A stretch of DNA of 64,000 nucleotides from Glycomyces sp. L485 (GTDB lineage: Bacteria; Actinomycetota; Actinomycetes; Mycobacteriales; Micromonosporaceae): the NCBI RefSeq assembly GCF_022548875.1, contig NZ_JAKZEW010000003.1, forward strand, positions 1 through 64,000, written 5' to 3'. Position 1 is the stretch's first letter. The number at the start of each line of letters is the position of its first letter. Below, in pieces: positions 1-64,000 of this stretch. The translations under genes and the position numbers were made by a program. The notes below the pieces were generated by a model. It saw only the letters and a program-made list of their open reading frames with translations, was not told the origin of the DNA and searched no databases.

Positions 1-61
1 TTACTCGAATGCCCAACTTTGCAGTTCCGCCTTAATAGCTTGAAACCGACAAAATGCTCTG

Positions 62-99
62 GAAAAGAAAAACAGGTCAGAGGCTGAGCCTCTGACCTG
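62..99 (-). terminator. Intrinsic terminator, minus-strand direction
   Basis: A perfect 12-bp inverted repeat (73-84 and 88-99, 3-nt loop) is followed on the minus strand by a T-rich tract (complement of the A-rich 62-72). It could end minus-strand transcripts coming from the NACHT gene. The plus-strand flank has no T tract, so it is not a good plus-strand terminator. Confidence 0.65.
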
Positions 100-127
100 C
101 GAAAACGTCGAGCTAACCATCGCTACT

Positions 128-445
128 TTGAACACACCACCGCAGGTATACGGCCTGCTGGAACAGCTCTCAGGCCCCGACTCCGGCAAGAACGGCATTT
201 CGGGCCCCTCCTCGAACTCCAGCTCAACTGACGGATACACCGCCGAGGACGCCTCCGGGCGGATTCCCCGCCCCCTCCATCGACGCCTCTCGCTCGACCA
301 GCGAGCCGCGCTGGTCGCCGCCTTCGCCTCCGGCGCCAAGCAAAAAGACCTCGCCGCCGACTACGGCATCAGCATCCGCAGCGTCAAGCGGTTGGTCCGC
401 GCGGCTCGTAATGCAGGCGCAAACCCGCACCCCAACAACGAATAG
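128..445 (+). CDS. Small helix-turn-helix protein (Hin/resolvase-type HTH)
   Basis: A 105-residue protein. The N-terminal half is Ser/Gly/Pro-rich and probably disordered. Residues about 55-95 look like a resolvase or transposase-type HTH, with the pattern LDQRAALVAAF, KQKDLAADYGIS and SVKRLVRAAR. The first in-frame start is a TTG without an obvious Shine-Dalgarno sequence, so the N-terminus is uncertain; no in-frame ATG or GTG lies close upstream. It stands alone on the plus strand at the edge of the accessory island, tail-to-tail with the NACHT gene. It probably binds DNA, as a regulator or recombination accessory factor. The target is unknown. Confidence 0.55.
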   Translation: MNTPPQVYGLLEQLSGPDSGKNGISGPSSNSSSTDGYTAEDASGRIPRPLHRRLSLDQRAALVAAFASGAKQKDLAADYGISIRSVKRLVRAARNAGANPHPNNE

Positions 446-540
446 CGCTCACAGTCAGTCTTCGAAGTAACGAGGATCAACCTCTTTGAGGGTGCAGTGG
501 TGAGCCATGACCCCGATCCCGTGCTCAATCATGATCACCA

Positions 541-3500
541 CTAGAGAGACGTGCTCCGAAGGTCGAGTGCAGCAAGACGTAGTGGACCCTCATGGTTGGT
601 GAACGGGTTGTATACGACCGTATCCGGTGATGCCGATTCAAGGATGCGGGTGACCTGTGCCGACTCGGCTTGAGGTAGCGCGCCGACGTGCCGCAGCGCC
701 ACGGCGAATAGGTACATGCGTTGCAACAGTCGCGATTCCGGGTTTGCCTGTGCCACCGGGTCCCAAGGGCTCGCGAATATGGGACTCCCCTCACGGATGC
801 CCATTGGATCGCTGAGGGCAGCTTTGAACGCTTCAACGGCGTCCAGGTCCACTCTCAGTCGTCGCGTTAGCGGTCTGGTGAACATGGGCAGATACAAGTC
901 GGAGAGGCCCATACGGATTCGAGCGTCAGCGCGAGTCGCAATGGCGGGCAGGTCGTCCGGTCCAGCGGCACCAAGAGCGATGGCCAGTGTGTCTCCCCAA
1001 CCGCGATGCTCGCGGTTAGAAGGATCTGTTTGGAACCATTCTTCCAGCTGTTGGATAGCCACGACGGACACGGGATCGGTTGGAAACAACTGGGTATAGG
1101 CGGCTAGTTGCTCGTCTGCGTAATAGTGCCCCCTCAGTCCTATGGACCTGTTGCCCTCTGTGAGGATGGCCTTGAACAGGTCGTCGGGCACGTTCCAGCT
1201 GTCGCGATCCAGGATCGAGTCGAGGGCTTGGTTCGACCAGTGGTGCCCCATGATGCCAAGTCTTGATGCGAGCGCGCGAAGGACTTCTTCGCTTCCGTTG
1301 TTCTCGTGTTTGGCCCACAAGAGAAAGCGGCGATCTTTGCGGAGCGAATCATCGTTGTCGGCCTCACGGCGAATCATATCGGCGATGTCTGGGTAGCGGG
1401 ACGCGACTATTGCAAGCGCTGACATGACGTTGCGTCGCTTATCATTGGCTGTTTGGTTTCGGTTACCAAGCTTCCCATTCAGCCTATCGAAAACCTGTTC
1501 GCTGAAGTGTTCTGACAGTCGGGCCCAGTTCTCGGCGATGAGTTCTACGAGGATCCGGTCAACAGGACCATAATCTTCTGCGTCGAGCTGGACCCCGGGT
1601 GCATCTGGGGCGCCAATGGTTTCCTTGATACCGTCAATCAGGGTGAGGTCTCCGAGGATGAGCATGCCGATCCATGCCAGTCGTCGGCGTTCTTCGAGTT
1701 CAGGACCATAGGCGCACAGCTGGTCCTTGATCTCATGGTGTAGCCATTCCATCTGGGGTGTGAAGGTGTCTGGGCCAGTGAGGTTGTTGTGGGCCTGTTG
1801 ATCGCTCTTGATCGCTTGGACAAGCCCGACGAGGGCGGTGCGGCGAACCTCTGGGTCAGGTTCGTTCTTCCAATCCGCGAGCAGATCGACCAGGTCAGCT
1901 GCGGTCAGCGAGCTGCGTGCAAGTTCGAACGTCAAGACCTCGCGCAGTTCTGGTTCGAGATGTGCAAGCAGATCGAGGGTCTGATCGAGGATGCGCTGCG
2001 AAGACGGATCGGTCCTGCCGCAGTATGTCCTGAGGATGGCGGACGGGATGGTGTCGGGAATCCCTGAACTGATGGGCCTGGTGTCGCTGAGGGTCTTGCC
2101 GGCGAACTCCTGGACCGCTGGCTGCTCGGGCCATGCGCTGATAACGGCCGGAACGTGCCACATCAAGAAGGAAGGATCGACGCTCGTGCACAAGACCGCC
2201 AGCTCCGATGCGTCATAGCTGGCAAGCACTTCCTGCGCGGCGACGGATGGGGGACCTTGTTCGGCTGCGATGCCCAGGAATCGCTTCCAGGCAACAGCTG
2301 CGGATTCGGCCACAACGACACGGCCTTCACGCGAGTCGTTCTCATCGATGTGGCGCAGCAACGACACCAGTACGGCGAAGCCCTCCTGCGGGCCCAGGAC
2401 GTCGATGGCGACGCCCGCCATCGGCGCGGCAGTCGCGAAGTCTCCATGAAGCCGGTCGGCAAGCGCGGCGCGAACCTGTGCATCATCGAGGTAGTGCTCG
2501 ACGAGACGGCGGGCAGCCGCGTAGGGGCGTGGCTTGTCCAGACTGTCCAGCAGGACAGCCTTTGCGTCGCCGGAGGGCAGTGCAATGGCGAGGTCGGCTG
2601 CCCCAGAGACTGAAAGCCCTCCGAGTCCAGCCTCGATGGTCAGGCGGAGTGCCTCGGCGAACGCCGGATCATCCCGCCACCGCTGGGGAATCAATCCGAT
2701 GTCGTACAGAATAAGACCACGATCCTCCGGGTTCGCGAGTTTTGCGGCGGTCCACGACTTGAAACGGCCGTCTGCCTCAAAGGCGTTGCAGGCCAGATAC
2801 CATGCGAGAGCGCGATCACCGCCGTCCTGTCCGTTCGTCTCCAAGGTCTCAAGGGCAAAGTCCGCAACCGCTGCATCGCCCGCGGCAGCGAGGTTGACAA
2901 GCGCGGCGACAGGCCATGCCCCAGTCCCAATATCCTCTCGGTGCAGCAGCGTCAAGAGCCATTCGCGTTCTTCCTGCCGGTACGACCCCGCGTTCCCCGG
3001 TGCACTGCTCGTCTGCAGCACATGAAGGCTCGCTAGCCGAAGCGTCTTCGAAGGCTGGCGGCGCGCCCAGTCGATCAGTCGCGCAGTTTCAGAGGCATCA
3101 GACCAACCCTCGCCGAGGGCGAGGATCGCAGCGGCCTGAGTTCCCGAGGATGGCCCGCTTTCGGTCAACGCTACGAGTCGGTCCATCATCTGAGATTGAC
3201 CGCCGAATCGGCGGCCGATGGCTACCGCCGCGTTGATCTTCACCTCGTCTTCGGGATGTCGCAGGCCCCAAAACAGCCGCTCGGCCGCGACATTATCGGG
3301 GATGGCGAGATCACGCAGCGCCCACATGGATGGTGCCGGGTTGGGGCGAGGTGCCGTGAGCCAACGTTTCATGACCGGCAGGAGTTCGCCGCGCACCATC
3401 TGATTAGCGAGCGTGGCGGTCAGCGCCGTTAGAAGGTTCGCTCGATGACGTAGCGACGGATGGCGCTCGACCCGGTTGACAAGCCGACCGACGTAACTGG

Positions 3501-5754
3501 CCTGCGACTTCGGCATGAGCCTAACGCCTGCGGCGAGCGATTCGGCGAGCAGCTCGAAGCCATCGATATCGGCCCATTCCTGGCCACTCTCGTCGAGCGC
3601 CTCGGAGAGCAACCGTTCGGTGTCGTGGGGATTGACTTGCGCGCTCAGCAGCGCCAAGATCACGTCGCGCCAGGTCGGATCATGCACGAGTTCCTGTATT
3701 GCTTCGACCTGCCGACTCGTGGGCTGTGTGGCGAGGTACTGGCCAGCCAGGTGGTCGAGCACCACGCGGTGCAGGAACCCAAACGTTCCGGCGCCGTGGG
3801 ACACGATCAGTCCAAACTCGTCGGAGGCCATTGCGAGGACGTCATCGGCGATACTGCGGGCCTCGGCCTCCGGATAGCCGAGGACTTCGTCGTCGATCAT
3901 CGACTCGACTATGAGCTTGCGCATTCTCGCTTTGGTGACGGTGCCGGAGGGATCCCCGACGCGGAGCCTGTAGGCGACAGCGGCGAACAGAATGGCGGCG
4001 TTGGAGGCGTCTAGCACAGGTTCTTTCGCATACGAGGCACGTTGTCGCATCTGCGGATGCTTTTCGACCAACAGTTCGACAAGCCGGGTGTATATCTTGA
4101 ACCGTTGCCGCGGCAGAGGCTCACCCTGCCATTTGGTGGCCAACAGTGTCAGAAACAGAGGGATTCTGGAGAGTTCGGAGAGCTCCCGAGTGGCCTCAAC
4201 CTGGTCGAGGAAGGACTCGACGCTGGCACTCCATGGCGGCATGACGCCTGTTTCGGCTTCTGGAGGTGTGGCTGGCCGTAGGATTTCGGCCGTGATTGCC
4301 CGTCGCTGCCGATCGGTCAATGGTGTCAGTTCAGCTTGCTCCCAACGGAGACTCCAGTTCAGCCGACCGACCGCGTACGGACGCGTAGAGAGGATTGCTG
4401 ACGCCTGAGAATGGCCAAGGAAACCCTCAAGGGCCGCCAATGCTCGCTCGGCGCCACGGACACTGCTCCACTCGTCTACGCCATCGACGAGGAGCAGCAG
4501 GCGGTCGTCCCGCAGTGCGCGCTCAACCAATGGCCAAAGATGTGCGGTACTCTGCGCGCTCAGCCAGGCTTCGGCTGCGGAGATGAGCGACTTCTCGGTC
4601 GACTCCTCGAGGTGACGGCAGAGAAACCCGAACGGTAGCCAGATCGGCAGGTTGTCGGCGTGTTCCCGCTGTAGCTCGATCGACTGCGGTTGGGTCGAGA
4701 GCAAGTCCGTTGCGATGAACCTCAGGAGGCTGGACTTCCCTGCTCCCGGTCGCCCGATGAGCAGTCGATACTTGCCGCTAGCCAACCATTCATCCGCTGC
4801 GATAGTTCCTGCGGTAACTGGCGCGGCCAAGCTCTTGCGCTTGAGAAGGTGACCAGCGGATCTCAAGGACTGCCGGATGCTACCCAACCACGAAGCGGCC
4901 GAGTTGTCGGCGTCGAGCGTGCCCTCAGTGGGATGTGGCTCTTCGACGACCGGCTCGGGTTCTTCGGTGTCGACATGGTCAACCCTCTGGCAGTTGGGGT
5001 CGACATCGAGGATGATGAACGGGGCGCCTGAGCCTGGGTTTTCAACCGGGTGAACCCCGCCTTGGGCAGAGAAAACTGCACCATAGAGGTCGCGTAGCCC
5101 CGCACGCAGTTCTCTGCTGTCTTGGTGTGGCAGGTTATCCGACAGTGCACGGGCAGCCTCTGGGCCGCAGAAGCGCTCGACCCATGGTCGGCCGAAGAAG
5201 TCGTCGACGATGCGTGGATGGTCTTTTAGCAGGCTAGAGACCTCCTGTACACCCCACGGTACGAAGGTGATCTGGAGTCTCTCTAGCCGCTCGGTTTGCT
5301 CCCGGATCGCGGCGTCAAGCTTGGTGTCCTGCAAGTCAAATGAGGTGGCGAAGTAGAACGCTGCCGTCTTGTCGGCCCACTCGCCTTTTAGCAGGTCGTC
5401 GACCGCTTTCTTGATCTTGGCTGCGGTCAGATTCATGATTCGTCGGGATTGCAGGGTGATGTAGTCGCGGCCTTCAGACTCGCCACGGGTCAGGTCGAGC
5501 GGTAGTCGCGCGTAGGCGTCAATCCCGGCTTGCGCTTGGCCGGGCGTGCCAAAGAGCTTGGCATATTGGACCGGACGGATCGTGTGAAGCAGTCGGAGAA
5601 ACAGGCGTTCGGCGTCGGACCAGGCAAGATCACCGATGGGCAACACCTGGCCCTTAGTGTCGACCGGCGGCGCCGGGAGGGGGCCAGTGGGAGCAGACCA
5701 CAGGAACGCTTCAGCGGGACCCAGTCCGCCCGTCCGATCGGTGAACTCGCCCAT
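541..5754 (-). CDS. NACHT/STAND NTPase with N-terminal PD-(D/E)XK-like domain and HEAT-like C-terminus
   Basis: A 1737-residue single-gene STAND protein. Residues about 45-195 resemble the restriction-endonuclease-like domain at the front of many bacterial NACHT proteins: GQAQAGID (candidate metal-binding Asp79), then LQSRR (102-105) where a Q-x-K motif is expected, then LTAAKIKKAV. Residues 333-341 are a Walker A (GRPGAGKSS), 419-428 a Walker B (LLLVDGVDEW) and 456-460 STRPY, as in NACHT domains. From about residue 700 onward the protein is alpha-helical and HEAT/ARM-like, the usual sensor region. The ATG has a strong GGAGG just upstream. Known bacterial NACHT proteins of this layout defend against phage: sensing by the repeats, oligomerisation by NACHT, and DNA cleavage by the nuclease. 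That role here is inferred. Arg in place of the catalytic Lys leaves nuclease activity open. Confidence 0.85.
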   Translation of the reverse strand: MGEFTDRTGGLGPAEAFLWSAPTGPLPAPPVDTKGQVLPIGDLAWSDAERLFLRLLHTIRPVQYAKLFGTPGQAQAGIDAYARLPLDLTRGESEGRDYITLQSRRIMNLTAAKIKKAVDDLLKGEWADKTAAFYFATSFDLQDTKLDAAIREQTERLERLQITFVPWGVQEVSSLLKDHPRIVDDFFGRPWVERFCGPEAARALSDNLPHQDSRELRAGLRDLYGAVFSAQGGVHPVENPGSGAPFIILDVDPNCQRVDHVDTEEPEPVVEEPHPTEGTLDADNSAASWLGSIRQSLRSAGHLLKRKSLAAPVTAGTIAADEWLASGKYRLLIGRPGAGKSSLLRFIATDLLSTQPQSIELQREHADNLPIWLPFGFLCRHLEESTEKSLISAAEAWLSAQSTAHLWPLVERALRDDRLLLLVDGVDEWSSVRGAERALAALEGFLGHSQASAILSTRPYAVGRLNWSLRWEQAELTPLTDRQRRAITAEILRPATPPEAETGVMPPWSASVESFLDQVEATRELSELSRIPLFLTLLATKWQGEPLPRQRFKIYTRLVELLVEKHPQMRQRASYAKEPVLDASNAAILFAAVAYRLRVGDPSGTVTKARMRKLIVESMIDDEVLGYPEAEARSIADDVLAMASDEFGLIVSHGAGTFGFLHRVVLDHLAGQYLATQPTSRQVEAIQELVHDPTWRDVILALLSAQVNPHDTERLLSEALDESGQEWADIDGFELLAESLAAGVRLMPKSQASYVGRLVNRVERHPSLRHRANLLTALTATLANQMVRGELLPVMKRWLTAPRPNPAPSMWALRDLAIPDNVAAERLFWGLRHPEDEVKINAAVAIGRRFGGQSQMMDRLVALTESGPSSGTQAAAILALGEGWSDASETARLIDWARRQPSKTLRLASLHVLQTSSAPGNAGSYRQEEREWLLTLLHREDIGTGAWPVAALVNLAAAGDAAVADFALETLETNGQDGGDRALAWYLACNAFEADGRFKSWTAAKLANPEDRGLILYDIGLIPQRWRDDPAFAEALRLTIEAGLGGLSVSGAADLAIALPSGDAKAVLLDSLDKPRPYAAARRLVEHYLDDAQVRAALADRLHGDFATAAPMAGVAIDVLGPQEGFAVLVSLLRHIDENDSREGRVVVAESAAVAWKRFLGIAAEQGPPSVAAQEVLASYDASELAVLCTSVDPSFLMWHVPAVISAWPEQPAVQEFAGKTLSDTRPISSGIPDTIPSAILRTYCGRTDPSSQRILDQTLDLLAHLEPELREVLTFELARSSLTAADLVDLLADWKNEPDPEVRRTALVGLVQAIKSDQQAHNNLTGPDTFTPQMEWLHHEIKDQLCAYGPELEERRRLAWIGMLILGDLTLIDGIKETIGAPDAPGVQLDAEDYGPVDRILVELIAENWARLSEHFSEQVFDRLNGKLGNRNQTANDKRRNVMSALAIVASRYPDIADMIRREADNDDSLRKDRRFLLWAKHENNGSEEVLRALASRLGIMGHHWSNQALDSILDRDSWNVPDDLFKAILTEGNRSIGLRGHYYADEQLAAYTQLFPTDPVSVVAIQQLEEWFQTDPSNREHRGWGDTLAIALGAAGPDDLPAIATRADARIRMGLSDLYLPMFTRPLTRRLRVDLDAVEAFKAALSDPMGIREGSPIFASPWDPVAQANPESRLLQRMYLFAVALRHVGALPQAESAQVTRILESASPDTVVYNPFTNHEGPLRLAALDLRSTSL

Positions 5755-6143
5755 GGTCCTCCCTCTCGATCTCCCTCGACTCAGGCTACCGCCCTGAGCA
5801 CATGCAACCGATCCTCACATCAACGATCGATATGTGAGCGAGTCTGGCGTGTAATTCCCCTGACGGCCGCTGAACGCGTCACGCTTGCTCCGACAGGTCC
5901 CGATCCTATGTCGAGTCAAGGTCGACACTATTCATCGATAGGAGTATCGACAAGCTCGTGAACGATCGCTCCCTACCTCCATGTAGCCGATGGGCCTCGT
6001 CAAGTGGCTGTTCGGCACCCGTTGCGGCGGCGTGGACCTCTTCGACGGATGACACGGTGCTCCTCGGGTAGGGATGCTCCGGAGACTATGAGGGATCGTT
6101 CCTGGGCGGTAGGGGCCTGTCGGATCGTCGACAGCTCGTTGTC
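5755..6143. promoter_or_regulatory. 389-bp intergenic region with two inverted repeats upstream of the NACHT gene
   Basis: No convincing gene is visible. Two symmetric sites lie upstream of the NACHT start. CTCACAT at 5814-5820 is mirrored by ATGTGAG at 5832-5838 with 11 nt between. TCGATA at 5935-5940 is mirrored by TATCGA at 5945-5950 with 4 nt between. Either could be an operator. The region is less GC-rich than the chromosomal core to the right of the tRNA. No -10/-35 pair is assigned with confidence. Confidence 0.35.
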
Positions 6144-6626
6144 TCAGCCCCGCTCGGCACCTTCGGGCCAGATGACCGTTATGGGTACGCCTCGGCTTCG
6201 TGCGGCGGTGACCGCGTCGGCCGTGCCCCCGGTCTTCCAGGATGGCGAGGGCTGACCGTCCCAGACCGCGAGCATGCGGTCGACGCTGTCGAGCATCGCG
6301 GCATTGGCCTGGTCGTATGCCTGCATCGAGGATGCTTCGGCGACGTACCTGGTCGTATGCGCCTGTGCCACCAGCGTGTCGAACACCGGCAGGTGGGCCT
6401 GGGAGACGCGGGTGTCGCGGTAGTCGGGTGCAGGCAGCAGCGCTTCGAGGCGGCCTCCAGCATCGAGGACGGTCTGGGCGAAGATCGCGTCGGCGCCCTC
6501 GGCAAGGCAGGAGACGCCGACCAGCTCGGCCGGGTCGTACCGGGACAGCTCGTGCTTCAGCGCCGCCGCGACCAGGTCGACCGTCGCGGCGGTGAGGTTC
6601 ATGTGTCCGGTGATGCCGATCCGCAA
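6144..6626 (-). CDS. SLOG/Rossmann-type nucleotide-binding protein
   Basis: A 160-residue protein started at a TTG with AGGAG five bases upstream, which fits better than any longer frame. It opens with a beta strand and the GITGH nucleotide-binding loop. It continues with a CLAEGADAIFAQ segment, a LLPAPDYRD segment, and near the C-terminus MLAVWDGQP and GGTADAV followed by a VPITVIWP strand. This is the pattern of SLOG (DprA/LOG-like) proteins, which bind or process nucleotide-derived ligands. It starts 8 bp after the XRE regulator gene, so the two are very probably co-transcribed. The ligand, and any role in defence or signalling, are not visible from sequence. Confidence 0.75.
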   Translation of the reverse strand: MRIGITGHMNLTAATVDLVAAALKHELSRYDPAELVGVSCLAEGADAIFAQTVLDAGGRLEALLPAPDYRDTRVSQAHLPVFDTLVAQAHTTRYVAEASSMQAYDQANAAMLDSVDRMLAVWDGQPSPSWKTGGTADAVTAARSRGVPITVIWPEGAERG

Positions 6627-6634
6627 GGGTGCTC

Positions 6635-7831
6635 CTATCTCGATGCAAGCGCCGTTTGGAGCTCGGCCGCTTCCGGTACCGAGTCGTATCGGGCGGCGGC
6701 GACCTCGAGGCGGCGCAGGTAGTCCTCGACCCTGGCTGACTGTACCGTCGCCGCAGCGTCCAGGGCCTGCTGGGCGTAGCTGCTGCCGAGTTCGGGCTCG
6801 TCGGCCGCGAAATGGACGAGCGCGGTGTGGCCGAAGTTGAGCACCTGTCCGCGCGGGAGCGGCCGGGCAGTGGTCGCGGTCCGCTCGGCGGCCTCGACCG
6901 CGGCTGCCCGGTCGTCGACGAGGTGGAGGCATTGGGCTATACGACCGTCGAGCCATGCGCCGCCGACGTGGGAGATCCACTCGGGGCCGCCGGGCCGGTC
7001 AGCCCGGTCCATGTCCCGCTGCGACCTGGTGATGAGCCGCGCGACCTCGGGGCTGTCGCCGAGCAGGGCGTGCCCGTGGGCGAGCGCCATGCGCGCCTCA
7101 CCGACGAGGGCCGGGTCCCCGATGGTCTCGGCGGCGTCGAGGGCGGCCTGCCCGGCATTCGCAGCTTCGTCCCCGTCGCCCACGATCGCGGCTTGGTTCG
7201 AGGTGGCAATGATGGTCTCGCACGCCAACGACGCATCGTCGGCCTCCTCCGCTAGCTCGAGCGCCTGGGCGAAATACACCCTCGCCGAGCCCTGGACTCC
7301 GGCGTCGAACGCCGACCAGCCGGCGAGCAGCGCCAGCTCCGCGACCGAGGACACGAGCTGGTTGCGGATCGTCGGCGCGATCGGTCCGGCGAGCATCGGC
7401 ATGGCAACCTGCTGGAGGTAGGCAACGATCGAGTGCGTCGCGTGGGTACCGCCGTGATGGCTGTCGAGCGAGCGGAGTGTCGCGGTCATGGACTGGACGA
7501 TCTCGAGCTGCGGCGTACCCACCCGGCCTCCGGCGGTGTCGGAGTCAGGGATGAGTGCGCCCATCAGCGCGAGGGATTGCAGGACGATTCTTCGGCGCAC
7601 GCCGCTCTCTCCACAGGTCGCAAGGTCAGCTAGAAGCCCATGCGTCCCAAGCTGTTGCTCGAGGTCACGCATGAGCGCAGGCCCCGGTGACTTGTGGCCG
7701 TTCTCGATGTTCCGCAGATGAGGCTCTGAGGTGTGGCAAGCCTGGGCGAACTCGGGGCGCTCGCGTCCGGCGCGCTCACGGAGCGAGCGGACGATGCGCC
7801 CAAAGATATGGCGATCCTCCTGCGTCGGCAT
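6635..7831 (-). CDS. XRE-family regulator with C-terminal TPR-like region
   Basis: A 398-residue protein; ATG with AGGAG seven bases upstream. Residues about 9-62 form a Cro/C1-type HTH (RSLRERAGRERPEFAQ, then HLRNIENGHKSPGP). Residues about 120-395 are alanine-rich helical pairs typical of TPR ligand- or peptide-sensing regions in actinobacterial XRE regulators. It is the first gene of a two-gene unit with the SLOG protein. Its start lies only about 30 bp from where homology to the truncated recombinase begins, so its promoter overlaps the recombinase remnant. It probably regulates its own operon; the effector is unknown. Confidence 0.8.
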   Translation of the reverse strand: MPTQEDRHIFGRIVRSLRERAGRERPEFAQACHTSEPHLRNIENGHKSPGPALMRDLEQQLGTHGLLADLATCGESGVRRRIVLQSLALMGALIPDSDTAGGRVGTPQLEIVQSMTATLRSLDSHHGGTHATHSIVAYLQQVAMPMLAGPIAPTIRNQLVSSVAELALLAGWSAFDAGVQGSARVYFAQALELAEEADDASLACETIIATSNQAAIVGDGDEAANAGQAALDAAETIGDPALVGEARMALAHGHALLGDSPEVARLITRSQRDMDRADRPGGPEWISHVGGAWLDGRIAQCLHLVDDRAAAVEAAERTATTARPLPRGQVLNFGHTALVHFAADEPELGSSYAQQALDAAATVQSARVEDYLRRLEVAAARYDSVPEAAELQTALASR

Positions 7832-7862
7832 CACTTCGCTCCTGAAGGAATCAAACGGAATC

Positions 7863-9380
<1,518 letters not shown>

Positions 9381-9475
9381 TTTCACTGCCTCGTCGGCAG
9401 CGGAGACAACTTTAGCCTATCGCCTCAGGGCCGCCCGCGGCGAGGTCCCTGGTGTGAGATGGGCCTGGTCGGGGC

Positions 9476-10846
9476 CTATTTGCGCTTGTCCTTCCTGCGG
9501 GGCTCGCGCGGTTTGACGGCCAGTTCGATCGGCGTACCGGGGAAGCCGAAGTCCTCGCGCAGGCGGCGCTGGATGTACTTCAGGTACTGCTTGTCGAGCT
9601 TCGCCGTGGTGAACAGGACGAAACGCGGCGGCTCGGTGCCGGCCTGGGTCGCGAAGAGGATCTTCGGGGCCTTGTTCGCCCTGACGGGGTGCGGATGGGC
9701 CCCCTGGAGGGCGCTGATCCACTGGTTCAGCTCGCCGGTGGAGATCCGCTGCCCCCAGCCCGCGAGGGCCTCGCGCAGCGCGGGCGCGAGCTTGCCGACG
9801 GCGCGGCCGGTCAGAGCCGAGACGTTCACCCGGGGTGCCCACGACACCTGGAGGAGCTCCCGGTCGATCTCCTTCTCCAGGAAGTAGCGGCGGTCGTCGT
9901 CCACCAGGTCCCACTTATTGAAGGCCAGCACCAGGGCGCGACCCGACTCGACCACCTGGGTCAGGACCCGCTGGTCCTGCTCCGAGATCGGTTCCGAGGC
10001 GTCCAGGAGCACCACCGCCACTTCGGCGGCCTCCACCGCGTGCTCGGTGCGCAGCGAGGCGTAGTACTCGGTGCCCGAGGCGAACTTGACGCGCTTGCGC
10101 AGCCCGGCGGTGTCGACCAGGACCCAGTCCTCGCCGTCGATCTCCACGATCGAGTCGACCGGGTCGACGGTGGTGCCGGCGACGTTGTCGACCACAGCCC
10201 GGTCTTCACCGGCGATCCGGTTCAACAGGCTCGACTTGCCCACGTTCGGGCGTCCCACCAGGGCCACGCGCCTCGGGCCGCGCTCCTTGAGCGCTCCCGT
10301 CGGCTGCTCGGGGAAGGCCCACACGATCTGGTCGAGCAGGTCGCCCGATCCCCTGCCGTGCAGGGCCGAGATCGGGTGCGGCTCGCCCAGGCCGAGGCGC
10401 CACAGGTCGGCCACGTCGGCCGACTGGCGCTCGGAGTCGACCTTGTTCGCGACGAGGATCACCTGCTTCTTCGCACGGTGCAGGATGCGCGCGGCGGCCT
10501 CATCGGCGTCGGTCGCGCCGACGCGCGAGTCGACGACGAACACCACCACGTCCGCGGTCTTGATCGCCAGTTCGGCCTGCGCCGCGATCGCCGCGGCCAT
10601 GCCCTCGGCGTCGGGGTCCCACCCGCCGGTGTCGACCAGGCTGAAGTCCCGGCCGGCCCATTCGGCGTCGTAGGCGATCCGGTCGCGCGTGACGCCCGGC
10701 TCGTCTTGGACCACGGCCGCGCGGCGGCCGAGTATGCGGTTGACCAGCGTCGACTTGCCCACGTTGGGGCGGCCTACGACGGCAACCGTCGGGACCGGGG
10801 CTCTCTCGAGAGTGTCGAGTTCGGCCCAGGTCGCTTCGTCAGTCAT
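9476..10846 (-). CDS. der: Ribosome biogenesis GTPase Der (EngA)
   Basis: 456 residues with the diagnostic two tandem GTPase domains. The first P-loop GRPNVGKS is at 25-32 with DTGG at 72-75 and NKVD at 134-137. The second GRPNVGKS is at 198-205 with DTAG near 245 and NKWD at 310-313. A KH-like domain fills residues about 345-456 and ends in a basic tail. Der acts in 50S subunit assembly in the cytoplasm. Its ATG lies inside the end of cmk (8-bp overlap), so the two are translationally coupled. Confidence 0.97.
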
Positions 10847-11519
10847 TGATGTCCCTGTTGTTGAGCAAAGCCAAGATCTTCGCGACGACCTCCACGATCG
10901 GCAGCTCCGTAGAGTCGATGACCGTGGCGCCCTTCGGCGCTTCCAGCGGTTTCGTCGTCTTCGAGTCTGCCCCGTCGCGGCGCGCGATGTCAGCCTTAGT
11001 GGCCGACTCGTCAGCCCCGACCTCCAGCGCGCGGCGCTTCGCGCGGGCCTCGGGATCGGCGGTGAGGTAGACCTTCACGTTGGCCTCGGGTGCGACGACC
11101 TCGATGATGTCGCGGCCCTCGACGACGATGCCCTTCTTCGCCTCGGAGATGATGCGCTGCTGCTCGGCGATGAGGTGCTTGCGGACGGCCTTGTTTCCGG
11201 CCACCGCCGAGACCGCCTTCGTCACGTCATCGGTTCGGATCTCGAGGCTCGCGTCCTCGCCGTCGAGGCGGGTGTACGGGTCCTCGGGGGCGGTCCCGAA
11301 TTCGAGCTTGGCGTCCTTGACCGCCTTGGTGACCTGCGCGGTCTGCGAGGGGTCGACGCCGGCTTTGAGCACCGCGAGCGTGGCGGCGCGGTACATCGCA
11401 CCGGTGTCGAGGTAGGCGGCGTCAATAGCGGTCGCGAGTGTCTTGGAGACGGTGGATTTGCCCGCCCCGGACGGGCCGTCGATTGCGACGACCGGTGCGC
11501 TCTTCGTGTGCTCAGGCAC
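10839..11519 (-). CDS. cmk: Cytidylate kinase
   Basis: 226 residues. The Walker A GPSGAGKS lies at about 15-22 and is followed by [10 protein letters not shown], the CMP kinase nucleotide-monophosphate signature. GRDI near residue 117 and the [11 protein letters not shown] lid region also fit. It phosphorylates CMP and dCMP to the diphosphates with ATP. GTG start with GGAG seven bases upstream. It overlaps the downstream der start by 8 bp; a cmk-der pair is the normal actinobacterial order. Confidence 0.96.
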
Positions 11520-11657
11520 TGTCTCGCTCCGTTCTACTACAGCAAACCACGCAAACCTACATCATGCCTGGATGCGGCGATGGAGGTGTGGTTTCGACCA
11601 GGGTGGCATGCCGCTCTGGGCGCGTGTCGCGGGGTATCGACGACCGTGGCTGCGGGG

Positions 11658-12032
11658 TCATGGCCTGTCGACGACGCGGGCGCCGAGCGGCCACAGCGCC
11701 AGCGGGATCATCTTCCAGTTCGCCACCGCCAGAGGGATTCCGATGATCGTGACCGCGAGTATCAGACCGGTGAACAGGTGCGCCAGCGCCAGTTCCCAGC
11801 CGAACAGGATCAGCCAGAGGATGTTGCCGACCAGCGAGAGGCACCCGGCCGACGGATCGCGAACGACGGTCCGCCCGAACGGCCACAGCACGTACCCCGC
11901 CAGCCGCATGTTCGCGATCCCGAACGGGATCGTGACGATGAAGATGCAGAACAGGAGCCCCGTGAAGAAGTATCCGAGGGCGAGCCACAGACCGGCGAGC
12001 ACGAACCAGATGACGTTCAGAATGGTTGACAC
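11658..12032 (-). CDS. YccF domain membrane protein
   Basis: A 124-residue integral membrane protein with two copies of the YccF-type repeat: an Ile/Leu-rich helix pair, then TIPFGIANMRLAGYVLWPFGR, and in the second half TIIGIPLAVANWKM followed by LALWPLGA. About four membrane segments are expected. The family is widespread and its biochemical role is unknown. It sits between rluB and cmk, where other actinobacteria often carry unrelated genes, and is probably transcribed in the same direction as both. Confidence 0.88.
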   Translation of the reverse strand: MSTILNVIWFVLAGLWLALGYFFTGLLFCIFIVTIPFGIANMRLAGYVLWPFGRTVVRDPSAGCLSLVGNILWLILFGWELALAHLFTGLILAVTIIGIPLAVANWKMIPLALWPLGARVVDRP

Positions 12033-12077
12033 GCCGAAAGCCTAACCGGCCCTTGCCTATGCTGTCGGTACAGCTGG

Positions 12078-12818
12078 CTAGAGCCCTGCCTCGCGGTAGA
12101 GCTCCCCCACCTCGTCCGGGGTGAGCCTGCGGATCGTCCCGGGTTTGAGGTTGCGCAGCTTCACGGGCCCGATCTCGGTGCGGACCAGTCGCGAGACCCG
12201 GTGCCCGACCTCGTCCATGAGCCGCCTCACAATATGCTTGCGCCCCTCGTGGATCGTGATCTCGATCAACGACTGCCCGGCGTGCTCGTCGATGATCTTG
12301 AGCTTCTCGGCCTTCGCCGTCCCATCGTCGAGTTCGACGCCGGTGAGCAGGCGCTTCCAGGTGGGCTTGTCGAGGATCCCGGCGACCTGCGCCCGGTAGA
12401 CCTTCGGCAGGCCGTGCGAGGGGTGCATGATCCGGTTGGCCAGCTCCCCGTCGTTGGTGAGCAGCAGCAGACCCTCTGAGTCGGTGTCGAGCCGCCCGAC
12501 GTGGAAGACCCGCTGGTCGATGCCCTTGGCGATCTCGGCCAGGGACGGGCGTCCCTCTTCGTCGTCCATCGTCGAGACGATCCCGCGAGGCTTGTTGATC
12601 GCGTAGTAGACGGTTTCGACGTCGGTGATCACGCGCTTGCCCGAGACGTGGATCGTGTCCTCGGCGGGGTCCACGCGCTGACCGAGTCGCGCGGGCTCGC
12701 CGTTGACCTTCACCTTGCCGCGGGCGATCAGGTCTTCGGCCGCCCGGCGGGAGGCGATCCCGGCCTGGGACAGCACCTTCTGCAGGCGAACGCCTTCTGC
12801 GTCAGCTTTGTTCATCAT
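12078..12818 (-). CDS. rluB: 23S rRNA pseudouridine synthase (RluB/RsuA family)
   Basis: 246 residues. An N-terminal S4 RNA-binding domain (residues about 10-60, RLQKVLSQAGIASRRAAE) is followed by an RsuA-type catalytic domain with the HVGRLDTDSEGLLLLTNDG motif around residues 96-115, whose Asp is the catalytic residue. It overlaps the end of scpB by 17 bp, matching the conserved scpA-scpB-rluB order. It modifies a uridine of the large rRNA; the exact site is assigned only by family. Confidence 0.95.
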   Translation of the reverse strand: MMNKADAEGVRLQKVLSQAGIASRRAAEDLIARGKVKVNGEPARLGQRVDPAEDTIHVSGKRVITDVETVYYAINKPRGIVSTMDDEEGRPSLAEIAKGIDQRVFHVGRLDTDSEGLLLLTNDGELANRIMHPSHGLPKVYRAQVAGILDKPTWKRLLTGVELDDGTAKAEKLKIIDEHAGQSLIEITIHEGRKHIVRRLMDEVGHRVSRLVRTEIGPVKLRNLKPGTIRRLTPDEVGELYREAGL

Positions 12819-13554
12819 CCTCGATATCCGTCACGTCGTTCGGCAGGAACGGGGCCAGCTCTGGCAGCTGGTCGACCGAGTCCAGGCCTAGTTTCTCCAA
12901 GAACAGGGTGGTGGTGCGGTACAGCGTCGCCGTCGAGTCGGGGTCGGAGCCGCACTCCTCGACCATTCCGCGCGCCAGCAGCGTGCGGATGACCCCGTCG
13001 CAGTTGACCCCCCGGATCGCCGAGATGCGACCCCTGGTGACCGGCTGCCGGTAGGCGACGACGGCGAGCGTCTCCAGGGCCGCCTTGGTGAGACGGGCGG
13101 AGGCGCCGTCGGTGACGAACCGCTCGACATAGCGGGCGTAGTCGGTCCGTGTGTAGAACCGCCAGCCGCCGGCTTGGCGACGCAGGTCGAAACCGCGTCC
13201 GTCGCCAGTGTATTCCGCGCTCAATCGGCCGAGGGTCTCGCGGACCTTCGAAAGTGGCCGCTCCAATACCGAGGACAGGAATTCCTCCGAAAGAGGCTCC
13301 TCGGCGATCATGAGGATCGCCTCCAGCACGGCGCCGAGGTCGACGTCGTCGGGGACGGGCGCCGGGGCGGGCTCGGGCTTCGGTTCGGCCTGGACCTGGG
13401 CGGGGACGGCGGTGACGGCTTGGGCGTACTCGTCCCGTTCATCGGCCGGCTCGTCCGCGGGGGTGTCGGGCCGGGCGGGCGCGCCCTCGTCGCGCTGCCA
13501 CGGCGGGCGCCATTCGGCGACCTCGGACTCCAGTGACTCCGGCTGCTCACTCAT
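12802..13554 (-). CDS. scpB: Segregation and condensation protein ScpB
   Basis: 250 residues with two winged-helix domains between about 75 and 230 (AVLEAILMIAEEPLSEE, then KAALETLAVVAYRQPVTRG and VNCDGVIRTLLARG), the hallmark of ScpB. The first 70 residues are an acidic and proline-rich extension without clear fold. ScpB binds ScpA as the kite subunit of the SMC complex. The ATG overlaps the scpA stop by 8 bp. Confidence 0.95.
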   Translation of the reverse strand: MSEQPESLESEVAEWRPPWQRDEGAPARPDTPADEPADERDEYAQAVTAVPAQVQAEPKPEPAPAPVPDDVDLGAVLEAILMIAEEPLSEEFLSSVLERPLSKVRETLGRLSAEYTGDGRGFDLRRQAGGWRFYTRTDYARYVERFVTDGASARLTKAALETLAVVAYRQPVTRGRISAIRGVNCDGVIRTLLARGMVEECGSDPDSTATLYRTTTLFLEKLGLDSVDQLPELAPFLPNDVTDIEDDEQS

Positions 13555-14410
13555 CTGCCGGTTCCTCCCCCGTCTGCGGTGTGCCCGCGTACTCGTCGAC
13601 TTCGATCTCGGTCACGCTGCCGCCGAGCCAGCGCACGGTCAGCTCGCCGAGGGCCTGCATCTGCTCGAAGCCGACCAGCGCCTCCCGGTAGAGCTCCAGG
13701 AGCGCCAGGAATCGGGCGACGACCTCCAGGTGGTTCTCGCAGTCGGAGACCAGTGCCCGGAACGTGGCGGTCTGGACGCGCTGGAGGCGGCGCGACAGGA
13801 TCACGGCGTGCTCGCGAACCGAGACGCGCTGCTGGTGGACGTGGTCGGTGCCGACCTGAGGCACCGGTTTGGGCCGCATCGCCTTGCCCGCCAAGGAGGC
13901 CAGCTGCTCCGGGCTGAGGTCGAGGACGAGTTCGGGGAGCAGGCCGCGATAGCGCTCCTCGAGTCCTGTCGACCGCGCCACGCGGGCCGAGGCGGTCTCG
14001 GCGAGAGCGGCGAGGTGGCCGGCGGCCTCCTTGTAGGCCTTGTACTGGAGGAGGCGGGCGAACAGGAGGTCGCGCGCTTCCAGCAGAGCGAGGTCCTCCT
14101 CGTCGTCGACGGCGGTGTTCGGCAGCAGCCGGGCGGTCTTGAGGTCGAGGAGGGTGGCGGCCACGAGGAGGAATTCGCTGGTCTCTTCGAGGTTCCAGGC
14201 CTCGTCGAGCGCGGTGACGTAGGCGATGAACTCGGAGGCGATCTGGTGTAGGGCCAGTTCGGTGACGTCGAGCTTGTGCTTGCCGATGAGTTGCAGCAGC
14301 AGGTCGAACGGCCCCTCGAAATTGTCGAGGCGGACGTGGAAACCGGTCTCGGTCTCCTCCGTCTCGGCGTCCCGCGGCGCGGGTGCGACGGGTCGCTGCT
14401 GGTCGGTCAC
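13547..14410 (-). CDS. scpA: Segregation and condensation protein ScpA
   Basis: 287 residues from a GTG (VTDQQRP), chosen because the kleisin homology (FHVRLDNFEGPFDLLLQLI, then KLDVTELALHQIASEF) begins about 25 residues later. Longer in-frame readings are unlike the family. The C-terminal winged helix that contacts the SMC head lies at about 200-270. No strong Shine-Dalgarno is visible at the GTG. It is the kleisin of the SMC-ScpAB complex and is encoded directly upstream of scpB, with the ParA-type gene ahead of it. Confidence 0.93.
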   Translation of the reverse strand: MTDQQRPVAPAPRDAETEETETGFHVRLDNFEGPFDLLLQLIGKHKLDVTELALHQIASEFIAYVTALDEAWNLEETSEFLLVAATLLDLKTARLLPNTAVDDEEDLALLEARDLLFARLLQYKAYKEAAGHLAALAETASARVARSTGLEERYRGLLPELVLDLSPEQLASLAGKAMRPKPVPQVGTDHVHQQRVSVREHAVILSRRLQRVQTATFRALVSDCENHLEVVARFLALLELYREALVGFEQMQALGELTVRWLGGSVTEIEVDEYAGTPQTGEEPADE

Positions 14411-14498
14411 GCACGCAAGCTTAGACGGGCGCTCGGAGCACCCAAGTGTGAACTCCGGGTTTCGGGCGGTTCGGTGCGCCGTCGTCCGGTCCGTCCCA

Positions 14499-15422
14499 TC
14501 ACTTCTCGGTGGCGGCGATGAGTTCTCTGGCGAGCTGGCGGTAGGCGCGGGCGCCCGACGAGGCCGGGGCCCATGTGGTGATCGGCTCGCCGGCGACGGT
14601 GGTCTCGGGGAACCGCACGGTGCGGGTGATGACGGTGGAGAAGACCTTGTCTCCGAAGGCCTCCGCGACACGCTGGAGCACCTGCCGGGAATGGGTGGTG
14701 CGCGAGTCGTACATGGTGGCGAGGATGCCGTCGAGTTCGAGGTCGTAGTTGAGCCGCTCGCGGACCTTGTCGACGGTGTCGAGCAGCAGCGCCACACCAC
14801 GCAACGAGAAGAACTCGCATTCAAGCGGGACGAGGACGGAGTGGGCGGCGGTGAGCGCGTTGACCGTCAGGAGCCCCAGGGACGGCTGGCAGTCGATGAG
14901 GACGAAGTCGAAGTCGGGGATGACCGGGCGCAGGACCCTGGCGAGGGTCTGCTCACGGGCGACCTCGTTGACCAGCTGGATCTCCGCCGCCGACAGGTCG
15001 ATGTTGGCGGGCAGGAGCCGCAGGCCCGCGACGTTCGTCTTCATCATGACGTCGTCGATGTCGACGTCCTCTTGCATCAGGAGGTTGTAGACGGTGAGGT
15101 CGAGCGTGTGCGGGTTGGTGCCGAAGCCGACCGACAGCGCCCCTTGGGGGTCGAAGTCCACAAGGAGGACCTTGCGGCCGTACTCGGCCAGCGCGGCGCC
15201 CAGGTTGATCGTCGTCGTCGTCTTTCCGACGCCGCCTTTCTGGTTGGCCATGGCGATGACCCGAGCGGGGCCGTGGCGCTCCAGCGGCTGAGGCTGGGGG
15301 ATGTCGCGCTTGCCCGTATAGCTCTCGGGGTCGGCCGAGGTGAGGTCACCGTCGGAGTCAGCGGGCGGCACTTGCGCGGAGCGCAGGGCCTCCCACTTGT
15401 CATTGCTGTCCACACTGCTCAT
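14499..15422 (-). CDS. ParA/Soj-family ATPase adjacent to scpAB
   Basis: 307 residues. A roughly 50-residue polar N-terminal tail precedes ANQKGGVGKTTTTINLGAAL, the deviant Walker A with the signature lysine. LLVDFDPQGALSVGFG (Walker A') and FVLIDCQPSLGLLTVNAL (Walker B) follow. An extra orphan ParA next to scpAB is typical of actinobacteria (Rv1708-like). The parB partner is not here, so it is probably not the primary chromosome-partition ParA. The ATG has a GGAGG-rich leader. Its role in segregation or SMC loading is inferred from context. Confidence 0.9.
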   Translation of the reverse strand: MSSVDSNDKWEALRSAQVPPADSDGDLTSADPESYTGKRDIPQPQPLERHGPARVIAMANQKGGVGKTTTTINLGAALAEYGRKVLLVDFDPQGALSVGFGTNPHTLDLTVYNLLMQEDVDIDDVMMKTNVAGLRLLPANIDLSAAEIQLVNEVAREQTLARVLRPVIPDFDFVLIDCQPSLGLLTVNALTAAHSVLVPLECEFFSLRGVALLLDTVDKVRERLNYDLELDGILATMYDSRTTHSRQVLQRVAEAFGDKVFSTVITRTVRFPETTVAGEPITTWAPASSGARAYRQLARELIAATEK

Positions 15423-15601
15423 TTCTTCACCCCTCCGGGCGCAAGGACGGCACCGGGTGCCGGGCGTCTCACCGATTGCTCGTTATTGCGACTGTACGTC
15501 AGTGTATCGAGGCTGTCGACGGCTTGGGAGACTCCGAGGCACCCGGCGTGAGATCGCCCGCTGTCGGAGCGGATTCGATTCGGGTTCGGCGGCAGGCGGA
15601 G

Positions 15602-16723
15602 TCAGCGCTCGGCGAGGACCTGGTCCACCGGCATGAGCGGGAGGTGGTGGGTGATGGCCACGGGTTCGTTGGTGACGTTGCCGGCGTAGGTGTTCAGGCC
15701 GCGGGCCAGCGCCGCGTCGGAGGCGAGGGCCTCCTTCCAGCCGAGGTTGGCGAGCTTCATGACGTACGGGAGCGTGGCGTTGGTGAGCGCGTACGTGGAG
15801 GTGTTCGGAACGGCGCCCGGCATGTTGGCGACGCAGTAGAAGACCTTGCCCTCGTGGGTGAAGGTCGGGTCCGAGTGGGTGGTCGGTCGCGAGTGGGCGA
15901 AGCAGCCGCCCTGGTCGATCGCGATGTCGACGAGGACCGCTCCGTCCTTCATGTCGGCGAGGACCTCGTCGTCGACTACGGTGGGGGCCTTGGCTCCCGG
16001 GACGAGGACGGCGCCGATGACGAGGTCGGCTTCGCGGCAGGCGCGCCGGACTTCGAAGCGGTTGGAGACGATGGTGCGCAGGCGGCCCTGGTAGAGGTCG
16101 TCGGCGGCGTGGAGCTTGTCGATGTTGAGGTCGAGCAGTTCGACGTCGGCCCGCATGCCGACGGCGATGGCGGCGGCGTTCATGCCCGAGACTCCGGCGC
16201 CGATGACGACGACCTTGGCGGGCGGTGTCCCGGGGACTCCGCCCATGAGGGTGCCGCGGCCGCCCTCGGGGCGCTGGAGGTGGTAGGCGCCGGCCTGGAC
16301 GGCGAGGCGCCCGGCGACCTCGCTCATGGGCGCGAGCAGCGGCAGGCGTCCGTCGGCGGTCTGGACGGTCTCGTAGGCGATGCCGGTGATGTGGCGTTCG
16401 AGGAGCGCGTCGGCGCATTCGGCGCCGGCGGCGAGGTGGAGGTAGGTGAACAGGGTCTGGCCCGGCCGCATGCGGTGGTGCTCGTCCTGAATAGGTTCCT
16501 TCACTTTGAGGACGAGGTCGCCTGCGCCCCAAGTGGTGTCGGCGTCGGGGCAGATGAGGGCCCCGGCGCCGCGGTAGTCGTCGTCGGCGATTGCCGATCC
16601 GAGTCCGGCGCCGGTCTCGACGGCGACGTCGTGGCCGGCGGCCACCAGTTCGTGGACGCCCGCGGGCGTGAGGGCGACGCGGTACTCGTTGTTCTTGATC
16701 TCGCGGGGGACGGCGACTTTCAC
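15602..16723 (-). CDS. ald: Alanine dehydrogenase
   Basis: 373 residues starting at GTG with a GGAAGGA ribosome-binding site. The N-terminus MKVAVPREIKNNEYRVALT is diagnostic. Further marks are MRPGQTLFTYLHLA, the Rossmann motif VVVIGAGVSGMNAAAIA near residue 170, and DIAIDQGGCFA near 270. It interconverts L-alanine and pyruvate with NAD. In related genomes xerD sits between it and the NUDIX gene; here there are only 186 non-coding bases. Confidence 0.96.
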   Translation of the reverse strand: MKVAVPREIKNNEYRVALTPAGVHELVAAGHDVAVETGAGLGSAIADDDYRGAGALICPDADTTWGAGDLVLKVKEPIQDEHHRMRPGQTLFTYLHLAAGAECADALLERHITGIAYETVQTADGRLPLLAPMSEVAGRLAVQAGAYHLQRPEGGRGTLMGGVPGTPPAKVVVIGAGVSGMNAAAIAVGMRADVELLDLNIDKLHAADDLYQGRLRTIVSNRFEVRRACREADLVIGAVLVPGAKAPTVVDDEVLADMKDGAVLVDIAIDQGGCFAHSRPTTHSDPTFTHEGKVFYCVANMPGAVPNTSTYALTNATLPYVMKLANLGWKEALASDAALARGLNTYAGNVTNEPVAITHHLPLMPVDQVLAER

Positions 16724-16909
16724 GGCACGGTTCCTTCCAAGCGTTGAGCCGGTGCACCAGCCGGATTGCGGCTCATACAGGCAGTCTATGACGCTCCGAA
16801 CCCGAAACCGCGGGTTTCACCGTGTCGGGCTTCGGCGCCTTCGCCAACGATCGTAACGGCGCGCTGGCCCGTTCGGCTATGACTCCGACGCCGTTTTCAA
16901 GTGGAACCT

Positions 16910-17467
16910 TTACTTCGAAGCCTCGAGGTGAAGTCTGGTGAGGTTCAAGGCGAGCGCGCACACGCCGTTGCGGATCTCGCCGTCGGTGACGGCGGCGAGT
17001 GCTTTGTCGAGGTCCCACCACACGAGTTCGATGTGGGCCTCCTCGTCGGTGCGCTCGTGGCGGTCGGCCTCGGGGACGGGGGTGAGCCCGGAGGCGAGGT
17101 AGTAGTGGATCATCTCGTTCGAGATGCCGGGGGTTGTGTAGAAAGCTCCGAGTTCACTCCAGTGCTCGGCGCGCAGGTCGACCTCTTCGGCGAGTTCGCG
17201 GGCGGCGCACACGGCCGGGTCCTCCCCTTCGATGTCGCGCAGTCCCGCGGGGAACTCCCACATGGCTTCCTTTGCGGGAACCCGGTACTGGCGGATGAGG
17301 CCGACGCGGCCGACCTCGTCGATGGGGACGGCGACGACGGCTCCGCAGTGGTCGAGGAATTCGCGGCTGGCGGTGCCGCCGCCGGGCATCGCGACGGTCT
17401 GGACGTTCAGGTCGTAGCACCAGCCGCGGTGGATCCGCTCGGTCTCCAGGACTCGATAATCATGCAC
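16910..17467 (-). CDS. NUDIX hydrolase (ADP-ribose pyrophosphatase-like)
   Basis: 185 residues from a GTG. The Nudix box reads GLRDIEGEDPAVCAARELAEE, with the G-x5-E-x7-RE-x2-EE pattern, preceded by WEFPAG. These features place it with ADP-ribose and sugar-nucleotide pyrophosphatases. It occupies the position of the Rv1700-type NUDIX gene next to pyrG in relatives, but here TetR and MFS genes separate it from pyrG. It starts 10 bp after the TetR stop and so is probably on the TetR transcript. Confidence 0.9.
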   Translation of the reverse strand: MHDYRVLETERIHRGWCYDLNVQTVAMPGGGTASREFLDHCGAVVAVPIDEVGRVGLIRQYRVPAKEAMWEFPAGLRDIEGEDPAVCAARELAEEVDLRAEHWSELGAFYTTPGISNEMIHYYLASGLTPVPEADRHERTDEEAHIELVWWDLDKALAAVTDGEIRNGVCALALNLTRLHLEASK

Positions 17468-17477
17468 GGCGACAACA

Positions 17478-18017
17478 CTAACCCTCTCCGGCGGCGGCCT
17501 TGAGGCGCTCGAGGATGCGGTCGACGACCTCTTTGCCGGGGAGGGGCGCGCCCGAGATGGCAGAGAGGAACAGGCCGTCGCCGACGAGGCGGACGATCTC
17601 GGCGGTGACCGGGTCGTCGAGCTGGTCGTGGATCGCCTCGGACCAGCCGTTGAAGATGAACAGCACGTCCTCTTTGGCGGTCTCGGACAGCTCTTCGGTG
17701 CCGCGCAGGGCGGTGAACAGGGCCCACAGGCCGGCCGCGGACTCGGCGGAATCTATCTCGGAGGCGCGCACGAACGCCTCGACGACTCCGGTGCGCCTGG
17801 CCTCGACGATGCGGCGCTCCTCTTCGATGCGGTGCCGGCGGGCGAGGCCGTCGTAGAGGTCGGTCTTCGACTTGAAGTGGTAGAGCAGGCCGCCCTTGGA
17901 GACGCCCGCCTCAGCGGCGACCTTCTCCAGGGTCACGCCGGAGCTTCCCTCGTCCACGAGGATGCGTTGCAGTGCGTTGAGAATTCGATCACGGGTGGTG
18001 ATTTCCGGTTGCGTCAT
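17478..18017 (-). CDS. TetR-family repressor
   Basis: 179 residues. The N-terminal HTH is clear (RDRILNALQRILVDEG, VTLEKVAAEAGVSKGGLLYHF, then KTDLYDGLARR). The rest is an all-helical ligand-binding domain. It is divergent from an MFS exporter gene, and the 98-bp gap contains a 26-bp near-perfect palindrome. It most likely represses the exporter and itself, with relief by an exported compound. Confidence 0.93.
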   Translation of the reverse strand: MTQPEITTRDRILNALQRILVDEGSSGVTLEKVAAEAGVSKGGLLYHFKSKTDLYDGLARRHRIEEERRIVEARRTGVVEAFVRASEIDSAESAAGLWALFTALRGTEELSETAKEDVLFIFNGWSEAIHDQLDDPVTAEIVRLVGDGLFLSAISGAPLPGKEVVDRILERLKAAAGEG

Positions 18018-18033
18018 GGCGCTCCTCCATTGC

Positions 18034-18059
18034 TACTATACCGTCTGGACGGTACAGTA
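18034..18059. promoter_or_regulatory. TetR operator palindrome
   Basis: The core TACCGTC-TG-GACGGTA is perfect on both arms, and outer arms TACT/AGTA extend it to 26 bp with one mismatched pair (18038/18055) plus the centre. It lies between the divergent tetR and MFS starts, as expected for an autoregulated repressor-exporter pair. Confidence 0.85.
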
Positions 18060-18115
18060 ACGCTCCCGCCGGGTTCGTACGCGACTCGCGGGCTTCACCG
18101 AGATCGGAGGCGCCC

Positions 18116-19615
18116 ATGACGACGACGCTGCGCCCTGCCGCGCCACGCCGCGCCCGTTTCACCGGCCGCCAGTGGGCGGCCCTGGCGGTCCTCGTGCTCC
18201 CGGTGCTGCTCATCTCGATCGACATGACGGTACTCGGCTTCGCGGTGCCGTTCCTCTCCGAGGACTTGGCACCCACGAGCGCGCAGCTGCTGTGGATCGT
18301 CGACGTCTACGGCTTCGTCCTGGCCGGGCTGCTCGTCACCATGGGCTCGATCGCCGACCGCATCGGGCGGCGCAGGCTCCTCGTCATCGGCTCGGCCGCG
18401 TTCGCCGCCGCCTCCGTGGCCGCCGCCTACGCCCCGAACGCCGAGGCGCTCATCGCCGCGCGGGCGCTCCTGGGCGTCGCCGGCGCCACCCTCATGCCGA
18501 CGACGCTGGCGCTCATGCGGAACCTCTTCACCGACGACCGCCAGCGCCTGTTCGCGATCGCGATCTGGGGAACGGGCTTCTCCGCGGGATCGGCGGCCGG
18601 CCCGGTCCTGGGCGGCTGGCTGCTGGAGCACTTCTGGTGGGGCTCGGTGTTCCTCATGGCCGCGCCGGTCTCGATCGCGGTGCTCATCGCCGCGCCGCTG
18701 CTGCTGCCCGAGTCGCGCAACGGCCGGCCGGGCCCGATCGACTGGGGCGGGGTGGCGCTGTCGTTCCTGGCGATCCTCCCGTTCGTGTACGGCGTCAAGA
18801 GCATCGCCGAGAGCGGCGTGTCCGCGGCCGCAGTGGGCTCGATCGGCTTCGGCGCGCTCGCCGGATGGCTGTTCATCCGCCGCCAGCGGCGACTGGAGCA
18901 CCCGCTGATCGACGTGGACCTGTTCCGGCTGCGCCGGTTCAGCGCCTCGATCGCCACGAACTTCACCATCGTGTTCGCGCTGATCTCGGCGCTGTTCCTG
19001 CTGACGCAGTACCTCCAGCTGGTCCTGGGCTACTCCCCCATGCGGGCCGGCCTGCTGCTGCTGCCGGGCATGGCCGTCGCGGTCGTCGCCGGGCTCGTCG
19101 CGGTGCGCATGTCGGAGCGGTTCGGGCTGGTGCGGATCATCGTCGCGGGCCTGACGTTCGTCATCGCGGGCTTCGCCTCGCTGGGATTCATCGGCGTCGA
19201 CTCCGGCGCGGCCATCGTGGTCGCGGCGTTCGCGATCATCGGCATCGGATCGGGACTGGTCCAGACGGTCACGAACGACGCGATCATCGCCGTCGCCCCG
19301 GCCGACAGGGCCGGCGCCGCCGCCGCGATCTCCGAGACCGCCTACGAACTGGGCGGTGCGATGGGCGTGGCGGTGCTCGGGAGCATTGCCGCGGGTATCT
19401 ACCGCTCCGAGTTGGAGGGTGCGCCCGGCGCGGCGAGGGAGACGCTCGGGGAGGCCGTCCACGTGGCCGCCTCGCTGCCGCCGGAGGCCGGTGAGGCGCT
19501 CATGGTCGCGGCCAGGACGGCGTTCACCGACGGGCTCAGGGCGACCTCGGCCATCGGCGCGGTCCTGGTGGTCGTGGCGCTGGTCGCCGTCGGCCGCGCG
19601 CTTCGCGAGAAGTGA
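18116..19615 (+). CDS. MFS drug exporter, DHA2 (14-TM) family
   Basis: 499 residues and about 14 membrane segments. DHA2 marks are SIDMTVLGFAVPFLSEDL in TM1, WIVDVYGFVLAGLLVTMG in TM2, the loop DRIGRRR (motif A), and the motif C-like GTGFSAGSAAGPVLGGWLL in TM5. It probably pumps lipophilic cations or antibiotics out with protons. ATG with GGAGG six bases upstream. The divergent TetR gene and its operator indicate substrate-induced expression. The substrate cannot be read from the sequence. Confidence 0.93.
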   Translation: MTTTLRPAAPRRARFTGRQWAALAVLVLPVLLISIDMTVLGFAVPFLSEDLAPTSAQLLWIVDVYGFVLAGLLVTMGSIADRIGRRRLLVIGSAAFAAASVAAAYAPNAEALIAARALLGVAGATLMPTTLALMRNLFTDDRQRLFAIAIWGTGFSAGSAAGPVLGGWLLEHFWWGSVFLMAAPVSIAVLIAAPLLLPESRNGRPGPIDWGGVALSFLAILPFVYGVKSIAESGVSAAAVGSIGFGALAGWLFIRRQRRLEHPLIDVDLFRLRRFSASIATNFTIVFALISALFLLTQYLQLVLGYSPMRAGLLLLPGMAVAVVAGLVAVRMSERFGLVRIIVAGLTFVIAGFASLGFIGVDSGAAIVVAAFAIIGIGSGLVQTVTNDAIIAVAPADRAGAAAAISETAYELGGAMGVAVLGSIAAGIYRSELEGAPGAARETLGEAVHVAASLPPEAGEALMVAARTAFTDGLRATSAIGAVLVVVALVAVGRALREK

Positions 19616-19619
19616 CGAG

Positions 19620-19655
19620 ACGGGGCCGAGCAGCGAGAATGCCGCTCGGCCCCGT
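19620..19655. terminator. Terminator hairpin between convergent MFS and pyrG
   Basis: A perfect 12-bp inverted repeat (ACGGGGCCGAGC at 19620-19631, mirrored at 19644-19655) with a 12-nt loop lies in the 47-bp gap between two convergent stop codons. It is well placed to end both transcripts, although T tracts are short. Confidence 0.7.
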
Positions 19656-19662
19656 CGCCGTT

Positions 19663-21375
<1,713 letters not shown>

Positions 21376-21417
21376 TCAGAGTGTCGATCATGCGGCTCTC
21401 ACCGCCGGTGGATCAAC

Positions 21418-23646
21418 CTATCCACGGGATTCCACACTAACACTTTCCCGGTTCTTCTCCTCGTCGACCCAAGACGGTGCGTCGACGATCATGTCCGAGT
21501 ACTCGCCGTCCTTGACATGGGCGCGCGCGAGCACACGGTGGCTGACGATGATCGCCAGCGGCACCATGACCGCCAGCGCCGATCCGAGGCTCATGAGTCC
21601 CTTGCCCTGCAGCAGACCCGCGATCGCCGAACCGACGACGGCGGCGGAGAACGCGGCCCTCAGCGGCGGGTAGAGGCCGAAGGCCCGCCGCAGTCCGCCG
21701 CCGGGGCGCAGGAGCACGAGCCAGCAGTACAGACCGGCGACTACGGTGAGCAGGCTCAGCGGCGAGGTGAAGACGGCGACGATGTTGGAGCCGACGCCGG
21801 TGGCGATGACGCCGCTGGTCTCGCCCGTGAGGTCGGCCAGGAAGGATCCGAGCGCGCCGCGTTCGGGTTCGGGCCGCTGGTAGTCGATCCAGGACAGGCC
21901 GAGCAGGACGGCGACGCCGGCGAGGCCCGACCAGGCCAGACGGGAGAACGACACCCAGCCGCCGGTGGCGATGGCGGCGGCGAGGCAGGTCCCGACGGTG
22001 ATGGCGACCGCCGCCGGGATGGAGTCGCCGAGGAACCCGACCGAGACGACCAGGACGCCCAGCGCGCCGATCCCGGCCATCATCGGCGCACGGAAGCGGC
22101 GCGGCAGCCCCCAGGCCGCTGCGGCGGCGAGCAGCCACAGGGACGCGATGAACATACCGGTGGCGACCGGTCCGAGCTCGTTCGAGGACGAGTCGGCGAC
22201 CGTGTAGTCGCCGAGGAGCGTGCCAAGCGGGGCGGAGGTGTGGAAGAGCATGGCCAGGACGGTGACGAGCAGGCCGAAGGCCGAGACGGTGACCATGAGT
22301 CCGGCGGGACTGTGGCGCCTCGGCAGGATGATCGCTGCGACGGCGCACACGGCGCTGATCGCCAGCGCGGCCGCTGGGCCGATGATGCCGGGCTGCGAGG
22401 TGTTCCACCAGCCGAAGAAGTCGGCGAGGATGCCGGCGCCGAAGAACAGGGCGCACACGAGCGCGATGACGATGTTGGCGCGCATGAGCCACAGCGGCGG
22501 TGGTTTGACGCCCGGCTGGCCGGCACGGCGCAGCAGGTGCAGCAGGGGCCAGGCGACGATGGTCAGGGCGAGGAACAGCAGCACTTGCAGCCATTGGGTG
22601 GCCGGCGCGGCGACGTCGGCGGCGATGAGCCGCGTGTCGGTGTCGTCGAAGACCGCTTGGCGCTCCTCATAGGACAGCATGTCGGAGACGGCCCCGGCGG
22701 AAGAACCGGTGACGTTCTCGGGCAACGGGGCGTCCAGCAGCGCCAGGATGGTCGCGCTCAGGTCGGTGAGGCGGAGGTAGCCGGGCCGCTCGGTGGGAAG
22801 GTCGAGCAGGTTGTGGTCGCCCTCGCCGCCGAAGTTCGCGATGGTGGCGAGCAGCCGGTTCGGCTCGCGGGTCTGGCTGATGCCGGTGACGATGATCGCC
22901 GAGCCCTCGCCGCGGGCTTGTCGGAGTTCGCCGACGGTCGAGTCGATCGAAGCCAGGGCGGCGGCCCGTTCGGCCTCACCGGAGGGCAGGACACCGCCGT
23001 CGACGACGGTGAGCGGGCACTCGGCGAGGGCCCCGGCGAGCTCGTCGCCGCTTGGGACGGTCGAGGCGTACTCGGAGACGTTGCCGACCGAGTTCGCGGC
23101 GGCGTAGGCTGCGGCGGGGCCGATGGCGGTGGCGCAGGAGGTGCCGGCTGCGAGCATGCCCAGTTCGGTGCCCTGGTCGAGCTCGCGGTTGAGCGCGACG
23201 AGGTCGGTGAGGCCGCTGACGGCGGCGCCGTCGCCGTCGACGGTGACCTGGTCCGCGTCGACGGGACCGCAGTCGGCGGTGTCACCGAAGGCGGTGCTGA
23301 CGGCGGGAGCACCTGCCGAGAGGGTGAGCCAGCCGTCGAGCGTGCAGGTGAAGTTGCGGGCCGAGTTGGTGTTGAGCTCGGCGAGCGAGCCGCCCTCGGC
23401 CAGGGCGCTCAGGTTCGGAGTGTTCTCGGTGTCGATGTCGGTCCAGGTCAGGCCGCCGACGCCGAGGAGGGTCACGGACTCCACGGAGTCGGGGACGCGT
23501 TCCTCGGTCGGCGGCGGCAGGATCTGCCAGGCGGCGATCCCCGCGAGGAGGGCCACGGCCGCCCAGGCGGCCACTGTGGCACGGTGGTGCGCCGCCGACC
23601 GGCGCAGGCGGCGGACCAGTCGCCCTATTTCGAACTTTTCCAGCAC
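21418..23646 (-). CDS. Polytopic membrane protein with alkaline-phosphatase-like extracytoplasmic domain
   Basis: 742 residues from a GTG. One membrane helix at about 25-45 is followed by a domain of about 300 residues outside the membrane. That domain has LLGVGGLTWTDIDTENTPNLSALAEG and LDGWLTLSAG, resembling the start of sulfatase/phosphatase-type folds, but the metal ligands are not obvious. Residues about 370-710 hold roughly ten further membrane helices. It follows the GT4 gene by only 7 bp and closes an operon with the MraY-like, MurJ-like and GT4 genes, so an envelope-polymer role is likely. The specific function is unknown. Confidence 0.75.
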   Translation of the reverse strand: MLEKFEIGRLVRRLRRSAAHHRATVAAWAAVALLAGIAAWQILPPPTEERVPDSVESVTLLGVGGLTWTDIDTENTPNLSALAEGGSLAELNTNSARNFTCTLDGWLTLSAGAPAVSTAFGDTADCGPVDADQVTVDGDGAAVSGLTDLVALNRELDQGTELGMLAAGTSCATAIGPAAAYAAANSVGNVSEYASTVPSGDELAGALAECPLTVVDGGVLPSGEAERAAALASIDSTVGELRQARGEGSAIIVTGISQTREPNRLLATIANFGGEGDHNLLDLPTERPGYLRLTDLSATILALLDAPLPENVTGSSAGAVSDMLSYEERQAVFDDTDTRLIAADVAAPATQWLQVLLFLALTIVAWPLLHLLRRAGQPGVKPPPLWLMRANIVIALVCALFFGAGILADFFGWWNTSQPGIIGPAAALAISAVCAVAAIILPRRHSPAGLMVTVSAFGLLVTVLAMLFHTSAPLGTLLGDYTVADSSSNELGPVATGMFIASLWLLAAAAAWGLPRRFRAPMMAGIGALGVLVVSVGFLGDSIPAAVAITVGTCLAAAIATGGWVSFSRLAWSGLAGVAVLLGLSWIDYQRPEPERGALGSFLADLTGETSGVIATGVGSNIVAVFTSPLSLLTVVAGLYCWLVLLRPGGGLRRAFGLYPPLRAAFSAAVVGSAIAGLLQGKGLMSLGSALAVMVPLAIIVSHRVLARAHVKDGEYSDMIVDAPSWVDEEKNRESVSVESRG

Positions 23647-23653
23647 GGGTCGG

Positions 23654-24751
23654 TTATCTCCCCGTCAGTTCCAGGTAGAGCGCGTCGAGCGAGTCGAGCA
23701 TCTGCGCCTCGTCGGGCCAGGTAGCGGCCTTGGCGCGGCCGGCTTCGGTGAGGCGGTCCAAACGGGCGGGGTCGGCCAGGAGACCGCGGACGGCGTCGTC
23801 GAGCGCGTCGACATCGCCGACTTCGAACAGGACGGCGGCGTCGCCGACGAGTTCGGGGATGCCGCCGGTGCGGGTGGCGACGAGCGGGACCCCGGACTGG
23901 AGGACCTCCTGTGCGAACAGCTGGCGGGCCTCCCACCGGCTGGTGACGACGGCGAGGTCGGCGGCGGCGAGGAGGTCGGCGACGTCGGTGCGGTGGCCCA
24001 GGAGGCGCACATCGGCGCCCGTCTCGTCGATGAGGTCTTGGAGGCGTTCGCGTTCGGGGCCATCGCCGGCGACGGCGACCACCGGCGCGGGCTCGAGCGC
24101 CCTCCAGCGCTTCGCGGCGGCGATGAGCGTGTCGTAGTCCTTCTGGACGTGGAGGCGCCCGACCGACACGATCAGGGGCCGGTCGCCGAGGTCGAGCTCG
24201 TCGCGGACGGCCTTGGCCTCCCCGGCGGCCCGGCGGGGCGGGGCGGCGACGGGAGCGAGGCGCGCGTCGCCCGCCCCGAGCGACACGAGGTGCTCGTGGA
24301 GGTCGGAGGAGGCGGCGAGGGCGACGTCGACGCCGCGGGCCAGACGCCTCTCGATCCGGTCGGAGACCTTGCGCTTGAGCCCGGAGGTGATGAGCTGGTT
24401 GTGCCAGGTGGTGACGAGCGCGGCCTGCCGCGGGCGCGCGGCCATCGCGGTGAGCCCGGCGGTGAGCCCGTGGGCGTGGACCACGTCGACGCCGCGGCCG
24501 GTCGCCCCGCGCAGGGCGAGGCGCGCGGCCCACCAGGCGAGCGGAAGCTCGGGCGATGGCCTGGCGGTGATCGGGGCGGGCGCGAAGCGGGCGCCCCTGG
24601 AGCGGAAGCCGAAGCGTTCCTCGGTCTCCGGCGGGCCGACGACGAGGACGGCGTCGCCGCGCTCGACCAGGCCGGCGGCCAGGGAGGCGACATGGGTGCC
24701 GATGCCGCCGGTGGAGGGGCCCAGCACCAGTGCGATGCGTCGGTGGCTCAC
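23654..24751 (-). CDS. GT4-family glycosyltransferase
   Basis: 365 residues, started at the GTG that overlaps the murJ stop (GTGA). The N-terminal Rossmann half has GPSTGGIGTHVASLAAGL and VVHAHGLTAGLTA. The C-terminal half has IVSVGRLHVQKDYDTLI, VVAVAGDGPERERL and SRWEARQLFAQEVLQSGVP, where family members usually carry the E-x7-E nucleotide-sugar motif. A retaining transferase using a nucleotide sugar is expected, acting on a lipid-linked or wall acceptor judging from its neighbours. Donor and acceptor are unknown. Confidence 0.88.
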   Translation of the reverse strand: MSHRRIALVLGPSTGGIGTHVASLAAGLVERGDAVLVVGPPETEERFGFRSRGARFAPAPITARPSPELPLAWWAARLALRGATGRGVDVVHAHGLTAGLTAMAARPRQAALVTTWHNQLITSGLKRKVSDRIERRLARGVDVALAASSDLHEHLVSLGAGDARLAPVAAPPRRAAGEAKAVRDELDLGDRPLIVSVGRLHVQKDYDTLIAAAKRWRALEPAPVVAVAGDGPERERLQDLIDETGADVRLLGHRTDVADLLAAADLAVVTSRWEARQLFAQEVLQSGVPLVATRTGGIPELVGDAAVLFEVGDVDALDDAVRGLLADPARLDRLTEAGRAKAATWPDEAQMLDSLDALYLELTGR

Positions 24752-26376
24752 TGGTCTTCTCCGCTCTTGTCTGGTTCTTCGGTCGGTCGTATTCTGCCAG
24801 TCCCGCGCCGGACCACCCGGAGGATGTCGCGGCGATCGACGGCCGCCGCAACTCCAACGTAGACCAGCGCGGCGACGGCGCCGGCCGCGAGGCCCTCGGC
24901 GACGGCCGCGGCGATCGAGCCCGCGTGTCCCCACCAGGCGAGGAGGGCCCGGGCGGCGGCGACGGCGGCGGCGGTCGCGCACACCGCGGCGGCGAGCGCG
25001 CGCCCCAGACCCTTGAGACTGGCGGCGCCGGTGTTGACGCCGACGGCGACCGTGAGGGCGATTCCCGTGACGGTCATGCCGATCGACCAGCCGATCGCGA
25101 GCGCGAGTGTACGGTGCTCCACGGGCATCACGAGCGAGAGGACGATGGCGCTGACCGCGGCCGAGCCCCATCCTGCGGCCGTCGCTCCGGCGGCGGCGTA
25201 GGCGCGGTCGACGGCGTACAGGCCGCGCGAGTAGACCGCGAACATCGAGTAGCCGAACAGGCCGAAGGCGAGCCCGGCGAGCGTGGCGCTGATGGCGCCC
25301 TTCGGGGCGGTGTCCTGGACGCCTTCGAGGACGGTCGCGATGGGCTCGGCCAGGCCCGCCAGAGCGGTCACGCCGAGGCCGGCGAGCACCAGGACGACCC
25401 TGCCGGTGGCGGCGATGGTGCGCTGGTAGACGCTGGGCCGGCCGAGGGCGTGCGCCTCGGCCAGGTTCGGGTAGGCGGCGGTCGCGAACGGCACGGCGAG
25501 GACCGCCCACGGCAGCAGGAAGAACGTCTGAGCGACGGTGAAGACGACCACGGGGCCGGGACCGGCGTTGTTCGCGAAACGCAGCAGCACGAACTGGCAC
25601 AGCTGCTGCGCGCCGAGCGTGATGATGCCCGCGATGGCGAGCGCCTTGACGCTCTTGGTGAGGTGGGCGTCGAATCGCCAGGTCGGACGCAGGTGCAGGC
25701 CGAGGCGGCTCAGCGGGATGAACAGGCATCCGGCGAGGACGGCGACACCGACGGTGGTGCCGAGAGCGAGGAGCAGCAGTTCGTTCTGAGTGACCCGCGT
25801 GACCTCCACTTCCTTGCCGGAGAGCATCCCGTAGACCACGTACACGACGATCATCGTCAGGCTCGAGAGCAGTGGCGCCAGCGCAGGCCAGGCGAACCTG
25901 CGGTGGGCCTGGAGGACGCCGGTGAGGACGACCGCGATGCCGTACAGCGGCAACTGCGGGGCGAACAGCACGAGCATCTCGGTGCCGGTGTCGATCGTGG
26001 CAGCGTCGAGTTCGTCGCCGCCGACGAGTTCGACCAGGGGGCGCGCGAAGAGGGCGACGCAGAAGGCGATCGGGATGAGCGCGGTCAGGGCCCAGGTGAT
26101 CAGGGCCGAGGCGATCCGGTCGACCTGCGCGGGGTCGTGGCGGGCGAGCGGGGCCGACAGCAGCGGAACCGCGAGCGCTGCGAGCGCTCCCCCGGCGACG
26201 AGTTCGAAGATCAGGTTGGGGATGGTGTTGGCGCTCTGGTAGGCGGAACCGAGGCTGAGGTAGCCGACCGCCCAGGTGAACACCAGCATCCGGCCGAATC
26301 CGGCCAGACGTGAACCTACGGTGATCGCACCGATGAGGGTGGCGGCACGACCGACTTCGCGTCGGGTGTCGGTCAC
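24748..26376 (-). CDS. MurJ/MVF-type lipid flippase
   Basis: 542 residues from the GTG that overlaps the preceding stop (GTGA). About 14 membrane helices are present. Family marks include GRAATLIGAITVGSRLAGF, ANTIPNLIFELVAGGALAA, and ATAAYPNLAEA in the second half. MurJ proteins flip lipid-linked murein precursors. Because it is packed with an MraY/WecA-like and a GT4 gene, it may serve another lipid-linked saccharide, and a second murJ elsewhere in the genome cannot be excluded. The gene symbol is therefore left empty. Confidence 0.88.
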   Translation of the reverse strand: MTDTRREVGRAATLIGAITVGSRLAGFGRMLVFTWAVGYLSLGSAYQSANTIPNLIFELVAGGALAALAVPLLSAPLARHDPAQVDRIASALITWALTALIPIAFCVALFARPLVELVGGDELDAATIDTGTEMLVLFAPQLPLYGIAVVLTGVLQAHRRFAWPALAPLLSSLTMIVVYVVYGMLSGKEVEVTRVTQNELLLLALGTTVGVAVLAGCLFIPLSRLGLHLRPTWRFDAHLTKSVKALAIAGIITLGAQQLCQFVLLRFANNAGPGPVVVFTVAQTFFLLPWAVLAVPFATAAYPNLAEAHALGRPSVYQRTIAATGRVVLVLAGLGVTALAGLAEPIATVLEGVQDTAPKGAISATLAGLAFGLFGYSMFAVYSRGLYAVDRAYAAAGATAAGWGSAAVSAIVLSLVMPVEHRTLALAIGWSIGMTVTGIALTVAVGVNTGAASLKGLGRALAAAVCATAAAVAAARALLAWWGHAGSIAAAVAEGLAAGAVAALVYVGVAAAVDRRDILRVVRRGTGRIRPTEEPDKSGEDQ

Positions 26377-27257
26377 GCCGAATTCCGGCCCAGTTCGTCC
26401 AGTTCGCGGAGCACCGGTGTATCGGCGATGACCTTGGTGAAACTGACGCGTTCGCTGGTGCCGATGAGCGTGGCGAGGGCCGCGAGGGCGATGTGGCGGC
26501 CCACCGGACCGGTGCGGGCGATGAACGACAGGCCGAGCAGGGCGCCGAGCGCGTTCGCGCCGCAGTCGCCGAGCATGGTCTTGCCTTCGAGGTCGTCGCT
26601 CATGGCCGCGGCGGCGGAGGCCGAGACCGCCAGGGCGGTGTTGGCGCCGCTGGCGGCCGTAGAGCGGGCTTTCGGTCCCGGCGGGCGCGACAGCGGCGCG
26701 GAGAGCACGGTGACGACCTTGAGCGCCCGGCCGGGGCGCAGGTCGAACAGGTTGATGAGGTTGGCGGTTCCGGCGATGACGCCGCCGCTGACGCCGATGT
26801 TCCAGAGCCTGGCGGCCCAGTGTGCCGGGCGCTTCTCGCTGACGGCGTCGACGAGCGCGGCGCTGGCCAGCCCGGCGGAGCTGATGCCGACGACCTTCAC
26901 GAGCCCGGCCGAGACGCGGCCCTTGAGCAGCGCCGAGACGTGGCCTTTGAAGCCCTTGGCCTTCTCGCCCTTGGTGTCCGCCATGTCGTCGTAGAGCCCG
27001 AGGCCTCCGGCGGTGAGCCCGGCTGTGGCCGCGGCGGCCGCGTAGGCCGGTGATGTGGAGCCGGCGACGGCCGCGACTGTCGCTCCGACGGTGACGCCGG
27101 GCCCTTCGGCCAGGCTCACGGTGTCGCCTCGGTGATTGACGCGGTCGAGATCGGTCGACCACTTGGAACGGCGGACGGCGCTGATCGCGGCGATGGTCCC
27201 GCCGGCGGCGAGGCCGCCGAGGAACGCCCGCCCAGCTGTGCGAGATAGCTGGCTCAT
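26373..27257 (-). CDS. MraY/WecA-like phosphoglycosyltransferase homologue
   Basis: 294 residues, Ala/Gly-rich and membrane-embedded. Three segments echo the polyprenyl-phosphate phospho-sugar transferase family: GLYDDMAD (the Asp pair), NLINLFDLRPGRA (the N-x2-N-x-D loop) and GDCGANALGALLG (the GD-G loop). The protein is shorter than MraY (about 360) and lacks an evident HHH motif. An enzyme that starts a lipid-linked glycan is possible, as is a degenerate relative. It heads the cluster with MurJ-like and GT4 genes, its stop overlapping the MurJ start. Confidence 0.7.
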   Translation of the reverse strand: MSQLSRTAGRAFLGGLAAGGTIAAISAVRRSKWSTDLDRVNHRGDTVSLAEGPGVTVGATVAAVAGSTSPAYAAAAATAGLTAGGLGLYDDMADTKGEKAKGFKGHVSALLKGRVSAGLVKVVGISSAGLASAALVDAVSEKRPAHWAARLWNIGVSGGVIAGTANLINLFDLRPGRALKVVTVLSAPLSRPPGPKARSTAASGANTALAVSASAAAAMSDDLEGKTMLGDCGANALGALLGLSFIARTGPVGRHIALAALATLIGTSERVSFTKVIADTPVLRELDELGRNSA

Positions 27258-27267
27258 GGGCGGAATC

Positions 27268-28197
27268 CTAGGCCGCGTCGGGGAGCAGGCCTTCAGCGCC
27301 CTCCCCGGTGCCGAGGTGGTGGACGGTGCCGTCGCTGATCAGGTCGGTGAGCGAGACGAGCGCGGCGATCTGGCCCTGCGTCGAGGCGTTGTCGATCGTC
27401 GAGATGGTGGCCTCGTTCTCCTCGGACCGCAAGGTGGCGAGCGGGTTGCCGTCGCCCGCGGAGGAGGTCGTGGCGTAGACGGTCGGGGCGTCCACGGCGA
27501 ACGCGTTGGCCAGGGTCACGATCGCGGCGTTGCGGGCCTCGGCGTCGGAGTCGGTCGCGGCCGAGGAGCCGATGACGATGACGCCGGTGGCCGCACCGGT
27601 GGGCTCGTCCTCGACGGCGAGCATGCCGAACTCTTCGAGACCGGTGGTGGCGGTGGTGATGTCGCCGGCGGTGATCTCAACGGGATCGCCTTCGAAGCTG
27701 CTGGTGGTGACGGCGGCGAGGATTGAGCTCATGGCCTCGGCGCCGTTGTAGGTCACGGGCGCTTCGATGGTGTCGGGGGTGACGCCGTCGACGAGGTTGG
27801 CGAGCTCGTCGTTGTTGGCCGGGTCGAAGTAGTCGTCGAGGAGGGTGATGCGTCCGGCGCTGGTGGCGTCGGCGTGGCCGAGCATCTCCTCGACGCTCTC
27901 GGCGACGTCGGTCTCGACGCCGGGCAGGGCCACCACCAGCACGTTCTGGCCGGTGAGCTTCTCGGCGAGGTAGGAGGGGGCGATCTCGGAGGCGAAGGAC
28001 TGGTCGTCTTCGAGTTCGTCCTGGAGCGCGGTGATCTCCTCGCGGAGCGCGTTGTTGTTGTCGCGCAGGCTCTGACTGGTCGCCTCGAGCGCCTCCATCG
28101 CGGGTCCGTTGAGGGCGGCGGTGCCGAGGATGAGGCCCACGGTGAGCGCCAGGAAGACCGCGGTGAGGCTGACGAGATGGTAACGGAAGTTGATCAC
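27268..28197 (-). CDS. steB: SteB/MctB-family envelope protein
   Basis: 309 residues from the GTG that overlaps the steA stop (GTGA); longer readings add unconserved residues. INFRYHLVSLTAVFLALTVG is the conserved N-terminal membrane anchor. It is followed by a coiled coil at about 35-70 (RDNNNALREEITALQDELED) and an extracytoplasmic domain. Homologues are Rv1698 (MctB, linked to copper tolerance) and SteB of Corynebacterium, which with SteA links cytokinesis to wall splitting. The steA-steB pair order is conserved. Confidence 0.9.
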   Translation of the reverse strand: MINFRYHLVSLTAVFLALTVGLILGTAALNGPAMEALEATSQSLRDNNNALREEITALQDELEDDQSFASEIAPSYLAEKLTGQNVLVVALPGVETDVAESVEEMLGHADATSAGRITLLDDYFDPANNDELANLVDGVTPDTIEAPVTYNGAEAMSSILAAVTTSSFEGDPVEITAGDITTATTGLEEFGMLAVEDEPTGAATGVIVIGSSAATDSDAEARNAAIVTLANAFAVDAPTVYATTSSAGDGNPLATLRSEENEATISTIDNASTQGQIAALVSLTDLISDGTVHHLGTGEGAEGLLPDAA

Positions 28198-29390
28198 GAG
28201 AAGAGCCTTTGGATTTGGAAGAGCAGGCCGTCCCACCAGTCGGCGATGACGTCGACGAACGAGCGCCCGACGGTGGAGATGGCGATGGCGGTCGCCATGG
28301 CGGCGAGGGCGGAGACGATGAGCAGCAGGAGCGCGGAGATCGACATGTCCTGCCGGTAGAGCCGCGAGACGCCCTTGGCGTCGACGAGTTTGCCGCCGAC
28401 GCGCAGGCGAGTGAGGAACGTCGAGGCCATGCCGCCGCGGCCCTTGTCGAGGAACTCGACCATGGTGACGTGGGTTCCGACGGCGCAGATGAGCGAGGCG
28501 CCCTTCTCGTCGGCCATGAGCATGGCGATGTCCTCGGAGGTGGCGGCGGCCGGGAAGGGGATCGCGGGGACGCCGAGCTTGTCCATGCGCTCCATGCCGG
28601 GCGCGCGCCCGTCTGCGTAGGCGTGGACGACGATCTCGGCGCCGCAGCGGAGCGCGTCGTCGGAGACCGAGTCCATGTCGCCGACGATCATGTCGGGCGT
28701 GTAGCCGGCCTCAAGGAGCGCGTCCGCGCCGCCGTCGACGCCGACCAGCACGGGCTTGAACTCGCGGATGTAGGGCCGGAGGACGTCGATGTCCTCCTTG
28801 TAGTTGTAGCCGCGGATGACGATGAGCGCGTGGCGACCGTTGAAGTCGGTGGCGACGTCGGGAACGCCGACGCCGTCGAGCAGCAGGTCCCGCTCGCGCT
28901 TGAGGTATTCCATGGTGTTGGCGGCGAAGGCCTCCAACTGGACGGACAGGCCTTCGCGGGCGGCCTCCATGTCCGTGGCGACGCTCTTCTCGCTCTGGAG
29001 CGCGCCCGCGCCGATCTCCTCGTCTCCCAAGAAGATCCGGTTGCCGTCCACGGTTACCGACTTGCCTTCGCGGACCTTGTCGAAGATCTCGTCGCCGACA
29101 CCGTCGATGAGCACGACGCCGCCTTTGACGAGGACCTCCGGGCCGAGGTTCGGGTAGCGGCCGGAGATCGACTTGGCGGCGTTGACGACGACGGCGACGC
29201 CGGTGCCGACGAGGGCGTCGGCGGCGACCCGGTCGAGGTCGACGTGGTCGATTATGGCGACGTCGCCGGGTTCGAGGCGGCCGCACAGCCGCTTCGTCCG
29301 GCGGTCGAGTCGGGCGGTGCCGACCAGCCGGTCGTCTCCGGAGGGCGACTCCGGGCTACGGCCGGGCAAACGCAAGCTAGGTACACGCAT
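28194..29390 (-). CDS. steA: SteA cytokinetic-ring protein
   Basis: 398 residues. The central domain resembles thiamin-pyrophosphokinase folds (VGVDGGADALLEAGYTPD, then VGDMDSVSDDAL). A C-terminal membrane helix lies at about 353-378 (SISALLLLIVSALAAMATAI), followed by a short cytosolic tail. It matches Rv1697/SteA, which sits at the division site and works with SteB. Some databases label it a thiamin pyrophosphokinase, but the pairing with SteB and the membrane helix argue for SteA. Confidence 0.92.
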   Translation of the reverse strand: MRVPSLRLPGRSPESPSGDDRLVGTARLDRRTKRLCGRLEPGDVAIIDHVDLDRVAADALVGTGVAVVVNAAKSISGRYPNLGPEVLVKGGVVLIDGVGDEIFDKVREGKSVTVDGNRIFLGDEEIGAGALQSEKSVATDMEAAREGLSVQLEAFAANTMEYLKRERDLLLDGVGVPDVATDFNGRHALIVIRGYNYKEDIDVLRPYIREFKPVLVGVDGGADALLEAGYTPDMIVGDMDSVSDDALRCGAEIVVHAYADGRAPGMERMDKLGVPAIPFPAAATSEDIAMLMADEKGASLICAVGTHVTMVEFLDKGRGGMASTFLTRLRVGGKLVDAKGVSRLYRQDMSISALLLLIVSALAAMATAIAISTVGRSFVDVIADWWDGLLFQIQRLFS

Positions 29391-29456
29391 CGTGCATCAT
29401 CATGCCACTCGTCCTCAACAGCGGGGCAGCGGCGCGCCGCATCGGTCTGCGGGACG

Positions 29457-31193
29457 CTAGGCCTTCATCTTGGCAGCCTCTGCCAGGAGTTCTTCAGCGT
29501 GGGCCACCCCGAGGTGCGAGTCGGGCATGCCTGCGAGCATGCGAGCAAGCTCACGTGCCCGCTCGGCGTCGTCGACGACGCGCACGCCGGAGACGGTGAC
29601 GGCCCCCGAGGTGTCCTTGCTGACGACCAGGTGGCGGTCGGCGAACGCCGCGACCTGGGGCAGGTGGGTGACGACGAGGACCTGGTAGCGGCGGGCGAGC
29701 TTGGCCAGGCAGCGGCCGATCTCGACGGCGGCCCGGCCGCCGACCCCCGCGTCGACCTCGTCGAAGACCAGCACCGGCGGGCCGCCGATCTCAGCGAAGA
29801 CCACTTCGATGGCGAGCATGACGCGGGACAGCTCGCCCCCGGAGGCGCCCTTGTGCAGCCCGGCCGGGGCCGCGCCGGGGTGCGGCCGGAGCAGCAGCTC
29901 GACCTCGTCGGCACCGTCCTCGGAGGCACCGGAGACCCCGGTCTCGACTACGAGGTCGACGCCGCCGCGGCCGGCGGGGCGAGGCACCACGGAGGCGGTG
30001 ACGGCGGCGTGCGGCATCGCCAGTCCCTTGAGCTCGGACGAGACGGCTTCGGAGAAGCGCTCGGCGGCGGCCAGTCGGGAGGCGCGCAGCTGCGCGGCGA
30101 GTTCGCCGGCGCGGGCCGACAACTCGGTGCACCGGGTCTCCAGCTCGCTGACGCGCTCGTCGGAGACGTCGAGCTCGCCGAGGCGTTTTCCGGCGTTCTC
30201 GGCCCAGGCCAGGACGCCGGGCAGGTCTTCGGCGTACTTGCGGTACAGGGACTTCAGCGCCGCCTGGCGGCCGTAGATCTCTTCGAGCCGGGTCGGATCG
30301 GCCTCAAGCTCGTCGAGGTAGCGGGACAGGTCGACGGCGGCCTCGGACAGGAGCGCTCCGGCCTCGGAGAGCCGCTCGGCGAACTCGGCGAGCTTGGGGT
30401 CGTCGGCGGCGTCGTGCTCGAGGGCGCGGGCCGCGACGCCGACCGTGTCGGCCGCTCCCCCGTCCCCCGTGGTCGGGTCGCCGTTCAGCGCGGTGTGGGC
30501 GGTGGCGGCGGCCAGGCGCAGCGACTCGGCGTTCTGGAGGCGCCTGGCCTCCTCGGCCAGCTCGGCGTCCTCGCCTTCCCGAGGCTCGACGGCGTTGATC
30601 TCGTCGAGGCCCAGGCGCAGCATGTCGGCCTCGCGGGCCATCTCGCGGGCACTGGTGCGCAGGCGGGACAGCTCGGCGGTGCATGCGCCCAATTCGAGGT
30701 AGGCGGCGCGGTAGGCCTCGAGGATCTTGCCGTGGTCGGCGCCGGCGAAGCGGTCGAGCGCGGCGCGCTGCTCGGCGGGCTGGAGCAATCGCATCTGGTC
30801 GGACTGGCCGTGGACGGAGATCGCCAGCTCGCCCAGTTCGGACAGGACCCCGACGGGCGCGGCCCGGCCGCCGACCCAGGCCCGCGACCGGCCCTCGGCC
30901 GACACCGAGCGGGAGAGCAGCAGTTCGCCGTCCTCCAGTTCGGCACCGGCCTCGATGGCTCGCTCACGCAGTTCGAGGGCTCCCTCACCGACCATGAAGC
31001 GGCCCTCCACAAGGGCCTTGTCCTTGCCGAGAGGCGCCCGGGAGGCCCTGCCGCCGAAGAGGAGGCCGAGACCGGCGACGACCATGGTCTTCCCAGCGCC
31101 GGTCTCGCCGGTGATGCAGGTGAGACCGGGGGCGAGCGGAAGGGTGGCGTCGGCGATCACGCCCAGGTTCTGGATCCGAAGCTCGTCCAACAC
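29457..31193 (-). CDS. recN: DNA repair protein RecN
   Basis: 578 residues from the GTG that gives the family N-terminus LDELRIQNLGVIADATLPL. Walker A GETGAGKT is at about 32-39. A long coiled-coil middle follows, then the Walker B with VLVFDEVDAGVGGRAAVEI near residue 490. RecN is an SMC-like ATPase acting in double-strand break repair. It follows nadK in the conserved tlyA-nadK-recN order. Confidence 0.95.
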   Translation of the reverse strand: MLDELRIQNLGVIADATLPLAPGLTCITGETGAGKTMVVAGLGLLFGGRASRAPLGKDKALVEGRFMVGEGALELRERAIEAGAELEDGELLLSRSVSAEGRSRAWVGGRAAPVGVLSELGELAISVHGQSDQMRLLQPAEQRAALDRFAGADHGKILEAYRAAYLELGACTAELSRLRTSAREMAREADMLRLGLDEINAVEPREGEDAELAEEARRLQNAESLRLAAATAHTALNGDPTTGDGGAADTVGVAARALEHDAADDPKLAEFAERLSEAGALLSEAAVDLSRYLDELEADPTRLEEIYGRQAALKSLYRKYAEDLPGVLAWAENAGKRLGELDVSDERVSELETRCTELSARAGELAAQLRASRLAAAERFSEAVSSELKGLAMPHAAVTASVVPRPAGRGGVDLVVETGVSGASEDGADEVELLLRPHPGAAPAGLHKGASGGELSRVMLAIEVVFAEIGGPPVLVFDEVDAGVGGRAAVEIGRCLAKLARRYQVLVVTHLPQVAAFADRHLVVSKDTSGAVTVSGVRVVDDAERARELARMLAGMPDSHLGVAHAEELLAEAAKMKA

Positions 31194-31231
31194 GTACCCG
31201 AGCCTATCCGGTCGCTGCGACAACCACCTGT

Positions 31232-32134
31232 CTACATACGGCCGTGGCGCCAACCGTCAACTGGCAGAGAGAGTTTCGAGACCAATCGCGAGGGGAATGA
31301 GCGCTCGGACATGCGCACGAGCTTCACCGGGCGGTCCGAGCGGCGGATCGTCACCGTCGAGCCGGCGGTCAGCTGCGCGACCTGTTTGCCGTCGGCGATG
31401 AGCGCTCCGGCCGTGCCGACCGATTCGACACCGATCCGGATCACCGAGGAGGAATTGATCACCATCGGCTTGGCGAACAGGGCGTGCGCGTTCATCGGCA
31501 CGACTACGAGGGCGTCCACATCGGGCCAGACGACCGGACCGCCTGCGGAGAGGGCGTGCGCGGTGGAGCCGGTCGGGGTGGCGCACAGGACGCCGTCGCT
31601 GCCGTAGCGCGAGATCCGGGAGCCGTCGATCTCGATGTACAGCTCCAGCATGCGGGCGGGCTCGGCCTTTTCGACGGCGATGTCGTTGAACGCCCACGAG
31701 TCGGTCTTCTCGCCCCTGGCGTCGACGGCCTCGACGGCTATGGTGGTTCGCTCCTCGACGAAGTAGTCGCCGGCGAGGAGGCGCGAGACGACCGTCTCGA
31801 GCTCGCCGGTCTCGGCCTCGGCGAGGAAGCCGACTTTGCCGAAGTTGACGCCGAGCAGCGGGACGTCGGCCTCGGCGGCCATCTTCGCCGAGCGCAGGAC
31901 GGTGCCGTCGCCGCCGAGGGCGAGGACTATGTCGGCGGTGGCGGTGGAGACCTCATCGGCGACCAGGAGCGCGTCGGGGTGCGTCAGGGAGCGGACCTCG
32001 CCGGAGAGGATCCGCGCGGCGACGCCGGCCTCGCGGAGGGCGGCGGCGATCTTCTCGGCGAGTTCGGCCACGTCCTGCCGGAGCGGGTGCGTCACCACCA
32101 GGACCCGACTCGGCTTCTGCTGCGACCGGCTCAC
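31232..32134 (-). CDS. nadK: NAD kinase
   Basis: 300 residues, started at a GTG with AGGAG six bases upstream. LALGGDGTVLRSAKMA carries the GGDG catalytic motif, with LLGVNFGKVGFLAE and the conserved DGVLCATPTGSTAHALSAGG. It phosphorylates NAD to NADP. In relatives it directly follows tlyA; here a cholesterol oxidase gene on the opposite strand has been placed between them. Confidence 0.96.
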   Translation of the reverse strand: MSRSQQKPSRVLVVTHPLRQDVAELAEKIAAALREAGVAARILSGEVRSLTHPDALLVADEVSTATADIVLALGGDGTVLRSAKMAAEADVPLLGVNFGKVGFLAEAETGELETVVSRLLAGDYFVEERTTIAVEAVDARGEKTDSWAFNDIAVEKAEPARMLELYIEIDGSRISRYGSDGVLCATPTGSTAHALSAGGPVVWPDVDALVVVPMNAHALFAKPMVINSSSVIRIGVESVGTAGALIADGKQVAQLTAGSTVTIRRSDRPVKLVRMSERSFPSRLVSKLSLPVDGWRHGRM

Positions 32135-32241
32135 GCGCGCTCCTTCTACGGTTCCACTCCGAAATACTCTGTACGCCCATTGACACGGCAACGAAACCCT
32201 ACCTCAACGAGATTCACCGCCAGTGGCGACGAGCTCACTCT

Positions 32242-32255
32242 AGAAAGCGCTTTCA
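32242..32255. promoter_or_regulatory. LacI-type operator upstream of the cholesterol oxidase gene
   Basis: The 12-bp core GAAAGCGCTTTC (32243-32254) is a perfect palindrome with the central CG typical of LacI-family sites. It lies about 100 bp ahead of the cholesterol oxidase ATG. The 14-mer here matches the site at 45097-45110 (read in reverse complement) at 12 of 14 positions. Confidence 0.65.
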
Positions 32256-32286
32256 TGCGCGTGCGCTCGACTCGCCACGGTCCTAG

Positions 32287-34730
<2,444 letters not shown>

Positions 34731-34761
34731 GCGGCGGCTGCGGTCTCTCTAGTCTCGGGCG

Positions 34762-34959
34762 TCAGGAGTCGTCGACGTTGCTGAGGATCTCGGACAGGCG
34801 CAGCTGGACGCCCTCGAAGACGGCGACGTGGTCGGTGACGGCCAGATCGGGCAGCGCTTCGAGCTGCCCGAGGGCAGCCTCGACCTCGGCCTCGACCTCT
34901 TCGGCGTCGCCGCCGCTCAAGCGGTGCGCCAGGCTGCCCGGCGTCGGTGCCTCGCTCAT
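34762..34959 (-). CDS. Small conserved actinobacterial protein upstream of tlyA
   Basis: 65 residues, acidic, with one amphipathic helical segment (EEVEAEVEAALGQLEALPDL). AAGGG lies six bases before the ATG. It sits where mycobacteria carry the small gene Rv1693, between the HAD phosphatase and tlyA, so it is very likely real. No known domain or function. Confidence 0.75.
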   Translation of the reverse strand: MSEAPTPGSLAHRLSGGDAEEVEAEVEAALGQLEALPDLAVTDHVAVFEGVQLRLSEILSNVDDS

Positions 34960-34961
34960 GG

Positions 34962-35372
34962 CTACCCTTCGCCGCCCAGTTCGTCGGCGTCCGCGACGGC
35001 GGTCTCCGCCGGGTCGGCCTCCAAGGGCTCGGGCTTGCGAGCGGCGCGGGACTCGGCTTCGGCCAGGCGCATGCGCAGCTCCCTGATCTCCTCCTCGGAG
35101 TGTTCGAGGCGGAGGTTGAGGTCGTCGATGTCGGCCTGAGTGGCGACGCCGATGCGGGTGAGGCCGGCGTCGACCTCGGCTCGGACGAGCCGCCCGATGT
35201 CGGTGATCGTCCGCGACCCCTGACTGCGGAACTGCTCTGTGCCCGAGCGGAGGCGGTCGGCGCCGGACCTGAGGTCCTCGCGGACCTTCCCTGCGAGGTC
35301 GCGGGCGCGCTGGCCGGAGTCGCCGGCCATGCTGAAGACGTTGTCGAAGTTGGCGCGGGTGGAGTCTGACAT
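34962..35372 (-). CDS. Coiled-coil (phasin-like) small protein
   Basis: 136 residues starting at an ATG with GGAG eight bases upstream. It is almost entirely helical: polar residues about 1-60, then DDLNLRLEHSEEEIRELRMR as a heptad coiled coil, and an acidic Ala/Pro-rich tail. Proteins of this kind are often annotated phasin-like or as simple coiled-coil proteins. It ends 2 bp before the next small gene and is divergent from the first SCP2 gene. No function is assigned. Confidence 0.7.
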   Translation of the reverse strand: MSDSTRANFDNVFSMAGDSGQRARDLAGKVREDLRSGADRLRSGTEQFRSQGSRTITDIGRLVRAEVDAGLTRIGVATQADIDDLNLRLEHSEEEIRELRMRLAEAESRAARKPEPLEADPAETAVADADELGGEG

Positions 35373-35535
35373 GGCGCCGCTCCTTCCTGATCGGCTAGGT
35401 GGGGCGTCGGCTCGTGGCACTCTCAACGGTACTGCCAACCTACCGGGGGCGGGTCGCCGCCACCATTTCGTACTTGCCGGTAACCTTTTGGTCGGGCGCA
35501 CTGCCGCGTCCCCGCCGATCGAACAGGAGGGCACC

Positions 35536-35874
35536 ATGGCCACCGTCGACGAATGCCGGACCGCTCTGGAGCAGTTCGCCGCGAACCTCGCCGCGAACCC
35601 GAAGTCCGTACGCAAGCTCACCGGGTTCCAGCGAACCCTGGCGTGCGACATCACCGACTTGAACGTGTCGTTCCACGGGAGGTTCGACGGGGGCAAGCTC
35701 GTCGGCATCACCGACGGCGACGAGCCGGACGCTGAGATCCGGATGATCGTCTCCTCCGACGACCTGCTGGAGCTCGTCGACGGCGATCTCGACTTCATGA
35801 AGGCGTTCACCGCCGGGCGCGTGAAGATCAAGGCGAACATGATGGACCTGATGAAGCTGCGCGGCGTCCTCTAG
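35536..35874 (+). CDS. SCP2 sterol-carrier-domain protein, copy 1
   Basis: 112 residues, essentially one SCP2 domain. FQRTLACDITDLNVSF, GGKLVGITDG and DAEIRMIVSSDDLLELVDG mark the fold, and KAFTAGRVKIKANMMDLMKL the C-terminal helix. The fold binds lipids or sterols. AGGAGG lies just ahead of the ATG. The next gene is a paralogue of about half identity by eye. A link with the nearby cholesterol oxidase is suggestive, but SCP2 genes also occur near tlyA in actinobacteria without one. Confidence 0.85.
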   Translation: MATVDECRTALEQFAANLAANPKSVRKLTGFQRTLACDITDLNVSFHGRFDGGKLVGITDGDEPDAEIRMIVSSDDLLELVDGDLDFMKAFTAGRVKIKANMMDLMKLRGVL

Positions 35875-36057
35875 CGGCACTGTCCGAGCCGGCGCGCCGG
35901 GTGGCGCCCGGCTCGGTCCGCGAGGCCCCGCCCGGTCGTCACCGTCCGTCGTCGTCATGTGGACTCCTGGTCGGCCGCAAAGGCATTCAGGTGACGTTGT
36001 AATCTTCTGGCCAGCCGAGCTCTTCGTGCTATAGATGATCTAATTCGGGAGGACCGT

Positions 36058-36405
36058 ATGGCCACTGTTGACGAATGCCGCAACGTACTGGAGAAGCTGG
36101 CGGGCAAAGTCGCCAAGAAGTCGGGCGACTTCGACGGACTTGACGGGTTCGAACGCACGCTGGCCTGCGACATCACCGACCTCGACACCTCGTTCAACGC
36201 GTCGATCTCCGAAGGCAAGCTGGCCAACCTCATGGACGGCGACAACGCGGACGCCGAGGTCCGCGTCTCGGTCGCCTCGGACGACCTCGTCGCCCTGTCC
36301 AAGAAGGAGCTCAAGCCGGCCAAGGCGTTCCTGACCGGCAAGATCAAGGTCAAGGCGAGCGTCAAGGACCTCGCCAAGCTCCGCAAGGCCCTCAAGGTCG
36401 ACTAG
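36058..36405 (+). CDS. SCP2 sterol-carrier-domain protein, copy 2
   Basis: 115 residues, opening with the same MATVDECR as copy 1 and sharing RTLACDITDL and DAEVRVSVASDDL. It is more lysine-rich than copy 1 (KSGDFDGLDG, KKELKPAKAF, KLRKALKVD). GGGAGG precedes the ATG. The 183-bp gap between copies is long enough for a separate promoter. A strong terminator follows. It arose by tandem duplication; the charge change hints at a different ligand or partner. Confidence 0.87.
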   Translation: MATVDECRNVLEKLAGKVAKKSGDFDGLDGFERTLACDITDLDTSFNASISEGKLANLMDGDNADAEVRVSVASDDLVALSKKELKPAKAFLTGKIKVKASVKDLAKLRKALKVD

Positions 36406-36422
36406 TCGGAACAAAGCGCACG

Positions 36423-36449
36423 AGCCCGGACCGCTACGCGGTCCGGGCT
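36423..36449. terminator. Strong hairpin terminator between convergent genes
   Basis: A perfect 12-bp stem AGCCCGGACCGC (36423-36434) pairs with 36438-36449 around a 3-nt loop, in the 49-bp gap between SCP2 copy 2 and the HAD gene. GC-rich and bidirectional, with short T runs only. Confidence 0.75.
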
Positions 36450-36454
36450 CTCCG

Positions 36455-37486
36455 CTATGCCAGGAGCTTCTCGGCGGCCCCGCCGACCGGCTTCGGCGGC
36501 CTGGTCGGATCACACCGGCGCATGTCGGCCGCGGCCCAGGTCAGCTCGCAGAGCGCCCGCCAACCGTCCAGGTCGGCGCCTTCGCCGGCGAGCAGGACGC
36601 CGTCGCCGTCGAGCGAGGCGGTCCAACCGCCGCATTCGACCGCGTCGACCGCCTCGTTCCATTTCGGCTCGGGATGGGTCTCGGTCAGTGCGGCGAGGCT
36701 CCAGCCGAGGTAGGTGGGCCGCTGCTCGGGCGGCAGGACGAGCGCGCCGCGGGGCGACACGACGCCGGTGAACACCAGCAGCGAGTCGATCCCGGCGCGG
36801 TTGGCGCCTTCGATGTCCGAGTCCGGGCGGTCGCCGACCATGATCGCGCGGCCACCGGGCTTGCGGGCCAGCGCGGACTGGTAGATCGGCTGCTGCGGCT
36901 TGCCCGCGACGAGGTCCGGACCGCGGTTCAGCGCGATCGCGACGGCCTCGGCGAGGGCGCCCATGCCCGGCAGCGGGCCGTCGGGCGTGGGCAGGGTGGC
37001 GTCGAGGTTGGCGACGGCCCAGAACGCACCCTGGCGCGCGGCGATCGTGACCGCGGCGAGGTCGCGCCAGTTGGTGTCGGGCGTGTACCCGAACGCCACC
37101 GCCTCGGCCTCCCTGGGCTCGTCGGTCAGGAGGAGCCCTTCGGCCTCGATGGCCTCGCGCAGCGCCTTCGATCCGGTCGACAGGACCGTGCCGCCTTCGC
37201 CGATGTGCTGGACGATGCCCGATGCGACCACTTGCGCCGAGGTGAGCACCTCGTCGGCCCGGGCGGGGATGTCCATGCCGCGCAGGGCTTCGGCGACGGC
37301 TTCGGGGCTGCGGGAGGCGTTGTTGGTGACGAACACCGGTTCGCAGGCCAGGCCCGGGAGCGCGCCTACGGTTGCGGCGGCCTCCGGGATCGGCTGCTGG
37401 AGCAGGTAGACGACGCCGTCGAGATCGAGCAGCGCCAGGTCGTATGCGGCGGCGAGCGCCTCAGTCGCGGCGTTGAGTCGCGTCAT
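36455..37486 (-). CDS. HAD-superfamily IIA phosphatase (Rv1692-like)
   Basis: 343 residues. LALLDLDGVVYLLQQPIPEA is motif I with the nucleophilic Asp, FVTNNASRSPEAVAEAL motif II, and MVGDRPDSDIEGANRAGIDSLLVFTGV motifs III/IV. The synteny with tlyA and the TPR gene matches Rv1692, which has been described as a glycerol-3-phosphate phosphatase. The C-terminal 90 residues are less conserved. It overlaps the TPR gene stop by 26 bp. Confidence 0.9.
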   Translation of the reverse strand: MTRLNAATEALAAAYDLALLDLDGVVYLLQQPIPEAAATVGALPGLACEPVFVTNNASRSPEAVAEALRGMDIPARADEVLTSAQVVASGIVQHIGEGGTVLSTGSKALREAIEAEGLLLTDEPREAEAVAFGYTPDTNWRDLAAVTIAARQGAFWAVANLDATLPTPDGPLPGMGALAEAVAIALNRGPDLVAGKPQQPIYQSALARKPGGRAIMVGDRPDSDIEGANRAGIDSLLVFTGVVSPRGALVLPPEQRPTYLGWSLAALTETHPEPKWNEAVDAVECGGWTASLDGDGVLLAGEGADLDGWRALCELTWAAADMRRCDPTRPPKPVGGAAEKLLA

Positions 37487-39035
37487 CGGTCTCCTCTGGG
37501 GTGGGGGTCCGGTCCCCCTCGTTCGCTTCTTCGTCCTCGTCGTCTTCGTCGAGGTCGCTGTCGTACTCCTCGTCGAACTCGTCGTCGAGTTCGTCTTCGA
37601 GCTCGTCGAAGTCGACGCCTTCGAGTTCGAGCAGTCGCTCGGCCGCGCCGGTCTCGCCGGCGACGTCGGCGGCGACGGCCTTGGAGAGCCATTCGCGGGC
37701 CTCGCCTTCGCGCCCGTCGGCCAGGAGGCCTTCTGCGTAGGCGTAGCGCAGGCGCGCGACCCACGGTTCGGTCTTCGGCGAGTTGAGGGCGGCGACCTTG
37801 AGCATCGCCGTGGCGGCCTCGCCCATGTCCATGTCGCGGCGGGCGCCGGAGGCGACGATGAGCAGTTCGACGCGAACCTCCGGGTCGATGCCCTCGTCGT
37901 CGCCGTATTCGCGGTAGAGGTCGATGGCGCGCTCGGGATGGCCGGCGGCGCGCTCGCAGTCGGCGATCATCGCGACGTGGTCGCGCGTGCCGCCGAGCCT
38001 CTGGGCGGCGCGGAGCTCGTTCATGGCCAGCTGCCATTCGCCGGCGCCGTAGGCGGCCACGCCGGTGACCTCGCGGACGATGGCGACGCGGGAGGCCTTG
38101 CGGCGGGCATAGCGGGCTTGTTCGAGGGCGCCTTCGATGTCGTCCTCGGCCAGGAGCGCGGCGGCGGCGATGAGCCGGTTGCCGACGGCCTCGGCGAGCT
38201 GCTTGTTCAGGCTGCGGAGCCCGGCCTTGGTCTCCTTGTCGAGCTGGTCGAAGCCGTACTCGAGGCCTTCGGGGAGGTCGGGGGCCTGGTCGGACTCGCC
38301 CATGCGGATCGGACCCTCGTGTCCGGCCTCGCGCTCTTCGAGCGGGCGCAGGCCGTCGCGGCCCCGCTTGGGTTTGCCGTCTCGGCCGAAGCGGTCGTCG
38401 TCGCGAGTGGGTCGGCGGTCGTCGCGGCGGTCGGACTGGCGGCGGTCGCCGCGGTCGTCACGGCGCGGACGGTCGTCGCGGTTCTCGAACCGGCGCGGAC
38501 GGTCCTCGTCCCTGCGAGGACGGTCGTCACGGTGCCCGCCACGGCCACCGCGGTCGTCACGGCGGGGACGGTCGTCGCGGTTCTCGAAGCGCCTGGGACG
38601 GTCGTCGCGGTCGCGATGCGGCCGGTCGTCCCGACCCTCGTAACGCCTCGGGCGGTCGTCGCGGCGGTCGGACTGACGCCGGTCGCCGCGGTCGTCACGG
38701 CGCGGACGGTCATCGCGGTTCTCGAACCGGCGCGGACGGTCCTCATCCCTGCGAGGACGGTCGTCACGGTGCCCGCCACGGCCACCGCGATCGTCACGGC
38801 GCGGACGGTCATCCCGGCCTTCGAAGCGCCTGGGACGGTCGTCGCGGTCCCTGCCGTCGCCGCCTCGGGGGCGGTCGTCGCGGCCGTGGCCGCGGCCGTC
38901 GCGGTCGTCATGCCGACGCTCGCCGCCACGACCCTGCCGGTCGCGGTCTCGGTCGCCGCCCTCGCGGCGTCCGTAGCCACCGCGGCCACCTCGTCGGTCG
39001 TCTCCGCCCCTGTGGGCGCGGCCATCGTCAGCCAC
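37461..39035 (-). CDS. TPR protein with Arg/Asp-rich N-terminal repeats (Rv1691-like)
   Basis: 524 residues from a GTG with GGGGGAGG five bases upstream. Residues about 1-225 are low complexity, built from DDRPRR, RFENR and GGRGG units, and include a 79-residue tandem duplication (65-143 and 144-207). Residues about 250-480 are helical TPR-like pairs. The C-terminus is strongly acidic (about 485-524). The position between tyrS and the HAD gene matches Rv1691. The Arg-rich and acidic tails suggest RNA binding or self-association, but that is inference. Confidence 0.85.
   Translation of the reverse strand: MADDGRAHRGGDDRRGGRGGYGRREGGDRDRDRQGRGGERRHDDRDGRGHGRDDRPRGGDGRDRDDRPRRFEGRDDRPRRDDRGGRGGHRDDRPRRDEDRPRRFENRDDRPRRDDRGDRRQSDRRDDRPRRYEGRDDRPHRDRDDRPRRFENRDDRPRRDDRGGRGGHRDDRPRRDEDRPRRFENRDDRPRRDDRGDRRQSDRRDDRRPTRDDDRFGRDGKPKRGRDGLRPLEEREAGHEGPIRMGESDQAPDLPEGLEYGFDQLDKETKAGLRSLNKQLAEAVGNRLIAAAALLAEDDIEGALEQARYARRKASRVAIVREVTGVAAYGAGEWQLAMNELRAAQRLGGTRDHVAMIADCERAAGHPERAIDLYREYGDDEGIDPEVRVELLIVASGARRDMDMGEAATAMLKVAALNSPKTEPWVARLRYAYAEGLLADGREGEAREWLSKAVAADVAGETGAAERLLELEGVDFDELEDELDDEFDEEYDSDLDEDDEDEEANEGDRTPTPEETDDATQRRD
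38415..38843. repeat. 237-bp in-frame tandem duplication inside the TPR gene
   Basis: Two head-to-tail copies with a 237-bp period (79 codons), the second cut short at 192 bp. They differ by a handful of bases, mostly synonymous, such as GTCGTC versus GTCATC. Each copy is itself made of shorter DDRPRR-coding units of about 30-50 bp, so copy-number change by slippage or recombination is likely. Confidence 0.85.
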
Positions 39036-39083
39036 GTCGTCCTCCCCCTGTGTTCACCTGGCAAAACCAATCAAGTGTATGCC

Positions 39084-40340
39084 TCAGGTGAAAAGCTCCA
39101 CTCCGGCGACGGTCTTTTTTCCGCGCCGGATCACTGCGTAACGGCCGTGCAGCAGGTCAGCGGGGTCGAGTGCCACCGCAGGGTCGGTGACGCGGACGTT
39201 GTTCACGTACGCGCCGCCCTCCTTCGCCGCGCGGCGGGCCTCCCCGAGGCTCGCGACGACGCCGGACTCCTTCATCGCTTCGGCGACGGTGACCTCAGGC
39301 TTGTGGATCTCGGCCAGGCCGGCCTCGACCAGCGCGGCACGCAGCGTCGGCTCGGGGAGATCGCTGAGCTCGCCTCGGCCGAAGAGTGCCTGTGAGGCGG
39401 CGATGACGTGGGCGGTCTCGTCTGCGCCGTGCAGCAGCGTCGTGAGCTCCTCGGCCAAAGCCTTCTGGGCCAGTCGCGCGGCGGGCCTCTCTTCGGTGGC
39501 GCGCTCGAGTTCGGCGATCTCCTCGTGGGTCTTGAACGAGAAGTACTTGAGGTAGCGCCCGACGTCGGCGTCACTGGAGTTGAACCAGAACTGGTAGAAC
39601 GCGTACGGGCTGGTCAGCTCGGCGTCGAGCCAGACGGCGCCGCCTTCGGTCTTGCCGAACTTGGTGCCGTCGGCCTTGGTGACCAGCGGGGTGACGAAGG
39701 CGTGGACGCTCTCGCCCGCGCGACGGCGGATGAAGTCGACCCCGGCGGTTATGTTGCCCCACTGGTCAGAGCCTCCGAACTGCAGGGTGCAGCCGTGGCG
39801 GCGGTTGAGTTCGAAGAAGTCGTTGGACTGGAGCAGTTGGTAGGAGAACTCGGTGAACGAGATGCCGGACTCCAGGCGGGCCTTGACGACCTCGCGGGCG
39901 AGCATCTTGGAGACCGGGAAGTGCTTGCCGACGTCGCGCAGGAACTCCACGACCCCCATCTCGCTGGTCCAGTCGAGGTTGTTGACCGCGACGGCGGCGT
40001 TGTCGCCGTCGTAGGTGACGAAGGGGGCCAGCTGACCTCGGATCTCGTCGACCCAGCCGGCGACGACCTCGGGCGGGTTGAGAGCCCGCTCACCGGCTTC
40101 CTTGGGGTCGCCGATCTGGCCGGTGGCGCCGCCGACGAGCAGCAGCGGGCGCAGCCCGGCCAGCTGGAGGCGGCGGGCGGTCAGCACCTGCATGAGGTGG
40201 CCGACGTGCAGGCTCACGGCCGTGGGGTCGAACCCGACGTAGAACGTGACCTGTCCCGCGTCGAGGTGCCCGCGCAGGGCGTCGAGGTCGGTCGAGTCTT
40301 GGATGAGGCCGCGCCAGGCCAGGTCGTCGAGAATATGCAC
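39084..40340 (-). CDS. tyrS: Tyrosyl-tRNA synthetase
   Basis: 418 residues from a GTG. The class I HIGH motif appears as HVGH (45-48) in FDPTAVSLHVGHLM, and the KMSKS motif as KFGKT in ADGTKFGKTEGGAVWL. A C-terminal S4 domain (SLGEARRAAKEGGAYVNNVRV) completes the bacterial TyrRS layout. It charges tRNA-Tyr. It marks the left edge of the conserved tyrS-TPR-HAD-tlyA block. Confidence 0.96.
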   Translation of the reverse strand: MHILDDLAWRGLIQDSTDLDALRGHLDAGQVTFYVGFDPTAVSLHVGHLMQVLTARRLQLAGLRPLLLVGGATGQIGDPKEAGERALNPPEVVAGWVDEIRGQLAPFVTYDGDNAAVAVNNLDWTSEMGVVEFLRDVGKHFPVSKMLAREVVKARLESGISFTEFSYQLLQSNDFFELNRRHGCTLQFGGSDQWGNITAGVDFIRRRAGESVHAFVTPLVTKADGTKFGKTEGGAVWLDAELTSPYAFYQFWFNSSDADVGRYLKYFSFKTHEEIAELERATEERPAARLAQKALAEELTTLLHGADETAHVIAASQALFGRGELSDLPEPTLRAALVEAGLAEIHKPEVTVAEAMKESGVVASLGEARRAAKEGGAYVNNVRVTDPAVALDPADLLHGRYAVIRRGKKTVAGVELFT

Positions 40341-40374
40341 GGTCCCATTGTGCCTTAGCGGGTGAAACGCTTTT

Positions 40375-42297
40375 CTAGACGCTCGGCTCGGAGTCGGCGC
40401 CGTCGGCGGCCTCCCGCAGCCGGACTGCGGCTTCGATATGGACGCGCATGACTTCGGCGGCGGCGTTCTTGGCGGCCTGCTTGTTGGGGCCGGCGCCCTC
40501 GGCGTCGACGCTGACGTGGCTGGTGTCGAGATTCGCGGAGGCCTTGCAGGTGAAGACCCGTTCGTGCGAGGGGCCTTCGGCCTCGAACCCCCATTCGAGG
40601 TGGCGGATGACGCCGCGAGCGGCATAGATCTGGACGGCCTCGACGGGATTGAGGCCGGCGTCTACGAGGTCCGTCTTCGGCGGCTCGGGTGGGGCCGGGT
40701 CCGGGGCCTCGTCGCCGGACAGGTCGGGCAGGTCGGCGAGCGCTGCGGCCAGCGCGAGGGCGGCGTGGTTGCGGGCGTCCTTCTTGGTGCGCTGCGTGCG
40801 CCCCGGGGAGCGGCGTCGCTCACCGTCGAAGCGGATCTCCAGGCTGGCGGTGAAGGCCGGGGCGCCGCTGTCGCCGGCCGAGTCCAGCTCCCAGAGCACG
40901 TCCTCGGGGCCGATGGGGCCGCCGAGGCGGTCCTGAAGATACTTGTTGACCAGTGAGACCGCTTCGTGCGGCCGTTGGGCGATCCGCCGGTTGAGCCGGT
41001 CGCGCAGCGCGGCGAACGCGGGGGTCTTGCCGTAGAAGTAGAGCTCGCCGAATTCGCGCAGTTGGAGTTCCTCTGCGTCGAGGCGGCGCTCGGCGTCCTC
41101 GGCGAGCCCGGCGGGGACCTCGCCGCGTTCGACCGCGACGCGCAGGACCTTCGCGAACTCCGGGTAGGCCAGGGCGGTGAAGTCGGCCTTTTCGAGGCGG
41201 CGCTCGGCGACCTCCTTGGCGCGTTTGCGGAAGTGCTCGGCGGTGCGTTCGCGTTCCTCGGCTATGCGGGTGTTGATCTCCTCGCCGAGCGCGGCGAGTT
41301 CCTCGGCCGCGTAAGGGCTGGGCCCGCCGGCGACTGCGGCCATGAGGATCCTCTGGGTGACCAGGTCGGGATAGCGCCGGATCGGGCTGGTCGCGTGCGT
41401 GTAGACCGGCAGCTGGAGGCCGTGGTGGCCGTGGACGGTGGGGCCGTAGGTGGCCGAGCGGGCGACCATGCGCATGCGTGCCCGGAGCATCTCGAACGCC
41501 CCGGTGTCGCCGGTGGCGGCGACGGTGTCGAGTTCGGCGCGGAGTTCGGCGGGGTCGCCGGCGACCGCGGCGAGCCGGTGGTTGCGGAACAGGATCGGCA
41601 GGTCCCGTCCGGCCGCCCAGGCGGCGATCTGCGCGTTCGCGGCGACCATGAACTCCTGGACGATGATGTACCCGGAGTTGCGTTCGGCGTTCTCGAGGCG
41701 CACGATGTGGCCTTCCTCGTCGGTGGCGAAGCCGCTGAGGAGGTCGTAGAAGGCGAGGGCTCCGGTGGCGCGTCGGGCGGCCAGCGCCGTCTGCGCGAAG
41801 CGCAGCGCCAGCGCGAGGGTGGCGTGGAGCGGGTGGGCCGGGTCGGCGGCGGCTTCGGCGGCCTCGCCGTGGGTCATGGCCCAGGAACGGGTGAGGCGAC
41901 CGGGTCCGAGGTCGGCGTGGCGGACGCGGCCCTCGGAGTCGACGCGGAGGTGGACGGCGAAGGTCTCATTGACGCGGCCCTCTTCGAGGGAGGCGCGCTC
42001 TTCCACGGGCCGGGGCAGCATGCGCCTGGTGCGTTCGGGCCGGTAGCGAGTGTGGACGCGTTCGCGCGCTTCGAGGTCGGAGCGGTGTCCGATGGGGACG
42101 TGGTCGGCGACGCGGGCGATGTGCACCCAGACGTCGTACCCGTCGTCCCCGGGCTCGATCCAGATGGCGTCGTCGCGGTCGACGGTGGTCTCGGCGTCGA
42201 TCATGACGCCGGTCTCGGCTGGGTTGTAGTCGGCCAACTGCGCTCCTTCGGTGTCCAGCGACGATGGTAGCCGCCGCCGGACACCGAGGTTGCTCAC
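40375..42297 (-). CDS. RNB-domain ribonuclease fused to two dsRNA-binding domains
   Basis: 640 residues from the GTG overlapping the cupin stop (GTGA). Residues about 22-316 are an RNase II-type RNB domain: Asp34, Asp40, Asp42 and Asp43 in the metal-binding DAETTVDRDDAIW, RNSGYIIVQEFMVAAN, and HATSPIRRYPDLV at 301-313. A helical linker follows. Residues about 445-524 (AVSLVNKYLQDRL, then KKDARNHAALALAAAL) and 548-620 (NPVEAVQIYAARG, then NKQAAKNAAAEVM) look like dsRBDs in place of the usual S1 domain. The cold-shock domains of RNase II/R are also missing. It should be a 3'-5' exoribonuclease with altered RNA targeting. Confidence 0.85.
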   Translation of the reverse strand: MSNLGVRRRLPSSLDTEGAQLADYNPAETGVMIDAETTVDRDDAIWIEPGDDGYDVWVHIARVADHVPIGHRSDLEARERVHTRYRPERTRRMLPRPVEERASLEEGRVNETFAVHLRVDSEGRVRHADLGPGRLTRSWAMTHGEAAEAAADPAHPLHATLALALRFAQTALAARRATGALAFYDLLSGFATDEEGHIVRLENAERNSGYIIVQEFMVAANAQIAAWAAGRDLPILFRNHRLAAVAGDPAELRAELDTVAATGDTGAFEMLRARMRMVARSATYGPTVHGHHGLQLPVYTHATSPIRRYPDLVTQRILMAAVAGGPSPYAAEELAALGEEINTRIAEERERTAEHFRKRAKEVAERRLEKADFTALAYPEFAKVLRVAVERGEVPAGLAEDAERRLDAEELQLREFGELYFYGKTPAFAALRDRLNRRIAQRPHEAVSLVNKYLQDRLGGPIGPEDVLWELDSAGDSGAPAFTASLEIRFDGERRRSPGRTQRTKKDARNHAALALAAALADLPDLSGDEAPDPAPPEPPKTDLVDAGLNPVEAVQIYAARGVIRHLEWGFEAEGPSHERVFTCKASANLDTSHVSVDAEGAGPNKQAAKNAAAEVMRVHIEAAVRLREAADGADSEPSV

Positions 42298-43013
42298 GGG
42301 CGCAGGTCCCATGCCTCCAGTCGTCCGCACATGCCCCAGCGGTGGGCCGGATTGCCCGCGTCGGAGACGTGCGCGTCGCACAGGTGCGCGGGGTCGGCCT
42401 GGGCGAGTGCGGTCAGGTGGCCGCCGGTCGTCTCGACCTGGGCCTTGGGGCCGTTCTCCCAGAGCTTCCGCCAAGTGTCGACGCGTTCGGAGACGAGGGA
42501 GGCGGCGGCCGACCACAGGGGCTCCATCGCCTTCGCGCCTTCGGCCTCGACGCGTTCGCGCAGCTCCAGGTAGCCCTCGACGGCGAGGTCGCGCCGCCTG
42601 CGGGCGGCTTCGCCGCGTTCGTCCTCGCTGAGCCCGGGGGCGGCGGGCGCGGCGGTGACCGCGGCGTACGCCTCGGGGTCGTTCAGTGTCGCGAACGGGT
42701 AGGTGAGGACGGCGTCCCCGGCCTCGGGGATGCCGGCGTTCTGCATGACGACGGTGAGTTCGAGGTCGCCGGAGCCGTTGATGAGCCGGTGGACGGTCCC
42801 GGGAGTGAACCACAGGACGGTGCCGCGGGCGAGCTCGCGGCGTTCGAAGCCGTCGCCCGACAGCGTCTCGACCGCGCCGGTGCCGCGCGTGACCACGTAG
42901 CCCTCGGTGGAGGCGGTGTGGAGGTGCGGGGAGCCGCCGGCCTGGTCGTCGATGGTCGGCCAGTCGTAGACGGTGACGATGGAGACGGCGGTGCCGCCTG
43001 GGAATCCACTCAT
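42294..43013 (-). CDS. Cupin-domain protein
   Basis: 239 residues from the ATG overlapping the upstream stop (ATGA). The N-terminal 115 residues form a cupin with HLHTASTEGYVVTRGTG (motif 1, His pair) and WFTPGTVHRL (motif 2 His), so a bound metal is likely. The C-terminal half is helical and Glu/Arg-rich with a Trp/Cys-containing end. It lies in the carbohydrate operon between the DUF6807 gene and the RNB nuclease. A sugar-modifying or sugar-sensing role is a guess from context. Confidence 0.8.
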   Translation of the reverse strand: MSGFPGGTAVSIVTVYDWPTIDDQAGGSPHLHTASTEGYVVTRGTGAVETLSGDGFERRELARGTVLWFTPGTVHRLINGSGDLELTVVMQNAGIPEAGDAVLTYPFATLNDPEAYAAVTAAPAAPGLSEDERGEAARRRRDLAVEGYLELRERVEAEGAKAMEPLWSAAASLVSERVDTWRKLWENGPKAQVETTGGHLTALAQADPAHLCDAHVSDAGNPAHRWGMCGRLEAWDLRP

Positions 43014-43930
43014 TTCTGCTCCAGTTCGTTGAGTTCGGTGCTCGCCGCCTCGGCGGCCTTCGCGGCGCCCTCGACACCGATGTCTCCGTTGCAGACGGCG
43101 ACGGCGTGACGCAGTGTCACGGTCTGGCCCGGCCGCATCGGCAGTTCGGTGTCGAAGAACGGGGCGGGGCAGACCGCGGCGAACGGCGTCGAGCGGACGA
43201 ACCACTTGACGGGCGCGCCGGGGTTCTCGGGATGGTCGGTGAAGACCAGCGTGGAGACCGCGTCGTTGGAGTCGTGCTTGCCTCGGAAGGCCATCCAGTC
43301 GCCCCTGACGCCCATGAGCTCGTCTCCGCCCTCACCCGCCGAAGTGTAGACGCGACCCTCGGTGAAGGAGCGGGGGCCCCGCCAGAAGAAGCCGCCGTAG
43401 CCGGCGTTCTCTCGGCCCTCGGTGGTGGGGCTGCCCATGACGACCACATCGTCGGTGTCGTTGGTGAACGAGGTCGAGAACGACAGGACCCACGTGTCGT
43501 CGGACAGGACGGCGACGGCGAAGGCGCGCTTCTCGGTGAAGAAGTGGCGGCCGTCCTCCGTGACCCATTCGAGGTCCTCGGCGACGCGAACGCCGTCTTC
43601 GCCCGCCTCGCACCGGGTGAAGGCGCGGTGCTCCATCGAGCCGTCGTTGTTCTCGTGGACGTAGCCCTTGCCGCGCCTGTAGGTGCGCCCGCCCCAGAAG
43701 TTCTCGGGTCCGGCGTTCGGCAGTGAGAGCGCGATGCCCTTGTGCCACACGTGGTCGTGCGGCCGATAGAGGCTCACCTGGTGGCCGGCGAGGTCGCGGA
43801 TCGGCTCGAAGTACGGCCGGGGGGACTCGAACTGGTCGTTGTCCGGGCGGTAGACGTAGCGCAGGAGTTCCAGATCACCGTGGGTGATCGTGAGTTCCCT
43901 GTCCTGGACGTCATTGAGTTTCAGCGTCAT
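43010..43930 (-). CDS. DUF6807 ("PmoA family") protein
   Basis: 306 residues with the pattern of DUF6807 proteins: RPYFEPIRDLAGHQVSLYRPHDHVWHKG, ENFWGGRTYRRGKGYVHENN and TTEGRENAGYGGFFWRGPRSF. The family is often mislabelled methane monooxygenase PmoA; it is a soluble beta-rich protein unrelated to that enzyme. It is repeatedly found beside Gfo/Idh/MocA dehydrogenases in sugar loci, as here. Conserved His, Asp and Arg residues suggest an enzyme acting on a sugar. Activity is unknown. Confidence 0.85.
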   Translation of the reverse strand: MTLKLNDVQDRELTITHGDLELLRYVYRPDNDQFESPRPYFEPIRDLAGHQVSLYRPHDHVWHKGIALSLPNAGPENFWGGRTYRRGKGYVHENNDGSMEHRAFTRCEAGEDGVRVAEDLEWVTEDGRHFFTEKRAFAVAVLSDDTWVLSFSTSFTNDTDDVVVMGSPTTEGRENAGYGGFFWRGPRSFTEGRVYTSAGEGGDELMGVRGDWMAFRGKHDSNDAVSTLVFTDHPENPGAPVKWFVRSTPFAAVCPAPFFDTELPMRPGQTVTLRHAVAVCNGDIGVEGAAKAAEAASTELNELEQK

Positions 43931-43974
43931 CGGCGTTTACTCCGGTTGGTCTGTTGTTCGGAAGCTCGGGGTCG

Positions 43975-45072
43975 TCATTTGCGGTCCGGCCAGGGGGTGC
44001 CGGCGCCGTCCATGCGTAGATAGTAGGGCGAGGTCGGGTCGACGTCCCCGGCTCGAACGGGCTTGCCGGAGAACGCGGAGGCGTAGATCGCGGTGATGAG
44101 TTCGAGGGTGTGGCGGGCGTCTGCCGCGGTGACCGGCGGCGCGGTGCCCTTGTCGAGCGCGTCGGCGACCGCTGCGAACTGGGCGCCGTGGCCGGAGGCC
44201 TGGCCGCGCGGCTTCGAGTACCAGGCCTGCATGACCTCCTCGACGTGCGCTTCGAGCGGTGTGACGGTCCAGTTCTCCTCGCCGTAGCCGTAGAGGTGGT
44301 CGAGTTCGACCGTGGCGCAGTCGAAGTCGAGGCGGATCTGCGAGGTCTCGCGGGGACTCAGCAGCGAGTTGGTGATCGCGACGCTCGCGCCGTTCGCGAG
44401 TGTGACGATGGCGTGCGAGACGTCCTCGGTGTTGGTGGCGCGGCGGTGCCGGTGCGCGGTGGCTACGACCTCGGTCCAGGGGCCGACCATCGACAGGAGC
44501 GTGTCGATCTGGTGGATGCCGTGGCCCATCGTCGGGCCGCCGCCCTCGGTCTCCCACCGGCCTCGCCATTCGACCGCGAAGTACTCCTCGGGGCGGTACC
44601 AGAGGGTGTCGCATTTGGCGACGGCGAGGGATCCGAGCACGCCGGAGGCCATCATGTTGCGCACGCGCTGGGCGGCCGATCCGAACCGGTGCTGGGAGAT
44701 CACGGAGAAGTCGGCGCTGGAGGCGGCCGAGGCGGCGGCGATCCGGTCGAACTCGGACAGACTCAAGGCCGGGGGCTTCTCGCAGACGACGCCGACTCCG
44801 GCCTCCAGCGCGGCCACCGCGCCGTCGGCGTGGACGCCGGGCGGGGTGCACAGGTCGACCAGGTCGAGCTCCTCCGCCGCGAGCAGCTCCTCTTGGGACG
44901 CGTAACCGCGTTCGACGCCGAAGGCTGCCTTGAACGCTTCGAGGCGCTCGGCGTCGGGGTCGACGGCGGCGACCACTTCGATGCGACCGGCGAGGTTCGA
45001 CTGGAGGCTCTGAGCGTGGAGGTGGGCGATGCCACCGGTGCCGACGACGGCGAGGCGGTAGGTGGAGGACAC
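43975..45072 (-). CDS. Gfo/Idh/MocA-family dehydrogenase
   Basis: 365 residues from a GTG with GGAG eight bases upstream. The Rossmann motif VVGTGGIAHLHAQSL near residue 10 is followed by DLCTPPGVHADGAVAALEAG and VCEKPPALSLSEFD, where Glu-Lys-Pro carries the catalytic lysine. The C-terminal half is the beta-sheet substrate domain. It probably oxidises a hydroxyl of a sugar or glycoside with NAD(P). A LacI-type operator lies 25 bp upstream. Confidence 0.93.
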   Translation of the reverse strand: MSSTYRLAVVGTGGIAHLHAQSLQSNLAGRIEVVAAVDPDAERLEAFKAAFGVERGYASQEELLAAEELDLVDLCTPPGVHADGAVAALEAGVGVVCEKPPALSLSEFDRIAAASAASSADFSVISQHRFGSAAQRVRNMMASGVLGSLAVAKCDTLWYRPEEYFAVEWRGRWETEGGGPTMGHGIHQIDTLLSMVGPWTEVVATAHRHRRATNTEDVSHAIVTLANGASVAITNSLLSPRETSQIRLDFDCATVELDHLYGYGEENWTVTPLEAHVEEVMQAWYSKPRGQASGHGAQFAAVADALDKGTAPPVTAADARHTLELITAIYASAFSGKPVRAGDVDPTSPYYLRMDGAGTPWPDRK

Positions 45073-45096
45073 AGGGGGGCTCCTCTGAGAAACTCG

Positions 45097-45110
45097 TGTA
45101 AGCGTTTTCT
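45097..45110. promoter_or_regulatory. LacI-type operator in front of the dehydrogenase gene
   Basis: TGTAAGCGTTTTCT is an imperfect palindrome around CG, close to the start of the dehydrogenase gene and between it and the GH3 gene. In reverse complement it shares 12 of 14 bases with the operator before the cholesterol oxidase gene at 32242-32255. The divergent LacI regulator at 47711 is the natural candidate to bind. Confidence 0.65.
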
Positions 45111-45127
45111 TTCCGTTTCACTGAATA

Positions 45128-47461
45128 CTAACCGACGATGGTCCCAGTCTCCAGACGGCGGGTCCCGGGCTCCAGGCGCCGAGGCTCGGTGACCTCGACC
45201 GAGACGGCCCCGGCTATGTCGGCCGCGGAGCGGCCGAGCCGCAGTTCCAGCGTCCCGGACTCGACGATCCACTCGCCGTCGACGCCGACGAACGCGGCGA
45301 GATCGACCGGCATCGCGAACCGCGCCTCGGCGGCCTCCCCGGCGTCGAGCCGGAGCTTCGCGAACCCCACCAGCCGCTGCACGGGCCTGACAGTGGAGGC
45401 CACCGGGTCGTGGAGGTACAGCTGCACCACTTCGACCCCGGCGCGATCGCCCGCGTTGCGCACTTCGACGGCGACCTCGACGACGCTCTCGGGGGCGACG
45501 ACATCGTCCGAGAGCAGCCTAGGGGCGCCCCACGCGAACTCGGTGTAGGACAGGCCGTGCCCGAAATGGAACCTCGGCGTCGGGTCGACCGTGGAGACCT
45601 GGCTGCGGCGTGCCAACTCCGGGCCCAGGTACGTCGCGGGCGGCGAGTCCGCCCGCGCGGGGACGCCTACCGGGAGCCGGCCCTCGGGCTCGGCCGCACC
45701 GGTGAGCACGTCGCTGATGGCGACGGCTCCCTCCTGGCCGGGCAGGAACGCCTGCACGATCGCCGCAGCCCGATCCCCAGCGGCGCCGAGCGCGTAAGGG
45801 CGACCGGAGATCACCACGATCACGGTCGGCGTGCCGGTGGCGACGACCGCGTCGAGCAGCTCCGCCTGGCGGCCCGGCAGCGCGTGCGTGGGTGCGTCGC
45901 AGCCCTCGCCGGAGGTGCCGCGCCCGAACAGGCCCGAGCGGTCGCCGACTGCGACGACCGCGACTTCGGCGCGGGCGGCGGCGTGCGCCGCGGCCTCGAT
46001 GTCGGCGTCTTCGGCGTCCAGGACGGTGCCTGCGGCGATGTGCTCGATCTCGGCGCCTGACAGGTCGGAGGCGAGCCGTTCGACGAGCGTCGGGATCGGC
46101 ACGCCCATGTCGACGTGCGGGTACCGGTCGTCGGGGTCTTGGGACTCGGCGTCGTTGCGGCCGTGATGGTTCGGGAAGGCGTAGCACCCGAGCATGACGG
46201 CCTTGTCGTCTGCCGCCGGCCCCACGACGGCCATCCGTTTCGGGACCGGCAGCGGCAGGACGCCGTCGTTGGCCAGCAGCACGATCGACCGCCGCGCGAC
46301 CTCGGCGGCGAGCGCTCGGCCCTCCGGCGGGTCGAGGTCTACCTCTCCGGGAGGCTCGGGCAGCTCGTCGAGCAGGCCCAATTCGATCTTCTGGGTCAGG
46401 ACGCGCTCGGCTGCCCGGTCGACGACGTCCTCCTCGATCACGCCGGAGCGCACCGCCTTCAGCAGCGGCTCGCCGTAGCAGTCCACGCTGGGCAGTTCGA
46501 CGTCGACGCCCGCGGCGAGCGCGAGCGCCGCCGCGCCGGAACGGTCGGCGGCGACGTGCTGCTGCGACTGGAGGAAGTTGACGCCGAAGTAGTCGCTGAC
46601 GACGGTGCCCTCGAAGCCCCACTCGTCGCGCAGGACCCCGGTGAGCAACCGGTGGTCGGCCGCCGCGGGCACACCGTCGACGGCGGCGTAGGACTGCATG
46701 ACCGACCCGGCGCGGCCGATGCGCACCGCCATCTCGAACGGCGTCAGGTAGGTCTCGGCGACCTGTCTGGGGCCCATGTAGACCGGGCCGAAGTTGCGGG
46801 CCGCCTGCGAGGCGGAGTAGCCGGCGAAGTGCTTGAGGGTGGCCAGGACGCCGGACTCCTGGAGGCCGCTGACGTAGGCGGTGCCAACGGTGCCGATGAG
46901 ATAGGGGTCCTCGCCGATGGTCTCCTCGGTGCGTCCCCAGCGGGAGTCGGCCACGACGTCGAGGACCGGCGCGAGCCCCTGGTGGACGCCGACGCCGCGC
47001 ATGGTCGCGCCGATCTGGCGGGCCATCGCCCGGACGAGGTCGGGGTCGAACGTGGCGCCCCAGGCCAGCGCCGTGGGGAAGATGGTGGCGCCGTGGGCCA
47101 TGAGCCCGGTGAGGCACTCCTCATGGACGAGCGCGGCGATGCCGAAGCGGCTCGAGCTCCGGAGGAGCCGCTGCAGTGCCGCGAGTCGGGCCGCGCCCTC
47201 GGTCGGCTCGACCGGCGCCGATCCGAAGGGGCGTGTCAGCTGGCCCAGTCCATGGGCCATGGCGTCCTCTTCGGATACTCCGGTGGCCTGCTCGCTCTGG
47301 TGCGGCGCCATGTCCCCCGCGTCGGCGTGGACGCCGCGCCACAGGCTCGACAGCTGCGCGCATTTCTCCTCAAGGGTCATCCGCTTGAGCAGCCCGGCGG
47401 CGCGCTCGGCCGCCTCTGCGGAGGTGTCGGTGTCCATGCCACTCCACTCAACGACCCGCAT
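45128..47461 (-). CDS. Glycoside hydrolase family 3 (beta-xylosidase/beta-glucosidase type)
   Basis: About 777 residues. The GH3 N domain has FPTALAWGATFDPDLV, LKHFAGYSASQAARN and the nucleophile Asp290 in TVVSDYFGV. The C domain has SIVLLANDGVLPLPVP and FGHGLSYTEFAWG, and a fibronectin-III-like domain ends the protein (VEVAVEVRNAGDRAGVEVVQ). No signal peptide is seen, so it likely splits imported oligosaccharides in the cytosol. ATG 47461 (weak GAAGG) and ATG 47437 (GGAG four bases ahead) are both possible starts. It is divergent from the LacI gene. Confidence 0.9.
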   Translation of the reverse strand: MRVVEWSGMDTDTSAEAAERAAGLLKRMTLEEKCAQLSSLWRGVHADAGDMAPHQSEQATGVSEEDAMAHGLGQLTRPFGSAPVEPTEGAARLAALQRLLRSSSRFGIAALVHEECLTGLMAHGATIFPTALAWGATFDPDLVRAMARQIGATMRGVGVHQGLAPVLDVVADSRWGRTEETIGEDPYLIGTVGTAYVSGLQESGVLATLKHFAGYSASQAARNFGPVYMGPRQVAETYLTPFEMAVRIGRAGSVMQSYAAVDGVPAAADHRLLTGVLRDEWGFEGTVVSDYFGVNFLQSQQHVAADRSGAAALALAAGVDVELPSVDCYGEPLLKAVRSGVIEEDVVDRAAERVLTQKIELGLLDELPEPPGEVDLDPPEGRALAAEVARRSIVLLANDGVLPLPVPKRMAVVGPAADDKAVMLGCYAFPNHHGRNDAESQDPDDRYPHVDMGVPIPTLVERLASDLSGAEIEHIAAGTVLDAEDADIEAAAHAAARAEVAVVAVGDRSGLFGRGTSGEGCDAPTHALPGRQAELLDAVVATGTPTVIVVISGRPYALGAAGDRAAAIVQAFLPGQEGAVAISDVLTGAAEPEGRLPVGVPARADSPPATYLGPELARRSQVSTVDPTPRFHFGHGLSYTEFAWGAPRLLSDDVVAPESVVEVAVEVRNAGDRAGVEVVQLYLHDPVASTVRPVQRLVGFAKLRLDAGEAAEARFAMPVDLAAFVGVDGEWIVESGTLELRLGRSAADIAGAVSVEVTEPRRLEPGTRRLETGTIVG

Positions 47462-47500
47462 GGCGCCACCTTCGGAGACCGCGCCGGGCCGATAGTTTCT

Positions 47501-47510
47501 GAAAATTTTC
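47501..47510. promoter_or_regulatory. Palindrome GAAAATTTTC upstream of GH3
   Basis: A perfect 10-bp palindrome 40 bp ahead of the first GH3 start. It differs from the CG-centred LacI sites nearby, but has the GAAA-N-TTTC layout described for actinomycete xylan-utilisation promoters. Confidence 0.4.
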
Positions 47511-47620
47511 TGATCGATTTCGAAACAGGTTTGCACACCATAACATTGATTATTCGGCACTTCCAGCATCCGACACTCGGCGAAATCCGTCCATCTGACA
47601 CCGATTCGATCAGTCTGTTG

Positions 47621-47633
47621 CCGAAAGTTTCGG
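47621..47633. promoter_or_regulatory. Palindrome CCGAAAGTTTCGG upstream of lacI
   Basis: A perfect 6+1+6 palindrome 78 bp before the LacI start, in the divergent GH3/LacI intergenic region. GAAA-S-TTTC sites of this kind are known in actinomycete xylanase and beta-xylosidase promoters. It is a good candidate for LacI autoregulation. Confidence 0.55.
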
Positions 47634-47710
47634 ACGCTCGCCGAGACAGCCTGCCACTCGCTATAGGATGTCGGCGACTACCGTGGAATCCACCGAACGA
47701 TGGAGGACCC

Positions 47711-48739
47711 TTGACCGAAGCCGAACACGGGCGTGTCACGATCCGCGTCATTGCCGACGAGGCCGGCGTCAGCGTGCCCACGGTCTCCCGGGTCATCAAC
47801 GGCCGCTCGGACGTCGCGCCCGAGACGCGCAAGCGCGTCGAGGAGCTGCTGACCGAACGCGGCTACCAGCGCCGCCGCTCCACGCGGGCGCAGAGCCCCA
47901 ACGCGCGCCTGGTCGACCTCGTCTTCAACGAACTCGACAGCCCTTGGGCCGTGGAGATCCTCCGCGGAGTCGAGGACGCGGCCCACTCGGCGGGGGTCGG
48001 CACCGTCGTCTCGGCCGTCCACCGCCGGCGCGCCTCCACCGAGCAGTGGCTCGACAACCTCCGCACCCGCGCCTCCGACGGCGTGATCCTGGTGGTCTCA
48101 CAGCTGTCCTCCCCCATCCTCGAGCAGCTGCGGCACCTGCGAGTGCCCATGGTCGTGCTCGACCCTGCGGGCGGGCCCACCATGGACGCTCCCACGATCG
48201 GCGCCACCAACTGGGCGGGGGGCCTGACCGCCACCGAACACCTCATCGAGCTGGGGCACCGCCGCATCGGGTTCATCCACGGTCCCAAGCAGGTCCTGTG
48301 CTCACGGGCCAGGTTCGACGGCTACCGCGCGGCGCTGGAGGCCGCGGGGATTCCGTTCGACCCGGCGCTGGTGTGCGACGGCGACTTCTACCACCAGTCC
48401 GGTTTCGACGCGGCGAAGGAGCTGCTCGGGCTGGACGACGCGCCCACGGCGATCTTCGCCTCCTCCGACCAGATGGCGTTCGGCGCCTACGAGGCGATCC
48501 GCCAGCGCGGGCTGCGGATCCCCGAGCACGTGAGCGTCGTCGGCTTCGACGACCTTCCCGAGTCGCGCTGGACCTCGCCACCGCTGACGACGGTGCGCCA
48601 GCCGCTGTCGGAGATGGGCTCGCTGGCCGCGAGGACGGTGCTCGACATGGCGGCCGGGAACGCCGTGGACTCGCCGCGGTTGGAGCTGGCCACCGAGATG
48701 GTGGTCCGGGAGTCCACGGCGACTCCCGGCAGAACCTAG
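47711..48739 (+). CDS. LacI-family transcriptional regulator
   Basis: 342 residues from a TTG with GGAGG four bases upstream; no ATG fits. The N-terminal HTH and hinge are classical ([20 protein letters not shown], then [16 protein letters not shown]). The periplasmic-binding-protein-like domain follows, with [20 protein letters not shown] and [20 protein letters not shown]. It is divergent from GH3 and probably controls the sugar operon in response to a saccharide. Its stop overlaps the bioB stop by 4 bp. Confidence 0.93.
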
Positions 48740-49803
48740 GCGTTCGGGGACTGGTCGGTGCCCGCGCCGCGGCGCCGCACCTTGACCGCCTCTCGCACCG
48801 TTTCGGGCGCCTCGTCGAGGCCGAGCGGGACCATGCCGGCGTCGGCGATCAGCGCCAGGTCGTCCTTGGCCGCCTGGCCTTCACTGGTGAGGTAGTCGCC
48901 CAAGAAGATCGAGTTGACGATCTGCAGCGCCACGCCCTGCATGTGCCGGAGGTGGACCTCGCGGCCGGCGGCGAGCCGGACCTCGGCGGCGGGATTGGCC
49001 AGCCGCACCATGGCGAGGATCCTCAGGCACCGGCGCGGGTCGAGTTCCCAGGTGCCTTCGAGGGGCGTCCCCTCGAACGGCAGCAGGAAGTTCACCGGGA
49101 TCGAGTCGGAGCCGATCTCCCGCAGGCCCAACGCCACGGCGACCAGATCGCCGTCGCTTTCTCCCATGCCGGCGATGAGCCCCGAGCAAGGCGACATCCC
49201 CGCCGCGCGCGCCGCCTCGACCGTGTCGACGCGGTCGGCGAAGGTGTGCGTCGAGCAGATCTCGGCGTAGGCGTCCTCGGAGGTGTTCAGGTTGTGGTTG
49301 TAGGCGTCGGCGCCGAGATCGGCCAGGCGCGACGCCTGGCCGTCGCCCAGCAGGCCCAGGCAGGCGCAGACCTCGACGCCGGGGCTGGCGTTCTTGACCG
49401 CGGCGATGGTCTTGCCGACGCGCTCGACGTCCATGTCGGTCGGTCCGCGCCCACTCGCGACGAGGCATACGCGCGAGGCGCCCCCGGCGACCCCGGCGGC
49501 GGCCTGGTCGGCGGCCTCCTCGGGGGACAACCAGGTGTACTTGAGGACGTCGGCCTTCGACCCGAGCCGCTGGGAGCAGTAGTTGCAGTCCTCGGGGCAC
49601 AGTCCGCTCTTGAGGTTCACGAGGTAGTTGAGCTTGACTCGGTTCCCGAAGTGGCGGAAGCGGAGTCGCGCTGCGGCGGCCACGACGTCCATGAGCTCTG
49701 CGTCGGTGCTCGCAAGGACGGATTCGAGGTCGGCGGCGTCAGGTGCGCGCCCGGCGTCGGCGGCTGCGGAGAGGCGGTCGAGGGCGTCGGTGACTGCTGG
49801 CAT
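48736..49803 (-). CDS. bioB: Biotin synthase
   Basis: 355 residues from ATG with an AGGA eight bases upstream. The radical-SAM cluster Cys69, Cys73 and Cys76 lies in [28 protein letters not shown] and the C-terminal DYLTSEGQ segment, which follows NSIFLG, are typical. It inserts sulfur into dethiobiotin. No other bio genes are adjacent. Confidence 0.95.
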
Positions 49804-50023
49804 GGCAAGATCCTGCCACATCCGCGCCGGCGGTGATTTTTCGGTTACTTCGTCGGCCTGGGAGTGAAATAGCCGGGTCAGGTCACACTTGGGCCGCACC
49901 GTCCGGCTCGGGATGCCCTTGCTACATTGGGTAGTCGGTGCTGCAGAGAACGCGGCGGGCTGGTGGAGATCCCTGCTCGCGTCTTGATTCGTGAACCGCC
50001 CGACCTTCCGGAGAGAACCAACC

Positions 50024-50971
50024 GTGCCGATCGCACCAGGACAGCCGGCCTTGATCGCCGTGGCAGTCGCCACCCTCTGGGCCCAGCCTTCGGCGCCCGA
50101 CCCCGACGACCGGCTGGCGCTGGGTGTCCCGTCGGCCATCCGAGAGTGGGTCGCGCGACTCACCAGTGGCATGCGCGCCCACGGCCTCAAGGGGCGGGTC
50201 CGCACCCAGTGCCTGCTGGGCACCGAAGTCGAAGTCCTCGATGTCGAGCACCGATGGGCCGAGGTGCGGTGCCCGGCGCAGGAGACCACCGGGTGGGTGC
50301 CGCTCGACCAGCTGACCAATCCGGCGGAGAGCGACGCGGAGGGCACTGAGTACCTCGTCTGCGCCACGGCCACCGCCATCCGGGACGAGCCCGGCGGCGA
50401 CGTCGCCGTACCGGGCGTGACACTCGGGACGCCTCTGCGCGTCGTGGGTCCCGGCTACCGCGGTTGGGTGCCGGTGGCGCTGCCCGGACCTCAGCAGCCC
50501 GGCTGGGTGCCGCAGCGCGACCTCAGCACCGAGCCGGTTCGCAGGGCCGCGGGCGAGCCGCCGGCCACCACGATGATCGCCGGCGGACTGGACGCGGTGA
50601 AGCTCGCGCAGCAGCTGCTGGAGACCCCGCACCTGCACGGCGGCGTCAGCGCTTACGGTATCGACGCCCCGGGGCTGGTGTGGATCGTCTACCGGCAGTT
50701 GGGTATCGAAACACCCCGATTCAACGAGAGCCTCATCGAGACCGGTGAGCGGATCGAGTTCGAGGACGTCATGCCCGGAGACCTGATATTCCTCGACCAC
50801 GGGGGCGATCCTCGGCTGCCCGCCATCGTGGCCGATCGCGGGCAGACCGGCCTTCCCGAGGTGATCTTCTCCTCGCCGATCTACGGCAAGGTCGTGCTCG
50901 AGGCCATCAAGGACTCCGAACTCGGTCAGATCACTGCTTGCCGGCGGTTGCCGTCGCGGCGGCGGGCGTAG
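50024..50971 (+). CDS. SH3/NlpC-P60-like protein lacking catalytic residues
   Basis: 315 residues from the GTG at 50024 (GGAGAG ten bases upstream); an in-frame GTG at 49991 would add 11 residues. Two SH3-like segments ([15 protein letters not shown] and [18 protein letters not shown] and GWVPQRDL) precede an NlpC/P60-like domain. The motif expected as DCSGLV reads DAPGLV (Ala215 replaces the Cys). The later HVGI motif reads LPAIV, so the His is also gone. The fold marks [10 protein letters not shown] remain. No signal peptide. It should be non-catalytic, perhaps a binding protein. Its end overlaps the convergent TerC gene by 41 bp. Confidence 0.75.
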
Positions 50972-51968
50972 CCGTCGACTCGGCGAACAGCTCGGCCCAC
51001 GTGCGCCCCTGACGGCGCAAGATGACCCAGTTGGCGAGCACGACCGCGGTCAGGACGGCGGCGATGAAGCCCAGCGACAGCCACGTCGGGATGTGCGGGA
51101 TGTGGAGTGGTTCGCCGCCGTTGATGAACGACAGCTGGTTCGCGGCCAGGCCGTTGATGATGAGTTTGACGCCGATCCAGCCGAGGATGGTGGCCAGGCC
51201 CAGGGCCAGGAAGTGCAGGTGGCGCAGCAGCGCCGCCAGAAGGAAGTAGAGCTGGCGCAGGCCGAACAGCGCGAAGATCGTGGCTGTCCACACCAGGTAC
51301 GGCTCCTGCGTGAGCCCGAAGATCGCCGGGATCGAGTCGAGCGCGAACAGGATGTCGGTGGAGCCGATGGCGAGCATCGCCAGCAGCAGCGGCGTCGCGA
51401 AGCGACGGCCGTCGACGTTGGTGAGCAGGTGGCCGCCGTGGTAGTCGGGCGTGACACGGAGTCTGGACTGGGCCCAGCGCATGAACCGATTGGGTTCGTA
51501 CTCCTCGTCCTCCCCGCCGCCGCGCAGGAGGCCCCAGGCGGTCCAGATGAGGATCGCGCCGAAGATGAGGAACACCCAGCTGAACCGCTCGATGAGGACC
51601 GATCCGAGTGCGATGAAGATGCTGCGCAACGCGATCGACAAGACGATACCGACCAGCAGCACGCGGGACTGGAGCGAATCGGGGACGCGGAACGCCTGGA
51701 TGATGAGGAGGAAGACGAACAGGTTGTCTACCGACAGCGCCTTCTCGGTCAGGTATCCGGCGAGGAACTGCCCGCCGAACGCCGCCCCCTGAGTCCAGAA
51801 CATGACGCCCGCGAAGACGAGCGCGGAGGCTATGTAAACGCTGGACCAGAGGGCCGCTTCCTTCATGCCGGGTCGGTGGGGATTCCGGATCGCGAGCGTC
51901 AGATCCACGATCACCACAGCGGCCAGGGCCGCGATGGTGAGGACCCAGACCCATGCTGGGAGTTCCAA
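50931..51968 (-). CDS. TerC/Alx-family membrane protein, likely manganese exporter
   Basis: 345 residues, about nine membrane helices, from a TTG with AAGGAAGG upstream. TEKALSVDNLFVFLLI and LAIGSTDILFALDSIPAIFGLT are the two acidic transmembrane signatures of the TerC family. Relatives (Alx, MeeF, YkoY) export Mn2+ or support metalation of secreted proteins. A probable manganese riboswitch in the leader supports Mn2+ as the substrate. The tellurite-resistance name is historical. Confidence 0.93.
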   Translation of the reverse strand: MELPAWVWVLTIAALAAVVIVDLTLAIRNPHRPGMKEAALWSSVYIASALVFAGVMFWTQGAAFGGQFLAGYLTEKALSVDNLFVFLLIIQAFRVPDSLQSRVLLVGIVLSIALRSIFIALGSVLIERFSWVFLIFGAILIWTAWGLLRGGGEDEEYEPNRFMRWAQSRLRVTPDYHGGHLLTNVDGRRFATPLLLAMLAIGSTDILFALDSIPAIFGLTQEPYLVWTATIFALFGLRQLYFLLAALLRHLHFLALGLATILGWIGVKLIINGLAANQLSFINGGEPLHIPHIPTWLSLGFIAAVLTAVVLANWVILRRQGRTWAELFAESTATPAAATATAGKQ

Positions 51969-52000
51969 TGTGTTGCCTTCCTTGAATCTGGAGGGTCACA

Positions 52001-52107
52001 TGGTCTCTCCCAATCCGCCAGGATCAGCGCCACCGGAAACCGACTGCGGTCTCGTGCATTGACGACGACGCTTACAACGCTGCTGAACGTTGCGGGATAC
52101 TCCCCAT
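52001..52107 (-). ncRNA. Probable yybP-ykoY manganese riboswitch
   Basis: On the minus strand, 32-140 bases before the terC start, the leader contains GGGGAGTATCCCGC, then GTCGTCAATGCACG, and closes with GGGAGAGACC. These match the conserved purine-rich 5' strand, the internal L1/L3 elements and the 3' closing strand of the yybP-ykoY class. The class binds Mn2+ and switches on exporters, fitting the TerC gene behind it. Borders are approximate and no covariance score was computed. Confidence 0.75.
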
Positions 52108-52239
52108 ATACCAATTCTGGTTCGCCGAGCCCCATTATGCCTGCGGCAATCCGACATGTCACCAGTCGGGTATGTGACTTGACTCTCGACCGCCTGTCGG
52201 AACCTCGTGGTGGTCGGGCACCTGTGCGAGGCTCCGGTC

Positions 52240-52530
52240 GTGGTACTCGAAGTCGCAGAAATCAGCATCGCCCCCGGCCAGGAAGCCGCTTTCGCCGAGG
52301 CGTACCGCGCCGCGAAGGAACTCGTCGCCGTCTCCCCGGGTCTGCGCTCGATGCGCATGACCCAGGGCGTGGAGTCGCCGAGCCGATTCGTACTGCTCAT
52401 CGAATGGGACTCGGTCGAGGCCCACGAGCAGGGCTTCCGCGAGACCGACCGCTTCCCGAAGTGGCGCGAAGCCATCGGCCCGTACTTCGCGAAGCCGCCG
52501 GTCGTCGAGCACTTCAGCGAAGTCCGGTAG
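52240..52530 (+). CDS. Antibiotic biosynthesis monooxygenase (ABM) domain protein
   Basis: About 96 residues, a single ferredoxin-like ABM domain: LEVAEISIAPGQEAAFAEAY, GLRSMRMTQGVESP and FVLLIEWDSVEAHEQGF. GTG 52240 (GAGG eight bases ahead) gives the family length; GTG 52207 would add 11 residues. Such proteins are small heme-independent oxygenases or quality-control enzymes. The substrate is unknown. It stands alone between the terC leader and uvrB. Confidence 0.8.
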   Translation: MVLEVAEISIAPGQEAAFAEAYRAAKELVAVSPGLRSMRMTQGVESPSRFVLLIEWDSVEAHEQGFRETDRFPKWREAIGPYFAKPPVVEHFSEVR

Positions 52531-52649
52531 CGGCTCGGCGCCGTGAATTGGCGACTCGAGATTGATTTCTGTTCGTGACGCCAAGACCGGGTCGGCGTCC
52601 CACAAGAGGTCGATGACCTCAGGACAAAGGTTCTGCCCTGTGGACGACT

Positions 52650-54707
52650 TCAGGCGCCCGCCTCGTCCATCTGGCGCAGCTCGCGTTTGAGATCGGCGAT
52701 CTCGTCCCGGTAAGCGGCTGCCAGCTCGAAGCGCAGCTCCCTCGCGGCGGCGAGCATCTGCTCGTTGCGCTCGTCGATCTGCTGAACGATCTCCGAGCGG
52801 ACCTTCGCCACCCCCTGCTCCCGCTTCGACCTCCCGCGCTCGGGCCTGGCCTCCTTGACGAAGTCCTCCGTCTCGGCCGCGGTGTCGTACAGGTCTTCCA
52901 TGATGTCCGCTATGCGCTTGCGCAGCGGCTGCGGGTCGAGCCCGCGCTCGGTGTTGTACGCGATCTGCTTCTCGCGGCGCCGGTCCGTCTCATCCAGGGC
53001 CGCCTTCATCGAATCGGTCAGATTGTCGGCGTACATGAGCACCGTTCCCGACACGTTTCGGGCCGCGCGCCCGATCGTCTGAATCAGCGAGGTCGACGAG
53101 CGGAGGAAGCCCTCCTTGTCGGCGTCCAGAATCGCCACCAGCGACACCTCGGGCAGGTCCAGGCCCTCCCGGAGCAGATTGATGCCCACCAGGACGTCGA
53201 AGTCCCCTCGCCGCAGTTCGCCGAGCAGCTCCACGCGCCGGAGCGTCTCCACCTCCGAGTGCAGGTACTGCACCCGGATGCCGTTGTCCAGGAAGTAGTC
53301 GGTGAGGTCCTCGGCCATCTTCTTCGTCAAGGTCGTCACCAGGACCCGCTCGTTCTTAGAGGCGCGCTCACCGATCTCGTGCATCAGGTCGTCGATCTGG
53401 CCCTTCGTGGGCCGCACCTCCACATGCGGGTCGACCAGGCCGGTCGGGCGGATGACCTGCTCGACGAACTCGCCGTCCGCCTGCCGCAGCTCCCACGGGC
53501 CTGGAGTGGCCGACAGGTAGACCGTCTGGCCGACGCGCTCGCGGAACTCGTCGAAGCGCAGCGGCCGGTTGTCCTGGGCGCTGGGCAGTCTGAAGCCGTG
53601 CTCGACCAGGTTGCGCTTGCGCGAAGCGTCACCCTCGGACATCGCGCCGATCTGCGGGACGGTCTGGTGCGATTCGTCGAGGATCGTCACGAAGTCCGGC
53701 GGGAAATAGTCGAGCAGCGTGTGCGGCGGCGACCCGGCCGGGCGGCCGTCGATGTGCCGCGAGTAGTTCTCGATGCCGTTGCACGTGCCGGTCTGCTTCA
53801 TGTTCTCCAGATCGAAGACCGTGCGCATGCGCAGGCGCTGAGCCTCCAGCAGCTTGCCCTGGGACTCCAGCTCATTCAGGCGCTCCTCGAGCTCTGCCTC
53901 GATGTCGCGGATCGCGCGGGCCATGCGTTCGTCGCCGGTGGCGTAGTGCGATCCGGGGAAGATGAGGACCCGGTCGACCTCCCGGATGGCCTCGCCGGTG
54001 ATCGGGTGCAGGTAGTAGAGCCGGTCGATCTCCTCGCCGAACATCTCGATGCGGATCGCCAGCTCCTCGTAGGCCGGGATGATCTCGATCGTGTCGCCCC
54101 GCACCCGGAAGGTGCCGCGGGTGAACGCGATGTCGTTGCGCGAGTATTGGACGTCGACCAGACGCCGCAGCAGCTTGTCGCGATCCCACTCCTGGCCGAC
54201 GGCGACCTCGGTGGCCTGCTCGAGGTACTCGGCGGGCGTTGCCAGGCCGTAGATCGCCGAGACCGTGGCGACGACCACCACGTCGCGGCGCGTCAGCAGC
54301 GAATAGGTGGCGCGGTGGCGCAGCCGCTCGACCTCCTCATTGATCGAGGCGTCCTTCTCGATGTACGTGTCCGTCTGCGCCACATACGCTTCGGGCTGGT
54401 AGTAGTCGTAATACGAGACGTAGTACTCGACGGCGTTGTTCGGCAGCAGCTCGCGGAACTCCTTGGCCAGCTGCGCCGCCAGGGTCTTGTTGTGCGCCAT
54501 GACCAGCGCCGGCCGCTGGAGCTTCTCGATCAGCCACGCGGATGTGGCGGACTTACCGGTGCCCGTGGCGCCGAGCAGCACCACGTCACGCTCGCCCTGG
54601 TCGATGCGCCCAGCCAGTTCCGCGATCGCCGTCGGCTGGTCGCCGGCCGGCTCGTACTCGCTGACGACTTCAAAGCGCCCGTCGGCGCGGGGAATATCGA
54701 ATGCCAC
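52650..54707 (-). CDS. uvrB: Excinuclease ABC subunit B
   Basis: 685 residues from a GTG. Walker A GATGTGKS at 46-53, the beta-hairpin [20 protein letters not shown], helicase motif [14 protein letters not shown], and [16 protein letters not shown] near 540-555 are all present. The C-terminal UVR motif ([20 protein letters not shown]) contacts UvrC. It verifies damage in nucleotide excision repair. uvrB near rpsA, coaE and polA is the usual actinobacterial order. Confidence 0.97.
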
Positions 54708-54785
54708 GAGCCAACGGTAGCCCGGGCCACCGACATTGATCCGCCGCGCCGGTGACTTTTCAGGCACTGGCTCGTTGGACCCTCC

Positions 54786-56186
54786 GTGAGCACCACTACT
54801 GCAACGCCTTTGAAATCCGCCCTGCTCTGGTCCCTCGCCGTCATCCTCGCGATCGGCGCCGCCGGATGGTTCGCCGTCTCCTGCGGGTCCGACCGCGCCG
54901 GCGCCGAGCGCCCGGTCACCGATGAAGAGGCCGAGCGGCTGGCCGCGCTGCGCTTTCGCAACCACACCTCGGTTCCGGTGGCCGTGCGGATGAGATTCCA
55001 GGTGGAGGGCGAGGAGGTCACCGTCGACGGCTACCTCGACTGGAAGAACCCGCTGCTGTATGCGCGCACGGCGGGCGCCGACGGCCCCCGCCGCCTGGTC
55101 CAGGCCATCCCCGGCCTGGTGGCGACGCACGACTACGAGAGGGAGTTCGAGGAGGTGAAGGCTCCTGCCTCGGACTGGGTGCCGCGTCAGATGCTCGGCG
55201 GCGGCGCGCTGCCGGCGGAGACGATGTTCGACATCGTGGTCTCCTCGCTGTTCACGTTGACGGCCGAGCGGGACGATGACGCGGCGTTCCTGGCAGAGCA
55301 TGCGACGTGGCGGGAGGACGGCGTCATCGACGGCGTGCCGGTGGACATGTTCCAGGCGCCGATCATGGTCGAGTCGAGCGATCCGGCGGCGGTGAGTCCC
55401 GAGGCGCTGTACTCGCTGGACCGTGACGGGGACATCCGCCGGTTCCAGGTGAACACGGGCGGATCGGAGCTGGCCACGGTCGATTTCCTGCACGATGTCG
55501 ACTTCGACGCCTCGGGGCTGCAACCGGTGGACCTGCTCGGCGGTCCTTCGATCGAACCGAGCGAAGTCGATGCGGATCTGGCCGAGACGATCGCCGAGAC
55601 CCGGTCGGCGAACTGGGCGCGGTCGGCGACGGTCGAGATGTCGGTACCGATCGCGGACGGCCAGGTGGCGAGCGGACACGGATACATCGACTGGCGGACG
55701 ATGACGGCGTACCTGAACATCACCGACACCGATGGTTTTCGGCTGCTGCTGGCCCGACCGGGGGGACTGGCGAGCATCGGCACGGATTCGGCCGAGCTTC
55801 CGCAGCCGCTGCCCGCCGAGGGCTGGGAGGCGCATGCGCTGTCGGACGAGGAGATCTCAGAGCAGTTCGGTCCGGTCGAGAAGTTGACGTATCGACTGTT
55901 GGAGATGAGCGCCGAGCAGGCGGAGGACCCTGAGCGGGTGGCTGAGGAGGCGAGGCTGCTGCGCGTCGAGGAGTCCGGCGGCGAGGCGACGCACGTCGTG
56001 GAGTTCCCGGTGACCGGGGACGCCAACGCGGCGGCGGGCGAGTCGGCGTTCCGGTACCACTTGACCGGGGGACGGCTCGGCGAGGTCGAGATGATGACGT
56101 TCTTCGGGGCGGCGAGCGCGGAATTGGCCTACGAGGACTATCCGATGGTCGCGATCCCGTGGACCATCAGCGACAAGATCGGTTGA
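54786..56186 (+). CDS. Secreted or membrane-anchored protein with two internal repeats
   Basis: 466 residues from a GTG. An N-terminal hydrophobic helix (about 12-32, [19 protein letters not shown]) ends at a Cys (VSCGSD), so it is either a membrane-anchored protein or an atypical lipoprotein. Two similar halves follow, each with an x-GY-x-DW element (VDGYLDWKN near residue 80; HGYIDWRTM near 300) and acidic linkers. This resembles LppX/LprG-like or LolA-like lipid-binding repeats only loosely. No confident family. Divergent from uvrB. Confidence 0.65.
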
Positions 56187-56196
56187 GGGCATTACC

Positions 56197-56226
56197 GATG
56201 GATCTGGCCGTTCGGCCAGATCCATC
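56197..56226. terminator. Hairpin terminator between convergent genes
   Basis: A perfect 13-bp stem (56197-56209 with 56214-56226) and a 4-nt loop lies between the stops of the repeat protein and coaE. Moderate GC content, little T tract; it probably serves both strands. Confidence 0.75.
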
Positions 56227-56240
56227 ATCCATCACCTCCG

Positions 56241-57431
56241 CTAGCAGACCGGGGGACGCCAGTTCGTGGACTCCGCCCATTTGTTGGCGCGGGGCCAGCC
56301 TTCGCGCAGGAACCACGGTTCCTTGGCTTCGCTGTAGGCCGTGGCCGAATCGACTCTGGCGGCGAGTTCGCCCTTGGCTTGGGCGTAGTCGGCTCTGGCC
56401 TGGGCGTCGGAGCGCAGCCAGTCGCGGAACAGCAGCGCGAAACGCTGGCCGGGGCTGTCGATCGGGCGGAAGTGCAGCTGCGCGAGGTTGCCGGGGTCGG
56501 CGTAGCCGTAGAGGCGCTTCTCCCATTCGGCGACGTCGGGCCGGTCGGGTTTGGGTTCGTCGAAGGCTCTGCGGCCGAAGAATCCGGCTTCGCCCAGTGC
56601 GTCCTCGAGCATGTCCACGGCTCTGAGGGTGACGACCGTGATCTGGATGTCGATGACGTCCTTGGCGGGGAGGCCGGCGACGGCCGAGGAGCCGACGTGG
56701 TCGATGCGCACGGCGCCGGGTCCCATGACGCGCCGCAGGCGCGCCGCGAGGTGTTCGAAGCGCCGGGGCCAGGCCGAGTCGGATTCGACGAACTGGAGTT
56801 TCTCAGGCCGCTGTTCCTTGCGACCGAGACGGACGTTCTCGGCGAATGGGACGATGCGTTCGTCCCACAGCATCATGACGCGGCGCTCGATCTCGGTGAT
56901 GCCGTCGCGGTTGTGGAGCACGACGTCGCAGGCTTCGCGCCGTTCGGCGTCGCTGGCTTGGGCGTCGATGCGCCGGGCGGCGTCTTCGCGGTCCATGCCG
57001 CGTTCTACGAGCCGTTCGAGCCGGAGCTGTCGCGGCGCTTCCACGTCGATGGCGAGGTGGAAACTCGGTGCTTGGCCGGTCTCGGCCAGCAGAGGGATGT
57101 CTTGGACGACGATCGCGTCGTCACTTTGGGCGGCGGTGAGCTCTCGGGCTCTTCGGCGGACTCGCGGGTGGATGATCGCTTCGAGTTCGGCGCGGGCGTG
57201 CGCGTCGTCGAAGACGAGCTTGGCGAGTCGGGCACGGTCGAGGGCGCCTTCGGCGTCGAGGATCTCCGCGCCGAAACGGGAGACCACGGCTGCGAGGCCG
57301 TCGGTGTCGGGTGCGACCACTTCCCTGGCGAGGGCGTCTGCGTCGATGACGTATGCGCCCAGCTGCGCCAGCTTTGCCGCGACCGTGCTCTTACCGGCTC
57401 CGATGCCACCGGTCAATGCGACTTTTAGCAC
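56241..57431 (-). CDS. coaE: Dephospho-CoA kinase fused to a GrpB domain
   Basis: 396 residues from a GTG. Residues about 1-200 are CoaE: P-loop LTGGIGAGKSTVAAKLAQLG, DADALAREVV, and HPRVRRRARE. Residues about 210-390 are a GrpB/UPF0157 domain of nucleotidyltransferase fold (IDHVGSSAVAGLPAKDVIDIQI). The fusion is standard in actinobacteria (M. tuberculosis CoaE). It performs the last step of CoA synthesis. A terminator hairpin lies immediately before its start, so it probably depends on read-through or its own promoter. No Shine-Dalgarno is visible. Confidence 0.95.
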   Translation of the reverse strand: MLKVALTGGIGAGKSTVAAKLAQLGAYVIDADALAREVVAPDTDGLAAVVSRFGAEILDAEGALDRARLAKLVFDDAHARAELEAIIHPRVRRRARELTAAQSDDAIVVQDIPLLAETGQAPSFHLAIDVEAPRQLRLERLVERGMDREDAARRIDAQASDAERREACDVVLHNRDGITEIERRVMMLWDERIVPFAENVRLGRKEQRPEKLQFVESDSAWPRRFEHLAARLRRVMGPGAVRIDHVGSSAVAGLPAKDVIDIQITVVTLRAVDMLEDALGEAGFFGRRAFDEPKPDRPDVAEWEKRLYGYADPGNLAQLHFRPIDSPGQRFALLFRDWLRSDAQARADYAQAKGELAARVDSATAYSEAKEPWFLREGWPRANKWAESTNWRPPVC

Positions 57432-57433
57432 AT

Positions 57434-57478
57434 GTAAAACACTACCCGCCCCAGGCGAACAACCTGGGACGGGTAGTG
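57434..57478 (-). terminator. Intrinsic terminator after rpsA
   Basis: On the minus strand a 16-bp stem with one mismatch (57463-57478 with 57440-57455, 7-nt loop) is followed by TTTTA. It lies 22 bases after the rpsA stop and 9 bases before the coaE GTG. Confidence 0.8.
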
Positions 57479-57499
57479 GTCTGTCAGCTTAAGGAGTGA

Positions 57500-58996
57500 C
57501 TAGCTTCCGGCGAGCTTCTCGCGCAGTGCGGCGAGGGCCTCGTCGGTGGCCAGCGTTCCCGAAGGCTCGGCCGGGGCCGCCTTCTTCTCGGCGGGCTGCT
57601 TCTTCGCGCCCTTCTCGGCCTTCGGCGCTTCGCCCTCGGCGGGCTTGGCCGGCGGCTCGGAGATGGTGCGCTCGGAGATCTGCTTGCCGTGCTCCTCCCA
57701 GCGGGTGCGGGCCTCGGCGTACTGGCGCTCCCACTCTTCGCGGGCCTCGTCGTAGCCTTCCATCCACTCGCCGGTCTCCGAGTCGAAGCCCTCCGGGTAG
57801 ATGTAGTTGCCCTGGTCGTCGTACTGCGCGGCCATGCCGTACAGCGTCGGGTCGAACTGCTCCTCGTTCTCGACGAAGGCCTCGTTGGCCTGCTTGAGAG
57901 AGAGGGAGATCCGGCGACGGTCCAGGTCGATGTCGATGACCTTGACCATGGCGTCGGAGCCGACCTTGACGACCTGCTCGGGAACCTCCACGTGGCGCTC
58001 GGCCAGTTCGGAGATGTGGACCAGGCCCTCGATGCCGTCTTCGACGCGGACGAACGCGCCGAACGGGACGAGCTTGGTGACCTTGCCCGGCACGATCTGG
58101 CCGATCGCGTGGGTGCGGGCGAACTGGCGCCACGGGTCTTCCTGGGTGGCCTTCAGCGACAGGGAGACGCGCTCGCGCTCCAGGTCGACCTCGAGCACCT
58201 CGACCTCGACCGGCTGGCCGACTTCGACGACCTCGCTCGGGTGGTCGATGTGCTTCCAGGACAGCTCGGAGACGTGGACCAGGCCGTCGACTCCGCCGAG
58301 GTCGACGAAGGCGCCGAAGTTGACGATCGAGGAGACCGTGCCCTTGCGGACCTGGCCCTTGGCGAGCTGGTGCAGGAACTCGGTGCGGACCTCGGACTGG
58401 GTCTGCTCCAGCCAGGCGCGCCTCGACAGGACCACGTTGTTGCGGTTCTTGTCGAGCTCGATGATCTTGGCTTCGAGCTCGCGGCCGACGTACGGCTGGA
58501 GGTCGCGCACGCGGCGCATCTCCACCAGCGAGGCCGGCAGGAAGCCGCGGAGGCCGATGTCGAGGATGAGACCGCCCTTGACCACTTCGATGACCGAGCC
58601 GCGGACGACGCCGTCCTCGTCCTTGATCTTCTCGATCGTGCCCCAGGCGCGCTCGTACTGGGCGCGCTTCTTGGACAGGATCAGGCGGCCTTCCTTGTCC
58701 TCCTTCTGGAGGACGAGGGCCTCGACGTGATCGCCCACAGTGACGACGTCTTCAGGGTCCACGTCGTGTTTGATCGACAGCTCGCGCGAGGGGATGACGC
58801 CCTCGGTCTTGTAGCCGATGTCGAGCAGGACTTCGTCCCGGTCGACCTTGACGACGGTACCTTCGACGATATCGCCGTCATTGAAGTATTTGATGGTCGC
58901 GTCGATCGCGGCGAGGAGATCCTCGTCCGAGGCGAATTCGTCGACCGTGGTGCTGTTCTCAGCGTTGCTCGAGGTGGCCTCGATGCTGCTCGTCAT
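57500..58996 (-). CDS. rpsA: Ribosomal protein S1
   Basis: 498 residues from the ATG MTSSIEA, chosen to match the actinobacterial N-terminus. Four S1 domains can be seen at about 35-105, 120-190, 210-280 and 293-365 (for example GDIVEGTVVKVDRDEVLLDI and GQVRKGTVSSIVNFGAFVDL). A long acidic then Lys/Ala-rich tail follows. Four domains instead of the six of E. coli are usual in this phylum. It binds mRNA and the 30S subunit. Confidence 0.96.
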   Translation of the reverse strand: MTSSIEATSSNAENSTTVDEFASDEDLLAAIDATIKYFNDGDIVEGTVVKVDRDEVLLDIGYKTEGVIPSRELSIKHDVDPEDVVTVGDHVEALVLQKEDKEGRLILSKKRAQYERAWGTIEKIKDEDGVVRGSVIEVVKGGLILDIGLRGFLPASLVEMRRVRDLQPYVGRELEAKIIELDKNRNNVVLSRRAWLEQTQSEVRTEFLHQLAKGQVRKGTVSSIVNFGAFVDLGGVDGLVHVSELSWKHIDHPSEVVEVGQPVEVEVLEVDLERERVSLSLKATQEDPWRQFARTHAIGQIVPGKVTKLVPFGAFVRVEDGIEGLVHISELAERHVEVPEQVVKVGSDAMVKVIDIDLDRRRISLSLKQANEAFVENEEQFDPTLYGMAAQYDDQGNYIYPEGFDSETGEWMEGYDEAREEWERQYAEARTRWEEHGKQISERTISEPPAKPAEGEAPKAEKGAKKQPAEKKAAPAEPSGTLATDEALAALREKLAGS

Positions 58997-59245
58997 GTGG
59001 GCTGGTGCTCCGGATACGTTCAGATTCGTCAACTCGCGCTCGCGCCGTCCCGATTTACGGCTCCGCTGGCGTCGCCGTGAGGCGCGAGACGCGAATGCTC
59101 GCAGTTGCATTTGCCCGGCCGTCTTGCCGTCACCGGCTCGTGTCCTGCTCCCTTCTGAGGACACAGACATGCCTAGGCCATCCCAGGTTACCGTGTGCGA
59201 TAACCCCGCGCCAGCCCGGGCCGGTTCCGGTGTCCGCAGACACCG

Positions 59246-61948
59246 CTAATGGGCGGCCGCCTCCCATGAGTCGCCGAAGCCGGCCGAGACGGTGAGCGGT
59301 ACGGCCAGCTCGGCTGCGCTGGACATCTGCTCGCTCACAAGCTTCTCCAGACGCTGCGCCTCCCCGGGGGCGACCTCGCAGACCAGCTCGTCGTGAACCT
59401 GGAGAAGGACCCGCGAGTCGAGCTTCTGCGCACGCAGTTCGCGGTCGACGTCGAGCATCGCGGTCTTCATGATGTCGGCGGCGCTGCCCTGGATCGGGGC
59501 GTTGAGCGCGGCTCGCTCGGCCATCTCGCGGCGCTGGCGGTTGTCGCTGGTCAGATCCGGGAAGTAGCGGCGCCGGCCCATGATCGTCTCGGTGTAGCCG
59601 GTCTTTCGGGCCTCCTCGACTACGGTGTGCAGGTAGTCGCGGACCTTCCCGAAGCGGTCGAAGTAATCGTTTGCCAGCTGCTGGGCCTCTTCCGTGGAGA
59701 TCCCCAGCTGCTGGCTGAGTCCGTACGTGGACAGGCCGTACGCGAGGCCGTAGGACATGGCCTTGGTCTTGCGGCGGTGCTCGGCGGTGACCTCGGCCGG
59801 CTCGACGCCGAAGACCTTCGCGGCGACGGCCCGGTGGATGTCCTCCCCCGACCTGAAGGCGTCGATGAGTCCCTCGTCGCCGGTCAGGCTCGCCATGATG
59901 CGCATCTCGATCTGGCTGTAGTCCATCGTCATCAGCGACTCGTAGCCTTCACCGACGACGAATCCGGCGCGGATGTCGCGTCCGGCCTCCGAGCGCACCG
60001 GGATGTTCTGCAGGTTCGGGTCGGACGACGAGAGGCGGCCGGTGGCGGCGACGGTCTGGTGGAAGGTGGTGTGGATGCGCCCGTCGGTCTGGATCGTGGC
60101 CCTGAGGCTCGCGACGATCTGCTTGAGCTTCTCGACGTCGCGGTAGCGCAGCAGCTGCTCCAGCAGCGGATGCCGCGTCTTGGTGTACAGCTGCCCGAGC
60201 GCCTCGGCGTTGGTGGTGTAGCCGGTCTTGGTGCGCTTGGTCTTGGGCATCTTCAGCTCGTCGAACAGGATCTCCTGGAGCTGCTTGGGCGAGCCCATGT
60301 TGAACTGGCGGCCGACGATCGCGTGGGCCTGGTCGGTGGCCTCCTTCGCCTTGCCCGCGAAGCTCGCCTCGATATCGGCGAAGTGGCCTTCGTCGGCACC
60401 GATACCGGTGATCTCCATGCGCGCCAGGACGCCGGTGAGCGGGTACTCCATCTCTTCGGCGAGCCGCGCCTGCCGACGCTCGGCGAGCCGCTCGGTCTCG
60501 GCCGCGGCGAGCTCGCCGATGACGCCGGCGGCGGCGCAGTCGGCTTCGAAGCGGGAGTCGTCGTCGGCCATCACCGCATCGAGCCCGACAAGAGTGCCCT
60601 GATTCGTCTGCTGCGCGGTGGTCTCGATCTCCCGGCCGAGGTACTGCATGGCCAGATCGCCGAGGGCGTAGTTGCGCTGCTCGGGCTTGAGGAGGTAGGC
60701 GCCGATGACGGTGTCGGCCTTCAGGCCGGCCGGCCGGGGCCATCCGGCGGCGTCGGCGCCCCAGGTGAAGCCCTTGACGTCGTGGACGATCTTGCCGTGC
60801 CGTTCGGTTGACAGCCACCGGGCCCAGGCCCGGTCGTCCTCGGCGTCGAGCTGCGAGGGGTCGAACCAGAGCGCTTCGCCGCCCTCGGCCAGCGCGATCG
60901 AGTCGAACGAGCCGGCGCCCGATTCGAAGGTGCCGGTGTAGGCGATCGCGACGTCGCCGCTGCGCTGGTCGAGCCAGGCGGCCATGCCGCCGGGTTCGAG
61001 TTTGGCGGCGTGGATGTCATCGGCCTCGGTCTCCTTGGGCGGCGGGGCTTCGCCGACGGACTTGTCGCCGAGGCCGGCGTTGATGCGTTCGCCGAGGGTG
61101 CGGAATTGGAGGGCGTCGAACAGCTGATTGGTCTCCTCGACCGACCAGCCCTTCCAGGTGAGGTCGTCGATGCCCTCGGGCAGGTCGAGATCGCGGACGA
61201 GTCCGTTGAGGCGGTGGTTGCGGAGGACGTCGTCGAGGTGGTCGCGCAGGCTCTGTCCGGCTTTGCCGCCGATCTCGTCGATCTTCCCGACCAGGGCGTC
61301 GAGGGAGCCGTACTTGGAGATCCACTTCGCGGCGGTCTTGGGGCCGACGCCGGGGACTCCGGGGAGGTTGTCGGACTTCTCCCCCACCAGGGCGGCGAGG
61401 TCGCGGTAGCGGTCGGGAGTGACGGCGTATTTGTCCTCGACGAAGTCGGGGGTGTAACGGGCGAGATCGGTGACGCCCTTGACTGGGTAGAGCAGGGTGA
61501 CGGCGTCGTTGACGAGTTGGATCACGTCGCGGTCGCCGGAGGAGATGAGGGTGTCCGCTCCGGCCGCTTCGCCCCTGGCCGCGAGGGTGGCGATGATGTC
61601 GTCGGCCTCGTAGTTCTCCTTGGTGAGCCATTTGATGCCGAGGGCTTGGAGGAGTTCTTGGATGATCGGGATCTGGCTCTTGAACTCCGGCGGGGTCACG
61701 GCTCTGCCGGCTTTGTACTCGGCGTATTCCTCGGTGCGGAAGGATTTGCGTGAGATGTCGAAGGCCACGGCTATATGCGTCGGCTTCTCGTCTCTGAGCA
61801 GGTTGATGAGCATGGACGCGAAGCCGTAGACGGCATTGGTCACCTGGCCGTCTTCGGTGGAGAACTTCTCTGCGGGAAGCGCGAAGAAGGCGCGGTAGGC
61901 CATCGAATGGCCGTCGATCAGGAGCAGGCGAGATTGCGAAGCGGTCAC
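59246..61948 (-). CDS. polA: DNA polymerase I
   Basis: 900 residues from a GTG. Residues about 5-290 are the 5'-3' exonuclease (LLLIDGHSMAYRAFFAL, VGEKSDNLPGVPGVGPKTA). The middle domain (about 315-500) has no D-x-E catalytic motif and so lacks proofreading, as in other actinobacteria. Residues about 510-900 are the polymerase, with TGRLSSSDPNLQNIP, MTMDYSQIEMRIMA, the O-helix region RRKTKAMSYGLAYG, and LLQVHDELVCE. Confidence 0.97.
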   Translation of the reverse strand: MTASQSRLLLIDGHSMAYRAFFALPAEKFSTEDGQVTNAVYGFASMLINLLRDEKPTHIAVAFDISRKSFRTEEYAEYKAGRAVTPPEFKSQIPIIQELLQALGIKWLTKENYEADDIIATLAARGEAAGADTLISSGDRDVIQLVNDAVTLLYPVKGVTDLARYTPDFVEDKYAVTPDRYRDLAALVGEKSDNLPGVPGVGPKTAAKWISKYGSLDALVGKIDEIGGKAGQSLRDHLDDVLRNHRLNGLVRDLDLPEGIDDLTWKGWSVEETNQLFDALQFRTLGERINAGLGDKSVGEAPPPKETEADDIHAAKLEPGGMAAWLDQRSGDVAIAYTGTFESGAGSFDSIALAEGGEALWFDPSQLDAEDDRAWARWLSTERHGKIVHDVKGFTWGADAAGWPRPAGLKADTVIGAYLLKPEQRNYALGDLAMQYLGREIETTAQQTNQGTLVGLDAVMADDDSRFEADCAAAGVIGELAAAETERLAERRQARLAEEMEYPLTGVLARMEITGIGADEGHFADIEASFAGKAKEATDQAHAIVGRQFNMGSPKQLQEILFDELKMPKTKRTKTGYTTNAEALGQLYTKTRHPLLEQLLRYRDVEKLKQIVASLRATIQTDGRIHTTFHQTVAATGRLSSSDPNLQNIPVRSEAGRDIRAGFVVGEGYESLMTMDYSQIEMRIMASLTGDEGLIDAFRSGEDIHRAVAAKVFGVEPAEVTAEHRRKTKAMSYGLAYGLSTYGLSQQLGISTEEAQQLANDYFDRFGKVRDYLHTVVEEARKTGYTETIMGRRRYFPDLTSDNRQRREMAERAALNAPIQGSAADIMKTAMLDVDRELRAQKLDSRVLLQVHDELVCEVAPGEAQRLEKLVSEQMSSAAELAVPLTVSAGFGDSWEAAAH

Positions 61949-62024
61949 GCCTCAGAGCCTATCGACCGCCTCCGACAAGCGGGGGCAGGCCCGAAACGGC
62001 ATGTCCGGTGGGTTGCGCGGCGAA

Positions 62025-62062
62025 GCCCGCGAACCGCTCGAAATCCGCGAGGGTTCGCGGGC
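62025..62062. terminator. Hairpin between pdtaR and polA
   Basis: An 11-bp perfect stem (62025-62035 with 62052-62062) with a 16-nt loop lies in the 129-bp gap. No T tract follows on either strand, so termination is uncertain. Confidence 0.35.
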
Positions 62063-62077
62063 CTGGACGTGCGGGAC

Positions 62078-62695
62078 CTATTCGGCTTCCTGAGCCTCTT
62101 TCTCCTTGGCTTCGTCGATGACGCGGTTGGCGACGTCCTTCATCGACAGCCGGTGGTCCATCGCGGCGCGCTGGATCCAGCGGAAGGCGTCGGGCTCGGG
62201 CATGCCGTACTGGGTCATGAGCAGGCCTTTGGCGCGGTCGACGAGCTTGCGGACTTCGAGGCGCTCGGTGAGGTTCTCGACTTCCTTCTCCAGGGCCGTC
62301 ATCTCGGCGAAGCGGGTGAGCGAGAGCTCGATCGCGGGCACGAGATCGGATTTCTGGAAGGGTTTGACGAGGTAGGCCATGGCACCTGCGGACTGGGCGC
62401 GGTTGATGAGGTCGCGCTGGCTGAAGGCGGTGAGGATCACGACGGGCGCGATGCGCGCGGACACGATCTTCTCCGCGGCTTGGAGGCCGTCCATGATCGG
62501 CATCTGGATATCGCAGATCACCAGGTCGGGCTGGTGCTCTTGGGCGAGCCTGACGGCGGCTTCGCCGTCTGCCGCCTCGGCTACGACCTCGTAGCCCTCC
62601 TCGGTGAGCATCTCGGCCAGGTCGAGGCGGATGAGCCCCTCGTCTTCGGCGATGAGCACGCGCTTGCGCGGCTCCTCGGCGGCCTTGCTCGTCAT
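62078..62695 (-). CDS. pdtaR: ANTAR-domain response regulator PdtaR
   Basis: 205 residues. The receiver domain (about 12-125) has VLIAEDEGLIR (acidic pocket), LVICDIQMPIMDG with the phospho-acceptor Asp, and KPFQKSDL with the conserved Lys. A coiled coil leads into the C-terminal ANTAR domain (about 138-193, VDRAKGLLMTQYGMPEPDAF), which binds paired RNA hairpins and causes antitermination. The kinase PdtaS is not adjacent. Location next to polA is typical. Confidence 0.95.
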   Translation of the reverse strand: MTSKAAEEPRKRVLIAEDEGLIRLDLAEMLTEEGYEVVAEAADGEAAVRLAQEHQPDLVICDIQMPIMDGLQAAEKIVSARIAPVVILTAFSQRDLINRAQSAGAMAYLVKPFQKSDLVPAIELSLTRFAEMTALEKEVENLTERLEVRKLVDRAKGLLMTQYGMPEPDAFRWIQRAAMDHRLSMKDVANRVIDEAKEKEAQEAE

Positions 62696-62890
62696 GCGTG
62701 TCCGTACCTTTCATGCGCGTCTGGTGGTCGGGCGTGCGGCAGTGAAGGCACACCAGGAAGTTAGCTTATCCGGCGAGGGCTTCGGATGCATCTCCCTATG
62801 TCGAGCGTTTCGGACGGCCGGGCCGGACTGTCGGCCTCCGCACCCCGGGGGTATCATGTTCTGCGGTCCGATCCTTGGAGTTCGGTGTCC

Positions 62891-62964
62891 GGCCCGGTAT
62901 TCCAATTGGCAGAGAAGACGGATTCAAAACCCGTACAGTGTGGGTTCGAGTCCCACCCGGGCTA
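62891..62964 (+). tRNA. Atypical tRNA, anticodon CAA (Leu by anticodon), short variable arm
   Basis: 74 nt: acceptor GGCCCGG/CCGGGCT (first pair G-U), a weak D stem, anticodon loop TTCAAAA (anticodon CAA), variable loop ACAGT of five bases, T stem GTGGG/CCCAC with TTCGAGT. A true tRNA-Leu has a long variable arm; this one does not, and its anticodon stem has a mismatch next to the loop. It resembles the non-canonical tRNAs seen in several actinobacteria. CCA is not encoded. Confidence 0.75.
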
Positions 62965-62994
62965 CTGGGGAGCATCCCAGCTCAAGCTACAGAG

Positions 62995-63037
62995 AGCCGC
63001 CGCCGACCGGTGCAAGCACCGGTCGGCGGCGGTTTTT
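62995..63037 (+). terminator. Strong intrinsic terminator after the tRNA
   Basis: A 17-bp perfect stem (62997-63013 with 63016-63032), extendable by two further pairs, with a minimal loop, followed by TTTTT. It clearly ends the tRNA transcript on the plus strand. Confidence 0.9.
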
Positions 63038-63060
63038 CACGTGCGGCCGTGTGCCGCTAT

Positions 63061-63100
63061 CTGTGGACGACACATAAACGGATCTAGGCGTCGTCCACAG
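63061..63100. repeat. 11-bp inverted repeat in the tRNA-tnpB gap
   Basis: CTGTGGACGAC at 63061-63071 is mirrored exactly at 63090-63100 with 18 nt between. It lies in the non-coding stretch 63038-63300, in which no gene is otherwise recognisable. It may be a hairpin or part of a mobile-element end. Confidence 0.4.
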
Positions 63101-63299
63101 CCTCCCGTATGGCGCGGCCTTCTCCAGAGTCAGCGCACCCCCGCCCTGGTGCGGCAAGCTTTGGTGGAGCCTCCCCCAGGTTCGCGACCCCTCTGAGGTC
63201 CCCCGCTTTGCCGGACACGGTGCTGCAAGCCTCATGCCCTCGTCGAAGTGCAACTTCAGTGCACGGTTCTCAACTTCCAGACAACGGACATACATTCGT

Positions 63300-63335
63300 C
63301 AAGTGACCTCCGGATGAATCCGGAGGCTTGTACCT
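63300..63335 (-). mobile_element. Right-end hairpin of an IS605/TnpB-type element
   Basis: CCTCCGGAT-GA-ATCCGGAGG (63307-63326) is a perfect hairpin about 55 bases past the tnpB stop. Such imperfect or perfect hairpins mark the right end of IS200/IS605 elements, and the adjoining 3' UTR usually forms the omega-RNA scaffold. Only this end is inside the window. Confidence 0.6.
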
Positions 63336-63380
63336 CGTCCGCCGTCGCTGGCTGCGACGTGGTCGGGTAGATCGCGGCCG

Positions 63381-64000
63381 CTATGCGGCCACTCGGGACC
63401 CTTGACTCACAGCCCAAGCCATCCGGCCACGTGCACGCACGTTCACGGCGGCTATGACGTCGGCCGGTCCAGCGAGACCGCACCCACGACATTCAAATCT
63501 GTCTCTCGATCTTCGGTTGGCCCGTTCCGCGTGGTGGCACAGCGGGCACATCTGTGAGGTGTGCCGAGCGTCCACGACGACGACCGGCACACCCGCCCGC
63601 TTCGCCTTGTACGCGATGTGTTGCGCCAACTGGTAGAACGGCCAGTTCGAGATCCTGCCGCGCTGGGACCGGGTGAGCCGTACCCGCTCGCGGATGCCCT
63701 CAAGGTCTTCGAGGGCGATCCCGCGACCGGTGCGTTCGGCCGCCGACACGATCGCTTTCGCTATCTTGTGATTGGTGTGCGCCGCGTGCCGCGACTCCCG
63801 CCGCGCCCGCTGCTTGAGTCGCCGCTTCGCGGCCTTGGTCTGCTTGGCCTGCAACTCAGCGCGGGCCCGCGCCATCCGACGCCGGTACCGCTCCAGGCCC
63901 TTGCCTTGGAAGTTCACCTCATCCGAAGTGGTGGCGAGGTTGACGACGCCTCGATCCACACCGATGAAATCGACCGGGTCCGGCATCGCCTCGGCCTCGG
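63381..64000 (-). CDS. tnpB: TnpB (IS605 OrfB-type RNA-guided nuclease), C-terminal part, cut by window end
   Basis: At least 205 residues, open at the 64000 edge. Counting from the first in-window Met, Asp11 in GVDRGVVNLATT is RuvC-I, Glu93 in IALEDLEGIRE is RuvC-II, and Asp176 in GPADVIAAVNV is RuvC-III. The zinc ribbon Cys147, Cys150, Cys166 and Cys169 is intact. Catalytic residues are therefore present. Full length would be 370-400 residues, so the rest must lie outside the window. No tnpA is visible here. Confidence 0.9.
   Translation of the reverse strand, partial: EAEAMPDPVDFIGVDRGVVNLATTSDEVNFQGKGLERYRRRMARARAELQAKQTKAAKRRLKQRARRESRHAAHTNHKIAKAIVSAAERTGRGIALEDLEGIRERVRLTRSQRGRISNWPFYQLAQHIAYKAKRAGVPVVVVDARHTSQMCPLCHHAERANRRSRDRFECRGCGLAGPADVIAAVNVRARGRMAWAVSQGSRVAA

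Follow-up and report, generated by a model that had tools for sequence, protein, structure and literature searches.

Mrr-NACHT fusions and nuclease-bearing bNACHT defence proteins have already been published, so the kind of protein considered here is known. In the part of PMC12169576 used here, bNACHT25 and bNACHT32 are described as having an N-terminal PD-(D/E)XK domain, losing phage defence with D48A and degrading DNA on infection; the tests were done in E. coli (PMC12169576, same part). According to the portion of PMC12931631 consulted, Avs1-4 respond to terminase, portal or a further protein of the phage, and their nucleases then cut the genomes of both phage and host.

The locus studied here lies in a window of 64,000 nucleotides (the whole stretch of DNA analysed) from Glycomyces sp. 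L485, contig NZ_JAKZEW010000003.1. Its giant gene (the query) is real and intact and most likely encodes a nuclease-headed NLR-like defence protein, akin to the immune receptors of plants and animals.

Gene and protein architecture

The minus-strand gene is one uninterrupted frame of 1737 codons from ATG, and its features are collected in Table 1. Named genomes yielded ten full-length orthologues, with 58-69% identity in the best segments, and genomes of relatives yielded two further full-length copies, L002 and L003. As L002 and L018 share one genome, 12 sequences were aligned, namely the query, the ten named orthologues and L003, the other 11 being 40-69% identical to the query.

The sequence-only reading had assigned the protein to the NACHT NTPases, and the Pfam NACHT profile agreed, scoring 42.6 bits where 26.7 are required; Walker A, Walker B and STRPY all lie at the residues given. 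The Walker A residues G334, P336, G337, G339, K340 and S341, the Walker B residues D424, G425, D427 and E428, and R458 and P459 of STRPY (which we take to be a sensor-1-like motif) were unchanged in 12/12 aligned full-length sequences. The protein thus has what defines a NACHT STAND protein: a profile match, Walker A, a DGxDE-type Walker B and then a STRP-type motif. The same reading had placed about 1000 HEAT-like residues behind this core. That stood in part: one HEAT_2 stretch, at 825-913, is significant, and designed alphaRep chains align to about residues 810-880 (best E 5e-4); a second Pfam HEAT stretch, at 1289-1313, is weak (E 0.12).

Table 1. Features of the giant NACHT gene and of the surrounding island, in window coordinates.
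Feature	Coordinates	Strand	Basis
Inferred distal island end: inverted repeat of the tRNA-Pro 3' flank, displaced, with 11 tRNA-core-like bases	63..117	+	Flank match to G002
Small HTH protein at distal island end	128..445	+	Comparable ORF in a corresponding position in two congeners
Giant REase-NACHT-HEAT STAND gene, 1737 aa	541..5754	-	Frame, Pfam and full-length relatives
C-terminal region, residues 761-1737, inferred sensor	544..3474	-	Highest divergence except linker 206-320
HEAT_2 stretch, residues 825-913	3016..3282	-	Pfam PF13646, E 3e-7
NACHT NTPase core, residues 331-491	4282..4764	-	Pfam PF05729, E 7.3e-11
STRPY, residues 456-460	4375..4389	-	Motif read from sequence
Walker B LLLLVDGVDEW, residues 419-429	4468..4500	-	Motif read from sequence
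Walker A GRPGAGKS, residues 334-341	4732..4755	-	Motif read from sequence
Predicted Mrr-like PD-(D/E)XK domain, residues 16-205	5140..5709	-	Mrr_cat in distant relatives and predicted fold
QSRR, residues 102-105, with Arg104 at the catalytic Lys place	5440..5451	-	Lys in 21/39 rows
GQAQAGID, residues 72-79, with Asp79	5518..5541	-	Asp79 unchanged in 39/39 rows
Glu49, candidate motif I acid	5608..5610	-	Unchanged in 39/39 rows
Shine-Dalgarno-like AGGGAGG	5758..5764	-	Sequence; 3 bases ahead of ATG, a rather close spacing
Possible SLOG-fold small protein, island cargo, tentative	6144..6743	-	YpsA E 0.01, below cut-off
NsdA-like HTH-TPR regulator (NF053720), island cargo; link to the NACHT gene not apparent	6635..7936	-	E 2.4e-70, above cut-off
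Truncated large serine recombinase, 3' end reading into the tRNA	7731..9341	+	Profile and comparison with relatives
43-bp attachment core in the 3' part of tRNA-Pro(ggg) 9306-9380	9306..9348	-	Repeat copies in G019 and G002

The N-terminal domain

The N-terminus had been read as a PD-(D/E)XK domain on the motifs GQAQAGID (72-79), LQSRR (101-105) and LTAAKIKKAV (109-118), which are correctly placed. Ten residues (E49, G69, G72, Q73, Q75, G77, D79, Q102, R104 and R105) were unchanged in 12/12 full-length sequences, and this invariance across aligned relatives rules out a chance occurrence of the motifs.

The structure prediction on which the earlier proposal had been staked was carried out with AlphaFold2. 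The model obtained from 39 diverse N-domains had a pLDDT of 87.6 and a pTM of 0.81 and shows a REase fold, with helices at 30-44 and 96-108 and strands at 49-52, 65-68, 83-89 and 115-122. An earlier model of residues 1-310 from 12 close sequences was set aside (pLDDT 41). When the N-domain model was searched against the viral structures of BFVD, the sole two matches at E≤0.001 were both named restriction endonuclease (4.3e-4 and 9.1e-4). The PDB fold search gave no match at E≤0.001; its top two matches were Avs4 in complex with a phage portal (E 0.013) and, next, PspGI (E 0.064), with unrelated enzymes following at similar E-values.

The link to Mrr comes through distant relatives. Six distant N-domain proteins were compared with Pfam, and L039 matched Mrr_cat at 21.3 bits, above the cut-off of 21, while L041 reached 17.2 bits, below it, and the remaining four gave no Mrr_cat match. 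A direct Mrr_cat match was absent in 12/12 close members. As a distant N-domain scores above the cut-off and a REase fold is predicted, the query head is classed as a putative Mrr-like PD-(D/E)XK domain, in agreement with the earlier assignment. PDB sequence searches with the whole protein and with N-domain alignments matched no solved nuclease; hits to bone marrow stromal antigen 2 (E 0.008-0.1) look spurious, and a hit to LlaBIII was disregarded (E 0.86).

Arginine at the catalytic lysine position

Residue 104 was analysed in a 39-row alignment of N-domains, which excludes the partial sequences L110 (QCKR) and L030/L045 (QSRR) as well as the fragments L033/L046, L111, L114-L116, L118 and L119, which hold the domain start only or no motif. 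Glu49, Gln75, Gly77, Asp79 and Gln102 were identical in 39/39 rows. The position two past Gln102 was Lys in 21 rows and Arg in 18. Of the Mrr-like nuclease signature (motif I acid, motif II Asp and (D/E/Q)xK) the query has E49, D79 and Q102, with Arg104 instead of Lys. A second Arg follows directly (QxRR) in 18/18 Arg rows versus 9/21 Lys rows, which is a hint only, because the rows are related.

A tree built without the three columns following Gln102 needed five Lys/Arg changes, at least four of them forced by well-supported branches, with the direction partly open. The query clade is all Arg (13/13 rows, i.e. the 12 aligned sequences and L093, which is the same gene as L120), and the partial sequence L030/L045 is likewise Arg. 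The full-length sister group L094-L096 (genes L121-L123) has Lys. The earlier remark that Arg replaces Lys was right, and the residue marks a subgroup. The outlier NACHT protein L037 has Arg. Five plasmid homologues all read QxK (Pantoea QCKR, Enterobacter QAKC, Deinococcus aetherius QCKR, and QSKR in two from Streptomyces), and an N-domain relative in D. gobiensis, whose row failed at the motif before, reads QCKR by eye. From these motif readings and the distribution of Arg and Lys rows on the tree, Lys is common across the family at large, with Arg as an alternative that has recurred.

In the part of PMC1913061 consulted, the Lys is said to position the attacking water, and in some families the catalytic Lys moves to motif IV, often as Arg; that part held no statement on Arg at the motif III place itself. 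With the catalytic Lys replaced, activity may be lost or altered. If it were lost, the Arg subgroup would be a pseudo-nuclease that binds nucleic acid or a partner without cutting, and signalling or sequestration would give the phenotype. The presence of Arg at the catalytic Lys place in all 13 members of the query clade and in the partial L030/L045 would fit such a protein. A dead site would be expected to lose its carboxylates, however, and E49, D79 and Q102 are unchanged in 39/39 rows, including the 18 Arg rows; the query also retains 98/98 family-invariant N-domain sites, and repeated exchange of Lys and Arg (five changes, at least four forced) suggests a workable substitute. We therefore regard a pseudo-nuclease as distinctly unlikely.

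An altered activity would make the Arg-bearing subgroup a functionally distinct nuclease class. On this view the repeated Lys/Arg exchange among NTPase-linked proteins with a Mrr-like head, where every Arg row seen reads QxRR, would have changed the chemistry of the effector: it might cut more slowly or under tighter control, make nicks, or act on another kind of nucleic acid. Such an effector would suit very large sensors, in which a false trigger has to be avoided. We offer this as a tentative idea that is more probably wrong than right.

Relatives and spread

The search covered 101 genomes, the query's own included, and found a match of any kind at E≤0.001 in 12 and a full-length copy in three; none of the 20 congeners listed had a full-length copy. 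In one large genus an N-domain match, fragments included, was present in 24 of 295 genomes. Four full-length relatives come from that genus, L120 of the query's Arg group and L121-L123 of the sister group, the latter scoring 760-777 bits over residues 19-1735. The query and the Lys sister group were 46-48% identical in the N-domain and 47-48% in the NACHT part, versus 23% in the linker (206-320), 36-37% at 491-760, 32-33% at 761-1250 and 23-24% at 1251-1737. This gradient is what one would expect if effector and switch are conserved while the sensor diverges.

In the full-length tree the query grouped with sequences from Streptomyces, Actinomadura and Planotetraspora, away from L018, L019, L022 and L023 of the Micromonosporaceae; the L018 genome (Virgisporangium, G044) belongs to the query's own family. 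Because the query groups outside its Micromonosporaceae relatives, tree and taxonomy are in conflict, which suggests horizontal spread. Homologues were also found on plasmids of Streptomyces, Pantoea, Enterobacter and Deinococcus. No phage-borne homologue was found by tblastn in 50,697 phage records, and an IMG/VR scan with six exact 8-residue peptides found none either, so no phage-borne copy supports a link. When the DNA of the Enterobacter relative was compared with E. coli genomes by megablast, no match was obtained. The reading as a housekeeping gene conserved on the chromosome was considered and rejected.

The ten named orthologues come from actinomycetes (Streptomyces, Actinomadura, Planotetraspora, Micromonospora, Actinoplanes and others), which we take to be mostly filamentous genera. 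Such hosts would suit a role in development or programmed cell death of multicellular actinomycetes, in place of defence against mobile DNA, and conflict systems that include STAND NTPases are a prominent feature of multicellular prokaryotes (PMC7159879, in the part consulted). The patchy distribution (full-length in three of the 101 genomes and in none of the 20 congeners listed), the homologues on Pantoea, Enterobacter and Deinococcus plasmids and the conflict between tree and taxonomy speak against a host programme, and we consider it very improbable.

The tRNA-Pro island

The gene lies within an island of roughly 9.2 kb at tRNA-Pro. The GC content is 0.64 over 106-9305 versus 0.69 over 9476-64000. 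The 43-bp attachment core recurs in two congeners: in G019 the repeat is exact and lies 17 kb away, and in G002 it matches at 42/43 positions and lies 33 kb away. The tRNA-Pro adjoins der in 21 of 22 genomes of the genus, the exception (G020) being a fragmented genome. The earlier reading had set the gene in an island next to a tRNA and a dead recombinase, and this was borne out: the tRNA-Pro is 3.6 kb from the gene and the recombinase, which lacks the N-terminal part bearing the RVST serine motif, 2.0 kb. The relatives of this recombinase in G009 and G012 retain RVST, and all three share a terminal peptide that is read from the tRNA.

At the distal side, window positions 63-117 match the tRNA-Pro flank of G002 (82% over 55 bp), and 107-117 resemble the tRNA core (9/11 by eye), although a local alignment of the tRNA with 61-200 scored no better than shuffles (22 versus a shuffled mean of 20). 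The flank match places the distal boundary near 107-117. The placement rests on it because the query's own assembly has no second core copy: a search of the genome for another tRNA-Pro 3' end returned real tRNAs only. The window starts at base 1 of its contig.

Between its repeats, G002 carries AbiEi (4e-92), AbiEii (8e-108), a GajA-like match (2e-50, mainly residues 330-500) and a GajB-like match (1e-30). Six other long ORFs in the G002, G019 and G009 islands gave one weak PDC-M54A match, the other five none at 1e-6. The locus also marks a tRNA-Pro integration site in the genus, where at least one congener has known defence cargo.

The island is decayed, and the family may be defensive while this copy is itself decaying and no longer working, which would agree with the explanation favoured below for the family as a whole. 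Among its close orthologues the query has the longest terminal branch (0.38 versus 0.06-0.22), and of all 12 orthologues it shows the largest number of unique changes at sites that are invariant in the others (42/677, with 0/98 in the N-domain, 7/101 at residues 321-490 and 12/128 at 491-760), and a truncated recombinase stands beside the gene. Against decay, the 1737 codons run without a stop, the Walker motifs and nuclease residues are intact and a Shine-Dalgarno-like site is present, and we judge a non-working copy to be unlikely, if less so than a pseudo-nuclease.

Neighbouring genes

To compare gene surroundings, 107 neighbour ORFs at the ten orthologue loci were scanned against PADLOC at 1e-8, and at least one match was obtained for 39 families, including PDC-S18 at 2e-142 in this pooled scan. 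Singly scanned were 20 of the 107, no L018 ORF among them. The neighbours of L023 are Hachiman genes, HamA (E 5e-79) and HamB (1e-260, truncated where the locus ends), together with STAND_TPR, and those of L021 are the TerY-P genes TerY, PP2C and STK_OB. A PDC-S48 gene was found beside L015, a RecD-like helicase beside L017 and a weak mREase_IV match (2e-13) beside L020, while singly scanned ORFs at L014, L016, L019 and L022 had no PADLOC match. In the control, 37 core ORFs of the window matched 17 PADLOC families (best E 1.2e-37) and formed no complete multi-gene system; Der matched LeoA, and models of single-gene or CRISPR type, SduA (6e-11), Csx1 (7e-28) and Cas12f (5e-34), were also matched. 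This control is smaller than the test set, comes from one genome and gives no rate.

Among more distant homologues, the copy of Enterobacter hormaechei has a CBASS phospholipase and two TIR genes 6-8 kb off, with two transposase (IS) genes between. The D. aetherius, Pantoea and two Streptomyces plasmid loci have no annotated defence neighbour. The D. gobiensis relative starts about 140 bp past type I R-M genes; it shares the N-domain only, which is followed by TPR-like matches, and no NACHT match was found in it. Hence the family has known systems nearby at some loci and a patchy, horizontal distribution, as defence genes do, with several loci lacking defence neighbours. The earlier proposal would have fallen with homologues confined to conserved non-defence loci; some were instead found beside Hachiman, TerY-P, PDC-S48 or CBASS/TIR genes and some on plasmids, and none in the 20 congeners listed.

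All-against-all comparison of the flanking ORFs of 16 loci, four of them short on one side (L014, L016, L017 and L018), revealed, apart from the NACHT gene itself, no family present at three or more loci. Shared flanking families occurred in pairs only (L016/L020, L019/L023 and L121/L123). The SLOG-like and NsdA-like neighbours were considered as partners in a system of two or three genes and rejected, as neither recurs beside the orthologues in these loci. Because no partner gene recurs, the query is probably a one-gene system.

Proposed function

We consider it likely that the query is an NLR-like defence protein that works as a single-gene system, composed of a sensor, a NACHT switch and a Mrr-like nuclease head, and that its gene is cargo of the decayed tRNA-Pro island. 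The support for a defensive role is indirect and comes from the neighbours of some relatives, the patchy spread and the island. The earlier reading as a phage-defence gene gains from the predicted REase fold and from homologues that extend beyond non-defence loci.

By analogy with bNACHT25/32 and Avs1-4, we infer that sensor binding would drive NACHT assembly and activate the Mrr-like head. The long C-terminal region, HEAT in part, would recognise something made during infection by phage or other foreign DNA. Recognition would free the NACHT module to bind nucleotide and, presumably, to oligomerise, and oligomerisation would bring the N-terminal Mrr-like PD-(D/E)XK domains together. The assembled heads would then cut a target, which may be DNA, and so end the infection, probably with the death of the cell as the price.

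The protein extends the field to a giant actinobacterial branch beyond the bNACHT25/32 proteins tested in E. coli. Because the full-length sister group retains the textbook Lys, the Arg group and the Lys sister group also form a natural matched pair for the role of the catalytic Lys in an immune nuclease.

Comparison with known systems

The nearest NCBIfam profile is that of the antiphage NACHT protein EruA (NF058535), which the query resembles over residues 418-681, comprising NACHT part and following region (E 4.8e-10). The match is far under the cut-off (38.2 bits versus 1000), and no second stretch of the 1318-position profile was reported. No model of PADLOC, whose library includes Avs models, recognised the query: the best E was 0.009, and only mad8 and PtuA appeared, at E 0.009-0.06, with no Avs family. 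Avs4 (AVAST type 4) was the first PDB fold match of the N-domain, at an E-value of only 0.013.

The plasmid homologues from Streptomyces, Pantoea, Enterobacter and D. aetherius, named NACHT domain-containing protein, share the N-domain and NACHT with the query. In D. aetherius the head is a separate ORF annotated as restriction endonuclease, beside the NACHT ORF, and the C-termini of the Pantoea, Enterobacter and D. aetherius homologues align to the query only in part.

The domain pairing of the query was noted in 2007 for Mrr-NACHT fusions (PMC1913061); in the part consulted, this is a one-line mention without length, sensor or motif. bNACHT25 and bNACHT32 (clade 6) are alike in having an N-terminal PD-(D/E)XK DNase effector, a central NACHT and a C-terminal sensing part (PMC12169576, part consulted). 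They differ in their NCH1 C-terminal domain and critical Asp48, a comparison made by description (PMC12169576, same part), whereas the query has Asp79, about 980 residues past position 760 with HEAT stretches, and Arg for Lys. The giant Arg-bearing actinobacterial subgroup is thus a new variant and not a new kind.

Architectures related to the giant protein

The Mrr-like PD-(D/E)XK head (REase domain) of the giant REase-NACHT-HEAT protein was also found in other contexts. In L040 an ORF encodes a TIR domain, followed by a REase domain of the same type carrying the Lys and then by NB-ARC; it is a single STAND protein with two effector heads. On a Deinococcus aetherius plasmid (L128) the REase head and the NACHT body are encoded by adjacent, separate genes. 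The domain match of the L128 REase ORF stops at residue 148 of 229, and a frameshift is therefore possible. In a Deinococcus gobiensis plasmid protein (L133) the same N-domain occurs together with TPR-like matches; none to NACHT was found. Type I R-M genes are located ∼140 bp ahead of its gene.

The matches of two short ORFs to the giant protein were confined to its C-terminal region (profile 1357-1693 for L134 and 1518-1710 for L135); these ORFs may represent stand-alone sensors or remnants. The L134 ORF is adjoined by two long ORFs, one of which has a TIR-like start as judged by eye.

Coordinates of the features in the window and in other genomes
Feature	Location	Position	Length (aa)
tRNA-Pro(ggg) integration site	window; also G002, G019 (L079, L080, L081)	window 9306-9348	
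Small HTH ORF	window	128-445	
Small HTH ORF	L078	near 11032-11325	
Small HTH ORF	L087	near 2845-3303	
tRNA-Leu	window	62891-62965	
Putative Cas12f/TnpB match source	window	63381-63986	
TIR-REase-NB-ARC ORF	L040	6934-12180	1749
REase and NACHT genes	L128	5974-10841	
N-domain/TPR-like protein	L133	4007-8104	
C-terminal-region ORF	L134	8293-9471	393
C-terminal-region ORF	L135	8348-9328	327
Very long ORF	L079	9864-14030	1388
Very long ORF	L080	6742-11964	1740

The tRNA-Pro integration site

The tRNA-Pro(ggg) next to der serves as an integration site in the genus of the query. Direct repeats of 43 bp were present at this tRNA in two congeners (G002 and G019), and the cargo of the G002 island included AbiE and a Gabija-like pair.

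At the probable distal end of the island in the window there is a small HTH ORF, and two congeners have a similarly placed one, preceded by a GTCGGGCTAA-like sequence that resembles the start of the tRNA core. Elsewhere in the window, an ORF close to tRNA-Leu is the probable source of the Cas12f/TnpB-type matches that PADLOC gave for the control ORFs.

The tRNA-Pro islands of L079 and L080 each contained a very long ORF, neither with a PADLOC match at 1e-6. Their N-termini, in our reading, resemble dsDNA-nuclease (DUF4297-like) heads.
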